Below, in pieces: positions 1-64,000 of a stretch of 64,000 nt of DNA. Below the pieces are notes generated by a model. The model saw only the letters and a list, made by a program, of their open reading frames with translations, had not been told where the DNA came from and searched no databases. Each line of letters opens with the position of its first letter. The stretch's first letter is position 1. The DNA lies in the NCBI GenBank assembly GCA_002742845.1, contig DLUH01000001.1, forward strand, positions 437,291-501,290, in the 5' to 3' direction. This DNA comes from Sulfurovum sp. UBA12169 (GTDB taxonomy: Bacteria; Campylobacterota; Campylobacteria; Campylobacterales; Sulfurovaceae). A program made the translations under genes and the position numbers.

Positions 1-52
1 ATAAATATTGGTATAATAATAACCTAATTTAACTACAGAAGGACTAAACAAC

Positions 53-580
53 ATGTTTGGAAGAAGACAGTCAAAAAGATACGATATCTCTCAAGAAGTG
101 ATGGATACATACAACTATGCAAAAATCACTACAAATAAAGGTGTTATCTGGGTAAAACTCTATCATGATGATGCTCCCAATACAGTGGCAAACTTTGCAT
201 ATTTGGCAAATGAAGGATTTTACAATAACTTGAAATTCCATAGGGTTATTCCGGGGTTTATGGCACAAGGCGGCTGCCCACATTCAGGTCTTTCAGGCAC
301 AGGAATGCCAGGAACCGGAGGGCCGGATTGGTGCATAGATTGCGAAACGGATACCAGCACGCACCGCCATAGACGCGGCGCACTTTCCATGGCGCATGCA
401 GGTCCAAATACAGGAGGAAGCCAGTTTTTCATTACCTTTGTGCCGACTCCTCATCTTGACGGTGTTCATACCGTATTTGGCGGGATTGAAGAGGGGGATA
501 CCGAAAGCTTTATGGTGCTTGACACTATCAAGCAAAATGATGATATCGTGTCTATTGAGATCGTTGCCTCAAAAGCATAA
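53..580 (+). CDS. Cyclophilin-type peptidyl-prolyl cis-trans isomerase
   Basis: A 175-residue cyclophilin, expected to isomerise Xaa-Pro bonds in the cytoplasm. The fold runs from about residue 23 to 172. [13 protein letters not shown] (62-74) carries the catalytic Arg64 with Phe69 and Gln72, GSQFFITF (122-129) and [11 protein letters not shown] (134-144) close the active site. The position that is Trp in cyclosporin-sensitive eukaryotic members is His134, as in many bacterial ones. There is no signal peptide; the first 20 residues are polar and basic. An AGAAGGA site lies 8 bases before the ATG and a TATAAT box is visible at 12-17, so this looks like a single-gene unit with its own promoter. 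The next gene starts 200 bases later. Confidence 0.95.
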
Positions 581-781
581 TGGTATTTTAAAAATATTTT
601 TCCTTTATTCCATATCCTCTGACAGGGAATACATACTGCACGTATGCACTTGTATCGGAGTCGGGGGTTTCTTTTTTGCTTTTTGAGAAAAGCAGGCAAA
701 AGTCGTCGTGGTGAACGCCATTGAAAATGAAGCGATTCGAGAGCCGCGGCACTATTTATTATTAATCAGTGGGAGCATTAG

Positions 782-2680
782 ATGTTTGGATATTACAGAG
801 TTGGAGCCGGAGTAAACAAAACGGTTGTGGGCAATCCTGCGAAAAATGCCAAAGAAATTTTAACACTTATCCATGAAGCCCATGCCAAAGAGGTCAGTGT
901 CATTGTATTTCCGGAGCTTACACTTACAGGATACACTGCCGGTGATCTTTTGCTCAATCAAACTCTCATTGCCAAGCAACAAGAGTCACTTGAAAATATC
1001 TTGAAAACTACTGAAAAAATAAATACGATTGCTATTTTCGGGATAGCCCTCATTTATGCCGACAGACTCTACAACTGCGCACTGGTCGTACAGGCGGGCA
1101 GCATACTCGGAATTGTGCCCAAAAGCTATCTGCCCAATAAAAAAGAATTTTATGAAAAACGCCAATTTACAAGCGGCAGGGATATCGTGCAAAGCACAAT
1201 CGGGCTTCTAGGTAAAGAGGTGCCTTTTGGTGTAGACTTGCTCTTTAGCGATAGTAAAGATATGACATTTGGAGTAGAATTGTGCGAAGATCTTTGGGCA
1301 GTAACACCTCCAAGCAACCACATGGCAAGCAACGGCGCAAATCTACTCTTTAATCTCTCAGCAAGCAATGAGCTTGTAGGCAAATCAGAATACCGCGAAG
1401 AGCTGGTGCGCACACAAAGCGCACGCTGTATGGCCGCATATGTGTATAGTTCAGCAGGAGTGGGTGAATCCACCACTGATACTGTTTTTGGAGGGCATAG
1501 CATTATCAGCGAATACGGTACAACTTTAGTTCAAAATGAACGTTTTAGTTTGCAAAATACACTTATCACAGCCGATGTTGATCTTGAGCGATTAAGATGG
1601 CTAAGGCTAAACGAATCAAGCTTTTGTGACGGAAGACACAAAAAAACAAGAATCATCAAAGTGGCGCCAATGCCCAAGATCAGCAAACTTCAACGCGATA
1701 TCAACCCCACCCCTTTCGTTCCTTCGCGCTATGCAGAAAAAAAACGCCGTTGTGAAGAAATTGTTCATATTCAAGCCCATGGACTAATAAAGCGTATGAG
1801 TCATGCGCATATCAAAAAAGCAGTGATTGGGGTATCGGGAGGACTGGATTCTACCCTTGCCCTGCTTTCCACACATAAAGCTTTTGAGATCATGGGATGG
1901 GAACACAAAAATATTATCGCTGTGACCATGCCGGGTTTTGGCACGACCAGCCGCACCAAATCAAATGCCATCAAACTGTGTAAAGCACTGGGGGTTACGC
2001 TTAAAGAGATAGATATCACCGACATCTCCCTTAAAGAGTTTGAAGCTATCGAGCATGATAAAAATATATATAGCGTCACTTATGAAAACGTACAGGCCCG
2101 TGCAAGAACTTCCATGCTTATGAATCTGGCAAACAAAGAAGGAGGCTTGGTCATAGGCGCGGGGGATCTTAGCGAGATTGCTCTGGGGTGGAGCACGTAC
2201 AACGGAGATCACATGAGTATGTATGCCCTTAATTGCGGCATCCCTAAAACGCTTATCAAATATGTGATTGAATTCTTTATGGCCGAAGAAAATATCTCTT
2301 CTATCCTCAAAGATATCCTCGATACCCCCATCTCTCCGGAGTTGCTCCCGCACGATGAAGATACCATTTCACAAGAAACCGAAGCAATCGTCGGCCCCTA
2401 TGAACTCCATGATTTTTTCTTGTATCATATTATTAAATATGGAGCAAAACCGAGCAAGGTGCTTTTTCTTGCCCAAAAAGCATTTGATAGCGCTTATGAC
2501 AAAGAAACAATTAAAAAATGGCTTGCCCTCTTCATCAAACGCTTCTTTACTCAGCAGTTCAAGAGAAGCTGTATGCCTGACGGTCCCAAAGTGGGGACCA
2601 TCTGCCTCAGCCCCAGAGCTGACTGGAGAATGCCCAGTGATGCGGATGAGGAAGCCTGGCTGGAGGAGCTGCATTCATGA
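782..2680 (+). CDS. nadE: Glutamine-dependent NAD+ synthetase
   Basis: Two-domain enzyme of 632 residues making NAD+ from deamido-NAD+, with ammonia taken from glutamine. The N-terminal nitrilase-type glutaminase (about 1-290) shows the triad Glu45 (FPELTLTG), Lys114 (IVPKSYLP) and Cys168 (VELCEDLW). The C-terminal synthetase (about 320-632) has the PP-loop SGGLDS at 352-357 and the family motif around ALGWSTYNGDH. The length matches the long, two-domain class rather than the ammonia-only class of about 270 residues common in some relatives. GGGAG precedes the ATG. The stop overlaps the next start by four bases (ATGA), so the DUF502 gene is probably translationally coupled. Confidence 0.95.
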   Translation: MFGYYRVGAGVNKTVVGNPAKNAKEILTLIHEAHAKEVSVIVFPELTLTGYTAGDLLLNQTLIAKQQESLENILKTTEKINTIAIFGIALIYADRLYNCALVVQAGSILGIVPKSYLPNKKEFYEKRQFTSGRDIVQSTIGLLGKEVPFGVDLLFSDSKDMTFGVELCEDLWAVTPPSNHMASNGANLLFNLSASNELVGKSEYREELVRTQSARCMAAYVYSSAGVGESTTDTVFGGHSIISEYGTTLVQNERFSLQNTLITADVDLERLRWLRLNESSFCDGRHKKTRIIKVAPMPKISKLQRDINPTPFVPSRYAEKKRRCEEIVHIQAHGLIKRMSHAHIKKAVIGVSGGLDSTLALLSTHKAFEIMGWEHKNIIAVTMPGFGTTSRTKSNAIKLCKALGVTLKEIDITDISLKEFEAIEHDKNIYSVTYENVQARARTSMLMNLANKEGGLVIGAGDLSEIALGWSTYNGDHMSMYALNCGIPKTLIKYVIEFFMAEENISSILKDILDTPISPELLPHDEDTISQETEAIVGPYELHDFFLYHIIKYGAKPSKVLFLAQKAFDSAYDKETIKKWLALFIKRFFTQQFKRSCMPDGPKVGTICLSPRADWRMPSDADEEAWLEELHS

Positions 2681-3327
2681 ATAATTTCAACCCCCTTAAA
2701 CATTTTATAGAAACCGTTCTTCAGGGACTGTTTGGACTATTGCCTATTGTTATCGTTATGGTGGTGATACTTTGGCTTTACGGGAAGATAGACCTTCTTG
2801 TGGGCTTGATATTTAAAACGGTTGGATTTACTCCGGAGAACCATCAATTTTTATGGTTTTTATTGGCTATTGTGGTTTTTTTGCTTCTGCTCTATTTCAT
2901 CGGTCATTTTATGAAGACAAGACTGGCCGGCTTTTTTGAGTCACTGCTTGGAAAAATACCGGGTTACTCAACCATCAAAGACATTATAGGCATCTTTAAC
3001 TCTTCCAAACAGGGAGAAAATAAAGTTTTGGTAGTAGCGATACGGGGATTTGCCAATGAAGGGTACAACATAGGACTAATGTATTCACAAAAAGAAAGCA
3101 TCATCAAAGACCACTATACCGTCTCCTTGTCAATGTCCCCCATCCCAAACGGCGGATATATGTTCGAAGTACACAAAGACAATATCTTTGTTATACAAAA
3201 TGCAACATTTGATGACAATTTACAGTACTTGCTTTCTATGGGCGTCAAAAGTTTTGCGGAAATACTTAGAATACCGCCAAAAGATCCAAGCGAATTTGTG
3301 GTATTGAGTGATTGGTTAAAGAAATAA
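2677..3327 (+). CDS. DUF502 family inner-membrane protein
   Basis: A 216-residue membrane protein of the DUF502 family, whose function is not established. Two strong hydrophobic helices are visible at about residues 14-36 and 56-78, followed by the family's conserved PGYSTIKDIIG segment (about 94-105) and a soluble beta-rich C-terminal half containing SMSPIPNGGYMFEV. It overlaps nadE by four bases and is probably cotranscribed with it, but nothing in the sequence ties it to NAD metabolism. No RBS distinct from the nadE tail is needed for such a coupled start. Confidence 0.88.
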   Translation: MNNFNPLKHFIETVLQGLFGLLPIVIVMVVILWLYGKIDLLVGLIFKTVGFTPENHQFLWFLLAIVVFLLLLYFIGHFMKTRLAGFFESLLGKIPGYSTIKDIIGIFNSSKQGENKVLVVAIRGFANEGYNIGLMYSQKESIIKDHYTVSLSMSPIPNGGYMFEVHKDNIFVIQNATFDDNLQYLLSMGVKSFAEILRIPPKDPSEFVVLSDWLKK

Positions 3328-3446
3328 ACCAAACGCTCGTATAAAAATTAAACGAAAAAACTTTACGAATATACACAAAAGATATCAAAAATAACATTAT
3401 TAAGATAAATTATTTATACATAAGGAAAAAAAATCAAAAAAACAGC

Positions 3447-3594
3447 TACAATATAACTTGAAGAAAGATGAGGTTCGAGTTCATCTGTCGTGTGTAAAGT
3501 ATATTGCTAGACCCCGAAAGACTCTCTCCGATTTTAGATTCCACTTAGTATTAAGTGTAAATTAAAGGGTTCAACCCCGATCAAAGGTATAACA
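3447..3594 (+). promoter_or_regulatory. Promoter and long 5' leader of the cold-shock gene
   Basis: TACAAT at 3447-3452 is a good -10 box, which would start the mRNA near 3459 and leave a leader of about 135 bases. The leader contains several short inverted repeats: CACTTA/TAAGTG separated by four bases at about 3542-3557 and GGGTT/AACCC just before the gene. Long structured leaders are typical of cold-shock mRNAs, where they control stability and translation with temperature. That role is inferred here. Confidence 0.5.
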
Positions 3595-3813
3595 ATGGCA
3601 GAATTAGTCAAGGGAACAGTAAAATGGTTTAACGATGAAAAAGGTTACGGATTCATCCAACAAGAAAATGGTGGAAGCGATGTGTTTGTACACTTTCGTC
3701 AGATCAACAATGTAGGCGGAGGACGTGTATCACTTGCTGAAGGTCAAGCGGTAACATTCGAAATCGGTCAAGGTCAAAAAGGACCTCAAGCTGAGAACGT
3801 AACACCGCTCTAA
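3595..3813 (+). CDS. Cold-shock domain protein (CspA family)
   Basis: A 72-residue single cold-shock domain. The RNA-binding motifs RNP1 (KGYGFIQ, 16-22) and RNP2 (DVFVHF, 29-34) are both intact, and the opening VKGTVKWFN is diagnostic. Such proteins bind single-stranded RNA and act as RNA chaperones. The gene stands alone, with a long leader upstream and a strong hairpin terminator directly downstream, so it is likely a highly expressed monocistronic transcript. Confidence 0.97.
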
Positions 3814-3823
3814 TCGTATTTTG

Positions 3824-3853
3824 GATGCAGGCTTCATGGCCTGCATCTTCTTT
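3824..3853 (+). terminator. Rho-independent terminator after the cold-shock gene
   Basis: GATGCAGGC at 3824-3832 and GCCTGCATC at 3839-3847 form a perfect 9-bp stem with a 6-base loop, followed by TTCTTTATT. It lies between convergent genes, and the opposite strand is less T-rich, so it mainly serves the + strand transcript. Confidence 0.85.
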
Positions 3854-3866
3854 ATTCATTCTTTTT

Positions 3867-5300
3867 TTAATAATCTATTTTCAGCTCTTTATCATACGAA
3901 ATCTCAAACAATACTTCTATCATTTTACTCTCATTAGCTTTTAAATCAAGCTTTATCTCTATACGCCCCTCTTTAAGTTCTTTATATTCAATTTTTTCTG
4001 AAGAAGAGACACTTAATAGTTTTACTTTGATCTCCTCCGCAGAAGACACAGGAATGCGTTCAGTGACTATAAGTGTTTTAGGCTTATCTGATTTATTGGT
4101 TACCTCTAGGATAAAGCCGTCTTTTTTGCGCGCAATATTCCCAAAAAAACCCGTATTTTTTTCATTTTGCACTATAGGCTTGCGTAAAACCTGAATATCT
4201 TCTTCTGCTTTTGCATAGAGCCGATATGCCCCCTCATAGTATTCACCCGCGGCATTATCATTGATGATTTCTTCTTTGGATTTTATTTTCCATTGATTGG
4301 AATCTATTTGATATGCGGGCTCAAAAGTACAAAGCGTATAAGGCATTGTGCCGGCATAAGGATAAACGTGTATTTTACACTCTACAGATGCAGTCCATGA
4401 TACCACGGGCACATCAACGGCTGCTCCCAAAGAAGGCAGGGAGAGATTTTCGACTTTGTATGTTCTGGCATCCTCATAAGAAGCTTCTATGGATGCGGAT
4501 TCATCAGCCATCATCGCTTCAGATACCATAGCATCATTTTTTGCCATGGGTGCCATTTTTGTCATTACCGCTCTATGCTCTTTGGGGACTTGAGGAGCAT
4601 ATTTACTCACTATCCATGGTGCAAAATGAATAGGATTAATATACCTGTGGGCAGTTCGATAATAAAACATGGCTCTGTCGGCTTTTATGTCTATCCCGCT
4701 GCGATTGAGTATTGAGAGATACTGTGTCACTTCTATATGATTTTCATCCAAAAACTCAGCTTCATAAAAATTTGAAAAATTTATTTGCCCGTGAGGAAAG
4801 GTGAGTTTTATCTCTTCTTCACACTCTTTTGCCAAATAAAGCGGATTGGCTGATTGCGTCTGGCCGGAAAATGCTTCTTCTTCCATAGCAAATGCGGTTT
4901 TGAGCTTCTCTTGCTCCAGTAACAAGCCGGCACTTTCCTCACCTATCATTTTGGCTCCCTCAATCCATGACTGGGGATCGAAAACTCCGGATTTCGGAAA
5001 CGAGATAAGTTTATCAAGCATTTTCAGTTTTTCGCTTGTCAACACAAGTGCCTGCTTTGTCTTTTGATGAGCAAGAAATTCTTGGCAGAGCCTCTCTGCA
5101 TCCGGACATATCTGCTGTTTTTTAAATAAGAGCTCATCGCCTTTGCAGCTTGCCTTGACACCCTCGGCAAACCCCAAATAACCATTTTGAGGAGTAAACG
5201 TATAAACCGCAGTATCTTGATAAACATTTAAAGCAGAAGCATGGCCAAGAGCTGAAGCGCATAAAAATCCCGCTCCCATTTTTTTTAAAGAGAGACGCAT
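3867..5300 (-). CDS. DUF4139-family secreted/periplasmic protein
   Basis: A 477-residue exported protein. Residues 1-23 form a Sec signal peptide (KKMGAGFLCASALGHASA, likely cut after ASA). A short N-terminal beta segment (24-75) is followed by a helical part (about 75-130) and a long beta-rich C-terminal region (about 190-477) matching the DUF4139 family, with ITERIPVSS-type strand near the end as in mucoidy-inhibitor-like proteins (VTERIPVSSAEEI). The biochemical role is unknown. An Ala/Met-rich loop around residues 250-275 is an odd, low-complexity insert. It is probably cotranscribed with nothing: the cytochrome gene behind it ends 40 bases upstream of its start and may be in the same unit. 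Confidence 0.75.
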   Translation of the reverse strand: MRLSLKKMGAGFLCASALGHASALNVYQDTAVYTFTPQNGYLGFAEGVKASCKGDELLFKKQQICPDAERLCQEFLAHQKTKQALVLTSEKLKMLDKLISFPKSGVFDPQSWIEGAKMIGEESAGLLLEQEKLKTAFAMEEEAFSGQTQSANPLYLAKECEEEIKLTFPHGQINFSNFYEAEFLDENHIEVTQYLSILNRSGIDIKADRAMFYYRTAHRYINPIHFAPWIVSKYAPQVPKEHRAVMTKMAPMAKNDAMVSEAMMADESASIEASYEDARTYKVENLSLPSLGAAVDVPVVSWTASVECKIHVYPYAGTMPYTLCTFEPAYQIDSNQWKIKSKEEIINDNAAGEYYEGAYRLYAKAEEDIQVLRKPIVQNEKNTGFFGNIARKKDGFILEVTNKSDKPKTLIVTERIPVSSAEEIKVKLLSVSSSEKIEYKELKEGRIEIKLDLKANESKMIEVLFEISYDKELKIDY

Positions 5301-5340
5301 AAAAACATTCCTTCAAAGCAAGATGGATTATTATAACTAA

Positions 5341-5709
5341 TTATTGCAGACTGTCACTTTTTTCCTGAGCAATTAGATAAAGCTTGTTTTTTTTCTGAAT
5401 AAAATCATAGATCGCTTTAACCTCTTCATCGGTGAGATAATAACGAGGCATGATCTCATGATAGCCGTTGACACTCTCTATCATCCTGTCAAGACTTTTT
5501 TTTCGTATATCCGATCCGGAGATTGTGTTTGTTATATGCTTCTCTTTCAGTTCAAATATAATGGTGCCCGACCCATCTTCGCCATGGCATTGGGCACAGC
5601 TTATTCCCCGCGGATTATTGTAAAGCATTTCCCCGTATTCATAATGTGAGATAAAATCCTCACCGGCATGAAGCATAACAAACGGCAAGACAAACCATAC
5701 TTTCTTCAT
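5341..5709 (-). CDS. Small monohaem c-type cytochrome
   Basis: A 122-residue periplasmic cytochrome c. Residues 1-16 form a signal peptide. The haem is attached at CAQCH (38-42), with Met86 in EIMPRYYLT the likely sixth ligand, the spacing of class I cytochromes. It would carry single electrons in the periplasm, for example to a terminal oxidase or reductase; the partner cannot be told from context. It lies directly upstream of, and in the same direction as, the DUF4139 gene with a 40-base gap. Confidence 0.88.
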   Translation of the reverse strand: MKKVWFVLPFVMLHAGEDFISHYEYGEMLYNNPRGISCAQCHGEDGSGTIIFELKEKHITNTISGSDIRKKSLDRMIESVNGYHEIMPRYYLTDEEVKAIYDFIQKKNKLYLIAQEKSDSLQ

Positions 5710-5747
5710 TGCATCCTCTAAATTTTATTGCCCTAAACTATTTTTGA

Positions 5748-5753
5748 TATAAT
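5748..5753 (+). promoter_or_regulatory. Extended -10 box for folD
   Basis: TGATATAAT (box proper at 5748-5753) is an extended -10 element 26 bases before the folD ATG, in the gap between the divergent cytochrome gene and folD. No clear -35 is visible, as is common in Campylobacterota. Confidence 0.55.
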
Positions 5754-5778
5754 ACCCTAAAAATGTAAAGAGAGTACA

Positions 5779-6624
5779 ATGCAACTGATTGACGGTAAAG
5801 CTTTGGCCCAAAAAGTGGAAAATTATGTGGAGACAGAGGTAGAAAAACTCAAAAAAGAAAAGAATATCGTTCCCGGACTTGCGGTTATTCTTGTGGGTGA
5901 TGATCCTGCGAGTCATGCGTATGTCAAAATGAAAGCAAAGGCTTGTGAAAAAGTAGGATTCTACTCTATCACACACAGTATGCCTGAAACAATCAGCCAA
6001 GATGAGATTATTGCTACCATAGAGATGATGAATACCAATCCGCGGATTGACGGTATTTTGGTTCAGCTCCCCCTTCCTAAGCATATAGATACAACCAAAA
6101 TTCTAGAAGTGATCGATCCAAAAAAAGATGTCGATGGCTTTCATGCCTACAATGTGGGCCGACTGATGACCGGATTGGACAGTTTTGTTGCCTGTACACC
6201 GCTGGGAGTCATGAAAATGTTTGAAGAGTACCAAATTGATCTTCAGGGAAAAGATGTTTGTGTTGTAGGTGCAAGCAATATCGTAGGCAAGCCCATGGCA
6301 AGCCTGCTGCTCAACGCCAATGCCACCGTAACCATCACCCATATCTACACCAAAGACCTCAAAGCACACACTTCCAAAGCGGATATAATCGTGGTTGGCG
6401 TGGGAGTACCCGGGCTTATCAAGGAAGATATGGTTAAAGAAGGTGCCGTTGTGATAGATATCGGCATTAACCGTATAGCAGACGGTTCGCTTGTTGGAGA
6501 TGTCGACTTCAAACATGTTGCGCCCAAATGCTCATTTATTACTCCTGTGCCGGGCGGCGTGGGGCCAATGACAATCGCTATGCTTCTTTCCAATACTCTC
6601 AAATCAGCCAAACAAAGGTCTTAA
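5779..6624 (+). CDS. folD: Methylenetetrahydrofolate dehydrogenase / methenyl-THF cyclohydrolase
   Basis: Bifunctional 281-residue enzyme that interconverts 5,10-methylene-, methenyl- and 10-formyl-tetrahydrofolate with NADP. Tyr48 and Lys52 in SHAYVKMKAKAC are the active-site pair, VQLPLPKH (about 94-101) is the first signature, the nucleotide fold contains VVGASNIVGKPMA (about 160-172), and PVPGGVGPMTIAML near residue 258 is the second signature. AAAGAGAG precedes the ATG. The signal peptidase gene begins at the base after its stop codon, so folD, lepB, rpiB and perhaps apt form one operon. Confidence 0.97.
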   Translation: MQLIDGKALAQKVENYVETEVEKLKKEKNIVPGLAVILVGDDPASHAYVKMKAKACEKVGFYSITHSMPETISQDEIIATIEMMNTNPRIDGILVQLPLPKHIDTTKILEVIDPKKDVDGFHAYNVGRLMTGLDSFVACTPLGVMKMFEEYQIDLQGKDVCVVGASNIVGKPMASLLLNANATVTITHIYTKDLKAHTSKADIIVVGVGVPGLIKEDMVKEGAVVIDIGINRIADGSLVGDVDFKHVAPKCSFITPVPGGVGPMTIAMLLSNTLKSAKQRS

Positions 6625-7596
6625 GTGAAAAAAACTTTTTCAGCTTTTTATAGATTTTCAACATCGTGGACAGGAACGGTCATCATCGTTCTCATGCTTA
6701 TCTTTTTTGTAGCACAATCGTTTGTCATTCCCAGCGGTTCGATGAAACGAACACAGCTAATAGGCGATTTTCTCTTCGCTAAAAAATTTAGTTACGGTAT
6801 CCCTATTCCTCATTTGCCATGGCTAGAGATTCCTCTTTTACCCGATTTCAATAATAATGGACACCTTCTTGAAGGCCCAAGGCCGCAAAGAGAAGATATT
6901 GTTATCTTTCGTTATCCCATAAATCCAAAGATACATTACGTAAAGCGTTGTGTAGCCGTAGGAGGAGATGAACTTTTATATACCGACAAAAAGCTGATGA
7001 TCCATTTTCATGAAGGCGATGCATATATAAGAGCAAACTATTCTGAGGAAAAAATTATCTCCATCAACGACAAACTATGGGTGGTGAACCCCTATATGGA
7101 TAAATTTCCGGGCATCCAATATATCCCTGAAGGATTGAGTATCTTTGAAATGCTGTTGCACTATTATGCAAACAATAAAGAGATAGATATGTCGCCCGTC
7201 TATGTGCCCGAACTTGAAGCCCCTGCGTATGATGTGGGATTCAAAACAATCAATGCATTTTACAAGAAAGTTGAAGACGACCACTACTATATGATAGGCG
7301 ACAATCGCGAAAACTCCAACGATAGCCGTTTTTGGGGTTCGGTACCCTACAAGCTGATCGTAGGAAAACCATGGATGATCTATATGAGCTTAGAACACCG
7401 CACCTATGAACAGGTGCTCAAAGGTGATGAATATGGCGGAGGCAGAGACCATGCCGGACTTGAACGTGTCTGTAAACATATTGATATTGCCTCAAAAGAA
7501 TGTGAAGCGCTTTGGAATAATCAGCGCTATACGGTGCGCTGGGGGCGGGTAGGAAGACGCATAGAATCCCTGGAGCGGGAACAACCCATAGAATAA
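6625..7596 (+). CDS. lepB: Signal peptidase I
   Basis: Membrane-bound serine/lysine protease of 323 residues that removes Sec signal peptides. One N-terminal transmembrane helix (about 17-33) is followed by IPSGSM with catalytic Ser39, and by YVKRCVAVGGDE with the general base Lys107. GDNRENSNDSR starts at 225. The stretch between about 118 and 215 is longer than in E. coli-type enzymes and looks like a family-specific insert in the periplasmic beta domain. The start is GTG, abutting the folD stop. The C-terminal 50 residues are charged and also beyond the core fold. Confidence 0.95.
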   Translation: MKKTFSAFYRFSTSWTGTVIIVLMLIFFVAQSFVIPSGSMKRTQLIGDFLFAKKFSYGIPIPHLPWLEIPLLPDFNNNGHLLEGPRPQREDIVIFRYPINPKIHYVKRCVAVGGDELLYTDKKLMIHFHEGDAYIRANYSEEKIISINDKLWVVNPYMDKFPGIQYIPEGLSIFEMLLHYYANNKEIDMSPVYVPELEAPAYDVGFKTINAFYKKVEDDHYYMIGDNRENSNDSRFWGSVPYKLIVGKPWMIYMSLEHRTYEQVLKGDEYGGGRDHAGLERVCKHIDIASKECEALWNNQRYTVRWGRVGRRIESLEREQPIE

Positions 7597-7607
7597 GAAG
7601 GAAGATC

Positions 7608-8066
7608 ATGAAAAAATTTTACATTGCAACCGACCATGCAGGCTTTGAAATAAAAGAGTTTGTAAAAGAGTACGTGCGTTCACTGGGGCATGAGATCATA
7701 GATTTGGGGCCGGATTCTTCCCAAAGAGTCGATTATCCCGATTATGCAAAAAAATGCGCTTATGCGGTTCTGGAAGACTCCGGCAGTTTTGGAATTCTTA
7801 TTTGCGGCACAGGCATAGGCATTTCTATTGCTGCCAATAAAGTACCGGGTATCCGCGCTGCTCTTTGCCATGATGCCTACACAGCACAAATGACAAGAGC
7901 ACACAATGATGCAAATATCCTTTGCTTTGGCGAAAGAGTGGTAGGCAAAGGGGTTATAGAAAGTATGATCGATGCGTTTTGCCAAACGGAGTTTGAAGGC
8001 GGCAGACATACCGGACGTGTCGGGAAAATAGAAGGAAGCTGTTCTTTTGGGGCGAACCTGGGATAG
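7608..8066 (+). CDS. rpiB: Ribose-5-phosphate isomerase B
   Basis: A 152-residue RpiB that interconverts ribulose 5-phosphate and ribose 5-phosphate in the pentose phosphate pathway. ATDHAGFEIK (7-16) binds phosphate, Cys66 in LICGTGIGIS is the catalytic base, and RAHNDANIL closes the substrate site. It follows lepB by 11 bases with an AAGGAAG ribosome site, in an apparent folD-lepB-rpiB operon. Confidence 0.96.
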   Translation: MKKFYIATDHAGFEIKEFVKEYVRSLGHEIIDLGPDSSQRVDYPDYAKKCAYAVLEDSGSFGILICGTGIGISIAANKVPGIRAALCHDAYTAQMTRAHNDANILCFGERVVGKGVIESMIDAFCQTEFEGGRHTGRVGKIEGSCSFGANLG

Positions 8067-8136
8067 ACTCGGTTCCATTCGGCAACCGAGGATTCATCAA
8101 AAGCAAATATTATACTATAAAATATGAAGGAAACAT

Positions 8137-8682
8137 ATGAATACCTTAAGCGATAAAGAGAAAGATATTCTCTTAAACAGTATTCGAGATATTCCGGATT
8201 TTCCAAAACCTGGAATCATCTTTAAGGACATTACTACATTATTGGGGGATCCCGAAGCGCTGAACACACTCATGGATCATCTTACTGAGCGTTATTTGGA
8301 CTATGATCTGGATTTTATTGCAGGCATTGATGCACGGGGATTCATCTTTGGTTCCATATTGGCAGACAGACTGGGTATCGGTTTTGTACCCGTACGTAAA
8401 AAAGGTAAGCTTCCCTACACAACCGTAGCAGAGAAATACTCTCTTGAATACGGTTTTGATGAGGTAGAGATACACATTGATGCGTTTAGAGGGGAAAAGG
8501 AAGCCAAAGTTCTTCTTGTGGACGACCTCATCGCCACAGGAGGAACTGCCAAAGCTGCGGTTAATCTCATCAACAAAGTGGGCGCAAAATGCGTAGAAGC
8601 CTGCTTTATTATGGAACTTGGATTTCTAAATGGGCGCGAAGGATTCGACACGCAAGTTTATTCTGTACTGCAAATCGACTAA
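8137..8682 (+). CDS. apt: Adenine phosphoribosyltransferase
   Basis: A 181-residue purine salvage enzyme that makes AMP from adenine and PRPP. The PRPP-binding motif [14 protein letters not shown] lies at 125-138 and the flexible substrate loop around RKKGKLPY (87-94). IDARGFIFG (64-72) is the conserved family segment. It follows rpiB by 70 bases, with GAAGGAAAC before the ATG and an AT-rich TATACTATAAAAT stretch that may add a promoter. Confidence 0.97.
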
Positions 8683-8742
8683 ATTGATTTTGGGTTAACA
8701 CACCTAGAACCAAGATCGCCCCCCCCTCAAAAGATTTGGATC

Positions 8743-9429
8743 TTAAAAGTGTGGGATCATCTTTAGTATATTTTGCATCTCTTTTTTTGGAGCCTGGACC
8801 AATAGCGGATTTGCTGCAGGATCCAGCCACAAGAGAATCTCTTTGATCTGCGTTTCACCCATAACAGTACATCCGGCCGTAGGAATATCTTTGATATGGA
8901 TAAAAATGCACGAACCGGCACCTTTTTTTTTCTGAGCATTGTGCGCCACCACAATACCGTATTCGTAGTAATTTTTAGGAAACTTCATCGTTTCATAACT
9001 TTGATATTCTTTTTTAATTTCACTGCTATCTACAATCTGATTATAAAACTTTGAATTCACATCATCTACACAATGGTCCGTTTCTTTGTAAACCTTGTAC
9101 GGATAAGCTGTCTTTAGCGGGGCATATCCAAACCCCTGCTCCAGCCTGAAGATACCCGCAGGAGATCTTCCGTCACCTTCTTTTTTTATAGTAGCCGCAT
9201 CTTTGGGTATCTTATGCAATCCAAGTCCCCATCCCATGCCGTTTCTGCCTATCTTAACATCAATGGCATCGCCTACTTTTTCCCACTGATTATGACGAAA
9301 CTCATAACGTTGCAATACAGCGGCAGGCGACTCCCATGTTTGGGACGTGACCACCAAAAGCTGTTTATGCTCTGCCTTTTGCGCACAAAAAAGCAAAAGA
9401 GGGAAACAGAGTGCGACTAAAATCTTCAT
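8743..9429 (-). CDS. L,D-transpeptidase-fold (YkuD) periplasmic protein
   Basis: A 228-residue exported protein with a signal peptide at 1-16. The YkuD catalytic motif is present: His178 in CIFIHI and Cys187 in TAGCTVM, the H-x8-Cys arrangement of enzymes that cross-link peptidoglycan or tether proteins to it. GDGRSPAGIF (86-95) is the matching N-terminal motif of the YafK/YkuD-like group. A perfect AGGAGG lies 11 bases before the ATG; its complement forms the spacer of the divergent nhaC-type promoter. It is convergent with apt, with a C8 tract (8719-8726) between the two stops. Confidence 0.88.
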   Translation of the reverse strand: MKILVALCFPLLLFCAQKAEHKQLLVVTSQTWESPAAVLQRYEFRHNQWEKVGDAIDVKIGRNGMGWGLGLHKIPKDAATIKKEGDGRSPAGIFRLEQGFGYAPLKTAYPYKVYKETDHCVDDVNSKFYNQIVDSSEIKKEYQSYETMKFPKNYYEYGIVVAHNAQKKKGAGSCIFIHIKDIPTAGCTVMGETQIKEILLWLDPAANPLLVQAPKKEMQNILKMIPHF

Positions 9430-9431
9430 TG

Positions 9432-9446
9432 TGCTATAATCCTCCT
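9432..9446 (+). promoter_or_regulatory. Extended -10 box six bases before the antiporter start
   Basis: TGCTATAAT at 9432-9440 is followed by CCTCCT and then the ATG at 9447. Transcription should start at or next to the A of the ATG, giving a leaderless mRNA. There is no upstream Shine-Dalgarno sequence. Confidence 0.65.
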
Positions 9447-10826
9447 ATGGAATACGGAATTTTATCAATTATCATCCCGCTCTTGACGATCTTTTTAGCA
9501 ATTATAACCAAAGATGTTGTGGTTTCACTCGTAAGCGGTATTTTTGCAGGGATGTTGGTGCTGCACAACTATAATCCTCTGGATGCATGCATTGCATTGC
9601 TTGAAGGAATCATTACGCTTTTTGCTGAAGACTGGATTACAAAGACGCTTGTTTTTATGCTTTTGGTAGGCTCTATTATCAGGCTGCTTGCACAGAGTGG
9701 CGCTATCGACAGTTTCGTAGCATACCTCGGTCAAAAAGCAAAAACCGTAGATTCCCCCAAAGGCGCGATGCTTCTGGCCTATGTTATCGGCATCGTAATC
9801 TTCATAGAATCTTCTATCACCGCTCTTGTTGCCGGCACGGTTGCCAAACCGCTATGTGACAAAAACGGCGTCAGCAGAGAAAAACTCGCTTACATTTGCG
9901 ATTCAACCTCTGCCCCTGTATGTTCGCTTATTCCGCTCAATGCATGGGGTGCACTTCTTTTAGGGCTTATCATCACAGCGATAGATTCGCATGTAATTTC
10001 CGGAGACGGGATATCTTTGCTCATCGCTTCTATTCCTTACAACTTTTATTCCATTTTTACACTGCTGATTGTCTTGGCTGTAATATTTTTCAATATTAAT
10101 ATCGGACCCATGAAGCGGTCCGTTCCCAGGCCCTATATCCCCTATACCCCAAAAGATCAAGTTAAAGCCTCCCCCTACAAAATGCTTTTGCCGATTTTCT
10201 TCATGGTTTTGATGGTGCCCTTGGCACTGTATTTTACAGGTAAAGGCAACATTCTTAAGGGCAGCGGTTCCACCTCTGTATATTATGCTGTTATCTTTAC
10301 TTTACTCTTTATCTATCTTTACTTCATCCCTGCCAAAGTACTCACTCATAAAAGTTATTTTGCAGGATTTTATCAAGGAATGGGTGAGATGTTGCCTGTA
10401 ACGATTATACTGCTTTTTGCGCTTTTAATCGGCAAGGTCATCGGGGATTTAGGTACGGCACAATATCTGGCACATATACTCCAGGGCAATATTTCTCCCA
10501 TGATTGTGCCAATGCTTATCTTTCTTGTAGCCGGTATCATCTCATTTTCTACAGGAACAAGCTGGGGAACCTTTTCGATCATGATGCCCATTGCGCTTGC
10601 CTTAGGTGCAACACTGCATCTTGATATTCCCGTTGTTATCGCAGCGGTTATCTCGGGCGGCATCTTTGGGGACCATGCTTCACCCATCTCTGACACAACG
10701 ATCATCTCCTCTATGGCAGCAGAATGCGACCACATCTCCCATGTGCGTACACAATTGCCTTATGCTCTGATCGCGGGAACACTGGCCGGTGCGGCATTTT
10801 TGATAGCCGGGTGGCTGACAGCATGA
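9447..10826 (+). CDS. NhaC-family Na+/H+ antiporter or related carboxylate/amine transporter
   Basis: A 459-residue, roughly 11-helix inner-membrane protein of the NhaC superfamily, which exchanges sodium for protons or moves organic acids/amines. Supporting segments are DSTSAPVCSLIPLNAWGA (about 152-169), SFSTGTSWGTFSIMMPIA (about 369-386) and FGDHASPISDTTIISS (about 413-428), which hold the conserved charged and Ser/Thr residues of the family. I chose the ATG at 9447; an in-frame ATG at 9411 would add 12 residues lacking any hydrophobic character and would lie upstream of the promoter. The exact substrate cannot be read from the sequence. Confidence 0.88.
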   Translation: MEYGILSIIIPLLTIFLAIITKDVVVSLVSGIFAGMLVLHNYNPLDACIALLEGIITLFAEDWITKTLVFMLLVGSIIRLLAQSGAIDSFVAYLGQKAKTVDSPKGAMLLAYVIGIVIFIESSITALVAGTVAKPLCDKNGVSREKLAYICDSTSAPVCSLIPLNAWGALLLGLIITAIDSHVISGDGISLLIASIPYNFYSIFTLLIVLAVIFFNINIGPMKRSVPRPYIPYTPKDQVKASPYKMLLPIFFMVLMVPLALYFTGKGNILKGSGSTSVYYAVIFTLLFIYLYFIPAKVLTHKSYFAGFYQGMGEMLPVTIILLFALLIGKVIGDLGTAQYLAHILQGNISPMIVPMLIFLVAGIISFSTGTSWGTFSIMMPIALALGATLHLDIPVVIAAVISGGIFGDHASPISDTTIISSMAAECDHISHVRTQLPYALIAGTLAGAAFLIAGWLTA

Positions 10827-10914
10827 AGCAAAATTATTTTTTCAAAAACAATAGGTTGCCCCAATACTCTGCCGGGTGGATTTTTTTATGCCTAGCCAAA
10901 AAGGAATTTGTCAA

Positions 10915-11961
10915 ATGAAACTTTTAGTCTCAGCCCTTGAGCCTTCATCAAATCTTCATCTTAAAGAAGTACTTAAACACATGCAGGATGTAGAACTGAT
11001 CGGAATTTTTGATAAGAGCATCAAGCAAGGAACTCCGCTTTATGACATCAGCGAAATGGCGGTCATGGGGGTAGTTGATGCTTTAAAAAAACTGCGCTGG
11101 TTTTTTAAAGTTGCCGATGAGATGGTAGAGCTCGCTTCAGAAGCGGACAAAGTCCTTTTGATGGACTCCTCAGGCTTCAACCTCCCTTTGGCCAAAAAAT
11201 TAAAAGAAGCCTATCCTCAAAAAGAGATCATCTACTACATTCTGCCTCAAGTATGGGCCAGCCGTCGAAAACGGGTTAAAAAACTTGAAACCTATTGTGA
11301 TCGATTGCTTGGTATCCTGCCTTTCGAAATCAGCTGCTACACCAAAGGCAAAGCGCATTACGTAGGACATCCTTTGCTTGATGAGATCAAAACAGAAAGA
11401 AATCCTAATGAGGCTAAAGGCCACATCGCTTTCCTTCCGGGAAGCCGCAGAAGCGAGATAAGCCGTCTGATGCCTATTTTTTTGGAACTTAGACGCAAAT
11501 TGGGCAATGCTATCCATCCCCTGCTGGTCATTCCTCCACACTTCAGCGAACAAAAAATAGCCAAACTTTACGCAGGCAGCCAAGAGTTTGAAATCATACG
11601 CGATACGCATGAAGCGCTTAAGCGTTCAGAGTTTGCCTTTATCTGTTCGGGCACCGCAACACTCGAAGCCGCTCTCATTGGCACTCCTTTCACTCTGGCA
11701 TACATTGCTAAAAAAATAGATTTTTTCATAGGCACAAAACTATTGGGCATCAAACAGGTAGGACTTGCCAATATCATTCTGACGCACCATAACAATACCG
11801 CCTTACACAACGAGTTGCTCCAAGAGAATGTAACCGTTGACAATCTGCTCAAAGAGTATTACAATACCGACCGAAACATATTCGCAAAGAAAGCACAAGA
11901 ACTTAGAGCATATCTCTCGCACGGCAGCAGCCAAAATGTGGCAAAAATCATTATGGAGTAA
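10915..11961 (+). CDS. lpxB: Lipid-A-disaccharide synthase
   Basis: A 348-residue glycosyltransferase that joins lipid X and UDP-2,3-diacylglucosamine to give the lipid A disaccharide at the inner membrane. Typical LpxB segments are PQVWASRRKRVK (about 117-128), VGHPLLDE, LPGSRRSEISRLMP (about 178-191), CSGTATLEAA (about 246-255) and GIKQVGLANII. The start at 10915 is set by AAGGA at 10901-10905; an earlier in-frame ATG at 10876 would add 13 unconserved residues. Lipid A genes lpxA and fabZ lie 1.2 kb downstream, with queH in between. Confidence 0.93.
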   Translation: MKLLVSALEPSSNLHLKEVLKHMQDVELIGIFDKSIKQGTPLYDISEMAVMGVVDALKKLRWFFKVADEMVELASEADKVLLMDSSGFNLPLAKKLKEAYPQKEIIYYILPQVWASRRKRVKKLETYCDRLLGILPFEISCYTKGKAHYVGHPLLDEIKTERNPNEAKGHIAFLPGSRRSEISRLMPIFLELRRKLGNAIHPLLVIPPHFSEQKIAKLYAGSQEFEIIRDTHEALKRSEFAFICSGTATLEAALIGTPFTLAYIAKKIDFFIGTKLLGIKQVGLANIILTHHNNTALHNELLQENVTVDNLLKEYYNTDRNIFAKKAQELRAYLSHGSSQNVAKIIME

Positions 11962-11965
11962 ACCA

Positions 11966-12028
11966 ATGAGCCTTTCACTCTTCACTCTTCACTCTTCATC
12001 GCGTCCCTGCAAAGGACGACGATGTTAG
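11966..12028 (+). CDS. 20-residue leader ORF with heptanucleotide repeat, overlapping queH
   Basis: An ATG at 11966 with GGAG 7 bases upstream opens a 20-codon frame that ends at 12028, seven bases past the queH ATG at 12022. It contains 3.6 copies of TTCACTC at 11974-11998. Its peptide (starting MSLSLFTLHSSS) resembles nothing I know, so the ORF may matter only for translational coupling. Whether it is translated is unproven. Confidence 0.35.
   Translation: MSLSLFTLHSSSRPCKGRRC
11974..11998 (+). repeat. Heptanucleotide tandem repeat (TTCACTC x3.6)
   Basis: TTCACTC occurs at 11974-11980, 11981-11987 and 11988-11994, followed by TTCA. It is the only clear short tandem repeat of this kind in the window. 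Its unit is not a multiple of three, so copy-number change would shift the frame of the leader ORF relative to queH. Confidence 0.8.
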
Positions 12029-13098
12029 TACATATCTGCTGCGCGGTAGACAGCCATTTTTTTTTACAAAAGCTTCAAGCAGAATATCCGCAAGAAAAAC
12101 TTATAGGTTTTTTTTATGATCCAAACATTCATCCTTACAGCGAGTACCGTCTAAGACTTTTGGATGTAACGCGCAGTTGCAAAATGCTGGGTATTGAACT
12201 GATAGAGGGGCCTTATGATATCGAGGATTGGCTCGAGACAGTCAGAGGACTAGAGCATGAACCTGAAAAAGGAGCACGCTGCTCTGTCTGTTTTGACAAA
12301 CGCTTTGATGTTTCTGCACAAAAGGCCAAAGAACTTGGAGAAAAAACCTTTACCTCCACCTTGCTTACCAGCCCAAAAAAATCGCTAAAACAGCTCAAGC
12401 AAGCCGGAGATGCTTTGGCTCAGCGCGAAGGTATCACTTTTGCGGCACCCGATTACCGTAAAGCTTCGGGGACACAAGAACAAAATATCATGGCAAAAGA
12501 AGACGCCCTTTATCGTCAAGATTATTGCGGATGCATCTATGGACTCACCATGCAAAGGGATCAACAAAATAAACTTGCAGATGAACTTTTTTCGCCGATT
12601 TCAAATCAAATACAGCCAGAATCCATAGAAGCCCGTATTGCTCTTTATGAAAAACGATGGGATCTTGAAAAAAATAAAATTCCCCACAAGATTATAAAAG
12701 AGCGTTTTTTAAATTGGAGGCTGCTCAGCGGCCTATTGCGTGTACGCAAAGAAATTCTTCCTGCACATTTTTTACCCTATTCTACGCTCAAAAGCCAATT
12801 TACTCGAGGAAAAATAGAATACGCTATTGATAACGTGCATCATATGAGTCGCGATGAAGTGCGTTTTATTACGCTTCAAACTTATAATGATCTGGCATCC
12901 GCACACTATTCCACTGTCAAAGAGCTTATTTTCAATCCACCGTCTTTTGAAGAGGAGGTAATCCTCAGAAGCCGCATTACACATACTCCTTTTGATCTGG
13001 GACTCATCCTTGTTGTAGATAAAATACCAAGCAGCAAAATTGAAATTTTATGCGAGAGCAAAACATATAGCGATGTGAAAGAAAATCTCATAACATAG
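12022..13098 (+). CDS. queH: Epoxyqueuosine reductase QueH
   Basis: A 358-residue QueH (DUF208), which reduces epoxyqueuosine to queuosine in tRNA. The N-terminal half has the family's metal-ligand cysteines: Cys6-Cys7 (HICCAVDS) and Cys87-x2-Cys90 (RCSVCFDKR), plus FFYDPNIHP (30-38) and TSTLLTSP. A second Cys pair sits in YRQDYCGCIYG (about 168-178). The C-terminal half (about 185-358) goes beyond the roughly 200-residue core and has no motif I recognise. AAAGGACG lies just before the ATG, and translation may be coupled to the leader ORF. Confidence 0.88.
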   Translation: MLVHICCAVDSHFFLQKLQAEYPQEKLIGFFYDPNIHPYSEYRLRLLDVTRSCKMLGIELIEGPYDIEDWLETVRGLEHEPEKGARCSVCFDKRFDVSAQKAKELGEKTFTSTLLTSPKKSLKQLKQAGDALAQREGITFAAPDYRKASGTQEQNIMAKEDALYRQDYCGCIYGLTMQRDQQNKLADELFSPISNQIQPESIEARIALYEKRWDLEKNKIPHKIIKERFLNWRLLSGLLRVRKEILPAHFLPYSTLKSQFTRGKIEYAIDNVHHMSRDEVRFITLQTYNDLASAHYSTVKELIFNPPSFEEEVILRSRITHTPFDLGLILVVDKIPSSKIEILCESKTYSDVKENLIT

Positions 13099-13179
13099 AG
13101 TATCTGCCTGTTGGTACTCTTATAAGATTTTTAGCAAAGATTAGATAAAATTATTGTAAATTTTCCACAAAGGTTTCAC

Positions 13180-13629
13180 TTGCTTTATAATGTAATTGAT
13201 ATTCAAAAGATCTTGCCTCATAGATATCCGTTTTTGCTGGTTGATAGAATTATTTCGTTGAAAGAAGGGGAATATATCGAAGGATATAAAAATATTTCCA
13301 TTTCTGAACCCGTATTTCAGGGACATTTTCCCGACCACCCTATCTACCCCGGTGTAATGATTATAGAAGGCATGGCGCAGACAGGCGGTGTATTGGCATT
13401 TAAAAGCATGGATACAAACAGTCAAGAAGAGATTGAAAATAAAGTTGTTTATTTTATGAGTATTGATAAAGCAAAATTTCGTTCGCCTGTGACACCCGGA
13501 GATCAGCTTGTTTATAAAATCAAAGTGATTAAACACAAAGGTGCAGTTTGGCAACTTGATGCGTTGGCTTATGTGGACGATAAGATCGTCGCACAAGCAG
13601 AACTTAAAGCCATGATTGTTGACAAATAA
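13180..13629 (+). CDS. fabZ: 3-hydroxyacyl-[ACP] dehydratase FabZ
   Basis: A 149-residue hot-dog-fold dehydratase of fatty acid elongation. The catalytic pair is His49 ([13 protein letters not shown]) and Glu63 ([11 protein letters not shown]). The start is TTG at 13180, with AAAGG about 8 bases upstream; the first codons read [17 protein letters not shown], the usual FabZ opening. It begins the run fabZ-lpxA-clpX-mreB-mreC, an order I associate with Campylobacterota. Confidence 0.97.
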
Positions 13630-13650
13630 TCATATAAATTGAGGTTAGCC

Positions 13651-14460
13651 ATGTCTATTCATCCAAGTGCCATTATCCAAGCCGGTGCCAAAATAGGAAA
13701 AGAGGTTACAGTCGGTCCGTTTGCCTACATTGGGGCCGGAGTATCTATAGGCGATGGTACTTCCGTAGGGTCCCATACTGTGATTGAGGGGGATACAAGC
13801 ATTGGCAAAAATAACCGTATTTTTTCTCATGCTGCCATAGGAACTATTCCCCAAGACCTAAAATATGCCGGAGAAAAAGTACAGCTTGTGATCGGTGACA
13901 ACAACATCATAAGAGAATTTACCCTCATTAATCCCGGAACCAAAGGCGGGGGCTCAGTGACAAAAATAGGAAATAATAATCTTCTGATGGGATATGTCCA
14001 TTTGGGTCATGATGTAATCATGGGAAACCACTGCATCCTTGCCAACGGTGCCACTCTTGCCGGCCATGTTGAGCTGGGCGATCATGTTGTAATCGGAGGA
14101 CTTACTCCTGTTCATCAGTTTGTCCATATAGGGGATTATGCCATGATAGGCGGCGCGAGTGCTTTGGCGCAAGATATTCCTCCTTTTTGTTTAGCCGAAG
14201 GAAATCGTGCGGGATTACGCGGTTTAAACCTTACGGGATTAAGAAGAAAACTTCAAAGAGAAGATATAGATGCGCTGAAAATTGCCTATCGCGAACTGTT
14301 TGAACAGGGAAATCCGCTGCAAGAAGTCGCACAAAAGCTGCTTGAAGAGAATGAGTCTGAGCAAGTAAAGAAAATGTGTAAATTTATTATTGCCTCCAAG
14401 CGGGGCATTCCTTTTACACGTAAAGAAAAAAGGAAAGAAAATGTCGATGAAAAAATGTAG
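13651..14460 (+). CDS. lpxA: UDP-N-acetylglucosamine O-acyltransferase LpxA
   Basis: A 269-residue trimeric left-handed beta-helix enzyme that puts the first 3-hydroxyacyl chain on UDP-GlcNAc in lipid A synthesis. Hexapeptide repeats fill residues 8-180 and His120 in VHLGHDV is the catalytic base. The C-terminal helical domain (about 190-269) ends in a basic tail. ATG at 13651 is preferred because GAGGT lies six bases upstream; the alternative TTG at 13639 adds four residues. The tail overlaps the clpX start by 20 bases. Confidence 0.96.
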
Positions 14461-15661
14461 CTTTTGCCATAGCACCGAGAGCGAAGAAAATCCCCTTATT
14501 GCCGGCGAAAGCGCCTATATTTGTTCCAACTGTGTAATATCTGCCTACAAGATTCTCTTCGGCGAAGAAGAGCAAGAAGAGCATCAAATCGATTTTGAAA
14601 ATCAAATACTTTATACGCCAAAAGAGATCAATGCTCTGCTCAATGACTATGTAATAGGTCAGGAAAATGCAAAAAAGACACTTGCCGTAGCTGTCTACAA
14701 TCACTATAAACGTATTTTTAAAGATATACTTACTGATGATACGCAGATTTCCAAATCAAACGTACTGCTCATCGGTCCTACAGGCTCCGGAAAAACGCTA
14801 TTGGCTCAAACGATTGCAAAATTTCTTAATGTACCTATCGCTATTGCAGATGCAACCAACCTTACTGAAGCAGGATATGTCGGCGAAGATGTCGAGAACA
14901 TTCTTACCAAACTCTTCATGGCAGCAGATGGCGATGTGGAACGTGCAGAGAGAGGCATTGTTTTTATAGATGAAATCGATAAAATCGCCAGAATGGGCGA
15001 AAATAGATCAATTACACGCGATGTTTCCGGCGAAGGCGTACAGCAGGCACTTCTTAAGCTGATCGAGGGTTCTGTAGTCAACATTCCTCCAAAAGGCGGC
15101 AGAAAACACCCCAACCAAGATTTTATTCAGATAGATACCTCCAATATTCTTTTTATTTGCGGCGGTGCATTTGACGGATTAAACGATATCATCAAAAGAA
15201 GACTTGGAAGCAATACGCTTGGTTTTGGACAAGAAAAACGCAGCAAGAAAGAAGAAGAAAACCTTCTTCATCTGGTTGAGTCTGACGACCTTGTTTCTTT
15301 TGGGCTTATCCCTGAACTTATCGGCCGTCTTCATGTGTTTGCTACACTTGGAGCCATCACAAAAGAGGAGATGGTGCGCATTTTGGTTGAACCAAAAAAT
15401 TCACTCATCAGGCAATACCAAAAACTTTTTGAAATTGACGGTGTAGAGCTCAATTTTGAAACAGAGTCGCTATCGCTCATTGCACAAAAAGCCATAGACA
15501 GAAAAACCGGCGCAAGAGGCTTGCGGTCTATCTTGGAAGAAATTTTACTTGATATTATGTATGAATTGCCCGAACTCTCAGGATACGAAGTTGTGATTAC
15601 AGAAGATGTAGTCAAAACAGGGGCAAAACCTTTGTATATTAAAAAGAAAAAGACGGCATAA
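14441..15661 (+). CDS. clpX: ClpX, ATPase subunit of Clp protease
   Basis: A 406-residue AAA+ unfoldase that feeds substrates to ClpP. The N-terminal zinc finger has Cys6, Cys9, Cys28 and Cys31. Walker A GPTGSGKT is at 112-119, GYVGEDVE and the Walker [10 protein letters not shown] follow, and [11 protein letters not shown] lies in the sensor region. I chose ATG 14441 (AGGAAAGAAA upstream); a TTG at 14390 would place 17 basic residues in front of the zinc finger. It overlaps the 3' end of lpxA. Confidence 0.97.
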
Positions 15662-15696
15662 TAAAATGTTGACCGTCTCTCATAAAGGATAAATAA

Positions 15697-16731
15697 ATGT
15701 TTAAAAAATTATTGGGCATGTTCTCTAATGACTTAGCCATCGATCTAGGAACAGCAAACACCCTTGTATTGGTAAAAGGTGAAGGGATTGTAATCAATGA
15801 ACCTTCTGTTGTTGCCATCCAATTTGACAAACAGGGGCATCAACGCATTCTTGCAGTAGGGCAAGAAGCTAAAGAAATGGTAGGGAAAACCCCCGGCAAT
15901 ATCAGAGCTGTCCGCCCTATGAAAGACGGTGTCATTGCAGATTTTGAAGTAACAGAAATGATGATTCGTTATTTTATAGAAAAGGCACACAAAAGAAAAA
16001 GCTTTTTCAGCCCGCGCATCATCATCAGTGTGCCTTACGGATTAACGCAAGTAGAAAGACGTGCTGTTAAAGATTCCGCGGAACATGCCGGGGCTCGTTA
16101 TGTCTATCTTATTGAAGAACCTATGGCAGCCGCTATAGGAGCAGGACTTCCCGTTAAAGACCCCAACGGCAATCTCATTGTTGACATCGGCGGCGGGACA
16201 ACTGAGATTGGTGTAACTTCCTTGGGCGGACTTGTACTTAGCAAATCCATCCGTGTCGCCGGAGACAAAATTGATCAGGCTATCGTAGATTACTGCAGAA
16301 GAAATTTCAACCTTCTTATTGGTGACAGAGTTGCAGAAGAACTCAAAATCAAAATCGGTACCGCTATCCCCCTCGAAGAAGAGTTAACCACTGTTGTAAG
16401 AGGAAGAGATCAAATAGAAGGCAGCCTAACCTCTATTGAGATTACCAGCGAACATATCCGTTCAGCCATGAAAGATTCACTGGAGGAAATTGCCGATGCG
16501 CTGGTGGCTGTTCTTGAAGAAATGCCGCCCGAACTAGCCGGAGATATCGTAGAAAACGGTATTGTACTTTCAGGAGGCGGCGCACTCATCAGAGGTTTAG
16601 ACAAATACCTTTCAGATATTATCAAGCTTCCTGTGTATGTTGCAGAAGAACCCCTTCTTGCCGTAGCCAAAGGTACAGGTAAGGCACTGGATGAAATAGA
16701 TCTGCTACAACAAACGGCATATGAAGACTAG
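15697..16731 (+). CDS. mreB: Rod-shape determining actin MreB
   Basis: A 344-residue bacterial actin that guides lateral wall synthesis under the inner membrane. DLGTANTLV (residues 14-22) is phosphate loop 1, VDIGGGTTEIG (about 161-171) is phosphate loop 2, and SGGGALIRGLD (about 289-299) is the adenosine motif. An N-terminal amphipathic patch (MFKKLLGMFS) can bind membrane. It overlaps mreC by 11 bases. Confidence 0.98.
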   Translation: MFKKLLGMFSNDLAIDLGTANTLVLVKGEGIVINEPSVVAIQFDKQGHQRILAVGQEAKEMVGKTPGNIRAVRPMKDGVIADFEVTEMMIRYFIEKAHKRKSFFSPRIIISVPYGLTQVERRAVKDSAEHAGARYVYLIEEPMAAAIGAGLPVKDPNGNLIVDIGGGTTEIGVTSLGGLVLSKSIRVAGDKIDQAIVDYCRRNFNLLIGDRVAEELKIKIGTAIPLEEELTTVVRGRDQIEGSLTSIEITSEHIRSAMKDSLEEIADALVAVLEEMPPELAGDIVENGIVLSGGGALIRGLDKYLSDIIKLPVYVAEEPLLAVAKGTGKALDEIDLLQQTAYED

Positions 16732-17782
16732 AATCGTTATCATTGTCATCCTGCTTTTGGTTTTAACCATACTTTTGACAAGAAATGATGAGCGTATTAC
16801 CAATACGCTTTTGGGTGTCATCAACCCCATTAAGCAAAACTATCAACATTTCACACAAAATTTAGAAGATAAAAGCCAAAGCTATCTCTTTCAAAAAGAG
16901 TCCATTGAGAAACTCAATAAAGAAAATCTTATTCTGCGCCAACGTCTTTTGGAACAAACCCACTATATCAAGCAAGTCAAAGATATCTATAACATATTGC
17001 CCCAGCTTAGTAAGATACCTGCTCGCAACATCTCTATCACCGATACCATCTCTTATGTAAAACTTAACAGTTTTTCACAAATTATTCTCACCAAACCCAG
17101 AGGCTTAAAAGAAGGCAAACTCTATGGTCTGATACAAAATAATGTCGTTGCGGGTACTGCGCAAGTGCATAACCATCAACTTTATGGCTACTTAACTTCT
17201 GATGAAATGTGCCGCTTTGCTGTTTTTATAGGCAAAGACAAGGCTCCGGGTATTGCTATAGGGTTCAAAGAAAATGAAATGCTAGTCAAATTTATCCCCA
17301 AATGGCATAAGATAAAAAAGGGGGACTTTGTGGTCACCAACGGGCTGGATGATATATTTTTCAGCGATATTCCGGTAGGCATCGTGACCGAAATCGAGGT
17401 TCAAAGCTCTTACAAGGTGGCTCGCATCAAAACCTATAGTGATATTTTTCATCCCAAAACATTTTTTTTAATCAATGATGCAAAAACAACACTTGCGCAA
17501 GGATTTGATGCCAATACTACCCGTTTAGCCGTACAATACTCTACGTCTATGGATTTAAAAAAGGAACAGAATCAAACAGCAATAATGCAAGACAATAACC
17601 AAACAATGCCTACTGTTTCGAGCATACCAAGCCGCATTGACCAAACACAGGAGAATGTAATTGAACCGGAAATTCCTTTAGAAAAAATCGAAGCGGTTAA
17701 ACCAAAAACCCCACAAACCACCGTCAAAGAAAAACCTAAAAATAAAAATCTGCAAAACAGCAACAGTTTGGACCTTTTTTAA
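16721..17782 (+). CDS. mreC: Rod-shape determining protein MreC
   Basis: A 353-residue bitopic membrane protein that links MreB to periplasmic wall enzymes. A single transmembrane helix at about residues 4-20 is followed by a coiled-coil (about 40-85) and the beta-domain pair ending near residue 260. Residues 262-353 are a polar, Gln/Asn/Lys-rich tail absent from short MreC proteins and probably disordered. No mreD follows directly; a weak terminator and then carB come next. Confidence 0.93.
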   Translation: MKTRIVIIVILLLVLTILLTRNDERITNTLLGVINPIKQNYQHFTQNLEDKSQSYLFQKESIEKLNKENLILRQRLLEQTHYIKQVKDIYNILPQLSKIPARNISITDTISYVKLNSFSQIILTKPRGLKEGKLYGLIQNNVVAGTAQVHNHQLYGYLTSDEMCRFAVFIGKDKAPGIAIGFKENEMLVKFIPKWHKIKKGDFVVTNGLDDIFFSDIPVGIVTEIEVQSSYKVARIKTYSDIFHPKTFFLINDAKTTLAQGFDANTTRLAVQYSTSMDLKKEQNQTAIMQDNNQTMPTVSSIPSRIDQTQENVIEPEIPLEKIEAVKPKTPQTTVKEKPKNKNLQNSNSLDLF

Positions 17783-17800
17783 TATCTATTTTCTTTATAA

Positions 17801-17824
17801 AAACCCTTTTTAAGGGCTTTTTAT
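17801..17824 (+). terminator. Short terminator-like hairpin after mreC
   Basis: CCCTT (17804-17808) and AAGGG (17812-17816) form a short stem with a TTT loop, followed by CTTTTTAT. The stem is only five pairs, so termination may be partial. Confidence 0.45.
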
Positions 17825-17836
17825 ATCTCTTAAGTG

Positions 17837-17842
17837 TATAAT
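17837..17842 (+). promoter_or_regulatory. -10 box for carB
   Basis: TATAAT at 17837-17842, 30 bases before the carB ATG and just after the mreC terminator, is the likely -10 box. Confidence 0.5.
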
Positions 17843-17871
17843 TTTTAACTAAAAATCAAGGGTATTTCTCC

Positions 17872-20800
17872 ATGCCAAAACGCGAAGACATCAAAACTAT
17901 TTTACTTATCGGATCAGGACCTATCGTCATCGGACAAGCTTGTGAATTTGACTACTCAGGAACTCAAGCAGCAAAAACACTCAAAGAGTTGGGCTATCGG
18001 GTTGTACTTATCAATTCCAATCCGGCAACCATCATGACTGATCCTGAATTTGCGCATCGCACTTATATCGAACCTATTACCGAAGAAGTGATTGCCAAAA
18101 TTATCAAAAAAGAAAATGTTGATGCCATCTTGCCTACTATGGGCGGACAAACAGCGCTCAATGTTGCGATGAGCATGCATGACAAAAAAATGCTCGAAGG
18201 CATTGAATTTCTTGGAGCAAATCCTGCAGCCATCAAAAAAGGCGAAGACAGACAAGCATTTAAAGAGGCGATGATCAAGATTGGTATGGATCTCCCTGTG
18301 TCACAATATGCTTATTCGATGGATGAAGCTTTAGATGCAGCCAAGAATATCGGATTCCCTCTTATTATTCGCGCCTCTTATACACTTGCCGGCGGCGGAT
18401 CAGGGGTAGCTTATAACATGGACGAATTTAAACAGATTGTTAAAGGCGGTCTTGAGGCCAGCCCTATCTCTGAAATCCTTATCGAAGAGTCTCTTTTGGG
18501 ATGGAAAGAATATGAAATGGAAGTCATTCGGGACAAAGAAGATAACTGTATTATCGTCTGTTCTATTGAAAACTTTGACCCCATGGGTGTACATACCGGA
18601 GACAGTATCACTATCGCTCCGGCACTTACTCTGACCGACAAAGAATATCAGCACATGAGAGATGCCTCGTTTAAAATTTTACGTGAAGTCGGCGTAGATA
18701 CGGGCGGATCAAACGTTCAATTCTCCATCAATCCTGAAACAGGCCGCATGATCGTTATTGAGATGAATCCCAGAGTCAGCCGCTCTTCGGCACTTGCCTC
18801 TAAAGCAACGGGATATCCTATCGCCAAGGTTGCTACATTGCTGGCAGTAGGCTTTACGCTTGACGAAATCACCAATGACATTACCGGAACACCTGCGAGC
18901 TTTGAGCCGGTGATTGACTATATTGTCACCAAGCTTCCGAGATTTACCTTTGAAAAATTCCCGCTGGCTGACTCTACGCTTACCACAGCAATGAAATCTG
19001 TCGGAGAAGTCATGAGCATAGGCCGCACCTTTAAAGAATCATTTCAAAAAGCACTCTGCTCGCTTGAAACAGGACTGGTCGGATTTAATAGCGTTAAGTG
19101 CGATCAGGAAGAACTTGTTAAAGAGATCAGACGTCCAAACCAAAGCCGAATGCTTTATGCTTATGAAGGATTTAGACGGGGCATGTCCGTAGAAGCTATC
19201 TATGATTTATGCAAAATAGACAAATGGTTTCTTTACCAATTTGAAGAGCTTTCTCAAAGAGAGAAAACGATGGATATCGCTCTGCTTTCAGACGAAACAA
19301 GACTAAGAGAAGTCAAATCCGAAGGTTTTTCGGATGCCATGATAGCGCTGATCATCAATAAAAACGAAGGGCTTACTCTTAGTGAAAACGATATCTACAA
19401 TGCAAGAGAAAAACTCGGTGTACGTCTTGAGTACAATGAAGTAGACACCTGTGCTGCCGAGTTTAAAGCATTGACACCCTATCTTTACTCTACAACAAAC
19501 ATCACTAAACTGCCCCAGCAGCCTGTGACCGCGTCCAAAGACAAAAAAGTATTGGTAATAGGCGGCGGACCTAACCGTATCGGACAAGGGATAGAGTTTG
19601 ACTACTGCTGTGTGCATGCCGCTTTTGCTTTGGAAGATATGGGTATCAAGTCTATCATGTACAACTGCAACCCCGAGACTGTTTCTACCGATTACGACAC
19701 TTCAGATGTCCTCTATTTTGAACCTATCGACTTTGAACATGTCAGAAATGTGATTGAAGTCGAAAAGCCAGATGGCGTGATCGTGCACTTTGGCGGACAG
19801 ACACCTCTTAAGTTGGCAAAAAATCTTACCGCTATCGGCGCAAAAATTTCCGGTACTTCAGCCAAAGTAATCGATCTTGCGGAAGACAGAGAGCAATTTT
19901 CTACCTTTATAAGAGAGTTGGGACTCAAGCAGCCTGATAACGGTACGGCATTTGCCAAAGATGAAGCGATGGCGATCGCCAACCGTATCGGATATCCTGT
20001 GCTTGTGCGCCCGAGTTTTGTGCTTGGCGGACGCGGTATGCGTACGGTATATAATGATGCAGAATTGAGAGAATATATGGATGAAGCGGTAAGCGTTTCC
20101 AATGATGCTCCTGTACTCATTGACAAATTCCTCGATAATGCGATCGAACTTGATGTGGATGCAATTTGTGATGGAGCCGATGTCTATATCGGTTCGGTGA
20201 TGCAGCACATCGAAGAAGCGGGGATTCATTCGGGAGACAGTGCATGTTCACTTCCTCCAATCTCCATCTCTGCTGAATTGCTTGACGAAGTAAAAGATCA
20301 GACCGCCCAGATCGCACTTGGACTTGGAGTCATAGGACTTCTCAATATCCAATATGCTATTCACAAAGGAGAGATCTATCTTATCGAGGTTAATCCAAGA
20401 GCCTCAAGAACCGTTCCCTTTGTCTCAAAAGCAACAGGTGTTCCTCTGGCAAAAGTAGCTACCAGAGTCATGGTGCAAGGCGATCTTAAAGAGGCGCTCA
20501 AATACTATGATACTTTCAAGGTGGTAAACTTTGACAAAAAGATCATGGAGCCCAATCTTAAAAACCATGTAGCCGTCAAAGAGGCTGTTTTCCCGTTTAA
20601 CAAGCTTCCGGGTTCAGATCTTATCTTGGGGCCTGAAATGAAATCCACAGGGGAAGTCATGGGGATTTCGGATAACTTTGGCATGAGTTTTGCCAAAAGT
20701 CAGTTTGCAAGCAAAAACAATATCCCCCTTAGCGGCAAACTTTTTATCTCTTTGACAGAGAACGATAAACCTTATGCGGGTGAGATCGGCAAAATGTTTG

Positions 20801-21132
20801 TGGATTTAGGGTTTGAAATCGTTGCAACGTCCGGAACCCATACCGCACTTCAAGAAGCAGGCATTGCTTCAAGCAAAGTCTTTAAAATTTCAGAAGGCCG
20901 CCCCAATATCGATGACATGATCCGCAACCAAGAGATCGCGCTGGCCATCAATACCAGCGACAACAAAGCAAGCAAAACGGATGCAAAAACCATCCGCCAG
21001 TCAGTTCTTTCGAATCAAGTGGCTTATTTCACCACTATCGCTGCAGCGCGTGCAACCGCTGAAGCTATCAAAGAACTTAAAGAACACGGCGGAGAGCTTG
21101 AACCTAAAGCACTGCAAGACTATCTCAGTTAG
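17872..21132 (+). CDS. carB: Carbamoyl-phosphate synthase large subunit
   Basis: A 1086-residue enzyme that makes carbamoyl phosphate for arginine and pyrimidine synthesis, using ammonia channelled from CarA. Both homologous ATP-grasp halves are complete: the first opens with [20 protein letters not shown], the second (about residue 560) with [19 protein letters not shown], and each contains the ATP-grasp signatures ([23 protein letters not shown]; two VEMNPR/VEVNPR-type motifs). The C-terminal MGS-like regulatory domain (about 940-1075) includes [12 protein letters not shown]. carA is not in the window. Confidence 0.98.
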
Positions 21133-21147
21133 GCAGGCACTGAGCAA

Positions 21148-21594
21148 GTGGACAATGAACAGTTTTCAAAGCTTGTCTTTCTCACACAAACCGATACGAC
21201 TATCGGTTTTGTCTCACAAAATGCGGCAAAACTCGACAAAATAAAACAACGGCCTCCGCACAAGCATTATATCAAAGCCGTGCCCTCCCTTGCGGTACTC
21301 AATACCTTTGCGCGCATACCCAAAAAATACAAAAATCTCGTAAGACGCGCCAAAAAAACCACTTTTGTTCTGCCCGACGGACACTCCTACCGCGTCGTCA
21401 GGGACAAGCATCATCTCTTGCTGCTTGAAAGGCTTGGCTGGGCCTATACCACGTCAGCCAATCTTTCAAATCACCCTTATGATGAACATTTTGCCAAAGA
21501 AGCTGCCGATGTCGTCATCACTCCTCTCAATAAAAACGCAAAAGCGTCAAGCATCTATAAGCTCAATTGCCACACGCTTAAAAGGATACGATAA
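21148..21594 (+). CDS. Short Sua5/YciO/YrdC-family protein
   Basis: A 148-residue YrdC-domain-like protein. VFLTQTDTTIGFVSQNAAKLDKIKQRP-type opening (split here: FLTQTDTTIGF and KIKQRP) and AYTTSANLSNHPYDE match the family, whose full-length members make threonylcarbamoyl-AMP for tRNA t6A. At this length it lacks the roughly 50 residues of a complete domain and the Sua5 extension, so it may bind nucleotide without doing the full reaction. The start is GTG, 15 bases after carB. It overlaps the HIT gene by one base. Confidence 0.75.
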   Translation: MDNEQFSKLVFLTQTDTTIGFVSQNAAKLDKIKQRPPHKHYIKAVPSLAVLNTFARIPKKYKNLVRRAKKTTFVLPDGHSYRVVRDKHHLLLLERLGWAYTTSANLSNHPYDEHFAKEAADVVITPLNKNAKASSIYKLNCHTLKRIR

Positions 21595-21980
21595 TGCTAA
21601 CTATATATGAAAACACCACAATCAAAATCGAGATTCATCCTAGCGAAATCCCATGGCTCAAGATCTTTACGCAGTATCCTTACAGAGAGATGAGTGAAGT
21701 CCCCTCGCCTATCAAAGCTGAGATCTATGAACTGCTTGATCTTATCGAAAAAGAGATGATCGCCTATTATAAACCCGACAAAATCAATATTGCCAGTTTT
21801 GGCAACTATGTTCCTCATGTGCATTGGCATATCATGGCGCGCTTTACCCGGGACAGTTATTTCCCCGAACCGATGTGGGGTGCAAAACAAAGAGAAGCCG
21901 ATCTTCAGCTGCCGGATTTTGATATTTTTTGCGATCGGCTCTTGAAAACACTTTCGCGCCTAAACACAAAGACAAGATAG
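21594..21980 (+). CDS. HIT-family hydrolase
   Basis: A 128-residue histidine-triad protein; family members hydrolyse phosphoramidates or dinucleoside polyphosphates. The triad is His75-Val-His77-Trp-His79 in PHVHWHIMARF, with the upstream NIASFGNYV strand in place. It is translationally coupled to the YrdC-like gene (ATAATG junction with ribosome site in the preceding gene). Substrate unknown. Confidence 0.85.
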   Translation: MLTIYENTTIKIEIHPSEIPWLKIFTQYPYREMSEVPSPIKAEIYELLDLIEKEMIAYYKPDKINIASFGNYVPHVHWHIMARFTRDSYFPEPMWGAKQREADLQLPDFDIFCDRLLKTLSRLNTKTR

Positions 21981-22365
21981 TAGTGCCCGCTGCCTCGCAA
22001 TATACGTACCTCACCATTTAAAAGAACAGGCGATTGCTCATAGCTGCAAACAGAAGAGAACTTCTTATTCCGCCTATCATTTATGCAGCGTGATCCATTT
22101 TCTTTATATAGACACTCAATGAAATTTTGTAATCAAGGTGCTAAATGAAGTCTTTTTGTGAAGCCCGGAACACAAAGTAAATCACGATAATTTTCTAAAA
22201 TGGCAACTTTCGTATAATTCACTTTTCACCTTCTATAAAATTGCACAAATCTTACGGTTTGCTTGAGTTATTTTGAAGTATAAACTGTTTTAAAAGCTAC
22301 AACATTGACCCCGGTCAAGCAAACCGACTCAAAGTGTGCGGATGTGATCTATTTGTCGGCAGTAT
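21981..22365. other. Intergenic region, about 390 bases, no gene seen
   Basis: No convincing ORF on either strand. The part before 22250 is featureless apart from AT-rich patches. From 22255 to 22326 there is a pair of 12-bp inverted repeats (listed separately), and the end carries the terminator of the FtsH-like gene. Confidence 0.6.
22255..22326. repeat. 72-base element bounded by 12-bp perfect inverted repeats
   Basis: CGGTTTGCTTGA at 22255-22266 and TCAAGCAAACCG at 22315-22326 are perfect complements separated by 48 bases. It could be a long-loop RNA hairpin, a tiny non-autonomous mobile element, or the scar of one. No target-site duplication is obvious. Confidence 0.55.
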
Positions 22366-22395
22366 AGGACAAAAAGCGGACACAATGTGTCCGCT
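22366..22395 (-). terminator. Terminator of the FtsH-like gene
   Basis: AGCGGACACA (22375-22384) and TGTGTCCGCT (22386-22395) form a 10-bp perfect inverted repeat with a nearly closed centre (a 3-5 base loop in practice). On the minus strand it is followed by a T tract, TTTTTGTCC, 30 bases after the stop codon. Confidence 0.8.
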
Positions 22396-22425
22396 CTCAA
22401 ACTTTTTGCTTTTTATGGAATCTGC

Positions 22426-23772
22426 CTACAATCCTTCGGGTATCTTGTGGACGGCCTTTTTTTTGCCGATGATTTTTGAGAGTTCATCGCCTTCTACGAT
22501 CTCCTGTTCGACCAGCTTCAATGCCAGTGTTTCGATCTTGTCCCAATACGTCTCGACCAGTTTTTCCGTATGGGTTTTGGCCATATCTATCCAGTACAAA
22601 AATCTTTTTTCGATCTGCTGGCTTAAAAAGTAGCTGTCTAGGCCGGCGATGGATTCGATGTTGATAAACCCGAGTTCTTTGTCCATCCCCAAACTGGAAA
22701 TGGCCGCATACACCTGCAGGGATGCCTGGGAAAGATCATTGATCGCGCCGCTGTCCATGTGTTCGTTGCCGGCTTTTTTGATCTTGGCTACGCGCCCTGC
22801 GAGCAACACGCACACATCGTGAAACAGCTCTTCTTTGGTGACGTTTGAGAGCTGGTCTTCGGCATTATAGGAGACAAAGCCGAGCATTTTGCTTCGAGGC
22901 GAGATAGTCACCTGTTCGATCTTGATGTGCGGCAGCAGTATCGAAGAAAGCACGGCATGGGCCGCCTCATGGTAGGCGGTCATCCTGAGCTCTTCTTCGA
23001 AGTTTTTTACCATTGCCTTTTCGACTTTGTGTCCGTACTTGATGATATTGATCTGCTCTATAAGTATCTCTTCGGTGATGAGTTCTTTTTCTTCTTCGAT
23101 GGCATTGAGCGCCGCCATGCGCCCCAGCCTCTCAAGCTCCATGGCGCTCATACCCGCGATATAGCGCACAATACGTTCGGTGTTGATGGCGGGGTCATGG
23201 GGTTTTTGCATGATCCGTTCGATGAAATACCTTCTTGCATCCTTATCAAGGTTGGACACCTCAAGCAAAAAATCAAGCTTTTGGGGAGCCGTAAGAACCG
23301 GATCGACCCCTTCAAGCGTCTCTGCCGTAGCGATGGTAAACACCATCGCATCAATCCCTTCAAGCACTTTGGCGATATCGGGAAACGCGACATTGGTGAT
23401 GGCTCCCTGCATCACCCCTTTGATATCGATATCCTCAAGGATCACGATACAAGGTGCATGCTTTTTGGCATTTTCATAGACTTCTTTGATATAAACAAGG
23501 TCAAACAGCCGTGATCCGGATATCTCATAATAAGACATGCCGGCCTCTTTTGCAAATGCTTTTGCCAGCATGCTTTTCCCTACGCTTGCAGGACCGTACA
23601 GCAGCAGCCCTTTGGGAGGCGGCGTGTCAAAACGTTCTAATGTTTGAGGATTTTTTACTATTCGGATAATTGCCTTGAGGCGTTTTTTGATCTGCTTGTG
23701 TCCCACGACATCATCAAATCCTATCTTGGATTTGTGAAGTTTGGGAGTTTCTTTTTCTTTTTTCGTTGCCAT
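22426..23772 (-). CDS. Soluble FtsH-like AAA/M41 metalloprotease without arginine fingers
   Basis: A 448-residue protein with an AAA module (about 15-250) and an M41 peptidase module (about 255-448) but no transmembrane helices, unlike true FtsH. Walker A GPASVGKS is at 60-67 and Walker B reads VILEDID (110-116). The zinc site is complete: His268-Glu-x2-His272 (HEAAH) and Asp346 in GAINDLSQAS. In the second region of homology, where FtsH has LLRPGRFDR, this protein has LTAPQKLDF (160-168), so the conserved arginine fingers are replaced by Lys and Phe. Protease activity is likely; canonical hexameric ATP hydrolysis is doubtful. It starts 150 bases from the divergent upp gene. Confidence 0.85.
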   Translation of the reverse strand: MATKKEKETPKLHKSKIGFDDVVGHKQIKKRLKAIIRIVKNPQTLERFDTPPPKGLLLYGPASVGKSMLAKAFAKEAGMSYYEISGSRLFDLVYIKEVYENAKKHAPCIVILEDIDIKGVMQGAITNVAFPDIAKVLEGIDAMVFTIATAETLEGVDPVLTAPQKLDFLLEVSNLDKDARRYFIERIMQKPHDPAINTERIVRYIAGMSAMELERLGRMAALNAIEEEKELITEEILIEQINIIKYGHKVEKAMVKNFEEELRMTAYHEAAHAVLSSILLPHIKIEQVTISPRSKMLGFVSYNAEDQLSNVTKEELFHDVCVLLAGRVAKIKKAGNEHMDSGAINDLSQASLQVYAAISSLGMDKELGFINIESIAGLDSYFLSQQIEKRFLYWIDMAKTHTEKLVETYWDKIETLALKLVEQEIVEGDELSKIIGKKKAVHKIPEGL

Positions 23773-23883
23773 GGTTTTACCTTTTGCGATTCTATGCTTT
23801 GATTATATCATTTTCTTCAAAAGAGCATAAAGACCGATATGTCCTTGTTTTTTTGTTTTTGGCTGAATCAAACCATGTTTGGA

Positions 23884-23889
23884 TATAAT
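23884..23889 (+). promoter_or_regulatory. -10 box for upp
   Basis: GGATATAAT, with TATAAT at 23884-23889, lies 32 bases before the upp ATG. AAAGGGACAGC supplies the ribosome site. Confidence 0.5.
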
Positions 23890-23921
23890 TAAAAAATAAA
23901 GTTAACAAAAAAAGGGACAGC

Positions 23922-24545
23922 ATGATCCATGAACTTACTAATATTGTTGCAAAAAATCTGCTTAACCACTTACGTGAAACCAAAACAGATGCGCTTTGCT
24001 TTCGCCATATCGTTCAGGAGTTGGCACGATTTTTGGCCTATGAGGCGCTCAGCGCACAAAAACCGCAATCTTGTCCCATAAAAACCTGGCAGGGGGATTT
24101 TTCTTTTGACTTTCTCAAAGAAGAAGAGTTGGTCTTTGTAGCTATTTTGCGCGCGGGTTTGCCGATGATCGAAGCACTCACGGCGCTGTTTCCGCAAGCG
24201 CAGGCAGGATTTTTGGCGATGAAACGCGACGAAAAAACCCATCAAAGCGTACTCTACTATGACCGTATCCCTCCGTGCGAAGGCAAAACGGTGATCATCG
24301 TCGATCCGATGGTTGCCACAGGCGGATCGCTCAGCGATGCTGTTGCGCTTATCAAGACTAAAATGCCCAAGAATATTATCTCTCTCAACCTCATCGGCTC
24401 ACCCGAAGGTTTGGCCGTGGTAGAGCAAAAGCATCCCGACATCGCACTCTATATCGCGCAGATAGACGAGAAACTGAACGACCAAATGTTTATCATCCCC
24501 GGGCTGGGAGATGCCGGAGACAGAGCCTATAACACCCCTCAATAA
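23922..24545 (+). CDS. upp: Uracil phosphoribosyltransferase
   Basis: A 207-residue salvage enzyme that forms UMP from uracil and PRPP. The PRPP loop is VDPMVATGGSLSDA (about 127-140), VAILRAGLPM (about 72-81) is the conserved upstream element, and the uracil-binding tail contains PGLGDAGDR. It is convergent with the P-type ATPase gene, 19 bases away. Confidence 0.96.
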   Translation: MIHELTNIVAKNLLNHLRETKTDALCFRHIVQELARFLAYEALSAQKPQSCPIKTWQGDFSFDFLKEEELVFVAILRAGLPMIEALTALFPQAQAGFLAMKRDEKTHQSVLYYDRIPPCEGKTVIIVDPMVATGGSLSDAVALIKTKMPKNIISLNLIGSPEGLAVVEQKHPDIALYIAQIDEKLNDQMFIIPGLGDAGDRAYNTPQ

Positions 24546-24564
24546 AATTTCAAAACAGAGTATC

Positions 24565-27078
24565 TTAGCGGTTTCTTGCAAGATACTCGATCCACTGCCG
24601 TATCTCGATCATGCCAAACACCCACAACGCCAAAAGCCCGATCATACTCAAGGATTGCGCATCAAGCGGTACGGTATGAAAAACATCCGAAAATAGATAA
24701 ATCGCTGAAAGCTGAAGCGCCAATCCCGCACCTATACCGTAAAACATGTAAGGGTTGATCTGCAGGGATTTTTTGATGTTTTTCAAAAAAGGTTCATTCT
24801 CCTTGACCGATTGCAGCCCGTTCATCCATGTCACGATAACAAATCCGGTAAAAAGTGTAGAGATCGCACGCTCCGTACTCGTATGTTCAAGCATCCACAC
24901 ATACAAAAAAAGCGTACCCGCACTAATAACCAGCGCTGCATAGAGTATGCGAAAGATTTGAACCTTGTCCAAAAACTGTTCTTGCAGCTTTGTAGGGGGC
25001 CTGCGCATGACATCTTCTTCCTCCCGCAAAAAAGGAAAGGTCTTATCCAGCGCACTGTCTGAAACAAGATTGATCCACAAAATCTGCACCGGATAAAGCG
25101 GCAGCGGAAGTCCCATCAAAATAGCGCCCGTGATGACCATCACCTCATCAAGGCTTGTCGACACAAGAAAATAGATTGATTTTCTGATATTGGCTGCGAT
25201 CGTCCGTCCCTGTTTGATCGCATCAACGATGATGGAAAGATTGTTGTCCGCAAGCACCATTTTTGCCATAGATTTTGCCGCATCCGTGCCGCTTCCCATC
25301 GCAATCCCAAGATCAGCAGCTTTTAAGGCCGGCACGTCATTGGCGCCGTCTCCCGTCACAGCAACGATTTCATCTTGCTGCTGAAGCATTTTGACAATGC
25401 GGTACTTGTGTTCGGGAAGCACCCTTGACCACACTGCCACTTTGGACAAAACGGCAAGCAATTTTTCATCGTCCATCTCATCAAGCTCTTTGCCCGTGAC
25501 CGTCAGATCCCCTTCCTGACAAATATCGACGGATTTTGCTACGGCTGTGGCAGTAAGCGGATTATCTCCGGTAATCATCATTACTTTAAGCCCGGCTTTT
25601 CTTGCCGTCTGAACCGCTTGCAATACTCCCTTTTTCGGAGGGTCCAAAAAACCTACCAGCCCTACGATCCTAATTTGCCACTCTTCCACCTCTTGTGTGG
25701 TGTATTCTCCCATACCCAAGGCGATAACCCTCAGCCCTTCGGATGCCATCATGTCGTGCTCATGCTGAAGCCTTTGAAAATCTTCTTTATTGAGTGCAAA
25801 CTGCCTAAGTGACTCGAAGGCGCCCTTTACGAAAATCTTATGTTCAGACTCGACGATATGCGAACTTGCCATGAGACGGTATTTGGTATCAAAAGGATAG
25901 AGGTTGACACGCGGATACAAGTCCTGGATGTGGTCATACGTTTTGCCAAGCCAGTGCGCAAGCGCCACGTCCAAAGGATCCCCTTTTCCCCGGACAGATT
26001 CGTTCGCAAGGGCTGAGACGGTTTGCACAAAGGCATCGTCAAGCGAAAAAACTTTTTCGACTTTGAGCTTTCCTTCGGTGATGGTTCCGGTTTTATCTGA
26101 AGCGATCACGGTGGCACTCCCCAGAGTCTGCACCGAAGGCAAGTGCCGGATATAGACTTTTTTGAAACTCAAACTTACCGCCCCCATGGTCAGCACCAGC
26201 GTAACTACGATAGGCAGTCCCTCAGGAACAGCTGAGACCAACTCTGCAATCACCAGATAGATCACCTCAAGAGTCCCTCTGCCCTGCCAAAGCGCACCTG
26301 CAGCAGAAAGCACGATCAGTAATGAAACAACAAGCATATGTTTTTTATTGAAAGCGGCAAGCGCTTTGGTCAGAGGCGAATCAGGAGAAGCTTCTTTGGC
26401 TTGGTTTGCTATGGAAGCAAGATAGCTTTTTGGGCCGGTAAACACCGCAAACCCCTCTGCGCTTCCCCTGGTTACGGTCGTACCCGATAGCGCCATATTT
26501 TCAAGTTCATAGGGCAGTGTTTTTTCAGGAAGAAGAAGATCTGCATCTTTGTTTACCGGTACGGATTCTCCCGTGAGGATGGATTCGTCCACTACCAATC
26601 CGTTCGCTTTAAAGAGGCGCAGATCCGCCGGTACGATATCGCCCTCTTCCAATACCACCAAATCACCCGGCACAAGTTCGCAAGAAGCGATATATCTTAT
26701 ATGCCCTTCTCTTTTTACATGAATTTTGTTTTGGGTAAGTTTTCTGAGTGCCTCGATAGACGTCAAAGCCTTGACCTCTTGCCAAAATCCGATCAGCGTA
26801 TTGACTAAAATAATGAGAATAATGACGATGCCTTCATGGATATTTTTTAAAAAGAGAGACAAGATCGCCGCAAGAATCAACACATAAACCAAAGGACTTT
26901 TAAACTGAGCAAGAAAAAGAGAAACAAGGCTCTCTTTTTTTTCCTCAATCTCGTTTGGTCCGTATAAAATAAAGTTTTTTTGTGCGGCAGTGTCACTCAG
27001 CCCTTCTTTGGAAGTCTCTAGCTTTTCTGTTAATGCCTCAATTGTTTCACAATGGGGATATCTGGGAATACTCATCAT
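24565..27078 (-). CDS. P2/P3-type cation-transporting P-type ATPase
   Basis: An 837-residue inner-membrane ATPase with about ten transmembrane helices. TGES (actuator), PEGLP in helix 4 (SAVPEGLPIVVTLVL), the phosphorylated Asp in SDKTGTITEG, KGA in the nucleotide domain, MITGDNPLTA and TGDGANDVPAL are all present. The PEGLP motif suits Ca2+-type pumps and their bacterial relatives, but the ion cannot be fixed from sequence alone. The start is uncertain: I prefer ATG 27078 (MMSIPRYPH, with an AGAAAGAAA site upstream), while an in-frame ATG at 27141 would add 21 residues. Confidence 0.9.
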   Translation of the reverse strand: MMSIPRYPHCETIEALTEKLETSKEGLSDTAAQKNFILYGPNEIEEKKESLVSLFLAQFKSPLVYVLILAAILSLFLKNIHEGIVIILIILVNTLIGFWQEVKALTSIEALRKLTQNKIHVKREGHIRYIASCELVPGDLVVLEEGDIVPADLRLFKANGLVVDESILTGESVPVNKDADLLLPEKTLPYELENMALSGTTVTRGSAEGFAVFTGPKSYLASIANQAKEASPDSPLTKALAAFNKKHMLVVSLLIVLSAAGALWQGRGTLEVIYLVIAELVSAVPEGLPIVVTLVLTMGAVSLSFKKVYIRHLPSVQTLGSATVIASDKTGTITEGKLKVEKVFSLDDAFVQTVSALANESVRGKGDPLDVALAHWLGKTYDHIQDLYPRVNLYPFDTKYRLMASSHIVESEHKIFVKGAFESLRQFALNKEDFQRLQHEHDMMASEGLRVIALGMGEYTTQEVEEWQIRIVGLVGFLDPPKKGVLQAVQTARKAGLKVMMITGDNPLTATAVAKSVDICQEGDLTVTGKELDEMDDEKLLAVLSKVAVWSRVLPEHKYRIVKMLQQQDEIVAVTGDGANDVPALKAADLGIAMGSGTDAAKSMAKMVLADNNLSIIVDAIKQGRTIAANIRKSIYFLVSTSLDEVMVITGAILMGLPLPLYPVQILWINLVSDSALDKTFPFLREEEDVMRRPPTKLQEQFLDKVQIFRILYAALVISAGTLFLYVWMLEHTSTERAISTLFTGFVIVTWMNGLQSVKENEPFLKNIKKSLQINPYMFYGIGAGLALQLSAIYLFSDVFHTVPLDAQSLSMIGLLALWVFGMIEIRQWIEYLARNR

Positions 27079-27224
27079 TTTTCTTTCTATAGCGGATCTA
27101 TACAGTACTTTCACAGTGTAACATATTTTCCGTAAAATCATTTTTGCAATACTCCATGGGCAAAATCTGTCGATAGAAAATTTTCAAATGCACTAGACAG
27201 CCCGTATGGCGAGGATTATTCCGC

Positions 27225-27230
27225 TATAAT
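27225..27230 (+). promoter_or_regulatory. -10 box for the 27.2-28.4 kb small-gene run
   Basis: GCTATAAT, box at 27225-27230, sits 31 bases before the ATG of the first gene of the run, between it and the divergent ATPase gene. Confidence 0.5.
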
Positions 27231-27261
27231 AATGCAAATAAAAAAAGAAGGGAAAGTCATT

Positions 27262-27759
27262 ATGTGCGACTTTAACAGCCTAGATGAGGCACAAAAACAA
27301 ATTTATCACGAAAAACTTTTACATTGTGCCAATGCATTTGGAGGCAAAAATTTTTTCTTGCAGCTTCTTGAAGCCATCCGTGAAACAAAGCCGCATCCTC
27401 TTGTAGCAAAAAATAGTGAGTTTTCCTTCTCTCTTGGCAGCGTCAAGTGGAACAAGGTCATCTTCAATGATAAGCTCCAACTTCTTCTCAAAGCACGCTT
27501 GGGAGAAAGTAAACGCGGCAATCTCCTTCCCGAAGAAACAGACAAAAGCTATAAAAAAGTGCTCAATCTTGTACGCACCCTCAAGCCCGTCGTTTTTATC
27601 GTTAAACCTGAACGCAAAGAAGACGGAAGCGGTTTTTTCTTTCAGCCTTTTGAAGTGATAGACGAGCATACCACGAGACTCAATCCTGTGTTTGATGCTC
27701 TTTTTTTCTGTTCGGTCGATACGGTCAGAAAAGTACTCAACTATGAGCCAAAGGCTTAA
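27262..27759 (+). CDS. Conserved-looking hypothetical protein
   Basis: A 165-residue soluble protein that I do not recognise. It has no signal peptide, helix or metal motif; the C-terminal half reads as alternating beta strands (VKWNKVIFNDKLQLLL, PVVFIVKPE). I chose ATG 27262 because GAAGGGAA lies 7-8 bases upstream; an ATG at 27232 is too close to the -10 box to be transcribed with a ribosome site. It overlaps the YwbE gene by 17 bases and starts a run of three coupled small genes. Confidence 0.65.
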   Translation: MCDFNSLDEAQKQIYHEKLLHCANAFGGKNFFLQLLEAIRETKPHPLVAKNSEFSFSLGSVKWNKVIFNDKLQLLLKARLGESKRGNLLPEETDKSYKKVLNLVRTLKPVVFIVKPERKEDGSGFFFQPFEVIDEHTTRLNPVFDALFFCSVDTVRKVLNYEPKA

Positions 27760-27961
27760 AATGCTCCTTTCAGACGGAAAAGTGCGGGCCAATATCAAAT
27801 ACGGACAAGAAGTGGCTGTCGTTTTAAAAGAAGATCAGGCTACGGGTCGGCTGACCTACGGTAAAGTCCAAAAAATTCTCACCAATTCTTCCGCTCATCC
27901 TCACGGCATCAAAGTGCGCTTAAATACCGGAGAAGTAGGAAGAGTGCAAGAGATACTGTGA
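27743..27961 (+). CDS. YwbE-family (DUF2196) small protein
   Basis: A 72-residue basic protein of the YwbE/DUF2196 family, with the characteristic run from GQEVAVVLKEDQATG to SSAHPHGIKVRL and GEVGRVQEIL. Function is not established; the fold is a small beta barrel that may bind RNA. ATG 27743 (MSQRLKMLL) fits the family N-terminus; a longer frame from 27692 is only the shadow of the upstream gene. Its stop overlaps the next start (GTGA). Confidence 0.85.
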   Translation: MSQRLKMLLSDGKVRANIKYGQEVAVVLKEDQATGRLTYGKVQKILTNSSAHPHGIKVRLNTGEVGRVQEIL

Positions 27962-28425
27962 CACTCTATATAGACGGAGATGCTTTTCCCAATCTTCTCA
28001 AGCCCATCGTGCTGCGCAGTATCGAACGGCTTTCCTTGAATACCTTTGTTGTATCAAATAAACGTATCACGATAGGCAACTCAAAACATATCCGATACAT
28101 CATTGTAGAACAAGGGTCCGACGAAGCAGATCATCGGATTGCAGAGAGGATAAAAGAAGGCGATCTTGTCATAACGGCCGATATCCCCCTGGCTGACCGC
28201 ATTATCTCAAAAAATGCCCACGCCATAGACCATAGAGGCGAACTTTACACTATCGATAACATCAAGCAGTATTTAGCTATGCGCAACCTCACCGAAGAGA
28301 TACGAAACAGCGGGGAGATGACGGGAGGCCCTAAATCTTTCAGCCAAAAAGATGCACATGCCTTTGCCAATACCTTGCACCGATTTTTGACAAAACATTG
28401 TGAAAATCAAATGATGGTAAAATAA
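27958..28425 (+). CDS. YaiI/YqxD family protein (DUF188)
   Basis: A 155-residue DUF188 protein, with a PIN-like fold. Diagnostic pieces are YIDGDAFPN (residues 4-12), GSDEADHRIAE (about 53-63), VITADIPLADR (about 71-81) and the C-terminal GGPKSFSQKDAHAFANTLHR segment. The acidic residues in DGD, DEAD and TAD would form a nuclease-like metal site, but activity is unproven for the family. The start is GTG, overlapping the YwbE stop by four bases. Confidence 0.9.
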   Translation: MTLYIDGDAFPNLLKPIVLRSIERLSLNTFVVSNKRITIGNSKHIRYIIVEQGSDEADHRIAERIKEGDLVITADIPLADRIISKNAHAIDHRGELYTIDNIKQYLAMRNLTEEIRNSGEMTGGPKSFSQKDAHAFANTLHRFLTKHCENQMMVK

Positions 28426-28466
28426 AAAAATACAGTAAAAATCCAAAAAGGCGAAAAACAAAAATC

Positions 28467-28925
28467 ATGAAAAAAAAATATGGCACAGCCTTGATCATAT
28501 TTGTCCTGGCCATAACGGCAGGCTCTAGTGCTCCAGAAGACAGCAAAACGCTCAAAAAGACAATATCCGCCAACCAAAACAGTACCCTTGCGCCCCAAAA
28601 AGGGAGCTTGGTACGTAAAAATATTCTTGATACGCTCAGAAGTGAGATTATTCGCACACAAGGAATCAAGGTAGTGTTTGTCGTAAAACACCTTAAGGTT
28701 GCAGAAAATTGGGCCTGGATACATGCCCTCCCTCAATCACCCGACGGCATAAATCACTACGAGGATATCTCGGCTTTGCTGCATTTTCAGCATGGAAAGT
28801 GGAAAATAGCGGAACTGCCTTGCACTGAACCAGAAAATCCCGAATGCATTGACAGTCCCAACTATTTTATAGAACTCAAAAAACGTTTTCCGCATCTTCC
28901 CGATCAGATACTTCCCGAAGAATGA
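28467..28925 (+). CDS. Secreted hypothetical protein
   Basis: A 152-residue protein with a Sec signal peptide (1-22, ending AITAGSSA) and a mature part of about 130 residues. VFVVKHLKVAENWAWIHA followed by LLHFQHGKWKIAEL looks like a small beta-sheet of the kind seen in NTF2-like or SnoaL-like periplasmic proteins; this is a guess from pattern only. Two cysteines near the C terminus (CTEPENPEC) could form a disulfide. No partner is evident. Confidence 0.6.
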   Translation: MKKKYGTALIIFVLAITAGSSAPEDSKTLKKTISANQNSTLAPQKGSLVRKNILDTLRSEIIRTQGIKVVFVVKHLKVAENWAWIHALPQSPDGINHYEDISALLHFQHGKWKIAELPCTEPENPECIDSPNYFIELKKRFPHLPDQILPEE

Positions 28926-28953
28926 CCGCGATTAGATGAGTTAAGAGTCGGGT

Positions 28954-29229
28954 TTATATCTCCTCGCACTCAAGCTCATACATATACTCACTAAAATTAC
29001 GCTCCAGCATCTGCTCTATCTTCTATTTATATTGTGCTGTACGCTTGGAGTCGTGAGAAAGAAAAACAAACGCCACATCCGCCTCTTTGGCATATTCCCC
29101 GCTTAGGTCCAGCACAGAGACATTGAAAGCTTTCAGCTTCTCTTTGAGGCTGCTTAAAACACTTCTGCGTCCTTTCAGGGAAGAAACATAGGGCAGCTCC
29201 ATATGAATATGGCAATGACAGATAATCAT
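28954..29229 (-). pseudogene. DUF503 (YlxP-like) gene split by an in-frame amber codon
   Basis: The frame starts at ATG 29229 with GGAG five bases upstream and reads a DUF503 N-terminus (MIICHCHIHMELP, SLKGRRSVLSSLKEKLK). It hits TAG at 29023-29025 after 68 residues, then continues in the same frame for 22 codons (KIEQMLERNFSEYMYELE and a few more) to TAA at 28954. The joined length of 91 fits the family, so a single base change (CAG or AAG to TAG), or a sequencing error, explains it. The truncated 68-residue product may or may not fold. Confidence 0.75.
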
Positions 29230-29335
29230 GTGCACTCCTTGCAAATAAAACATTATAGTCTTTGCAAGCTGATAAAATTTTTATGGCAAAATGGCTGCAA
29301 CGGCTTGCACCATAGCGCCGCCATAAAAAAACCGC

Positions 29336-29341
29336 TATAAT
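29336..29341 (+). promoter_or_regulatory. -10 box for the site-2 protease gene
   Basis: CGCTATAAT, box at 29336-29341, 14 or 26 bases before the two candidate ATG codons. Confidence 0.45.
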
Positions 29342-29354
29342 AAAATCAAAGAAA

Positions 29355-30494
29355 ATGGGATACAAAATGCTAAAAAACAACATTACACTTTTTAAGCTGT
29401 TCGGATTTAACGTAAGGATAGACAGCAGTTGGATTATTATCCTTTTTTTGGTTACCTGGTCGCTTGCGGAGGGTTTTTTTCCTGCCCGTTTTACAGAACT
29501 TGAGGGGCAAACTTATTGGATGATGGCCATAGCGGGAGCTATAGGCCTTTTTGCATCTATCATTATTCATGAATTTTCTCATGCGTTCATTGCCAGAAAA
29601 TATGGCCTCAAGATAGAAAATATAACGCTTTTTATTTTTGGCGGCGTGGCTGAAATGAAAGACGAACCGCAAAGCCCCAAAGTCGAATTTTTAATGGCGA
29701 TCGCCGGACCGATAGCCAGTCTTTTACTTTCAGTTTTATTTAGCATACTTCATACGGTCGGAGGCGTTACAGGGCTGCCCATACCCGTAATCGGGGTTTT
29801 AGGATATCTTGGCACGATCAATATGCTGCTGGCCATTTTCAATATGCTTCCTGCGTTTCCGACAGACGGAGGAAGGATACTTCGCTCTTTTTTATGGTGG
29901 AAAAAGAAAGATATCCGGTGGGCAACCCAAATGGCTTCACGCATCAGCCTGTTTTTTGCTGTGAGTATTATTTTTATCGGCTTTGTCAATATGATCGCAA
30001 GCAATGTCATCGGAGGATTATGGTGGATACTGATCGGATCTTTTCTTTTTAGTGCCGCCAATGCTTCTTATCATTCTTTGCTGATAAAACAGTCCTTCAG
30101 CGGAAAATCAGTGCGCCACTTTATGAATCCCGTTCCCGTTACGGTTCCTTATGGCATTACCTTAAAAGAGCTTGTCGATACCTACCTCTCTCACTACCCG
30201 CACAAAATGTACCCCGTAACCAAAGAGGATAGCATTGTAGGAATGATCACAATTGCAGATATTAAAGCTGTTCCGCAAGAAGAGCGCACACAATATACCG
30301 CCGGTCGCGTCATGCACCCGAAAAACACAAACAATTCCGTCAGCATCGACACCGCCGTCAATGACGCCCTTGTCAAGATGAACACCACGGGGGCAAGCCG
30401 GCTGCTGGTAACCGAAAACAACAAAGCAGTAGGAATCGTCACCCTTAAAGACCTGCTTGCATTCATCACGTTAAAAATGGAATTGGAAGAATAG
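29355..30494 (+). CDS. Site-2 protease family zinc metalloprotease with CBS pair
   Basis: A 379-residue intramembrane protease (M50). About six transmembrane helices fill residues 15-225; the zinc ligands are His and His of HEFSH (about 73-77) and the Asp of FPTDGGRIL (about 171-179). Two CBS domains at about 250-375 could bind an adenine nucleotide and gate activity. Such SpoIVFB-like proteins cleave membrane-embedded regulators; the substrate is unknown. ATG 29367 (MLKNNITLF) is an equally good start and would shorten it by four residues. It is followed closely by mltG. Confidence 0.9.
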   Translation: MGYKMLKNNITLFKLFGFNVRIDSSWIIILFLVTWSLAEGFFPARFTELEGQTYWMMAIAGAIGLFASIIIHEFSHAFIARKYGLKIENITLFIFGGVAEMKDEPQSPKVEFLMAIAGPIASLLLSVLFSILHTVGGVTGLPIPVIGVLGYLGTINMLLAIFNMLPAFPTDGGRILRSFLWWKKKDIRWATQMASRISLFFAVSIIFIGFVNMIASNVIGGLWWILIGSFLFSAANASYHSLLIKQSFSGKSVRHFMNPVPVTVPYGITLKELVDTYLSHYPHKMYPVTKEDSIVGMITIADIKAVPQEERTQYTAGRVMHPKNTNNSVSIDTAVNDALVKMNTTGASRLLVTENNKAVGIVTLKDLLAFITLKMELEE

Positions 30495-30508
30495 TAAAAA
30501 TATTGGCA

Positions 30509-31543
30509 ATGAAAAAGATTATTTCTCAAAAATATAGCCGTTTTGTGATCTACTTCAAAATTTTTACGGTTTTTATGCTTTTGCCTTTGGCTTATAATCT
30601 TATCCCTGTCACTTACACTGCGACCACTTTTTACCTTCCTGCTTCCGATTTTGAAACCGTTGAGCACACACTCAAAAAAAACGGATTTGATATCACATGG
30701 GTCGATGCGTTTATGCTGAAACTTATCCGTGTTCCCATGAAAGGCTGGTACGAAGTGGACCCCAAAGCACACGGCCGGTTCCTTTTTTATGCCTATATGC
30801 ATCGCCAAAGAGCCAAAACCATGCAGGTCGTGATCTATGCGGGCGAAACCAAAGAAGAACTTGTTAGGCGATTGGCAAATGATATGAAATTGGATGAAAA
30901 GAAACTGATGCGCTATTATAAAAAATATGCCCTATTTGAAGAGGGAGATATCCTCGCCAATCGATATACTGTAGCCAGAAGCGCCAGTGAAAAAACAACG
31001 ATGGAGTATCTTTTTAGACGCTCTGGACAGATGCTTGAAACTTTCATGAAAGAGCATTTGCAAGAAGCCGATGCATCAAAATTTAAACAGACGCATATCA
31101 TAGCTTCGATTATCCAAAAAGAGAGTAATCTTGCAGATGAAATGCCCGCTATCTCTTCGGTAATTCACAACAGACTGAAAAAAAATATGAGACTTCAGAT
31201 GGACAGCACCCTCAACTACGGCCCTTACTCGCACACCATCGTTACTGCCGAACGCATCAGAACAGATGAAAGCCCCTTCAATACCTATAAATACAAAGGT
31301 CTTCCGCCGCATGCTTTAGGCACCATGAGTCTTGAAGCGCTTAGGGCCGCAACCTACCCGCACAAAAGTGATTATCTTTTTTTTATGCTCAACAAAGAAG
31401 GAAAGCACAACTTTACACACAATTATGAAGAGCACAGAAAAAATATTAAGCTCTTTAGAGACTATCTCAAAGAGAAAAAAGCCCAAGAGGAAAACTCCAC
31501 CTTCTCTGCTTTGCAAAACGAACAAAACCTAACGGATAAATAG
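30509..31543 (+). CDS. mltG: Endolytic murein transglycosylase MltG (YceG)
   Basis: A 344-residue membrane-anchored lytic transglycosylase that cuts nascent glycan strands. One transmembrane helix lies at about 14-32, a LysM-like region follows, and the YceG catalytic core has the Glu in IIQKESN and the motifs NRLKKNMRLQMDST and GLPPHALGTMSLEAL. ATG 30509 is chosen over TTG 30503. Its 3' end overlaps the convergent 54-residue ORF by 15 bases. Confidence 0.94.
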   Translation: MKKIISQKYSRFVIYFKIFTVFMLLPLAYNLIPVTYTATTFYLPASDFETVEHTLKKNGFDITWVDAFMLKLIRVPMKGWYEVDPKAHGRFLFYAYMHRQRAKTMQVVIYAGETKEELVRRLANDMKLDEKKLMRYYKKYALFEEGDILANRYTVARSASEKTTMEYLFRRSGQMLETFMKEHLQEADASKFKQTHIIASIIQKESNLADEMPAISSVIHNRLKKNMRLQMDSTLNYGPYSHTIVTAERIRTDESPFNTYKYKGLPPHALGTMSLEALRAATYPHKSDYLFFMLNKEGKHNFTHNYEEHRKNIKLFRDYLKEKKAQEENSTFSALQNEQNLTDK

Positions 31544-31693
31544 CCCCTTCACGCGTTCCCAAAAAGTACGTTTTTTTCTCTGTTCTTTTTGCGTCAGTTT
31601 GTTTTGCTGCGCAGCAGACTCATAGACTTCAAGGGATTTAGAAAGATTGTCTTTGGCGCGCTGAAGATGTTTGGGTTCAAAGTCATTGCGCAT
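31529..31693 (-). CDS. 54-residue small ORF behind the MotB-like gene
   Basis: ATG at 31693 overlaps the last four codons of the MotB-like gene, and the frame ends at 31529, inside the last codons of the convergent mltG. The peptide (starts MRNDFEPKHLQRAKDNL, ends FWERVKGLFIR) is strongly helical, charged and ends in an aromatic-basic tail. Tight overlap and codon use like its neighbours suggest a real fourth member of the VWA-MotA-MotB operon, but I know no homologue. Confidence 0.5.
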   Translation of the reverse strand: MRNDFEPKHLQRAKDNLSKSLEVYESAAQQNKLTQKEQRKKRTFWERVKGLFIR

Positions 31694-32795
31694 CTAGAAC
31701 CTTTTCTATCTCATGCATTGCATCTTCATTTTTCAATCCAAATTTGATCTCAATCCGTCTTGAAGCTTCTTGATTTTCAACCCCGTTTACTTTGATCGCA
31801 TCCAAAAAAGCACGTCCGGACGCAATCAGAAGAGGTTTGATGTTTTGTTCTTTGGCAAAATCAAGCGATAGTAAAAAATTCATGACTGCCAAAGCGCGCT
31901 TTTGTGAAAGATCAAGGTTGTAAAGGTATCCGCCGTCACTGTCAGTATGCCCTTCAATAATGATTCTGTCCAGATGCGGCTTGATCTTTGGATTGGTCAC
32001 CAATGCGCCCACATACTCTTCAAATGCTTTTTTAAGACTGGCTTTAGACTCTTCTTTTAGCTCTGCGCTTCCTTTGTCAAATAAGATATTTGATGCGAGC
32101 CTAAGCGAACCGCTTTGTCTGTCTATGGCTATTTTGTCACCCAGCTCTTCTTTGAGTGCGGCGATGACTTTGAGCTTGATACCCGTAAGTGCTTTTATCT
32201 TTGCTTTTTGTGCTTGCAAGCTAGCTACCAGTTCATCATATCTGGTTTCTTTTTCATCGAGCGCATTAAGCAGTGCCAATAGTTTTTCATCATTGAGTTT
32301 GGCGGTTTTGTTTGCTTCATTCAGCTCACTGGAGAGCACAAGAACCTTACCTTCATACTCTTCGATCTTTTTATTCTGCGTAGTGATGGTGGTGTTGCTC
32401 TCTTTGAGAAGATTTTGCACGATAACTACCTTATTGCTCAACAAATCTTTTTGGGTGTTGGCTTCAAGCAGCATGGCATTAAGCTTTTTTATCTCATCTT
32501 CTTTAAGTTTCAAAATTTGTTCATTCTGAGAAAGTGCATCGGTTTTTTTACCCAAAAGTGCTTTATTTTTGGAAAGCGAAGCGCTCAACTCATCAAGAGT
32601 GCGTTCTTTGTTTTGAAGCGTCTTAGAAATAAGCGCAAGGGCATCTTCTTTTTCATGAAGGTCTGTTTTTAGGATAATGGACTTGGAGACAATCGCTCCG
32701 ATAAGGAGGATAAATACAAAAAGTAATCCTGCCATCAAATCAGCATAAGATATCCAGAAATTGCTTTCTTCGCTTGTACTCTTTCTACTAAACAC
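31683..32795 (-). CDS. MotB-like OmpA-domain membrane protein
   Basis: A 370-residue MotB/ZorB-type protein. The N-terminal helix (about 14-38) has the MotB signature SYADLMAGLLFVF, with Asp19 placed to carry protons. A coiled coil of about 160 residues (45-205) leads to a C-terminal OmpA-like peptidoglycan-binding domain (about 225-360) with IIIEGHTDSDGG and NLDLSQKRALAV. The coiled coil is much longer than in flagellar MotB. The start is GTG, sharing a base with the upstream stop (TAGTG), so the pair is made together. Confidence 0.9.
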   Translation of the reverse strand: MFSRKSTSEESNFWISYADLMAGLLFVFILLIGAIVSKSIILKTDLHEKEDALALISKTLQNKERTLDELSASLSKNKALLGKKTDALSQNEQILKLKEDEIKKLNAMLLEANTQKDLLSNKVVIVQNLLKESNTTITTQNKKIEEYEGKVLVLSSELNEANKTAKLNDEKLLALLNALDEKETRYDELVASLQAQKAKIKALTGIKLKVIAALKEELGDKIAIDRQSGSLRLASNILFDKGSAELKEESKASLKKAFEEYVGALVTNPKIKPHLDRIIIEGHTDSDGGYLYNLDLSQKRALAVMNFLLSLDFAKEQNIKPLLIASGRAFLDAIKVNGVENQEASRRIEIKFGLKNEDAMHEIEKVLDAQ

Positions 32796-33901
32796 TATTT
32801 TATATCCTCTTTACTGGCGGCTGTATTTTTTAGTATCATTTGATTCTGCTCTGAAATAATCTGTGCAAAAGCAGTGAGTTTTTTTACAATCTCCCCTACC
32901 TCTTGATCGATCTTATCAAAAGTGTGATCCACGCTTCCATCAAAACGCTCCATCGCTTTTTGAAGATTTTTGGCATTGGAGTTAAACCCTTCAATGTTCT
33001 GCTTGATGGCAGAAACGGCGTTAATACTCTCTTGACGGTCTTGTACTTTCTCGAGCGTCATACGCAAATCGGTCGTGACATATTGAAGATTTTTAGTCAA
33101 TTCGCCGAAACTGTGTGTTGTCTCATTGATAATAGCTGTAAAGTTTTTTAAATATTGCTCGTTGAGCTCTTTGATAAAGTCAAGATTAAAAGTCTCTTTG
33201 AGTGTTTGGACAATCTGTTGATCCTTGAGTTCGCTTTGCGTATGTTCATGTTTGATGAGTTCGCTTTTTGTCCATACTCTGGAGTTGTAAATTTTTTCAA
33301 GGCTAAGGATATTTTTATCAATTTTGGCATTGCCCCTTTTTTCAAAATAGGTCCATATAAGAGAAAGCATAATCCCATAAATAGATGCATAAAACGCTGT
33401 CCCTATCCCCGAAAGAAGTATAGATATCTCACGGTCAAGCGCTTCAAGATCTTTGACGGTAAAATCCGGCATAGAAAGTGCAATAGCGATAAACGTTCCC
33501 AAAATTCCCAGCATAGGGAAAACAGAGGGCGCCACTCTGGCAAAATTATCATTACGGATATCTTTGTAGTACTCGGCGATAAACTCACGCACATTGAGGG
33601 TTGACTTGGTTTTTTCCATAATGGTCAGCGCATTGGCGCGAAGCGCATTTTGGAGCGTCCCTTCCATCTTTACAAATGATCCTCTCATGTAACAAGCAGC
33701 ATAATTGGCATTATGCTGCGCAAAAAGAGCGAAAACAATAAAGATAAAAGCTACGATCACGAGGGTGTGGAGCTCCACCTTTAAAGGTATGATATCCAAA
33801 TATCCCAACACAAGCCCCAGCAAAAAAACAAAAGGGATGAACAGCAAAGCAAAAGAGCGAGAAACACATGAAGCTTCTTGATTTTTATCAAATTCTAACA
33901 T
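32795..33901 (-). CDS. MotA/TolQ/ExbB-like proton channel protein
   Basis: A 368-residue membrane protein with four helices (about 17-37, 47-66, 128-148, 165-187) and a cytoplasmic C-terminal tail of about 180 residues rich in heptad-like helices. FPMLGILGTFIAIALSM and GIGTAFYASIYGIMLSLIW are the MotA/ExbB signature helices. With the MotB-like partner it should form an ion-driven stator. I chose ATG 33901 (MLEFDKNQ); the frame is open back to 34027 but that part overlaps the VWA gene and lacks a good ribosome site. Confidence 0.85.
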   Translation of the reverse strand: MLEFDKNQEASCVSRSFALLFIPFVFLLGLVLGYLDIIPLKVELHTLVIVAFIFIVFALFAQHNANYAACYMRGSFVKMEGTLQNALRANALTIMEKTKSTLNVREFIAEYYKDIRNDNFARVAPSVFPMLGILGTFIAIALSMPDFTVKDLEALDREISILLSGIGTAFYASIYGIMLSLIWTYFEKRGNAKIDKNILSLEKIYNSRVWTKSELIKHEHTQSELKDQQIVQTLKETFNLDFIKELNEQYLKNFTAIINETTHSFGELTKNLQYVTTDLRMTLEKVQDRQESINAVSAIKQNIEGFNSNAKNLQKAMERFDGSVDHTFDKIDQEVGEIVKKLTAFAQIISEQNQMILKNTAASKEDIK

Positions 33902-33969
33902 AAAAAATCCTAAGGGTACAATTTTAAAAATTATACTCAAAATGAGTATATAAAAGGCTGATGAGAACC

Positions 33970-35229
33970 TTAATCCAACACTATTACTTCCCCAAAGGGG
34001 ACATCCAGGGCTTTTGGCATAACCCAAAACACATCAAAAGGAGCTTCACACTGCGGAAATACACCATAGCCATCAGTAAAATAAAGCAATAATGTCGGAT
34101 AATCAATGTGCGCTTCAACATAGTCAAACACGGCACGAAAATCAGTCCCTCCCCTGCCGCTTAGTTTGTACTCAAGAAGTTCGCCCGGCAAAAAAACCCT
34201 ATGAGACTGCACCTGCGTATCCGCGGTAATCAAATCTATCTCATAGTTGGGATAACTTTCCATGATTGCATTGACTTCTGACAAAAATATGCCCAAAAGA
34301 GACTCATCCACAGAACCCGAAGTATCCACTGCGACAACAATGCGCAATAGATCTGAGCTTAGACTCGGCAGGCAGATGTTCCTATAAAGATATTTCATGT
34401 TGGGAGGCATAAAGGCATAAGTACTTTTAGCATAAGAAGCGATATATCGATACAACACCTCGCGCCAATGAATTTTGTGAGAAAAATACTCAGGAACGAC
34501 AAACTCCAAATCTTTTGGCAAACTGCCTTGCCGATTGAGTTTTTGAAATATCTGCTCAAACTGCTCTTGAAACTCTTGCTGCAAAGATCCCATACCCTCC
34601 TGCGGATTTTCTACTTTTGATCCATCGGGGGGTGTGTCTTGAGACTTTTTTTTGTTTTGAGAAGTATTTTGCTTAGCGGTACTTTTCGAAGCGGCAGTTT
34701 TGTTGTTATTTTTATTTTGATCCCCGGAAGCCTCTCCGCCTTCTCGGAGCGCCCCGTCATTGCCGCTTTTGTCCTGCCCTTTTTGTGCGTGCTCTTTGAG
34801 ACTTTCCTCACCGCTAAGCTCTTCATTCATGATCTCCAAACGCAGCATCTCATAAACCTCTTCGGCATACATTCCCTTAAACCGCTCTTGGTAATTCGCT
34901 CTTGGCGGAAGCTGCAGGCCGTTGCTGACCAGCATAGCATTGACCGTATAGTCCGTTGCCAACTGCCACAGCCAATCATAGCGGCTATTGGTGCGTTTTG
35001 TATGTTCCAGTACTGCATGCATTGCCCCGTTTGTAAGCGCAAACTCTATCTCTTTCACTTCCGCGCTGTCAAAATATGCATCATTGTACTGCAAGCGGAT
35101 ACCGTCAGAAAGAAATGACTCGATATTGTCGCTTTGTTCAAGTTTCAATGCAGAGGCTATCGTTCCAAAATAAGGATGGTCCAGCATCAGTTTGGCTTTG
35201 GCTTTGGCGATTTTCTCTAGATGTGTCAT
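33970..35229 (-). CDS. VWA-domain protein with DUF2201-type N-terminus
   Basis: A 419-residue soluble protein. The N-terminal part (1-130) resembles the putative metallopeptidase half of DUF2201 proteins, but the expected HExxH is degraded: NGAMH at 68-71 region followed by AVLEH (72-76). A low-complexity Lys/Asn/Gly linker (about 140-215) joins it to a C-terminal VWA domain with an intact MIDAS (DTSGS, 302-306; RGGTDF later). Such proteins usually pair with MoxR AAA ATPases; a MoxR gene lies 5 kb downstream at 40196-41200. Transcription starts at an extended -10 box six bases before the ATG. Confidence 0.82.
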   Translation of the reverse strand: MTHLEKIAKAKAKLMLDHPYFGTIASALKLEQSDNIESFLSDGIRLQYNDAYFDSAEVKEIEFALTNGAMHAVLEHTKRTNSRYDWLWQLATDYTVNAMLVSNGLQLPPRANYQERFKGMYAEEVYEMLRLEIMNEELSGEESLKEHAQKGQDKSGNDGALREGGEASGDQNKNNNKTAASKSTAKQNTSQNKKKSQDTPPDGSKVENPQEGMGSLQQEFQEQFEQIFQKLNRQGSLPKDLEFVVPEYFSHKIHWREVLYRYIASYAKSTYAFMPPNMKYLYRNICLPSLSSDLLRIVVAVDTSGSVDESLLGIFLSEVNAIMESYPNYEIDLITADTQVQSHRVFLPGELLEYKLSGRGGTDFRAVFDYVEAHIDYPTLLLYFTDGYGVFPQCEAPFDVFWVMPKALDVPFGEVIVLD

Positions 35230-35244
35230 GCAATGATTATAGCA
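35230..35244 (-). promoter_or_regulatory. Extended -10 box six bases before the VWA gene start
   Basis: On the minus strand TGCTATAAT (35244-35236) is followed by CATTGC and the ATG at 35229. The mRNA should begin at the start codon. Confidence 0.65.
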
Positions 35245-35327
35245 GAGTTTGATGAAAAATTATACAACTGATCCCTCCGGTTTCTGCCTGCCTTATGCCA
35301 TACTAATGCAAATATTAAGGAGTCAAA

Positions 35328-36188
35328 ATGAAAGAATATATTGACATTTATCATGAACATAAAGAAAAAGTTGAAGCCTTCATAGAAGATACGTTTCACA
35401 ACAATATAGGATACGTTTCTGATCTGGAGGCCGATCATTATAAAAAACTTTTTAAAACTTTTCGATCACTTGAGCTGGTATATGTCGTCGACAGCCAAAC
35501 AAAACTACAAATTTCCCCTAACATCTTTCCCGGTAAAATAGACGAAGAAGCCAAGGGTGCAGACAGACATTACCTGATCAATCGTTTAAATATCAAAGAG
35601 AACGATTTTGCGTTTACTACACCCTATAAAAGTACCCCTACGCAAAATCTCTGCATTACCGTCAGCAAAAAAGAAGGAAATAAAATTATTTTTATGGATT
35701 TTAACCTCAGCAGGCTTATCGAAAGGCTTGGCTTTATAGAAAAACATGCGATGTTCAGCCGTTTTCAAGAAATATTTTATTTGTTTGTAGGCTTTTTTAT
35801 GATGACGATCGCTTTTGTTGCTATACTTTATGCAGGGATCAATTTTTTTCAAAGCATCTTCTCTCTCGATCTTTCCATACAAACGATATTTAAGCCAATT
35901 ATTGCAGCCACACTGGGTCTGGCAATTTTTGATTTGGCCAAAACGGTTTTGGAGCAGGAGGTATTTTACAAAAGCTACATTAAGGACGAAAAAGGCGAAG
36001 TTAAAGTACTCACAAAATTTCTTTTTACAATTCTCATTGCACTGGCAATCGAAACTCTCATGGTAGTCTTCAAGATAGCCATGAAAGAAAATCCGGATAT
36101 GATCAACGCGCTTTATCTGATGAGCGGTATTTCTTTTGTTGTGCTCTCCTTGTCTGTATTTATCTATCTGGCCAATAAAAAAGAGTGA
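35328..36188 (+). CDS. Membrane protein with extracytoplasmic PDC/Cache-like sensor segment
   Basis: A 286-residue protein. Residues 1-150 contain LELVYVVDSQTKLQISPNI and FTTPYKSTPTQNLCITVS, the pattern of PDC/Cache ligand-binding domains, followed by four hydrophobic helices (about 146-175, 190-212, 228-248, 258-282). There is no N-terminal helix before the sensor part and no signalling output domain, so the orientation of the sensor is unclear. AAGGAG precedes the ATG. Function unknown; it lies between the VWA operon and the ABC transporter. Confidence 0.65.
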   Translation: MKEYIDIYHEHKEKVEAFIEDTFHNNIGYVSDLEADHYKKLFKTFRSLELVYVVDSQTKLQISPNIFPGKIDEEAKGADRHYLINRLNIKENDFAFTTPYKSTPTQNLCITVSKKEGNKIIFMDFNLSRLIERLGFIEKHAMFSRFQEIFYLFVGFFMMTIAFVAILYAGINFFQSIFSLDLSIQTIFKPIIAATLGLAIFDLAKTVLEQEVFYKSYIKDEKGEVKVLTKFLFTILIALAIETLMVVFKIAMKENPDMINALYLMSGISFVVLSLSVFIYLANKKE

Positions 36189-36246
36189 TGTTGTCTGTCG
36201 CGGCATGCTTATTTAACATCATCCTCATTGAAGATGATGACTCTTT

Positions 36247-36261
36247 TGCTATAATACGCCC
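36247..36261 (+). promoter_or_regulatory. Extended -10 box six bases before the ABC ATPase start
   Basis: TGCTATAAT (36247-36255), then ACGCCC and the ATG at 36262. A CATCATC/GATGATG inverted repeat lies just upstream (about 36219-36241) and could be an operator, for example for a metal-responsive repressor. Confidence 0.65.
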
Positions 36262-37065
36262 ATGAAAAAAACAGTACCCGTCATAGAAGTCAAAAACCTT
36301 ACCTTTGCTTATGATAAGCAGACCATACTTGACAATATCTCTCTCACGGTAGAAGAGAAAGATTTCCTTGCCATCATCGGTCCCAACGGAGGAGGCAAAT
36401 CGACTCTGCTTAAACTGCTTCTTGATATCCTTAAGGGTAAACAAGGCTCCATTAAAATAATGGACAAATCCCCTTCGCAGAGTGTCTCTTTGATTGGGTA
36501 TGTTCCACAAAATACAAATATCAATACCGATTTTCCCATCAAAGTCATAGAGGTGGTACTTATGGGACACGTCGGAAGCAAAAAGCCTCTCTTTGGATAC
36601 GGCAAAGAAGAGGTCGCATGCGCCATGGGCGCTCTTAAACAGGTTGGCATGCAAGCATTTGCACAAAGCAAAATAGGTTCGCTCTCAGGGGGACAAAGAC
36701 AGCGTGTAATGATCGCACGGGCGCTCTGTGCCCATCCGCAAATTCTTATGCTGGACGAACCCACCTCAAACATAGACATCCAAGGACAAAGAGAGATTTA
36801 TGAGCTTTTAAAAATGCTCAACAAAAACATGACGATCATTGTGGTCAGCCACGATATTTCTGTGATACTCGAATATGCCAATAAAGCCGCGCATATAAAC
36901 AAACGGCTCTCTTTTCACGATATCAGTGATAAAAAAATGATGTTCCATCCCCATAGCCAAGAGGAGCATTTTTGCGAAGTGGAACTTTTACAAATGCTTG
37001 GCACCCAAAAAGACCATAGACGCGCAAAAGAAGAAAATAAAATCAAATGGAGCACAAAAAGATGA
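36262..37065 (+). CDS. Zinc/manganese-type ABC transporter ATPase
   Basis: A 267-residue ABC ATPase of the ZnuC/MntB group that powers metal uptake. Walker A GPNGGGKSTL (about 37-46), signature LSGGQRQR (about 142-149), Walker B ILMLDEPTS (about 162-170) and the switch histidine in VVSHD are intact. The tail after about 225 contains His-rich MFHPHSQEEHFCEVE, possibly a metal-sensing site. It overlaps the permease gene by 19 bases. No substrate-binding protein is encoded nearby. Confidence 0.9.
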   Translation: MKKTVPVIEVKNLTFAYDKQTILDNISLTVEEKDFLAIIGPNGGGKSTLLKLLLDILKGKQGSIKIMDKSPSQSVSLIGYVPQNTNINTDFPIKVIEVVLMGHVGSKKPLFGYGKEEVACAMGALKQVGMQAFAQSKIGSLSGGQRQRVMIARALCAHPQILMLDEPTSNIDIQGQREIYELLKMLNKNMTIIVVSHDISVILEYANKAAHINKRLSFHDISDKKMMFHPHSQEEHFCEVELLQMLGTQKDHRRAKEENKIKWSTKR

Positions 37066-37862
37066 TAGAAGCACTCCAGTTTGAATTTATTCAGCATGCG
37101 CTGATTGCCGGTATATTGGTCAGTTTCGCTGCGGGTATTATAGGCTCGCTTATTGTTGTGAACCGTATGGTTTTTTTGGCGGGCGGTATTGCCCACGCTT
37201 CTTATGGCGGGATAGGTTTGGCGATCTTTTTTGGAATACCTGTTTTTTTGGGAGCATCACTTTTTGCAGTAGCTGCCGCACTGCTGATCGCCTCTTTGAC
37301 ACTCTATAGGCGTCATCGTATCGATACTTTCATCGGACTTATCTGGGCAGTAGGCATGGCGATAGGTATCATATTTACAGATATGACACCCGGATATAAT
37401 GTCGATTTGATGAGCTATCTCTTTGGTTCTATTCTGGCGGTAACCACCGAAGATCTTTACTTTATGGGTGTTTTGCTTGGTGTGATACTTTTTGTAATGA
37501 TTTTCTGGTACCGAGACATTTTAGCAGTTTCCTACGACAGCGAGTATGCTGCGCTCAGAGGCATTTCGGTTCGTTTTTTCTATACGCTTATTTTGGTACT
37601 TTCAGCCTTGACTGTAGTCATAGCCATCAAGGTTGTAGGACTTATTCTTGTTATAGCTATGCTTACTATTCCTGTTTATATCGCCGAAAAACTCTCCCAT
37701 AGTCTTTTTTCTATGATGTTTATCTCCGGGCTTATTGCTACTTTTTTTACGCTTGCGGGGCTTTGGTTCTCCTATGCGTACAACCTTACTTCGGGTGCAT
37801 CCATTATTCTTGTTTCTGCTGTATTGTTGGGGGTTTTTTTACTTCTTTTTTCTAAAAAGTAA
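37047..37862 (+). CDS. Zinc/manganese-type ABC transporter permease
   Basis: A 271-residue permease of the ZnuB/MntC family with seven to eight hydrophobic helices. FLAGGIAHASYGGIGLAI near residue 47 and the late KVVGLILVIAMLTIPVYIA are family hallmarks. It is coupled to the ATPase gene. An internal ATG at 37062 would be an alternative start. A weak AAACC-GCC-GGTTT hairpin follows the stop. Confidence 0.92.
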   Translation: MEHKKMIEALQFEFIQHALIAGILVSFAAGIIGSLIVVNRMVFLAGGIAHASYGGIGLAIFFGIPVFLGASLFAVAAALLIASLTLYRRHRIDTFIGLIWAVGMAIGIIFTDMTPGYNVDLMSYLFGSILAVTTEDLYFMGVLLGVILFVMIFWYRDILAVSYDSEYAALRGISVRFFYTLILVLSALTVVIAIKVVGLILVIAMLTIPVYIAEKLSHSLFSMMFISGLIATFFTLAGLWFSYAYNLTSGASIILVSAVLLGVFLLLFSKK

Positions 37863-38168
37863 GACATAAAAACCGCCGGTTTGGTTTAAACATTGTCATA
37901 TTTTTAATGGCTGATTGAAGTCAAGCCAAATGCAATGTAAAGAATTACAGAATAATATATCAATATATCTTGATATATTATTCACATTTTGCTACAATGC
38001 ACTTCAAGAAAGGCAGTAACGGAAGTTTTTTTGGAAGAAGCTCCGCACTTCAATATCTTGTGTTTTTGGATGCACGCGAAGCCGCGTGACGCCTTGGCTG
38101 AAATCCGCTGTTTGGAGATTCATTCTCCTTTATTGATCACATAATCTCAAAATAAAGGCTGTAACCCT
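37863..38168. other. Regulatory intergenic region upstream of the arsenic operon
   Basis: About 306 bases without a gene. It holds the ArsR-type operator and promoter listed separately, then a 165-base leader with a CACGCG/CGCGTG hairpin near 38072-38090 and no convincing ORF. A 24-codon frame starting ATGCACGCG is too short and unsupported. Confidence 0.6.
37951..37998 (+). promoter_or_regulatory. ArsR-type operator overlapping a sigma-70 promoter
   Basis: AATAATATATCAA (37951-37963) and TTGATATATTATT (37970-37982) form a perfect 13-bp inverted repeat with a six-base spacer; the ATCAA-N6-TTGAT core is the known ArsR/SmtB operator shape. TTGATA at 37970-37975 also serves as a -35 box, exactly 17 bases before TACAAT at 37993-37998. 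A bound repressor would therefore block the promoter. The repressor itself is not encoded in the window. Confidence 0.75.
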
Positions 38169-38573
38169 GTGAAAAATGTTTTAATCCTCTGCACCGGCAA
38201 TAGCTGCCGCTCTATCATGGCTGAAGCGCTTATTAATGCAAAAATGGGTGATTGTGTATTTGCTCAAAGTTCTGGCGTTAAGGCAAGTGGAAAAATCAAT
38301 CCCGATGCCCAGGCTCTTCTTGAAAAAAAAGGATATTGGAAAGATGAATATCACTCCAAAGTAATCGATACCGTGATCGATACGCCGTTTGATCTTGTGG
38401 TTACAGTCTGCGATCATGCACATGAAACATGCCCGATGTTCCCCAAAGCAGTCAAAACAATCCACGTTGCTTTTGAAGACCCAAGCGGCAAGGAAGCAGA
38501 AGAGTATGCAAAAACACTCGCACTTATTGAAGAAAATCTTCTGCCGGTCGTAAAAGCGGAGCTGTGCAACTGA
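38169..38573 (+). CDS. arsC: Thioredoxin-coupled arsenate reductase
   Basis: A 134-residue low-molecular-weight phosphatase-fold protein. The P-loop CTGNSCRS (residues 8-15) holds the nucleophilic cysteine, and VCDHAHETC carries a second pair of cysteines seven apart, the spacing of Cys82/Cys89 in staphylococcal ArsC, so the disulfide relay and thioredoxin coupling are expected. It reduces arsenate to arsenite in the cytoplasm. The start is GTG. First gene of an operon with the permease and two small cysteine proteins. Confidence 0.9.
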   Translation: MKNVLILCTGNSCRSIMAEALINAKMGDCVFAQSSGVKASGKINPDAQALLEKKGYWKDEYHSKVIDTVIDTPFDLVVTVCDHAHETCPMFPKAVKTIHVAFEDPSGKEAEEYAKTLALIEENLLPVVKAELCN

Positions 38574-39523
38574 TGTGGCAAGAATCTGTCAATATCCTTG
38601 TCTACGAATGGCTGAGGATGGACAAAGAGAACAAATTGGCCGAGGCGCTTAACTTTTTCATTTACGATACGATCAAAATAATCTTTTTGCTTATCGTCAT
38701 CATCTTTGCAGTTACACTGCTTCGCTCTTACTTTTCGACCGAGAATGTAAGAGAATATCTCAGCAAGAAAAACAAATATACGGGAAATATACTTGCTGCC
38801 CTCTTTGGGATTATTACGCCGTTTTGTACATGCTCTGCGATACCGCTTTTTTTGGGTTTCCTGCAGGCAAGGATACCGCTGGGAGTAACCTTTAGCTACC
38901 TGATCTCGGCTCCGCTGAATAATGAGATCGCCATTGCGATGCTGTTTACAATGTTTGGCTGGAAAATAACAGCTTTGTATATTGGGTTTGGTTTGTTTAT
39001 TGCTATCCTTGGCGGTATTATTATCGGAAGCATGGGACTTGAAAAAGAAATTCTTATTGATATCAAACCCATCGAAGGTGAAATTAGGGCCGAAAATCAA
39101 CAGATAGCCTTCAAAGAGAGGCTCAAAGATGCAAGCAGCTACACACTCGATATCCTGCGCAAAATTTGGCTTTATGTTCTCGTTGGTGTTGGAGCCGGTG
39201 CGCTTATCCATGGGTATGTCCCCACGGAACTCATCACCTCTGTTGCAGGAGCAGACAATCCCTTTGCTGTGCCTATTGCAACGCTGCTGGGTGTACCGAT
39301 GTATTCCAATGCAGCCGGAGTTATGCCACTCATTGAAGTATTAACCTCCAAGGGAATGCTTATGGGAACGGCGCTGTCATTCATGATGGCAATTACGGCT
39401 CTCTCTTTGCCTGAAGCGATGATTCTTAAGCGTGTTTTGAGCATGAGGCTCATCACAATCTTTTTCGGTACCGTAACGCTTGGGATTATCGGGGTTGGAT
39501 ACATATTTAATACAATTTTGTAA
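38573..39523 (+). CDS. Permease of the DUF318/ArsP type
   Basis: A 316-residue membrane protein with about eight helices, of the YraQ/DUF318 permease family that includes ArsP. The signature TPFCTCSAIPLFLGF (about 81-95) contains a paired-cysteine motif, and the repeat-related VPMYSNAAGVMPLIEVL occurs in the second half. In this operon it is the likely exporter of arsenite or an organoarsenical, instead of ArsB/Acr3. ATG 38573 overlaps the arsC stop (TGATG), which supports that start over GTG 38564. Confidence 0.87.
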   Translation: MWQESVNILVYEWLRMDKENKLAEALNFFIYDTIKIIFLLIVIIFAVTLLRSYFSTENVREYLSKKNKYTGNILAALFGIITPFCTCSAIPLFLGFLQARIPLGVTFSYLISAPLNNEIAIAMLFTMFGWKITALYIGFGLFIAILGGIIIGSMGLEKEILIDIKPIEGEIRAENQQIAFKERLKDASSYTLDILRKIWLYVLVGVGAGALIHGYVPTELITSVAGADNPFAVPIATLLGVPMYSNAAGVMPLIEVLTSKGMLMGTALSFMMAITALSLPEAMILKRVLSMRLITIFFGTVTLGIIGVGYIFNTIL

Positions 39524-39532
39524 GGGGTAATT

Positions 39533-39793
39533 ATGAAAATAAAAACAGTAAATCAGACCAATGGCGTTAAAGCATTTATTACAGGACTTAGCGTCGAAGA
39601 ACTTAGCACTAAAATCGAAGCGTGTCAAAGCGGCGAATGTACTTGTGCCTGCGATCCTGAAATCATGCAAAAGATAGAATCAATTGATCTTTTAGCTGCA
39701 GAAGAAGGTTCTGCTATTACAATTATCGGGGATGTGGATGCCAAAACATTAGCACCGATGATACAGGAATGTCTTACAGGAGGCTCCAAATGA
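39533..39793 (+). CDS. Small cysteine-rich protein in the arsenic operon
   Basis: An 86-residue soluble protein that I do not recognise. It contains Cys31, then ECTCACD (Cys36, 38, 40), a CxCxC cluster suited to arsenite or metal binding, and Cys80. Secondary structure pattern is beta-alpha mixed. It overlaps the thioredoxin-like gene by four bases, so the two are made together. A role as metallochaperone or redox carrier for the operon is inferred only from position. Confidence 0.65.
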   Translation: MKIKTVNQTNGVKAFITGLSVEELSTKIEACQSGECTCACDPEIMQKIESIDLLAAEEGSAITIIGDVDAKTLAPMIQECLTGGSK

Positions 39794-40026
39794 AAATTGA
39801 AATTTTAGGTACAGGCTGCTCCAAATGCAAAGCCCTTGAAGAGGCGGCAAAACAGGCAGCGGCCCAAAGTGGGAAATTTGTCCAAATCGAAAAAATCGAA
39901 GATATTCAAAAAATTATGGAATACGGTGTCATGAGCACACCGGGACTCGTAATCGACGGCAAGGTAGTAAGCACCGGTAAACTGCTCAGCATCGATGAAA
40001 TCAAAAAAATAATCCAGTCTAGCTGA
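39790..40026 (+). CDS. Small thioredoxin-like protein (MTH895/TM0996 family)
   Basis: A 78-residue glutaredoxin/thioredoxin-fold protein with the active site GCSKC (Cys10, Cys13) and the cis-proline segment STPGLVIDGK. The start at 39790 is set by AGGAGG eight bases upstream; a longer frame from 39769 lies inside the previous gene. It could reduce ArsC or keep the CxCxC protein reduced. Confidence 0.88.
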   Translation: MKIEILGTGCSKCKALEEAAKQAAAQSGKFVQIEKIEDIQKIMEYGVMSTPGLVIDGKVVSTGKLLSIDEIKKIIQSS

Positions 40027-40065
40027 TAAATACTTTTTGAAGGAAACATGAGATTTAAATGATTC

Positions 40066-40179
40066 ATGCGTCCGTTTATCGCCCTTGCCCTGTTGCCGGT
40101 TTCACTTTTGGGTGAAACTTTCAACGACTGCTATCTCAAACAGATTGATCATGAAGGGTGTCAGGCAATAAAAAAATAA
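40066..40179 (+). CDS. 37-residue secreted peptide, possibly with a lost start
   Basis: ATG at 40066 opens a 37-residue frame with a signal-like stretch (MRPFIALALLPVSLLG) and a short mature part with two cysteines (NDCYL, HEGCQAI). No ribosome site precedes this ATG. An in-frame ATG at 40048 has AAGGAAAC in front and reads MRFK, then TGA at 40060-40062, then rejoins this frame, so TGG to TGA may have broken a 43-residue protein. Alternatively translation reinitiates at 40066. Confidence 0.4.
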   Translation: MRPFIALALLPVSLLGETFNDCYLKQIDHEGCQAIKK

Positions 40180-40195
40180 GAAAACACAAAAACCC

Positions 40196-41200
40196 CTAGC
40201 TCAAAAGATACGCAAACTTCCTCACCCATTCACCCCAGACACCCGATCCCTCAACATCTATTCTGTTTTGTTGCATATCTTTAACCAGCATGATAGCAAA
40301 CTCACCCGGAAGAGTAAGAGAAAATTTTAGAACATTATCTATAGCAGCTTCACTCTGATTTTCCAAAAGTGCATTAACCAAGCCAATGGCAAGCGCCATC
40401 ACTATTTTGGCATCTTCCACCTCTGCTGCTTCAAGCGATCCGTCAAGTATGGAAGATAAATCAGGCAATTGATTCATTACTTTTTTGAAACTCAAATACC
40501 CCACAGTGGCTTCACGTCCCACAGCCCCGCTAATACTATCTAATATTAGGTCTGCTTCTATGGCTGACTTGATAATGGTATCAACATATTCCCAAGATCT
40601 TGGTGTTGCAAAACTCTTTTCATTGGAGGTCGGATCAAAAGTAAAGAGCATAGATTTGTCGTAAGCCAAATAGGCAATAATAGAGCTTTCGATACCTGCC
40701 TTGAATGCCCATGTTTTCCAGTCATTAAAGTCCGCCTCCATTTCAAAGTGTACAAAACGATTTGCAAGCGGGGGAGGCATCTTGTAAACCACCCCTCTGT
40801 CATTCTCACGATTACCCGCTGCAACAACACTCCAGCCCTCCGGCAGTTCATACTCTCCTACTTTTCTATCAAGTATAAGCTGATAGGCAGAAGCCTGTAC
40901 GGCCGGAGGAGCGGTGTTGATCTCATCAAGGAAAAGTATTCCCTTGCTTTCAGGCCGACTCGGCAAAAAGCTTGGTTTTGCCCATACCCCTTCCTTTGTA
41001 TCTGCATTGAAAAACGGGATACCTTTAAGATCGGTTGGATCAAGCAGAGAAAGTCGCAGGTCAAAAAATTCCAAAGCTTTTTCATTGGCAATTTGTTTGA
41101 CAACAGAAGATTTCCCTATCCCGGGTGCCCCCCAAATAAATACGGGCAATTTTTTTTCAATAAGACGACTGACTACCTTTGTAATGTCTGATGCTTTCAT
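40196..41200 (-). CDS. MoxR-family AAA+ ATPase
   Basis: A 334-residue AAA+ protein of the MoxR group, which act as assembly or metal-insertion chaperones together with VWA proteins. Walker A GAPGIGKS (24-31), Walker B GILFLDEIN (87-95), the pre-sensor VVAAGNREND and the arginine-bearing PLANRFVHFEME are present. Residues after about 230 form a helical C-terminal domain. The gene lies 130 bases after the repeat protein gene in the same direction, behind a leader that can fold two ways. The likely VWA partner is the DUF2201 protein at 33970-35229. Confidence 0.9.
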   Translation of the reverse strand: MKASDITKVVSRLIEKKLPVFIWGAPGIGKSSVVKQIANEKALEFFDLRLSLLDPTDLKGIPFFNADTKEGVWAKPSFLPSRPESKGILFLDEINTAPPAVQASAYQLILDRKVGEYELPEGWSVVAAGNRENDRGVVYKMPPPLANRFVHFEMEADFNDWKTWAFKAGIESSIIAYLAYDKSMLFTFDPTSNEKSFATPRSWEYVDTIIKSAIEADLILDSISGAVGREATVGYLSFKKVMNQLPDLSSILDGSLEAAEVEDAKIVMALAIGLVNALLENQSEAAIDNVLKFSLTLPGEFAIMLVKDMQQNRIDVEGSGVWGEWVRKFAYLLS

Positions 41201-41209
41201 ATTTTATAT

Positions 41210-41237
41210 CTCCTTTAAAAGGAGCAAAGCCCCTTTT
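41210..41237 (-). promoter_or_regulatory. Two mutually exclusive hairpins over the moxR ribosome site
   Basis: Read on the minus strand, AAAAGGGGC-TTT-GCTCCTTTT (41237-41217) makes a 9-bp stem with one G-U pair. The same CTCCTT arm can instead pair with AAGGAG, the Shine-Dalgarno site of moxR (41224-41210, 6-bp stem, TTA loop), nine bases before the ATG at 41200. The two folds exclude each other, the layout of a translational on/off switch. Confidence 0.55.
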
Positions 41238-41330
41238 AAATTCCTCTCACTCTTGTGCTTGCACTCTCTTTGAGAAAGCTTCGCCCTTGGCTCAGATTTT
41301 TCATTTATTTCTCTTCTTGTTTTCTCCTCA

Positions 41331-42716
41331 TCACAATCCCAAAGACTGCGTGATGCTTGCCACAAATGTTTCATTGGCGGTAAGCGCATTACGCAAACGC
41401 GTGTCTATCTTGAAAATATTAAGAAATTCAAGCGGCGTCGAAGGATTGCTTGCCAGTGCCTCATTGATCTCAAATTGATCTCTCTCATACAGGCTGCATA
41501 GTATCTTTTGGGGTGTAGACGCATTTGAAGCTAAGCTTTTTAGAATTTCAAAATTTTCATCCTGTTTTTCATAAAGTTCTTCAAGTATGTATGTCGGTGT
41601 TGAAATATTTTTTGCAAGAAAAGGATAAACCTGGGGGATTTTTCTTTCAAATATAGTCTTCAAAACAATTGGCAAAACCGTATCGTTTCTGCACAAACGC
41701 TCTAAAAGCGCACAATTTTCATCCTCCTGCAGTTTTTGAAGCACCTCATGTGCGATATGTTTATTATCCCCCAAAGAAGCAAACAAAATTTCATCTGTGA
41801 CTTTTTCTTTAATCCAAAGATATCTCTGCATAGTAATCGGCTGATACCAAAGCAACAACTTCACGGTATCGGATGTTTTGTCAAGCAAAGAAAAAAACAT
41901 AGCATCATCGATCTTTGAATTGGAGGCTAAAGCTTCATTGATTGTGTGACTGTCTCTTTTGGCAAATGTTTGCAACAATGCCAAATCAAGGCTTTCATTG
42001 CAAGCTAGATACATGTCTACGCCTTCATCGCGCAAACTCAGCAACCGAGAAACAACGGTTTGATCTATGTGTCTGTTTGCGGCTATGGTTTCATGCAGGG
42101 TAATTCTCTGTTTGCCTTTTTGCAAAAAACTGATATTTTGAAAACCGATCAAAGCATAAAGCAATCTTGGATCTATAGTCTCTCTGGATAAACGATTTAG
42201 CGTCAAAGGCGAATAGAGCAAATCCTCCTCGTTGGGCTTTATCTTAATATATCGACGCAAGGTAGCCATAATCACTTCGCGATCTTGCCTATTGTCTTCA
42301 TCCTCATGGTGCCAACAATACATATCGAGCAATTTCACAAAAAGCGTGTCGCTCAAATGTCCATTCTTAATCAACCGAAAAATACGTTCTTGATCATTGC
42401 TGAGTTTTATGCCCATCAACAATTCGTCATCGTCAATAGTCTCAGAAATCAGTTTTTCAAACTCTGCAAGTTTGTAAAGCGGGATATTTTGCTCATACGC
42501 CAAAGAAGAAATATCCTCCTCCAAAGGGCTAAGGATATGATGCTCTATCACACCGACTACCCCCGTTTCAAGATTTTCGGTTCGGGCAATACGGAATCGT
42601 TTTAGATAACGCTCGGTCTCCGCTTTAGTAAAGACCCCTTCTTTTCCTAAAAAAAGTATCTTCGCGCCCTTTGATTCTTTCAACAATGCATCCAATTCCA
42701 TTTTAGCATACACCAT
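41331..42716 (-). CDS. LRV/HEAT-like repeat protein upstream of moxR
   Basis: A 461-residue soluble protein. From about residue 150 it is made of short helical repeats of leucine-rich-variant type, most visible as LASNASTP, LASNPSTP, LAKNISTP and LASNSKID phrases spaced 24-30 residues apart. The N-terminal 120 residues include a possible small domain (GAKILFLGKEGVFT). No catalytic motif is seen; a scaffold or binding role is likely. No strong ribosome site decides between ATG 42716 and ATG 42701. Confidence 0.7.
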   Translation of the reverse strand: MVYAKMELDALLKESKGAKILFLGKEGVFTKAETERYLKRFRIARTENLETGVVGVIEHHILSPLEEDISSLAYEQNIPLYKLAEFEKLISETIDDDELLMGIKLSNDQERIFRLIKNGHLSDTLFVKLLDMYCWHHEDEDNRQDREVIMATLRRYIKIKPNEEDLLYSPLTLNRLSRETIDPRLLYALIGFQNISFLQKGKQRITLHETIAANRHIDQTVVSRLLSLRDEGVDMYLACNESLDLALLQTFAKRDSHTINEALASNSKIDDAMFFSLLDKTSDTVKLLLWYQPITMQRYLWIKEKVTDEILFASLGDNKHIAHEVLQKLQEDENCALLERLCRNDTVLPIVLKTIFERKIPQVYPFLAKNISTPTYILEELYEKQDENFEILKSLASNASTPQKILCSLYERDQFEINEALASNPSTPLEFLNIFKIDTRLRNALTANETFVASITQSLGL

Positions 42717-42841
42717 ATAATCTCTTTGCTTTTTTCTTAGTATAGCATGTCTGCTTTTAAATAAGAGTTTATTCCTCCTATTTAATCTGTGTCTCCGGTG
42801 TTTCGGCTAAAGCATAGGCCAAACAATGCATATCTGTTATA

Positions 42842-43660
42842 TTATAAAATATAACTTAGTGCTTCAAGCGCACCGAGCGGGATCTGAATATCTGCGCCAA
42901 AGTGCTCTTTGGGATTGATCCGTATTAATGGCACGCTAAAATTTTTGGCGATCTGACTCGAAGTATTGCGCACTGCAGGTACGGTTGTCCCCGCTCCCAT
43001 CTCGACAACAGCAAGCTTGGCTCTCTTGTCCTCCAGCCTCTGCATCCAGCTCTTAAGCTGCTCTCTTTGTGCATTTGTACGGCTATAATTCCATCCAAAA
43101 TCCCCGAACATCAGAATATTCGGGCGTGCCATGCCGCCACACGAAGGACAACTTGGCAGCGGCTCTCTAGCCTGAAACGCTTCGCTGACCTCAACCGTTG
43201 TCCTCTCTGCGTTCCATATCTTTCCTTCGCAGTCGTTGCAACATTGCAAATAATGGATTGAACCGTGACACTCCATCACCCTGCTCTGCTCAAACCCTGC
43301 TTTTTGAAATTGTCCATCGACATTTGAAGTAAAAACAAAAGAACCATATTTTTTAGTATTAGATAGCTTAAGAAGCTTTTTAAAGCCCTCATGCGGTACA
43401 GTATCACGATACAGATGCAGCCTTTGGCCGTAAAAAGCCCATGCCAGCCGGGGGTCATCTTCAAACCACCTGGGGTTTGCCAACTCTTCAAAACACAGCC
43501 CCAGCACTTGGGCTTTGGGATAGGCCTTCCAAAACCCTTGTGTCCCTCTAAAGTCAGGCAACCCGCTATCCACACCCATCCCCGCCCCGGCAGTAATGAA
43601 GAGCGCATCGGCTTCTTGGAGTATTTTTTTTGCTTTTTGTAGATTTTGTGTCATATTCAT
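42842..43660 (-). CDS. Sir2-family NAD-dependent deacylase
   Basis: A 272-residue sirtuin-fold protein. GAGMGVDSGLPDFRG (25-39) binds NAD, TSNVD (about 111-115) and the catalytic His in ECHGS (about 131-135) follow, and two CxxC pairs (CCNDC; CPSC) make the zinc site. The helix-binding NILMFGDFGW segment is typical of a divergent bacterial group. ATG 43660 is chosen because an extended -10 box (TGTTATAAT) lies six bases before it; an ATG at 43681 lies in the promoter. A broken second copy of its 5' end sits at 50741-50963. Confidence 0.9.
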   Translation of the reverse strand: MNMTQNLQKAKKILQEADALFITAGAGMGVDSGLPDFRGTQGFWKAYPKAQVLGLCFEELANPRWFEDDPRLAWAFYGQRLHLYRDTVPHEGFKKLLKLSNTKKYGSFVFTSNVDGQFQKAGFEQSRVMECHGSIHYLQCCNDCEGKIWNAERTTVEVSEAFQAREPLPSCPSCGGMARPNILMFGDFGWNYSRTNAQREQLKSWMQRLEDKRAKLAVVEMGAGTTVPAVRNTSSQIAKNFSVPLIRINPKEHFGADIQIPLGALEALSYIL

Positions 43661-43675
43661 GGGGAGATTATAACA
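43661..43675 (-). promoter_or_regulatory. Extended -10 box six bases before the sir2 start
   Basis: Minus strand TGTTATAAT (43675-43667), then CTCCCC and ATG at 43660, the same geometry as the other leaderless candidates. Confidence 0.6.
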
Positions 43676-43756
43676 TATCAAAAGGGTTGGCTATCTTTCC
43701 TTTATTCGTATATAAGATACATCAAAAGAAGTGATTTTGACGAATATTTAATCTCA

Positions 43757-43884
43757 ACCCCATGCTGTGTGCATGGGAGCGCGCACTTCAGGTACTTATG
43801 CGGCTTTTGATATTTGCAAGGGGCAGTTATTTATTTAGGTATGCATTCCTGACCAGGAGATCTGGGACAAGAAAAATGATACCT
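43757..43884. repeat. Palindrome-containing repeat, copy A
   Basis: Starts with a CCCATGC-TGTGT-GCATGGG hairpin (43759-43777), then GGAGCGC and a conserved tail through TACTTATGCGG, GGTATGCATTCC and GATACC. The same order of words, at roughly three-quarters identity by eye, recurs at 46411-46527. It overlaps spurious reading frames on both strands. Confidence 0.7.
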
Positions 43885-43999
43885 TCAAGATGCATCTCTT
43901 CAAACGCTGTTCCTTTGATGGGCAGATTGAGGTTATTGACATAATGAGCTCTAACACATGTTTGTCAAAGGGAAGTTCCATTAATCTATGTTCCATCAT
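43835..43999 (-). CDS. Doubtful 54-residue ORF
   Basis: ATG at 43999 with AAGGATAAG just upstream, ending at 43835 inside repeat copy A. The first 18 residues (MMEHRLMELPFDKHVLEL) look protein-like; after that a different frame (NNLNLPIKGTAFEEMHLEG) reads better, so this may be the frameshifted remnant of a longer gene. No family recognised. Confidence 0.25.
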   Translation of the reverse strand: MMEHRLMELPFDKHVLELIMSITSICPSKEQRLKRCILKVSFFLSQISWSGMHT

Positions 44000-44232
44000 C
44001 TTATCCTTTTTTTTCTTTTTATCTGCGTGTAGAGCATTTCATCATTTTGCCAATCCTTATTCGCTATATAAAATTAGTATAATATAATTTTCTCAATAAT
44101 AATAAAATTATTACTTTATAATTTGATTTTTCTTATAAAAAAGTGTTATTATATATAATATTGTTTAATTTTTTTATTGCAAAGAAGCATTAAAAGATAT
44201 CGATCTCTTATTAGGATACAAAGGAGTGAAAG

Positions 44233-45747
44233 ATGGATAGAAGATATTTTTTGAATTATTCGGCAATTGCTGCTACCTATCTCCTCACGGGGTGCGAAGA
44301 ACGCAGTGAGAGAGATGAAGGCAAGGCCCCGCAGTCTGCCTCTGCCACTCCGGCAGCTGTGACACCTCTAAAAACAGAGGAGAAAATTCCTGAGCAAATC
44401 ATGCCTTTCACCCAAAAACTGAAGATCCCTGTCGAGGTGAACTTTACTCAGCTCAAAAAGGCTGCGTTTACCGCACAAAAGAGTCAGGTGAATATTTTTC
44501 CTGATGCCAAAACAGAAGTATTGACCTTCCGGGGAGATCTGCCCAACCCCACGATACGTATCAAAAAAGGGGAGGTTTTTGAACTGGATTTCATGAACAA
44601 TCTTCCTGATACGACGATCATCCACTGGCATGGGCTGATCGTCCCGGAAGAGATGGACGGACATCCAAAAGATGCGATCGCTACAGGTCAAACAAAACAG
44701 TATCACTACCCGGTAGAACAGAGTGCAGGTACCTTCTGGTACCACACCCATCCCCACGGCAGAACGGGAAAAGAGATCTATCAAGGATTGGCAGGATTTT
44801 ATCTCATCGAGGATGAAGAAGAAATGCAGCTGAATCTTCCAAAGGGGGAGTTTGAACTGCCATTGATGATCCAGGATAAAAGGTTTGATGAGAAACGCCA
44901 ACTGCGCTATAAAGACCCTAACGTTCCCCAGGATAACAATGGTTTACTTGGAGATATAATACTCGTCAATAACACACCGCTTCCCTACCATGAGGTTAAA
45001 AGCGGAAAATACAGACTGAGAATTCTCAATGCATCAAGCGTGAGGACCTATAAACTGGCATTTGATGCGATCGATGAGTTTATACTGATAGGAACGGATG
45101 CAGGGTTGCTTGAAAAGCCTGTGACGGTGCAGAGTGTGATCCTGAGTGTCGCAGAACGTATTGATATCATCGTAGATTTCAAAAACCAAAAGGCCGGTGA
45201 TAAAGTAACGCTCAAAACGCTTGGATTTAAAGAGGGAAGCAACCTGACGCTGCATCCGGATTATCCGGCTTTTAATGCACCAATGGATATCATGCAGTTT
45301 CATGTCAAGGAAAAGATCCAGGATACATACGCACTGCCTGAGGAACTGATCCCGATCCCTCGAATGAAAGCCTCTGATGCAGTCAAAACCAGAACGATCA
45401 CAATGGAGATGATTGCCGGAAATATCTGGACACTGGATCAGAAGCCTTATGATATGCATCGTGTAGATCAAAGGGTAAAGCTGGGTACCACGGAGATCTG
45501 GGAGATTAAAAACGGTGTGCATATAGCGCACCCCTTTCATATGCATGGGGTAAGGTTCCAGGTCCTGGACAGGGATGGAAAGATAGAGTTCCTTACAGAT
45601 AAGGGATGGAAAGATACTGTAGTTGTGATGCCGCTTGAGACGGTTCGCATTATTATTCATTTCACGATGCCCGGACTCTTTATCTATCACTGCCATATTC
45701 TTGAACATGAAGATCAGGCGATGATGGCAAATGTATTAGTAGAGTAG
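44233..45747 (+). CDS. Tat-exported multicopper oxidase (CueO/CopA-like)
   Basis: A 504-residue periplasmic oxidase, probably oxidising Cu(I) or a similar substrate with oxygen. The N-terminus has a twin-arginine motif (DRRYFLN) and a lipobox-like LLTGC with Cys21, so it may be a lipoprotein. Copper sites: HWHG (about 134), WYHTHPHG (about 170), HPFHMHG (about 431) and the C-terminal HCHILEHEDQAM with His486, Cys487, His488, His492 and axial Met497. All three cupredoxin domains are present. AAAGGAG precedes the ATG. The next genes downstream are pseudogenes. Confidence 0.92.
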   Translation: MDRRYFLNYSAIAATYLLTGCEERSERDEGKAPQSASATPAAVTPLKTEEKIPEQIMPFTQKLKIPVEVNFTQLKKAAFTAQKSQVNIFPDAKTEVLTFRGDLPNPTIRIKKGEVFELDFMNNLPDTTIIHWHGLIVPEEMDGHPKDAIATGQTKQYHYPVEQSAGTFWYHTHPHGRTGKEIYQGLAGFYLIEDEEEMQLNLPKGEFELPLMIQDKRFDEKRQLRYKDPNVPQDNNGLLGDIILVNNTPLPYHEVKSGKYRLRILNASSVRTYKLAFDAIDEFILIGTDAGLLEKPVTVQSVILSVAERIDIIVDFKNQKAGDKVTLKTLGFKEGSNLTLHPDYPAFNAPMDIMQFHVKEKIQDTYALPEELIPIPRMKASDAVKTRTITMEMIAGNIWTLDQKPYDMHRVDQRVKLGTTEIWEIKNGVHIAHPFHMHGVRFQVLDRDGKIEFLTDKGWKDTVVVMPLETVRIIIHFTMPGLFIYHCHILEHEDQAMMANVLVE

Positions 45748-45765
45748 CTTTCAAAGGGGGGATGT

Positions 45766-46274
45766 CTTGCGTTCAAAGCAAATGAAAAATTCAAAACTAA
45801 ATTTAAAGCACTCATCCTTGTCAGCACGACAACAGCCAGTGATAACGATGAGGCCAAACTAAAACGTACAGAGGCGATCTCTGATATCGATAAGTATGGG
45901 ACAGAGCCTTTTTGAATACCTTCTTTTCGCTGCCTTCACTGATGCCTATAGGAGAAAAGAAATCCAAAGAATCGAAGAGTTTAAAACCAAGATTTTATAC
46001 TTCAATTCTGTAGGAATCAAGGATGGATTTCTTGCTATGCTTGGCAGAACAGATACAACCCAAAGCCTTAAAACTACAAAATTCCTGTTTTGTTGATTAC
46101 AGAGGAGGATGACAAGATCATCTCGCCTGATCAGATACAAAAAGATGGCAAATAAGATAAAAAAATAGTACATTTGTATGTCTGGATCTCTGTGGTCATA
46201 TGAGCATGGTAGATAACCCTCAGGGATTTATCATTGCGATTCAAAGTTTTTTGGAACAGCTGAGCGAAGCCTAA
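45766..46274 (+). pseudogene. Remnant of an alpha/beta hydrolase gene
   Basis: Three reading frames together spell the C-terminal half of an alpha/beta hydrolase: FKALILVSTTTASDND and KRTEAISDIDKYGTEPF early, then LGRTDTTQSLKT, PVLLITEEDDKIISPDQIQ, MANKIKK, and finally GHMSMVDNPQGFIIAIQSFL with the catalytic-His motif. At least three frameshifts and stops separate them and the nucleophile half is absent. It starts 18 bases after the oxidase stop and ends at TAA 46272-46274. Confidence 0.75.
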
Positions 46275-46410
46275 GAAGTTGAAGTCTCTCAAAGTTTTTT
46301 TACCCTCGTTCTTACGCTCTACAGATAAGGAACATCCTTTACAAAGGCAAAGAGACATCATTTGCACTTTTTTATTATACCCAAGAGATAATCAAGCATT
46401 CTCCGAGTCT

Positions 46411-46527
46411 CGCTCCCATGTGCTATACGTGGGAGCGCATACTTCGGATACTTATGCGGTTTGGTATTTGCGAGGTGCAAATATCTGGGTATGCATTCCA
46501 CGGAGACCGTGGGAACAAAAAGATACC
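46411..46527. repeat. Palindrome-containing repeat, copy B
   Basis: GCTCCCATG...CGTGGGAGC opens the copy, followed by GCATACTTCGGATACTTATG, GGTATGCATTCC and a second small hairpin CCACGG-AGA-CCGTGG, ending at GATACC. It is the counterpart of copy A at 43757-43884, so the oxidase gene and the hydrolase remnant are flanked by direct copies. The rest of 45748-46571 holds the hydrolase remnant and nothing else recognisable. Confidence 0.7.
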
Positions 46528-46571
46528 CTCTTTGCTTGTTTTTCAAAGCAGCGGAAGTAGTTGCACCATGT

Positions 46572-46997
46572 TTAAAGAAAAGCATCCTGCCAAATAATCT
46601 TTTTGCCAAATCCAAGAGTGTTGTCGGTGAATTTGAAGTAGTTGATTTTTATCTGCCAAAGTTTCGGATTCATAGCAAGAGCGTAAGGAAAACTCTTGAA
46701 GTAGAGTTTTTTTAAACTCTCATCTTCTGTGGGCAAAAAGTTGCCCCTAAACTGAACTCCCTCTATTTTGCCCACGATTTTTGTCTCTAAAACCACCGTT
46801 CCGGCTATCTTTGGATTGTTTGTTATATTTTTTATATGCGTTGTTTCATAGCTGCTTGCAACGACAAAAGAGAGTTTCTGGGCGTCATAAGCGTAAAAGA
46901 GGCTGCATGCACTAAGCTCGCTACCGTCTGTTGTGGCAAGTGTGAGCACATGATGTTTTTGCAAAAAAGCGTCTATTTTTTTCAGATCATTTGACAT
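46572..46997 (-). CDS. YhbP/UPF0306-like pyridoxamine 5'-phosphate oxidase-fold protein
   Basis: A 141-residue split-barrel protein of the flavin/FMN-binding type. VLTLATTDGSELSACSLFYAYD (words VLTLATTDG and SLFYAYD) is the typical opening, HIKNITNNPKIAGTVV the middle, and the C-terminal TLGFGKKIIW segment matches the YhbP group. Its enzymatic role is not known. Its start overlaps the stop of a frameshifted small gene behind ovoB, so it was probably part of the ovo operon. Confidence 0.8.
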   Translation of the reverse strand: MSNDLKKIDAFLQKHHVLTLATTDGSELSACSLFYAYDAQKLSFVVASSYETTHIKNITNNPKIAGTVVLETKIVGKIEGVQFRGNFLPTEDESLKKLYFKSFPYALAMNPKLWQIKINYFKFTDNTLGFGKKIIWQDAFL

Positions 46998-47221
46998 TGA
47001 AATTCTTATGGAGATATTTTTCTAAATCTTCCAAACAGTTGATATCTCTCTTGCCAAGCATTAGCTGTGCGGTATCGTCGTTTGCCATTGTTTCATACAT
47101 CTCTTTTTGGGGAGGTCATCTTGGTGGCACTTGAGAAAATCGAACAAAACTTCAAAATTATCACTTTTTTCTCGCTGTATGGTTTAAAAATTTTAAAATC
47201 GCCCCAATTTATCTCGCTCAC
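46987..47221 (-). pseudogene. Frameshifted small gene between ovoB and the YhbP-like gene
   Basis: If one A is restored in each of two A-runs (near 47172 and near 47110), the strand reads one frame of 78 codons from GTG 47221 (VSEINWGDFKIFKPYSEKK) to TGA 46987 (MLGKRDINCLEDLEKYLHK near the end). As sequenced it is broken twice. The family is unknown to me. It fits exactly between ovoB (stop at 47224) and the YhbP-like start, as a third or fourth gene of the operon would. Confidence 0.55.
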
Positions 47222-47223
47222 TT

Positions 47224-48417
47224 TTAATTCCTATGCCCTTGCAATGCTTTTTGTAGTTTTTCTACCACTTCTGCCATTTTAGCAGAGGATACCGCAAAAT
47301 TCAACCTCATAAACCCGCTTCCTTCCTTACCGAAACTTATTCCTGCGCTAAGCCCAAGCCCAGCTTTATGAATGAAAAAATCTATCAGCTCTTTATCACG
47401 AAGCCCAAGTCCTCTGCAATCAAGCCAAGCAAGATAAGTTCCCTCAATCGGAGTTAGTTTTATAAGGTATGGATATTTATCGCACAGCTCTTTCAAGAAA
47501 ATAAAATTTTTAAACAGATGGATTTTAAGCGCTTCAAGCCATATTTTGCCCCCTCTGTATGCCGCTTCGTAAGCTATATGGGAAAGAGTGCTTCCGTTGG
47601 CAAAATGGATACGGTTATAAACTTTTAAAAATTTTTCTCGCAACTCATTGTTTGGTATAGCAACACCGCTCATAGCAAAACCCGCCATGTTAAATGTCTT
47701 TCCCACTCCTATCGCCGTTACGGTAATATCTCTTGCTTTTTCACTCAAAGAGGCAAAAGGAATATGTACATTTGGCGTATAGACCAAATCGGAGTGAATT
47801 TCGTCACTAAATACAACGATACTATGCTCCAAGCAGAGCGCTAAAATCTGCTCAAGCTCATCTCTTTTCCAGACACGCCCCACGGGATTGTGGGGAGAGC
47901 AGAGAAGCAGAAGCTTTGTCCTCTCATCTATCTTTGATTTTAAATCCTCGATATCAAAAGTGTAGCTTCCGTCATCTTTTAGCTTTAGAGGATTTTTCAA
48001 AAGTTCTCTCTCATGTTCCATAACGCTGTGAAAAAACGGCGGATAAACAGGGGTTTGGACGATGACCTTATCGCCCTTTTGCGTAAATGCCTCTATGGCA
48101 ACATTCATACTCGCAACTACCGAATGAGAATAGAGCATATCCTCTAAGGCAAACTCCACGCCGTGCTCTTTTTTCATCCACTCTATCTGAGCCAAAAACG
48201 CACTTTGCGGTATTTCTTCATAGCCAAATACCGGATGTTCCAACCTCTTTTTAACTGCGCAAAGCACAAAATCAGGGGTGTCTATATCCATATCCGCAAC
48301 CCAGAGAGGTATCACATTGTTTGTGCCAAAGAGCTTCTCTCTTAATGCATACTTCTCTGCGTTTGTATCTTCTCTTGACGCAGAGGTTAAAAAATCGTAA
48401 CTCATCTTTTTCTCCAA
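47224..48417 (-). CDS. ovoB: PLP-dependent C-S lyase, probable OvoB
   Basis: A 397-residue fold-type I PLP enzyme of the MalY/PatB group. LWVADMDIDTPD (about 36-47), CSPHNPVGRVW (about 170-180), FSDEIHSDLVY (about 202-212) and the PLP lysine in GVGKTFNMAG (about 237-246) are intact. The MalY group cleaves cysteine C-S bonds; coupled directly to ovoA (16-base overlap) it should be OvoB, the sulfoxide lyase that releases 5-thiohistidine. A longer start by three residues (MEKKMSYDF) is used here; ATG at MSYDF is equally possible. Confidence 0.85.
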   Translation of the reverse strand: MEKKMSYDFLTSASREDTNAEKYALREKLFGTNNVIPLWVADMDIDTPDFVLCAVKKRLEHPVFGYEEIPQSAFLAQIEWMKKEHGVEFALEDMLYSHSVVASMNVAIEAFTQKGDKVIVQTPVYPPFFHSVMEHERELLKNPLKLKDDGSYTFDIEDLKSKIDERTKLLLLCSPHNPVGRVWKRDELEQILALCLEHSIVVFSDEIHSDLVYTPNVHIPFASLSEKARDITVTAIGVGKTFNMAGFAMSGVAIPNNELREKFLKVYNRIHFANGSTLSHIAYEAAYRGGKIWLEALKIHLFKNFIFLKELCDKYPYLIKLTPIEGTYLAWLDCRGLGLRDKELIDFFIHKAGLGLSAGISFGKEGSGFMRLNFAVSSAKMAEVVEKLQKALQGHRN

Positions 48418-50501
48418 ACACTCACCTCTGCCACACTATGCTGAAACTTTCTCGCCGTTTCTCTTATGACAAACTCCAAATCTTCTCCATGTAAGAACTC
48501 AAAATCTTTGCCCAAAATCTCTTTTAGCGTATCTAGCGTCTTTACGTCTTTACCGTTCTTATCTTTATAACCGCCTAGCCAAAACTCTTTTTTGGTTGAG
48601 CTCTCCTGCCATGTGTATGGGGAGGTCAACATTAAGACTCCGTCGCTGTTTAGTCTCTCATGGACGCTCTCCAAAAAGAGTTTTGGATTGTAGAGTCTGT
48701 CGATAAGATTTGTCGCCATTATCAAATCGTAAGAGTTGAAGTTCGGCTTGAGATTGCACGCATCTCCTTGCCAAAAAGCAACTCTCTCTTTTATGTTCGC
48801 ATAACCAAGCTCTTCTATGGTTACTTTTTTCTCCTCTCTCAAATCTCCCTCTGTTTTTGACAGGTAAGCTATATAGCCCTCATTTTTGAGCCTTACCCCC
48901 ACGCCTATAAATCTGACAGAGAAGTCAATCCCCTCCACCTCATCAAAGCTCTTTGCAAGTTCAAATGCAGCTCTTCCCGTTGCACAGCCCAAATCAAGCG
49001 CTTTTGTGTGGTTTTTTGCAAACTTAGAGGCTATCTTTGCCGTCTCTTTTGCAAAGTTTTTCACGCCGAAATACTCATCTCCGTACTGAAACTCGCAATA
49101 CTGCGACACAAGCTCGTCGCTCTCATAAATATCCTTTTGGATTTTGTCATCACCGCTTGATATAACATATCTAAAGCCAGCGTTTTGAGGAAAATGTTTG
49201 CGAAATGCGTAGCGTGAGTGCTTCATGATAAGATTTCCGCTGCTTGCCCACGATGAGCCTAAAATGAGTGCATGTCTGTTGTCAAATGTCGGGGTTGAAA
49301 AGTCGTCATACGCCGGATGGACTTCAAAACCCTCAAAACCGAAAATCGGTGTCCTGCTCCACTGCCATACATTTCCGACCACATCATAGATGCCGTTGAA
49401 ACCAAACTCATTGACGGGGCATGAGCTGAAGTAGTGGTAGAAGTTCAGGTTTGCCCTGCTCTCGTGAAAGTCCGGAATATCCTCTAGCTTTGCATACTCG
49501 TATATTAGGCGATACTCCGCTTCGCTTGGTAAAGAGTAGGTAGCACCCTCTTTTTTACTCTTAAAGCGGCAAAACGCCTCCGCTTCAAGTGCGTTTACAT
49601 CTACTGGCCAATCAAGCGGCATATCGATAATCTTTGCAAGTGCTCTATACTTAAAACCGCTCCCATCCTCTACCCAAAAAATGGGATGTTTTGCGCCGCT
49701 TATTTTTAAAAATTTTCTTCCCTCTTCATCCCAAAACTCTTCCTCTTGATATCCGCCCTCTTTTACAAACTCCATAAATTCACCGTTGCTTACAAGGTAC
49801 CTTGAAGCCTTAAAGTCCTCAACATAGTGAGTGTATGTACCATACTCGTTATCCCATCCATAAAGATTGTGCGACCTCTCTTTACCCAAAGCTACTTCAC
49901 CGCTTTGTATGGCAATCATCTCATTTTTAGGGGCTTTTGAGGAGTGAGTACAGATAGTAAACTCCTCTACCTCTTTTACAAGCTCTATGGACATCTGACG
50001 GTGCAAAACAAGCGAGGTCTCTATATGTATGCGTTCATGTTCTATACCCATTAAAATTATCCACATGTCGGACTCTTGTGTGATGGGAAGCGTAAGCGGG
50101 AGTGTTGTTATAAGCTCATCCACCAAATCTCTTACTTTTTTTCGGTACTCTCTGACTTCATCCACTTTTGGCCATCTATAGTGCGTACTCTCTGTGTCAT
50201 CCCACTCCATCTCATCCACACCTACGGCAAATATAGACTCAAATTCAGGGTTTATGCGCTCTTTTATTGTCTTCATAAGGATCAGTTTATTGATAAAAAA
50301 GGTGGCGGTATGTCCGAAATAAAATATCATCGGATGGCGGGTCGGTTCTGATTTTTGATAAAAAACTTCATCCTCCTTTAAGAGTTCAAAAATTTTCTCA
50401 AAAATATCCTGAGTATTGTGAAAATATGTCCTTATCTCTTCTCTTTTTGCTTCAACATCTGCACCATCCAAAGTAACCGGATACAAACTAAATTTACTCA
50501 A
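48402..50501 (-). CDS. ovoA: 5-histidylcysteine sulfoxide synthase / thiohistidine methyltransferase
   Basis: A 699-residue, three-domain ovothiol enzyme. The N-terminal DinB-like domain (1-170) gives the iron ligands: HPMIFYFGHT (56-65) and His155/His159 in GIEHERIHIETS. A formylglycine-generating-enzyme-like domain (about 185-455) contains FGFNGIYDVVGNVWQW and SRYAFRKHFPQNAGFRYV. The C-terminal SAM methyltransferase (about 480-699) has ALDLGCATGRAAFEL. It joins histidine and cysteine oxidatively and methylates the final 5-thiohistidine. The start is TTG with AAGGA upstream. Confidence 0.93.
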   Translation of the reverse strand: MSKFSLYPVTLDGADVEAKREEIRTYFHNTQDIFEKIFELLKEDEVFYQKSEPTRHPMIFYFGHTATFFINKLILMKTIKERINPEFESIFAVGVDEMEWDDTESTHYRWPKVDEVREYRKKVRDLVDELITTLPLTLPITQESDMWIILMGIEHERIHIETSLVLHRQMSIELVKEVEEFTICTHSSKAPKNEMIAIQSGEVALGKERSHNLYGWDNEYGTYTHYVEDFKASRYLVSNGEFMEFVKEGGYQEEEFWDEEGRKFLKISGAKHPIFWVEDGSGFKYRALAKIIDMPLDWPVDVNALEAEAFCRFKSKKEGATYSLPSEAEYRLIYEYAKLEDIPDFHESRANLNFYHYFSSCPVNEFGFNGIYDVVGNVWQWSRTPIFGFEGFEVHPAYDDFSTPTFDNRHALILGSSWASSGNLIMKHSRYAFRKHFPQNAGFRYVISSGDDKIQKDIYESDELVSQYCEFQYGDEYFGVKNFAKETAKIASKFAKNHTKALDLGCATGRAAFELAKSFDEVEGIDFSVRFIGVGVRLKNEGYIAYLSKTEGDLREEKKVTIEELGYANIKERVAFWQGDACNLKPNFNSYDLIMATNLIDRLYNPKLFLESVHERLNSDGVLMLTSPYTWQESSTKKEFWLGGYKDKNGKDVKTLDTLKEILGKDFEFLHGEDLEFVIRETARKFQHSVAEVSVWRKR

Positions 50502-50528
50502 AACATTCCTTTTTGGCTATATTTTTCT

Positions 50529-50740
50529 ATGAAGTTCTATTATAGTAAAAAACTCTCACTCTTTCCAAATCTAACACACGCTTTTACCACAAAAGAGAGC
50601 GGACATCTAGCTTTTCACGTTCGCGATGACGCGGCAAGTGTCAAAACAAACCATGAAATGTTAGCAATAGAGCCCGGCTGCAAAAAAAGATTTGCTCAGA
50701 TAGTGTGCACATTATCACGGATGAGAACTTTGATCTCACT
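50529..50740 (+). pseudogene. 5' fragment of a pgeF/YfiH laccase-domain gene
   Basis: ATG 50529 starts FPNLTHAFTTKESGHLAFHV and a run to NHEMLA, the N-terminus of YfiH/PgeF proteins. After about 45 codons the frame is lost; a second frame then reads ICSDSVHIITDENFDLTPM, the next conserved PgeF segment, up to 50740. A small internal deletion or shift has removed about ten residues, and everything after 50740 is replaced by an inverted sir2 fragment. The gene is dead. Confidence 0.8.
50539..50544 (-). promoter_or_regulatory. -10 box for ovoA
   Basis: TATAAT on the minus strand at 50544-50539 with a TTGGAA 18 bases further upstream, about 38 bases before the ovoA TTG. The promoter lies inside the first codons of the divergent pgeF remnant. 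Confidence 0.45.
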
Positions 50741-50963
50741 CCTATGCCAGCCGGGGGTCATCTTCAAACTATCCGGGGGTTGCCAACTCTTCAAAACACA
50801 GCCCCGGCACTTGGGCTTTGGGATAGGCCTTCCAAAACCCTTGTGTCCCTCTAAAGTCAGGCAACCCGCTATCCACACCCATCCCCGCCCCTGCTGTGAT
50901 GAAAATCGCGTCGGCTTCTTGTAGCAGTTGTTTGGCTTTCTACAGGTTTTTTGTCATACTCAT
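50741..50963 (-). pseudogene. 5' fragment of a second sir2 gene
   Basis: The minus strand from ATG 50963 repeats the first 74 codons of the intact sir2 at 43660 at high nucleotide identity, including GAGMGVDSGLPDFRGTQGF. It has two in-frame stops (a TAG at codon 8 and one where the intact gene has Trp before FEDDPRLA) and ends abruptly at the junction with pgeF. Its extended -10 promoter, TGCTATAAT-N6-ATG, is still intact (50978-50964). Confidence 0.88.
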
Positions 50964-51342
50964 AGAGAGATTATAGCATAGGCGAAAAAATTTTCTTCTT
51001 CCTGCGAAAACCAAAGGAAGGAGACAATATATTTAAGAAAATTTTAATAAAACTATGTTCGTTTGATAAAACGATATAATAATATTTATACGGCAAAAAT
51101 TAAAAGCATACCGCTGGCTGAAACTATAGGAAATGATTTTGAATTCAAACTTCAAAAGGCTATAATAATAACGGTCATATCTATTAGTGCACTGGCGATT
51201 TAAACCGGTATTGCTCCGGACAGGCAGAGGTGAGGAAAGTTGAGACTTCAATAGATGTTTATTCATTTATAAGTCTTACTTTTCTTTACACACCAGGTGT
51301 GTAAATAAGCATGAGATCAACACAGAAGGCAAGCCTGAATAC
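50964..51342. other. 380-base region upstream of tonB
   Basis: No gene recognised. The first 15 bases are the promoter of the sir2 remnant; a TATAAT lies near 51075; a short open frame around 51110-51200 (AETIGNDFEFKLQKAI) has no start. Near the 3' end is a 21-base palindrome at 51285-51305 (separate entry). Confidence 0.55.
51285..51305. promoter_or_regulatory. Perfect palindrome upstream of tonB-exbB-exbD
   Basis: TTTACACACC (51285-51294), A, GGTGTGTAAA (51296-51305): a perfect 10-bp dyad 38 bases before the tonB ATG. It has the size of a repressor operator and does not match a Fur box. No T tract follows, so it is not a terminator. Confidence 0.5.
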
Positions 51343-52089
51343 ATGAAGAATAAAACTGTTTTCTTTTCTTCATTTGTCATTGTTGTGCTGCTCCATACTT
51401 ATGTGCTGAGTTCATATAAGGTCGATCAGCAAATATATGAAGCTCAGTCTGGTGGAAAAGTTTCTTTTGTTGTAAATCTCCAACAGGTTTCCGCCAAAGC
51501 ATCCGAATCTGTTGATGAACCTGCAATGGAAGAGATTGTTCCTGACCCTATTGAGGAACCTGTAATAGAAGAAACTGTTCCTGACCCTATTGACGAGCCT
51601 GTCATTGAAGAAATTCCTCTCCCCGAACCTAAACTTACGGCAGAAGAGAAGGTCTCGGAAATTCCAAAGCCTATCAAAAAAAAAGAGAGTCTCAAGAAGA
51701 AACAATCAAAGAATCAAAAAATAAAAACCAAAAATATGAAAAGTGCTTCAGAAGGGCTGTCCGGCGGACAGATATCAGGATCCGGAGGGGGAGGAGCGCT
51801 TAAAGAAAATTATTATTCTAAAGTACGGAACATGATAGAGCGGAAAAAAAGATATCCGAGTATCGCAAAAAAATTAAGACAGGAGGGTATCGTGCATGTT
51901 ACCTTTACGATAAGCAAAAATGGTGCAATCAGTGATGTCCGTCTGGTAAAAAAATGTTCTCATGAGCGTTTAAATCGTGCTGCAGCTAGAGTACTCAAAG
52001 AGATCGGATCATTTCCTCCCATCCCTGAAGAGGTGGGAAAACAATCCATTTCTTTATCGGTATTAATAAGATATAAAATCTTGAACTAG
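51343..52089 (+). CDS. tonB: TonB-like energy transducer
   Basis: A 248-residue protein with an N-terminal membrane anchor (about 5-24, including the His in VVLLHTYVL), a Pro/Glu-rich spacer with the direct repeat EEPVIEETVPDPI/DEPVIEEIPLP (about 55-88), a basic Lys-rich stretch (about 105-128), a glycine patch, and a TonB C-terminal domain (about 160-248) with YPSIAKKLRQEG and VTFTISKNGAISDV. It spans the periplasm to energise outer-membrane receptors. It leads tonB-exbB-exbD; no receptor gene is present in the window. Confidence 0.9.
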   Translation: MKNKTVFFSSFVIVVLLHTYVLSSYKVDQQIYEAQSGGKVSFVVNLQQVSAKASESVDEPAMEEIVPDPIEEPVIEETVPDPIDEPVIEEIPLPEPKLTAEEKVSEIPKPIKKKESLKKKQSKNQKIKTKNMKSASEGLSGGQISGSGGGGALKENYYSKVRNMIERKKRYPSIAKKLRQEGIVHVTFTISKNGAISDVRLVKKCSHERLNRAAARVLKEIGSFPPIPEEVGKQSISLSVLIRYKILN

Positions 52090-52098
52090 GAGTTTAAA

Positions 52099-52605
52099 TT
52101 GTTAGATATAATGCAATATGTAGATAGGGGTGGCATTATCGTTTATATTCTCATTGGATTGAATATTATCGGTTTTACTATCATGGTGTGGAAATTTATC
52201 GTTCTGGCTATAGCAAGATGGCAAAAGGAGAAGATCATCAAAAAAATCCTCTCTTTTATGCAGGAACATGATCTGCCCACAAAGCAAGAATCCATGAAAA
52301 ATGGAATTGAGTCACAGATCAAATCGATGGAATTTGGGCTGAATACGGTTAAGACCATTGCCTCTATTGCACCGCTTTTAGGCTTGCTTGGAACGGTGGT
52401 CGGTGTCTTAAGCGCATTTGATGCTATCAGCCAACAGGGGCTTGGAGATCCTGCAGTATTCTCTTCAGGTATTTCCGTTGCCTTGATCACGACAGTTGCC
52501 GGATTAATTGTGGCTATCCCTCACTATATCGGTTATAACTATTTCATGAGTCTTCTGGATAAAATTGAAATCGATCTCGAAAAAGAAGTGCTGGAGCAAT
52601 TATGA
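52099..52605 (+). CDS. exbB: ExbB-type proton channel protein
   Basis: A 168-residue MotA/TolQ/ExbB protein with three helices (about 10-32, 85-105, 120-145). LGLLGTVVGVLSAFDAIS and ISVALITTVAGLIVAIPHYIGYN are the signature channel helices. The start is TTG, ten bases after tonB. It overlaps exbD by four bases. Shorter than many ExbB proteins at the N-terminus, like TolQ-type pairs in this phylum. Confidence 0.93.
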   Translation: MLDIMQYVDRGGIIVYILIGLNIIGFTIMVWKFIVLAIARWQKEKIIKKILSFMQEHDLPTKQESMKNGIESQIKSMEFGLNTVKTIASIAPLLGLLGTVVGVLSAFDAISQQGLGDPAVFSSGISVALITTVAGLIVAIPHYIGYNYFMSLLDKIEIDLEKEVLEQL

Positions 52606-52988
52606 AACGGCGAGAACCGTTGACGTTGGAGATGACACCGCTTATTGATGTAGTGTTTATCTTGATTATATTTTTTATCGTCACATCGATATTTAAAAAA
52701 GAAGAACTGGCACTTATCTTAAATCTTCCCGCTTCCAACGCACAGAAACTGGATATCGAAGAAGAGCGGATTACCATTGAACTCTCAGAAGAACAGATTG
52801 CATTCAGAGGCGAGGATGTAACACTTGAAGTGCTTGAAGATGCACTCAAAAAAATAACGGATAAAACAAGAACCATTATTGTAAGAATTGATGAAGAGGT
52901 GATCTATAAAAGGATCGTTTTAGTCCTGGATATGCTTCAAAAGAATGGACTGCACAATTTGGCATTGATTACAATAAAAGATGAATAA
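52602..52988 (+). CDS. exbD: ExbD-type proton channel protein
   Basis: A 128-residue protein with one N-terminal helix; Asp16 in MTPLIDVVFILIIFF is the conserved proton-carrying residue. The periplasmic part contains LPASNAQKLD and TIIVRIDEEV and ends in KDE. Coupled to exbB (ATGA overlap). Completes the Ton motor. Confidence 0.95.
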   Translation: MKRREPLTLEMTPLIDVVFILIIFFIVTSIFKKEELALILNLPASNAQKLDIEEERITIELSEEQIAFRGEDVTLEVLEDALKKITDKTRTIIVRIDEEVIYKRIVLVLDMLQKNGLHNLALITIKDE

Positions 52989-53089
52989 TTCTGAAGAGGG
53001 GATGAAAAACAAAAGCAATCTGTCAATTTTTTTCTCGTTTTTTCGTTCCCGCGGTTTTTTCAGAGACAAGAGATAGAAATAAGGTAAGC

Positions 53090-53131
53090 ATGAATGTTTC
53101 GTGCGGCAGGAAAATAAGGATAAAAACATGA
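53090..53131 (+). CDS. 13-residue leader ORF coupled to the ribonucleotide reductase
   Basis: ATG 53090 with AAGG six bases upstream reads MNVSCGRKIRIKT and stops at TGA 53129-53131, overlapping the ATG of the next gene (ATGA). It may only couple translation or act as a leader peptide; it has no recognisable function. Confidence 0.3.
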   Translation: MNVSCGRKIRIKT

Positions 53132-55074
53132 TCGTCAAAGAGCGCTTCTATCTGGATGAGACCTATTGCCGGGAGCTTCGCAAAAAACAGGCGCATTTTG
53201 GCTTCGGAGGGTTTGGCGAAGCGGTCTACTACCGCACCTATAGCCGCATCAAACCTGACGGTTCCCAAGAGCACTGGGCCGATACCGTGATACGTGTGAT
53301 CAACGGCGTAATCTCTATACGTAAGAACCACTACCTCATAAACTCTCTATCATGGGATGAGCAGCAATGGCAGATGTATGCGCATGAACTTGCAGATGCC
53401 ATGTTTAAGATGATGTGGCTGCCTCCCGGACGGGGACTTTGGATCATGGGAACGGAGTATATTTACGAGCGCGGAAGTGCGGCACTGAACAACTGCGGCG
53501 CGGTTGACACCATCGATCTGGCAACAGCGGCAGACTGGACGATGGACATGCTGATGTGCGGCGTAGGCGTAGGGTTCAATACTGCCTGGAAAGGTGAAAA
53601 TGTCTCTATGCCGGACAAAAGCCACCCTGCCGTATTTATCATTCCCGATAGCCGTGAGGGATGGGTCGCTTCGGTCAGGCTGCTGATAGAGAGCTATACC
53701 AAAAACGGGGCATGGCATAGTTTTGACTATTCTGCAATCCGCCCCGAAGGATCACACATCAAAGGCTTTGGCGGCACGGCTTCAGGGCCAAAACCGCTGA
53801 GGCAGCTTCATAAACGCATCGAAAGCTACCTCGATACCTATGTGCGGGGAGGTTCAGATCCGACACGCTGCATCGCAGATATCATGAATGCTATCGGTGT
53901 ATGCATCGTGGCAGGCAATGTCAGGCGAAGTGCACAGATCGCCCTTGGGTCGGGAGATGATCAAACTTTTCTGGAACTCAAAGACTATACTAAAAACCCC
54001 GAACGAACTGCCATAGGGTGGGTATCCAGCAACACCGTCGTGCTTGCAAAAGACGAAGACTTCCAAAAGCTGCCCCTGATCGCCAAACATATAAAAGATA
54101 ACGGCGAACCCGGTATCATGAATCTCATTAATATTCAAAAGTACGGCCGCTACGGCGAAAAAGCCGAAGATAAAGCATGGCTGGCAAATCCCTGTTCTGA
54201 GATTGCGCTGGAAAGCTTCGAGCTTTGCAATCTTGCCGAAGTCTTTCATGCTCGCTGTGAAGATGAAGCAGCATTCTATAAAGCAGTAGAGTTTGCCACC
54301 TTTTATGCCTCCACTGCGGCACTGCTTCCGACACATCGGAATGAAACCAATACCATCATTATGCGAAACCGCCGCATCGGGGTGAGCCTTTCGGGGATCG
54401 CGGATATGCTCGATGAGTTGGGAACTGCTGAACTGACCCGCCGATTGAGAAAAGGCTATAAGCTGGTCTGTTCGCTCAACCGACAACTGGCCTGCGAAGC
54501 GGGAATCCCCGCTTCGGTACGGGTGACGACAGTAAAGCCTTCGGGTACAATCAGCCAGCTTGTCGGAGTCAGCTCCGGAATGCACTTTCCAAATTTCCAG
54601 TATGCTATCCGCCGTATGCGTGTGGGAAACCATACTCTCCTCTGCAAAGTGCTGAGCTCAGCCGGTATCCCTAATGAACCGGACTACTACAGTGTCAATA
54701 CAACCGTTTTCGAATTCCCCATCGATCAGGGCAAGACCCGTAAGGTCTCGGAGGTCTCGGCTTGGGAACAATTTGCTTTACTGGCAACGCTCCAGCGAGA
54801 ATGGAGCGATAACATGGTCAGCTGTACGATCTCCTTTGATGCAGAACGCGAGGGAGACCAGATCGAACATATGCTCGCACAGTTCGCACCGATCATCAAA
54901 TCGGTCTCCATGATGCCGTATAACAAAAATGGAACTTATATCCAGATGCCTTATGAGGAGATCAGCAAAAAAGAGTATGAAAAACGGGTCGCAGCCTTTC
55001 GGAAAATAAATTGGGAAGAGTACAGCGCAAATGGCGGCTGCGCAGAGCAGTTTTGCTGCACTTCTAACAGATGA
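53128..55074 (+). CDS. Adenosylcobalamin-dependent ribonucleoside-triphosphate reductase (class II)
   Basis: A 648-residue monomeric-type class II reductase, related to the Lactobacillus enzyme, making deoxynucleotides from NTPs with B12. Key residues match with the same spacing: Cys123 (NCGAVDT), Cys356 with Glu358 (NPCSEIALE) and Cys367 (FELCNLAEV), and a C-terminal relay pair in CAEQFCC. PPGRGLWIMG and GVGVGFNT are family motifs. It is about 90 residues shorter than the 739-residue reference. ATG 53128 with AAGGA upstream is preferred over GTG 53101. It lies 139 bases behind exbD. Confidence 0.92.
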   Translation: MIVKERFYLDETYCRELRKKQAHFGFGGFGEAVYYRTYSRIKPDGSQEHWADTVIRVINGVISIRKNHYLINSLSWDEQQWQMYAHELADAMFKMMWLPPGRGLWIMGTEYIYERGSAALNNCGAVDTIDLATAADWTMDMLMCGVGVGFNTAWKGENVSMPDKSHPAVFIIPDSREGWVASVRLLIESYTKNGAWHSFDYSAIRPEGSHIKGFGGTASGPKPLRQLHKRIESYLDTYVRGGSDPTRCIADIMNAIGVCIVAGNVRRSAQIALGSGDDQTFLELKDYTKNPERTAIGWVSSNTVVLAKDEDFQKLPLIAKHIKDNGEPGIMNLINIQKYGRYGEKAEDKAWLANPCSEIALESFELCNLAEVFHARCEDEAAFYKAVEFATFYASTAALLPTHRNETNTIIMRNRRIGVSLSGIADMLDELGTAELTRRLRKGYKLVCSLNRQLACEAGIPASVRVTTVKPSGTISQLVGVSSGMHFPNFQYAIRRMRVGNHTLLCKVLSSAGIPNEPDYYSVNTTVFEFPIDQGKTRKVSEVSAWEQFALLATLQREWSDNMVSCTISFDAEREGDQIEHMLAQFAPIIKSVSMMPYNKNGTYIQMPYEEISKKEYEKRVAAFRKINWEEYSANGGCAEQFCCTSNR

Positions 55075-55126
55075 AATGCAAATTTCATAAAAAATATTTT
55101 ACTTAAAATCTAAATTAAAACAATGG

Positions 55127-55702
55127 CTACTCCTGCGCATCTGCCAGGGTTAAAGCAAAAAGAACATTCACCCCGTGCGCCAAGAGTACCTTTTGTGCCT
55201 CCTGAAGCGTAATGCCCGTCGTAATAATATCATCAACAAGCACTACATCAATATTTGGCTTTCCTCTGTAAACAAAATCCCTTGGATGCTCCAAGCGGTA
55301 CTGCAAGGTTTTACCTGAATAGCTGACTTTATTTTTTGCTATAAGCGCACCATGCAAAGGTACAGCATTTTTGTGTTTCATCGCATGTGTCAACAAAGCC
55401 ACATGCGCATAACCGTCTTTAACCCGCTCATCAATTCCAACGATAAATATTTTTTTATCATCGACTTGCATAAACTTTTCAATAAATGGACGCATCGTCA
55501 TCTGGGCCAAAGCTTTAAAGATACGATACCCTTCGGGCTTATGCTTGGTATGAAGCAAGGACTCCAAGGCAGAATATTTAAAAAAACTAACAACTTCCAG
55601 TGTGCCTACTGTCCTTTTGGTAATCGTAGGAACAAAAAGCTTCTCTTGGCAGCTTTTACAGAGAATCTTGAAACTGAGTTTATGACAACTAAAACAACGC
55701 AT
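55127..55702 (-). CDS. ComF-family phosphoribosyltransferase-like protein
   Basis: A 191-residue ComF protein linked to DNA uptake in competent bacteria. An N-terminal zinc finger (CFSCHKLSFKILCKSC, Cys3, Cys6, Cys15, Cys18) precedes a phosphoribosyltransferase fold with VVLVDDIITTGITLQ (about 153-167) and FIVGIDERV. It ends 53 bases from the convergent reductase gene. The next gene behind it is divergent from nothing and probably independent. Confidence 0.88.
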   Translation of the reverse strand: MRCFSCHKLSFKILCKSCQEKLFVPTITKRTVGTLEVVSFFKYSALESLLHTKHKPEGYRIFKALAQMTMRPFIEKFMQVDDKKIFIVGIDERVKDGYAHVALLTHAMKHKNAVPLHGALIAKNKVSYSGKTLQYRLEHPRDFVYRGKPNIDVVLVDDIITTGITLQEAQKVLLAHGVNVLFALTLADAQE

Positions 55703-55822
55703 TAGAGATTACACCGCATACTGCTGACTATAGATTTAATTTTTATGATCAAAAAACTTTTTTCTTCCAAAAATTTAAGCCTTAAGGAAAAAAAGATAAG
55801 CACAGTTTTTCCGTCCGCTGCG

Positions 55823-56437
55823 CTATTCTATCTCTTTGAGTTTTTTAAGATCTATCGCATGAGCATATGCAATAAGCTCTTCCTTGGAAACAGTTTCCCC
55901 TTTTATTGTTATCATAATACGATTGGCCACAACCATTGTAATATTACCTGACTTCTCTTTGTTGTCATATTTAACCATCGCTTTCTCTTTGTTTATTCGA
56001 GTAAGCTCTCCCATTTCAGAAGATCTAAACATTGGATTGGACATCATCATTGCTACTCCCTGCATTAACGGAGAATCCATGACCATCTCTATTGTAATGA
56101 GAGATTCGGACCTATGATACGTTCGGCTTAACATCGTTCCTCCGCCCAACATAGTTACATTTGCTGTCTGTGCAACTGCTTCTTCTGCTGTCCAGCCTTC
56201 AAGAGGCTCCGGAAGATAGGCTTTAAGATCGTTGCCTTTTTTCTGATTGATCGCCTCAAGGGCATAAGAGAGATCTTCGCTTGCTTTTTTATATTCACCT
56301 TTTTTATAGGCTTCCATTGCCTCTTCAATCGTATCAGTGACATCATCCGCACTAGCATTGCAGGCAAAAGCAAATAACGATACTAACATGCATGCCGTTG
56401 CAACTTTTTTCCATGGTATTTGATTTATTGTGAACAT
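55823..56437 (-). CDS. Secreted helical protein of unknown function
   Basis: A 204-residue exported protein with a signal peptide (ACMLVSLFAFACNASA, cut near residue 30). The mature N-terminus is a helical TIEEAMEAYKKGEYKKASEDL segment resembling one TPR-like hairpin, followed by a beta domain with a methionine-rich loop (GVAMMMSNPMF). ATG 56437 is set by AGAGGAAA; a start at 56467 would add ten residues in front of the signal. No family recognised with certainty. Confidence 0.65.
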   Translation of the reverse strand: MFTINQIPWKKVATACMLVSLFAFACNASADDVTDTIEEAMEAYKKGEYKKASEDLSYALEAINQKKGNDLKAYLPEPLEGWTAEEAVAQTANVTMLGGGTMLSRTYHRSESLITIEMVMDSPLMQGVAMMMSNPMFRSSEMGELTRINKEKAMVKYDNKEKSGNITMVVANRIMITIKGETVSKEELIAYAHAIDLKKLKEIE

Positions 56438-56663
56438 TTTTCCTCTTTCCGGTTTAGCAATCAGCAAGGTGCAACACTGAACATTTCATAAAACCTTCCT
56501 TCGACGTACCGTGTACTCTGTATCGCGCTAAACCCTCTATCGGATAATTGTATCATAAAAATTGCCTCTTTACGGTTCTTTTTTGTTGTGGCTAAATGAA
56601 GCAGAGTTGAGATTAAAAGGAGATTTGATCTTTATTTGATGAGCATCAAATAACAGTTGCAGA

Positions 56664-57110
56664 CTATAATATATCCCGTATCACCATTGCATAATGCAAT
56701 ACCCAAAGATTCAATAAAAATATCAACAAAGAAGAGCCTCTGGAAAAGAGATTTTGCAAGGGTGTGCGTTCTTTGGTATTTGTTTTGAGTGCAATCACAA
56801 AATGTATGACGGTCAGCATCAAAAGCACACCTACCAGCCAGAGCTTCTTGCGCAAAGAATCAAGCACTTCAGAATCGCTATCGCCCGAGAGTTGAAAAAT
56901 CAATCCGTTCTCTACTATCATATAGCTTCCCGTTGCAAGCAAAACAATTAACGCAACCACCTCAAAATACCCAAATATCGGCCCCAAATGAGGATAAACC
57001 TCTTTTTGTTTTTGCTTATCCCTTAAAGAAATACCCAATACAAACATAAAAATAGAACCGCCGATCCAAGAGATGGCAGCAAGAAGATGCAGATGCAGCG
57101 CCCAACCCAT
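56664..57110 (-). CDS. Four-helix CopD-like membrane protein
   Basis: A 148-residue inner-membrane protein with four hydrophobic helices and conserved histidines (LHLHLLAAISWIGGS at the start, TVIHFVIALK in the third, VLHYAM at the end), the pattern of CopD-like/haem-binding membrane proteins. Copper or haem function is only suggested. I chose ATG 57110; TTG 57128 would overlap the lepA stop. It follows lepA by seven bases. Confidence 0.7.
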   Translation of the reverse strand: MGWALHLHLLAAISWIGGSIFMFVLGISLRDKQKQKEVYPHLGPIFGYFEVVALIVLLATGSYMIVENGLIFQLSGDSDSEVLDSLRKKLWLVGVLLMLTVIHFVIALKTNTKERTPLQNLFSRGSSLLIFLLNLWVLHYAMVIRDIL

Positions 57111-57117
57111 GGTATCA

Positions 57118-58929
57118 TCAGCCCTCAAGCTTCAATACGGCCATAAATGCTTCTTGCGGGACTTCAACCTTACCGATGGATTTCATACGTTTTTTTCCTG
57201 CTTTTTGTTTTTCCAAAAGCTTTCTTTTTCGAGTAATATCTCCACCGTAACATTTTGCCGTAACATTTTTTCCCATCGATTTGACATTGCTTCGTGCAAT
57301 GACATTATTGCCGATACTTGCTTGAATCGCCACCTCAAAAAGCTGTCTGGGGATGAGTTCTTTAAGTTGTGCCACAAAAGCAAGTCCTCTTGTGCGCGCT
57401 TTCTCTTCTGGTACAATGATCGAAAGAGAATCTACGATATCTCCCGCTACTCGGATATCAAGCTTGACAAGATTCCCCGGTCTAAACCCGATAGGCTCAT
57501 AATCAAAACTCGCATAACCTTTTGTTATGGATTTTAGCTTGTCATAAAAATCCATTACAATCTCATTCATCGGAATATCATACTCCATGAGCACGCGTAT
57601 TTCACTCAAATAGTCCATTTTTATCTGTATTCCTCGACGGTCATTGAGCAGCTTAATGATATTTCCCACATACTCCTGAGGTGTCAGAATCGTCGCTTTG
57701 ACATAGGGCTCATAAATCGTATCTATCTTTTGGGGCTCAGGAAGTTCGCTGGGATTTTGTATCTCAAGCTCTGTTCCGTTGGTTTGCTTCACACGATACA
57801 CTACCGTAGGAGCAGTAGCGATAAGCTCCAAGTCAAATTCACGTTCGAGCCGTTCTTTAACCACCTCCATATGCAGCATTCCCAAAAAACCTGTTCTAAA
57901 TCCGCTGCCAAGCGCCATCGAACTTTCCGGTTCAAAGCTGAGAGAAGAATCGTTCAGCTTAAGTTTGTTCAGCGCATCACGCAGATCTTCAAATTTATCC
58001 GTCTCTATGGGATAGATTCCTGCAAACACAAAAGGCTTTGCCGGCTCAAATCCTGCAATCATCTCTGCGGTAGGGTTTTTTGCATCAGTGACCGTATCAC
58101 CCACCTGAAGGGCATCTACTGTTTTTAACCCCATCACCACAATACCAATCTCTCCGGTACGGATCTCGTTAGTTTTGGCTGGCGCAATAGGATTGGGATA
58201 CATGAGATTAAGCACCTGATGCTCGTCTTTTGTCCCCATAACTTTAACCATCTGTCCTTTTTTAATACTCCCGTCAAACACGCGCACTAAAGCAAGCGCC
58301 CCCAAATAGTTGTCAAACCAACTGTCATAAATCAGTGCTTTAGTGGGCGCATGCTCGTCTCCTTTGGGCGCAGGTATACGCTCAATGATAGAATCAATAA
58401 GGGCCTTGACCCCCTCTCCTGTTTTGGCTGAAACAAGATTATGTTCTGTTGCATCGATTCCTATGGCTTCTTCAAGTTCGGCCAGCACCCTGTCCGGATC
58501 AGCGGCAGGAAGGTCTATTTTGTTGACGACGGGCAAAAGTTCCAGATTGTTTTCCATGGCAATATAGACATTGGCTATCGTCTGAGCTTCTACACCCTGT
58601 GCCGCATCCACGATAAGCAATGCACCGTCACTGGAAGCCAAAGAACGGCTCACCTCATATGAAAAATCAACGTGACCCGGAGTGTCGATAAGATTGAGGA
58701 TATAGTCCTCCCCATCTTTCTTATAATCCAATCGAACACTTTGCGCCTTAATGGTGATGCCGCGTTCTTTTTCGATATCCATTGTATCCATGACCTGTGA
58801 GGACATCTGTCTTTCCGATACCGCTCCGCACTCCTGTATGATACGATCAGCTAAAGTTGATTTTCCGTGGTCAATATGTGCAATGATCGAAAAATTGCGG
58901 ATATGAGACTGAGGTACTGTTTTTGTCAT
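57118..58929 (-). CDS. lepA: Elongation factor 4 (LepA)
   Basis: A 603-residue ribosome-back-translocating GTPase. The GTPase motifs are [13 protein letters not shown] (about 17-29), [12 protein letters not shown] (about 82-93) and NKIDLPAAD (about 134-142). The LepA-specific C-terminal domain contains [11 protein letters not shown]-type and [14 protein letters not shown] segments. It shares one base with the prs stop region: prs ends at 58929 where lepA begins. Confidence 0.97.
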
Positions 58930-59864
58930 TAATTTGTCTCAAACAGCGAGTTTACACTCTCGTTGTTATGTACTCTTCGTATCACTTCCCCCAGCATCGA
59001 GGCCGTAGAAAGCATTTTAATCTTAGGTGATTGTTTTTGCATTGGAATCGTATTTGCCACAACCAATTCATCCAAATCCCCCTCTTCGATACGCTCGTAA
59101 GCTTGACCCGAAAGTACAGGGTGTGTGCAGCACGCCATGACTGAATTTGCGCCAAGGTTTTTTAGTGCCGCCGCCCCTTTGAGCATGGTTCCTGCCGTAT
59201 CAACCATATCATCAATCAAAATGACATCTCTGCCTTTTACATCGCCGATAATATTCATCACCTCTGCCACATTGGCTTTTTCGCGTCTCTTATCGACAAT
59301 AACCATATCAAGACCTAATTTTTTTGCAAAATATCTTGCTCTTGCTACACCTCCGATATCCGGAGATGCAATGACGGGATTTGGAAGATTTTTTGCCTTG
59401 ATATAATCTATAAATAAAATAGCTCCATAAAGATTGTCTACAGGTATATCAAAAAATCCTTGGATTTGAGAAGCATGCAGATCGACGGTTACCATACGGG
59501 TAATTCCGGCTGTTTCCATAAGATTAGCTACCAATTTTGCAGAGATCGGAACTCTAGGCGCGGCCTTTCTGTCTTGTCTGGCATACCCATAATAAGGAAC
59601 GACTGCGGTGATTGATTTGGCAGAAGAACGCTTAAGCGCATCGGTCATAATAAGAAGTTCCATGAGGTTATCGTTTGCAGGCGCACAAGTAGGCTGCACA
59701 ATAAACACATCTTTACCGCGCACACTTTCTGCGATCTGCACATTAATCTCGCCATCAGAAAATCGATTGATTGTTGCTTTTGAAAGAGGCATTTCAAGAT
59801 AGTTTGCAATCTGCTGAGAAAGCTCTGGGTTAGAAGTCCCCGAAAAAATCATATATCCACTCAT
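58929..59864 (-). CDS. prs: Ribose-phosphate pyrophosphokinase
   Basis: A 311-residue PRPP synthase. The ATP-binding region ([14 protein letters not shown], about 95-108), the flexible-loop segment [14 protein letters not shown] (about 189-202) and the PRPP motif [13 protein letters not shown] (about 213-225) are intact. It feeds PRPP to enzymes such as Apt and Upp encoded here. It precedes lepA in one operon. The neighbouring gene on the other side is divergent. Confidence 0.97.
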
Positions 59865-59978
59865 GGGTGTATACCTTTATGTCTATTTATTGGAATGTAT
59901 TTTACACCAAACTTGATAAAAAGGTGATTTAAAGCTCCGCGACACTACACTTATGCAAATTATTTTATCAGGAGCGGC

Positions 59979-60554
59979 ATGATACGTAAAGTCTTTAAAA
60001 AAAAGTCATCCGAAAAAAGCAAAATAGATACTTTTTTAGACAAATATAATCTTCCGAAAACCTACCTTTCTATCAATCGAAAGACGGTAACCAAAGGTGT
60101 ATTTGTAGGACTTTTTTGGGCTTTTATTCCCATGCCGATGCAAATGCTTGCAGTAGTTGCCACTACTCCTTTTGTGCGCTTCAATGTGCCCATAGCCATC
60201 TCTATGGTTTGGCTTACCAATCCCTTTACTATGCCTATAGTTTACTTTATAGAATATCTGACAGGCAATTTCATCCTGGGGCGCGAAGGCATCCAGGACA
60301 TAGAGCTTACCGTGGAATGGTTTACCACACATTTTTCAGACATACTTGTGCCCCTTTATGTCGGAACCGCTTTTTATTCTATTGTGATTTCAAGTTTGAT
60401 CTATTTTTTAATCAACTGGCTTTGGATCTCCTCGGTCCGGAAAGAAAAGGATTCCAAAATTTTAGAAAGAAATGAAAAAAACCCGAAGATGAAGATCTTT
60501 CGCGAGAGTAGCCAAATGCGATCTTTCTTAGCAGATGACTCCTCCCCCTATTAG
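59979..60554 (+). CDS. DUF2062 membrane protein
   Basis: A 191-residue DUF2062 protein with three hydrophobic helices (about 42-62, 72-95, 125-150) between basic termini. [15 protein letters not shown] and [15 protein letters not shown] are the conserved family strings. Function unknown. Its last 27 bases overlap the convergent mnmA gene tail to tail. Confidence 0.87.
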
Positions 60555-61547
60555 TTTATTTTCATCATAAAATGCCGCAATCTGACCTTTGGCCAATCCA
60601 AAGACCGGTTCATTGAGAATCACTTTGGCTCTTTCGTTTTCTATAATGACATGGCACGAAACTGCTTTCGTTCTGTAGCGCACCTTAACTTTACAATCAA
60701 ACTCCTTTTTTTCCCAAAAAAGATTGATCTGTTTTGCTTCAAAGGCATCCGCTTCAAGCTTTTCTTTTGTTCCCACGATGATTTGGTTTTTTTCCGGTTT
60801 GATATCTAACACAAAATGCGGATCATGGGCGCCATTGACAAAAAATCCTCTTCTTTTGCCTATCGTATAATGCATGTATCCCTTATGTGTCCCCACAACA
60901 TTGCCCTCAACGTCTACAGTTTCACCCGGCATATCTATATTCATATGCTTTGCTAGCACCTCATCATACGTATTCTCCACGAAACAGATTTCAGAACTCT
61001 CTTTTTGTACGGCAAAATCTTGAAGTACCTTGATGCGCGCAGCATACTCTTTGACATCCTCTTTTTTCCATGAACCCAATGGAAAAATCAACCTAGGCAA
61101 AACCTCTTTTTTAACTTCGCAAAGAAAATAACTCTGATCTTTACTGAGATCATCGGCCTCATAAATGAACTCTCCATCGCACCTGATATAATGTCCGGTC
61201 GCCACAAAATCCGCTCCGATGCTGTCTGCAAACCCAAGCATTTTTCCAAATTTTATAGTTCTGTTACACATCACGCAAGGATTTGGCGTTAATCCCTGCT
61301 TATAGCCTTCCACAAAATAATCATACACCTCTTTTTGAAACGCTTCAGAGAGATCTTTAAAATGAATTTTGATTCCGAGGTATTCACCAACGCGTTTGGC
61401 TTTGGCAAAATTTTGCTCATGATACCCTTCTTTATGATGGAGTTTCATATAGACACCCTCCACCTCATATCCCTCTTTTTGAAGCAAAATAGCCGCGACT
61501 GTAGAATCAACGCCTCCGCTCATTCCAACCAATACTTTTTTTTTCAT
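60528..61547 (-). CDS. mnmA: tRNA-specific 2-thiouridylase MnmA
   Basis: A 339-residue enzyme that puts sulfur on U34 of tRNA Lys, Glu and Gln. The PP-loop is GMSGGVDST (8-16), the catalytic cysteines are Cys94 ([12 protein letters not shown]) and Cys188 (SSEICFVEN). The C-terminal beta barrel is complete. It follows the 155-residue hypothetical protein by one base, in the pepQ-folK-flhF direction. Confidence 0.96.
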
Positions 61548-61548
61548 T

Positions 61549-62016
61549 TTAATTCACTTTTGCTATCTCTATAGCAATCTCTTCATCCGCATTAACCAAA
61601 AAACCTTTTGCTATGCAGGCTTGTTCCACAAAAAGTGCCACCTCTTTCAAATTTAACGACGAAATACTCATTTTGTGTCCTATCTCGAGTTTTCTGCTTT
61701 GAACAAAACCAAAAGAGCATTTAAGAATTTTATACTTTTTTTCACATGCCAACTTCTGTATCTCTTCATTTAAATAAATGATTTCTACACTATTTTGATG
61801 CATAGCTTCCAATCTAACGCCGGCGATGCTCTTTTCGCCGTCTACAAGTATCATCTTAAGACTGTCAAGCCCTAAAAGCAGCACATCGCCTTCGCTTAGT
61901 TTTTTGAGTGCACTTTTTTTTATCTGAACCCAAGGCAGAGCAAGTTCGTACTCGGGGTAAAGCGATCGTTTTTGCATCATGTTTGCCAAACGAACCGCTT
62001 GTGTTTCAGTTTTCAT
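61549..62016 (-). CDS. Hypothetical protein between flhF and mnmA
   Basis: A 155-residue protein. Around residues 45-75, [22 protein letters not shown] followed by IAGVRLEAM reads like the SpoA fold of flagellar switch/injectisome C-ring proteins, which would suit the flhF context, but the match is by pattern only. The start at 62016 has GGAG nine bases upstream and overlaps the flhF stop by 11 bases; a start at 62061 lies fully inside flhF. Confidence 0.55.
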
Positions 62017-62986
62017 TAATATCTCCGATAAATTGCTCCAGAAGATACTCTTTGTCTGCAACCATAAGGTCGTCCGGCACCTCCTGTCCTACGGAAAAAT
62101 AACTCATAGGCAATCCGTACAGCAACATAAAATTAAGAAGTGTTCCAAAGTGTTTTGTTTCATCAAACTTGCTTATAATCACACTGTCAAGATTTAAAAA
62201 AGAAAAATTTTTATAAATATCTTCCATATCCTCATATTTGACTGTTGCCGCCAGCACCAAAGCAACTTCGATCTTTTTTGCAGCGTCACAGGAAACAAAC
62301 CCTATCGTCTTTATGAATTTACGCGTATCATAAGGAGACATGCCTGCAGTATCAATTAAAATCACATCATAAGCGGCAAAACGTTCAAGATTTTTCTTGA
62401 ATTCATCCGTGGAGCTGATCGATACATGCTCTATTTGCATAATATCCGCATAATGCTCCAATTGTTCAACCGCACCCACCTTGTAATTGTCAAGATTCAA
62501 CAGGGCAACCTTATAGGGCCTGTCCATCAAATAAGCATAACGTGCGGCCAATTTCGCAATTGTTGTAGTTTTTCCGGCACCCGTAGGACCTACAAGCATC
62601 ATCACCTTGGGAGATGAGAGGTCTTCTTCTTTTATTTTTAAAGCCTCATCGATCTCTCCGACAAGATAGGAAACAAGAAGCGGCTTATCCTCCAAAATAG
62701 AATTTTCTTCAAGAGACTCAAGTATCATCTCAAGCCAAACAGAAGAGATTCCTTTGTCTAAAAACAACTTTTTGACTTCCTCGATAGCACTGCTTGCTGG
62801 CAACTTTCCAAAAGATTTTTCCATAAAAAGATTTTTTGCAACTTCAATAACAATTTCGCTACGCAACTTTCCATCTTCGTGTTGTATCTGTTTAGCAGAA
62901 ACCAACGTCACATTGTTTCCATATTTTTTAATGGCCTGTTCGTATGCGCTGATTGGATCAGAGGCTACAAATGTTTCATTTATCAT
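62006..62986 (-). CDS. flhF: Flagellar SRP-like GTPase FlhF
   Basis: A 326-residue SRP-family GTPase that in other bacteria sets flagellar pole and number. Walker A GPTGAGKTTT starts at 133, followed by LLNLDNYKVGAVEQLE, ILIDTAGMSP (about 211-220) and ISKFDETKHFG. The B domain (1-120) is short. It lies directly behind folK as in other Campylobacterota, but flhG, which normally follows, is replaced by a hypothetical gene and mnmA. No other flagellar gene is in the window. Confidence 0.92.
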   Translation of the reverse strand: MINETFVASDPISAYEQAIKKYGNNVTLVSAKQIQHEDGKLRSEIVIEVAKNLFMEKSFGKLPASSAIEEVKKLFLDKGISSVWLEMILESLEENSILEDKPLLVSYLVGEIDEALKIKEEDLSSPKVMMLVGPTGAGKTTTIAKLAARYAYLMDRPYKVALLNLDNYKVGAVEQLEHYADIMQIEHVSISSTDEFKKNLERFAAYDVILIDTAGMSPYDTRKFIKTIGFVSCDAAKKIEVALVLAATVKYEDMEDIYKNFSFLNLDSVIISKFDETKHFGTLLNFMLLYGLPMSYFSVGQEVPDDLMVADKEYLLEQFIGDINEN

Positions 62987-63052
62987 ACCGCTACCTTTAT
63001 CATTAAATTCTTTTCAGCAAGAAATAGAGACTCTCATTGATACTCTTCTCTC

Positions 63053-63574
63053 TTACGGACATGCTCTCTTTGGGAAAGTTTTTCTTTTATCTCTTTTTTG
63101 CCCCATATACGCCAAAGGGATCAATACTGAGTCTCTTTGCACCCATCCCGGATGAGGCAGTGTCAAGGTTTTTGTTTTCATTTTCACATTTTCATAAAAT
63201 ATGATATCGATATCCAGCGTTCTTGGCCCATCTTTAAAAAGCCGTTTACGACCAAAAACTTTCTCCACTTTCAATAGATACCGCAACAATGCCTTAGGCG
63301 TTAAAAAAGTTTCTACCGCCATTAAAGTATTGTAAAAATCTTCCTGCTGTGTATATCCAAAAGGCGGATTCTTTAAGATGGGTGCCGTCTGAAGTATATG
63401 AATAAAAGCTGAACGATTAAAATACCAAAACAAATGTTTGAAACGGCGCACCGTGTCTCCCATATTGCCTCCAATACCGAGCAATGCTTTGCGCCCGCCT
63501 TTTGGCGATGACCCATAAGGAAAACAGGGTGTCGTGATTAATGTATTGCAACTATCGAGATGCTTTTTTAGCAT
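63053..63574 (-). CDS. folK: 2-amino-4-hydroxy-6-hydroxymethyldihydropteridine diphosphokinase
   Basis: A 173-residue HPPK of folate synthesis. LLGIGGNMGDT (about 31-41), VEKVFGRKRLFKDGPRTLDI (the ATP and Mg site, about 112-131) and LPHPGWVQRDSVLIPLA are present; the catalytic DIDI aspartates are intact. The N-terminal extension (first 28 residues) is longer than in E. coli FolK. It lies four bases after pepQ. Confidence 0.93.
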   Translation of the reverse strand: MLKKHLDSCNTLITTPCFPYGSSPKGGRKALLGIGGNMGDTVRRFKHLFWYFNRSAFIHILQTAPILKNPPFGYTQQEDFYNTLMAVETFLTPKALLRYLLKVEKVFGRKRLFKDGPRTLDIDIIFYENVKMKTKTLTLPHPGWVQRDSVLIPLAYMGQKRDKRKTFPKRACP

Positions 63575-63577
63575 ACG

Positions 63578-64000
63578 CTACCCTTCCAACACAATGGCTT
63601 TTCCGTCAACCATTGCTACCATATCTTCGATACGAATACCGAATTTACCCGGTATATAAATTCCCGGCTCGATAGTGTATACCATCCCGTCCTCAATGAT
63701 TGCATCAGATTTGCTTGAAATATAAGGCATTTCATGGATATCAAGTCCTACGCCATGACCCGTAGAGTGAACAAAGTATTCTCCAAATCCTGCTCTTGTG
63801 ATAATATCCCGCGCCAAAGCATCTACTTCTGCGGCTTTCATCCCGGAACGTGCCTGCGTAATCGCACTGTCATGCGCTTTACGCACTGCATCGTAAGCTT
63901 TTTGTCTTTTTTTGCTCTCAAAAGCTTGCTTGGTATTGAAAGCAAAATTTTTATCAAACCGCACGGTACGCGTTCTGTCCGAACAATATCGTTTATATTT
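63578..64000 (-). CDS. Xaa-Pro aminopeptidase/dipeptidase, C-terminal part
   Basis: The frame is open to the window end, so the gene is cut. The visible 140 residues form the pita-bread M24 domain: CSDRTRT, HSTGHGVGLDIHEMP and IEPGIYIPGKFGIRIEDMV carry the remaining metal ligands (His, Glu, Glu). Likely pepQ/pepP, removing Xaa-Pro ends. First gene of the pepQ-folK-flhF unit. Confidence 0.9.
   Translation of the reverse strand, partial: KYKRYCSDRTRTVRFDKNFAFNTKQAFESKKRQKAYDAVRKAHDSAITQARSGMKAAEVDALARDIITRAGFGEYFVHSTGHGVGLDIHEMPYISSKSDAIIEDGMVYTIEPGIYIPGKFGIRIEDMVAMVDGKAIVLEG

What the first reader, a model, noticed from the sequence alone, without database searches (positions are those of the whole stretch)
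31529..35229. VWA protein + MotA-like + MotB-like + 54-residue ORF: a possible uncharacterised energised envelope machine
Four tightly packed minus-strand genes encode a VWA protein with a degraded metallopeptidase half, a MotA-like channel with a long cytoplasmic helical tail, a MotB-like protein with the channel Asp (SYADLMAGLL), a 160-residue coiled coil and an OmpA domain, and a small helical peptide. Known MotAB-like systems (flagellar, Ton/Tol, Zorya) do not use a VWA subunit. The usual VWA partner, a MoxR ATPase, is encoded 5 kb away with a repeat protein. A MoxR-VWA chaperone serving an ion-driven stator would be new.
Basis: partly seen in the sequence, partly recalled or inferred. Interest (0 to 1): 0.6.

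Follow-up and report, generated by a model that had tools for sequence, protein, structure and literature searches.

The report
Orphan Zorya-type ion motor, small partner
Three of the four genes encode a membrane ion motor of the kind used by the Zorya anti-phage system, but without its DNA-attacking parts and with a previously unnamed 54-residue partner protein; it is a fixed chromosomal gene set in whole bacterial families, and the VWA gene next door belongs to a different system.

Summary
All four ORFs are real, but they are two systems.

(1) MotA-like, MotB-like and the 54-aa ORF form one unit. The pair matches ZorA/ZorB better than any other solved family. It has one copy per genome and is found in 112/120 genomes of one family and 65/75 of the window's own. 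The 54-aa ORF is a genuine microprotein: all 72 hits in 80 Sulfurovum-type loci lie at the MotB 3' end, a profile built without close relatives finds it at E=4e-9, and dN/dS is 0.11-0.36. No ZorC or ZorE is linked to it.

(2) The VWA protein (DUF2201) belongs to a REP-MoxR-VWA operon: all 34 VWA genomes carry MoxR, while VWA and MotA co-occur at chance level (15 versus 11.6 expected). The VWA-MotA junction arose inside Sulfurovum and broke about seven times. Each system is found without the other. MotA keeps its own TATAAT box after the VWA stop.

The 'VWA-MoxR-serviced stator' is not supported. What remains is an effector-less ZorAB-type motor with a long periplasmic stalk and a new small partner. 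Its function is unproven.

The parts
32795..33901 (-). MotA/ZorA-like channel subunit, 368 aa: 4 TM helices, invariant G-I-L-G-T-F (TM3) and nearly invariant Thr168 (TM4), ~190-residue cytoplasmic helical tail (last helix 241-367)
31683..32795 (-). MotB/ZorB-like subunit, 370 aa: TM with invariant Asp19, ~170-residue periplasmic coiled-coil stalk, OmpA-type peptidoglycan-binding domain
31529..31693 (-). 54-aa microprotein, start overlapping the MotB stop by 11 nt; N-terminal F-x-P-x-x-L-x-x-A motif and C-terminal amphipathic helix; new family, no significant Pfam/NCBIfam/PADLOC match
33930..33935 (-). TATAAT box 34 nt upstream of the MotA ATG, after the VWA stop codon; position conserved in loci with and without VWA
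33970..35229 (-). NOT part of the motor: DUF2201 VWA protein, member of the dispersed REP-MoxR-VWA unit
40196..41200 (-). NOT part of the motor: MoxR-type AAA+ ATPase, cognate partner of the VWA protein
41331..42716 (-). NOT part of the motor: LRV-like repeat protein (REP), adjacent to MoxR in most relatives

Best explanation
The locus holds a stand-alone, effector-less ZorAB-class ion motor: five MotA-like subunits round two MotB-like subunits, plus a translationally coupled microprotein. Inferred mechanism: ions pass MotB Asp19 through a Thr-lined MotA channel and turn the MotA pentamer around a MotB dimer, which is fixed to peptidoglycan by its OmpA domains through an unusually long coiled-coil stalk. 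The bundled MotA tails then act as a cytoplasmic rod. The microprotein binds the membrane and/or the rod as regulator or adaptor. The most likely role is a housekeeping one at the cell envelope (sensing or loading peptidoglycan), not mobile phage defence. The upstream VWA gene is part of a separate REP-MoxR-VWA chaperone-type unit whose VWA gene moved next to the motor once within Sulfurovum. Shown: family identity, gene unit, conserved residues, microprotein reality, independence of VWA. Inferred: 5:2 assembly, rotation, role of the microprotein, housekeeping role.
For: Best solved-structure matches by sequence and by fold are ZorA and ZorB, and the channel tree separates the family plus Zorya from ExbB/TolQ at 100/99. 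Asp19, the GTF/GTAF ring and the peptidoglycan-binding residues are invariant or nearly so across 23 diverse members. MotA shows one match per genome in all listed positive genomes of the phylum sample (170 positive); MotB is present in 112/120 and 65/75 genomes of two families. It was not found on plasmids, where the homologues that could be typed are Zorya loci with effector genes. No ZorE or ZorC is present in the window genome. Microprotein. VWA independence; separate promoter box.
Against: No functional data exist. AF2 models are monomers with modest confidence (pLDDT 76 and 80). VWA is still upstream on the same strand in 21 of 59 Sulfurovum-type loci with room, so a lineage-specific link is not excluded. 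The microprotein was not found in the Campylobacter-type loci and is missing from several others (e.g. G106), so it is not universally required. PADLOC's ZorB1 profile PDLC00609 scores the MotB at 5e-58, so a defence role with an unlinked effector remains possible.
Confidence: 0.72

Rival explanations
1. It is a Zorya-like anti-phage system whose effector is unlinked, unknown, or is the microprotein itself.
For: Sequence and fold are closest to ZorAB; PADLOC ZorB1 profile hit 4.9e-58.
Against: No ZorE or ZorC EH_signature in the window genome, and none linked to this pair; NCBIfam Zorya cut-offs are missed by far (54.5 vs 500 bits; 44.1 vs 100). Single-copy, near-fixed distribution in families is unlike patchy defence genes. 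No convincing defence gene among ten tested window neighbours (ABC and FtsH ATPases give generic hits).
Confidence: 0.18
2. One reading: a MoxR-VWA chaperone serving an ion-driven stator.
For: VWA directly upstream of MotA in the window and within 5 kb on the same strand in 21 of 59 Sulfurovum-type loci.
Against: Independent occurrence and independent loss of the two units; MoxR lies with REP or VWA, not with the motor; the linkage has one origin and about seven breaks; a MltG neighbour is retained about as often (22 loci); MotA has its own promoter box.
Confidence: 0.06
3. A duplicated or diverged flagellar stator.
For: PF01618 and OmpA domains; Asp in the MotB helix.
Against: The other PF01618 genes in the genome look ExbB/TolQ-type (ExbD/TolR-sized partners); flagellar MotAB ranks far below ZorAB in fold search.
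Confidence: 0.02

Closest known systems
Zorya ZorA/ZorB (types I and II; PDB 8QYD, 8VVN, 8VVI; PMC11890865)
   Same: Predicted 5:2 motor core, helical cytoplasmic tail of the A subunit, Asp in the B helix, OmpA-type peptidoglycan-binding domain; best sequence and fold matches
   Different: No ZorC/D or ZorE next to it; B subunit 313-491 aa with a coiled-coil stalk versus 223-292 aa for the complete Zorya ZorB proteins compared here; third gene is a microprotein; near-fixed rather than patchy and mobile
C. jejuni Cj0598-Cj0599 (gene order nth-peb4-fba-Cj0598-Cj0599 recalled from my own knowledge)
   Same: Locus L052 has this gene order, and its A and B subunits align over full length (about 31% and 40% identity)
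   Different: No microprotein found; a PLP-enzyme gene overlaps the B-subunit stop instead; Cj0598 is listed as function unknown (PMC5841378)
vWA proteins coupled to TolQ-like motors (PMC12204202)
   Same: A VWA gene beside a 5:2 motor gene
   Different: Those vWA proteins are membrane-tethered, with an SHLS motif or a transpore helix; here the VWA is DUF2201 with a MoxR partner and no such helix
MoxR-vWA ternary systems (PMC7159879)
   Same: AAA+ MoxR plus VWA plus a third component: REP-MoxR-VWA here
   Different: Third component is an LRV-like repeat protein and the VWA protein is of the DUF2201 type, a name not found in that paper

Membership tests
Zorya anti-phage system | ZorA/ZorB motor pair | tested here: met
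   (homology; NCBIfam curated cut-offs not reached)
Zorya anti-phage system | Effector genes zorC/zorD, zorE or zorF/zorG | tested here: not met
   No ZorE or EH_signature ZorC in the window genome, none linked to the pair in relatives; ZorF/G not searched
Zorya anti-phage system | Mobile or patchy distribution in defence context | tested here: not met
   Present in 112/120 and 65/75 genomes of two families, MotA once per genome; not on plasmids; no convincing defence genes among neighbours
Zorya anti-phage system | Protects against phage | not testable with these tools
   needs plating assay
ZorAB-class 5:2 ion motor | Conserved Asp in B helix, Ser/Thr ring in A, cytoplasmic helical tail, peptidoglycan-binding domain | tested here: met
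Flagellar MotAB stator | Closest relatives are flagellar stators | tested here: not met
MoxR-VWA (DUF2201) pair | VWA co-occurs with and lies next to MoxR | tested here: met
   34/34 VWA genomes have MoxR; adjacent in most relatives outside the window's genus; in this genome 5 kb apart
vWA motor force transducers (PMC12204202) | TM helix with SHLS motif or Asp-bearing transpore helix in the vWA protein | tested here: not met
   window VWA is DUF2201_N+DUF2201 over its whole length; no hydrophobic N-terminal helix or SHLS in its sequence

The most novel reading that the evidence does not exclude
A ZorAB-type rotary motor with a dedicated microprotein subunit does a conserved non-defence job at the envelope in whole families of Campylobacterota, Campylobacter included, and represents the ancestral or parallel housekeeping use of the motor that Zorya turned into phage defence.
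Probability: 0.45. Interest if true: 0.68.

Novelty: new variant of a known kind. Interest (0 to 1): 0.47.

Why it matters
It shows a Zorya-type motor kept as a near-fixed single-copy chromosomal gene pair without Zorya effectors, which makes it testable whether such motors sense or act on the envelope by themselves, and whether the defence use is derived. It adds a third, conserved small protein to a motor class so far known as two-subunit. It also warns that defence-gene profiles can label such pairs as Zorya. Cj0598/Cj0599 of Campylobacter jejuni appear to belong to this family and have no known function.

Tried and rejected
First-look adjacency suggested that VWA-MotA linkage was limited to three genomes; the wider scan showed it in 21 of 59 loci with room, so I tested its history on a tree and its loss pattern before rejecting a functional unit. 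Zorya with linked effectors was rejected. Flagellar duplication was rejected. The tree of B subunits with Zorya ZorB is unresolved (long branches), so I do not claim sister-group order; in the A-subunit tree one member (L053) was cut at a wrong motif and contributed little. Papers found on Cj0598/Cj0599, ZorAB and MoxR/vWA did not report this family. Ion type (H+ or Na+) was not decided.

Full report
What is there. The four minus-strand ORFs exist as described. MotA-like is best read from the ATG at 33901 (368 aa). MotA and MotB overlap by 1 nt, and the 54-aa ORF starts 11 nt inside the end of the MotB gene. The genome is of the Sulfurovum type: the nearest public locus (98% MotB identity) is from a Sulfurovum MAG (L077).

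The pair is of the Zorya motor class. Pfam gives MotA_ExbB and OmpA only. PADLOC matches are ZorB1 (4.9e-58) and ZorA2 (1.7e-18), while NCBIfam Zorya models are hit far below their cut-offs. Among solved structures the best sequence matches are E. coli ZorA and ZorB and then the Shewanella and Sulfuricurvum ZorAB chains. Fold searches with the AF2 models rank ZorA and ZorB chains first, well ahead of TolQ, ExbB and flagellar MotA. In a tree of channel cores the family plus Zorya is split from the genome's own ExbB/TolQ at 100/99. Members share an invariant Asp19 in F-W-x-x-Y-A-D-L-M-A-G-L-L, an invariant G-I-L-G-T-F and a nearly invariant Thr168, a helical cytoplasmic tail, and an OmpA domain. 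The B subunit is longer (313-491 aa) than the complete ZorB proteins compared here (223-292 aa), because of a coiled-coil stalk of variable length.

It is not an ordinary Zorya locus. ZorE occurs in 9 and EH_signature ZorC in 1 of 150 genomes of the order; neither is in the window genome, and none is linked to this pair. The MotA search gave one match per genome in every listed positive genome of the phylum sample (170 of 347). The pair is present in 112 of 120 genomes of one family and 65 of 75 of the window's family (MotB searches). On plasmids only distant homologues appear, and those that could be typed are Zorya loci with effector genes. From the gene order of locus L052 I infer, from my own knowledge of C. 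jejuni, that Cj0598-Cj0599 belong to the family. A paper lists Cj0598 as function unknown (PMC5841378).

The 54-aa ORF is a real gene. A small ORF with F-x-P-x-x-L-x-x-A at its start and an amphipathic C-terminal helix follows MotB in several genera and families. A profile built without the three sequences of the window's genus finds the window ORF at 4e-9. A profile from all of them, run over about 12,700 six-frame ORFs in 80 loci, gives 72 hits, all at the MotB 3' end. In 18 informative close pairs dN/dS is 0.11-0.36. It has no significant Pfam, NCBIfam or PADLOC match. It was not found in the Campylobacter-type loci, where a PLP-enzyme gene overlaps the MotB stop instead.

VWA and MoxR are another system. 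In relatives the order is REP-MoxR-VWA. All 34 genomes with the VWA have MoxR (p about 7e-28), but VWA and MotA co-occur in 15 against 11.6 expected (p=0.22), and in 6 against 7.2 outside the window's family. MotAB stays where VWA and MoxR are absent (G055, G094, G343; the genomes of L079, L093, L103, L105, some of them possibly incomplete assemblies), and G374 of the window's own genus has VWA-MoxR while no MotA match was found. The VWA-MotA junction is confined to Sulfurovum-type loci; the tree needs 8 changes, read as one gain and about seven losses. VWA is upstream in 21 of 59 loci with room, in several with genes between; the MltG gene on the other flank is kept in 22. MotA has an exact TATAAT about 35 nt upstream in 10 of 13 closely VWA-linked loci (1.3 expected) and in 25 of 49 without VWA (8.3 expected), including the near relative L079 that lacks VWA.

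Mechanism. Shown by homology and conservation: channel, Asp, tail, peptidoglycan-binding domain. Inferred: 5:2 assembly, ion-driven rotation with the MotB dimer anchored to peptidoglycan, a rod of MotA tails in the cytoplasm, and a microprotein acting at the membrane or rod. In Zorya the tail, ion flow and peptidoglycan binding are all needed for activity (PMC11890865). The wide, single-copy distribution argues for a housekeeping envelope role, but a defence role with an unknown effector is not excluded.

Novelty. ZorAB motors, MoxR-VWA pairs and VWA-motor neighbours are all known kinds (PMC11890865, PMC7159879, PMC12204202). New, as far as the papers I could search show, are the effector-less near-fixed ZorAB pair with a long stalk and its microprotein.

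Noticed in passing
window 40196-42716 and loci L061-L075: REP-MoxR-VWA operon (LRV-like repeat protein, MoxR AAA+, DUF2201 VWA) conserved across families; the HExxH motif of the VWA protein is lost family-wide while MIDAS is kept.
   Followed up: partly
G374, G444, G456, G450, G433, G453, G324: A second protein of about 660 aa with an OmpA domain resembling this MotB occurs in several genomes of the window's family; MotA shows only one match per genome, so it may have another partner.
   Followed up: no
L172 (G044:C56): MotA remnant broken by stops and frameshifts: a decaying copy in a genus where other species keep the gene.
   Followed up: no
PADLOC profile PDLC00609 against window 31683-32795: A 'ZorB1' defence profile scores this effector-less MotB at 4.9e-58; automated defence annotation may mislabel such genes.
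   Followed up: partly
PMC5841378 (Cj0598): The C. jejuni gene I take to be the MotA-like orthologue is listed among genes with human-associated amino-acid changes.
   Followed up: no
window 22426-23772: A 448-aa AAA+ / M41 peptidase protein, shorter than usual FtsH, lies in the window.
   Followed up: no
window 31529-31543: The 3' ends of the microprotein gene and the convergent MltG gene overlap by 15 nt.
   Followed up: no
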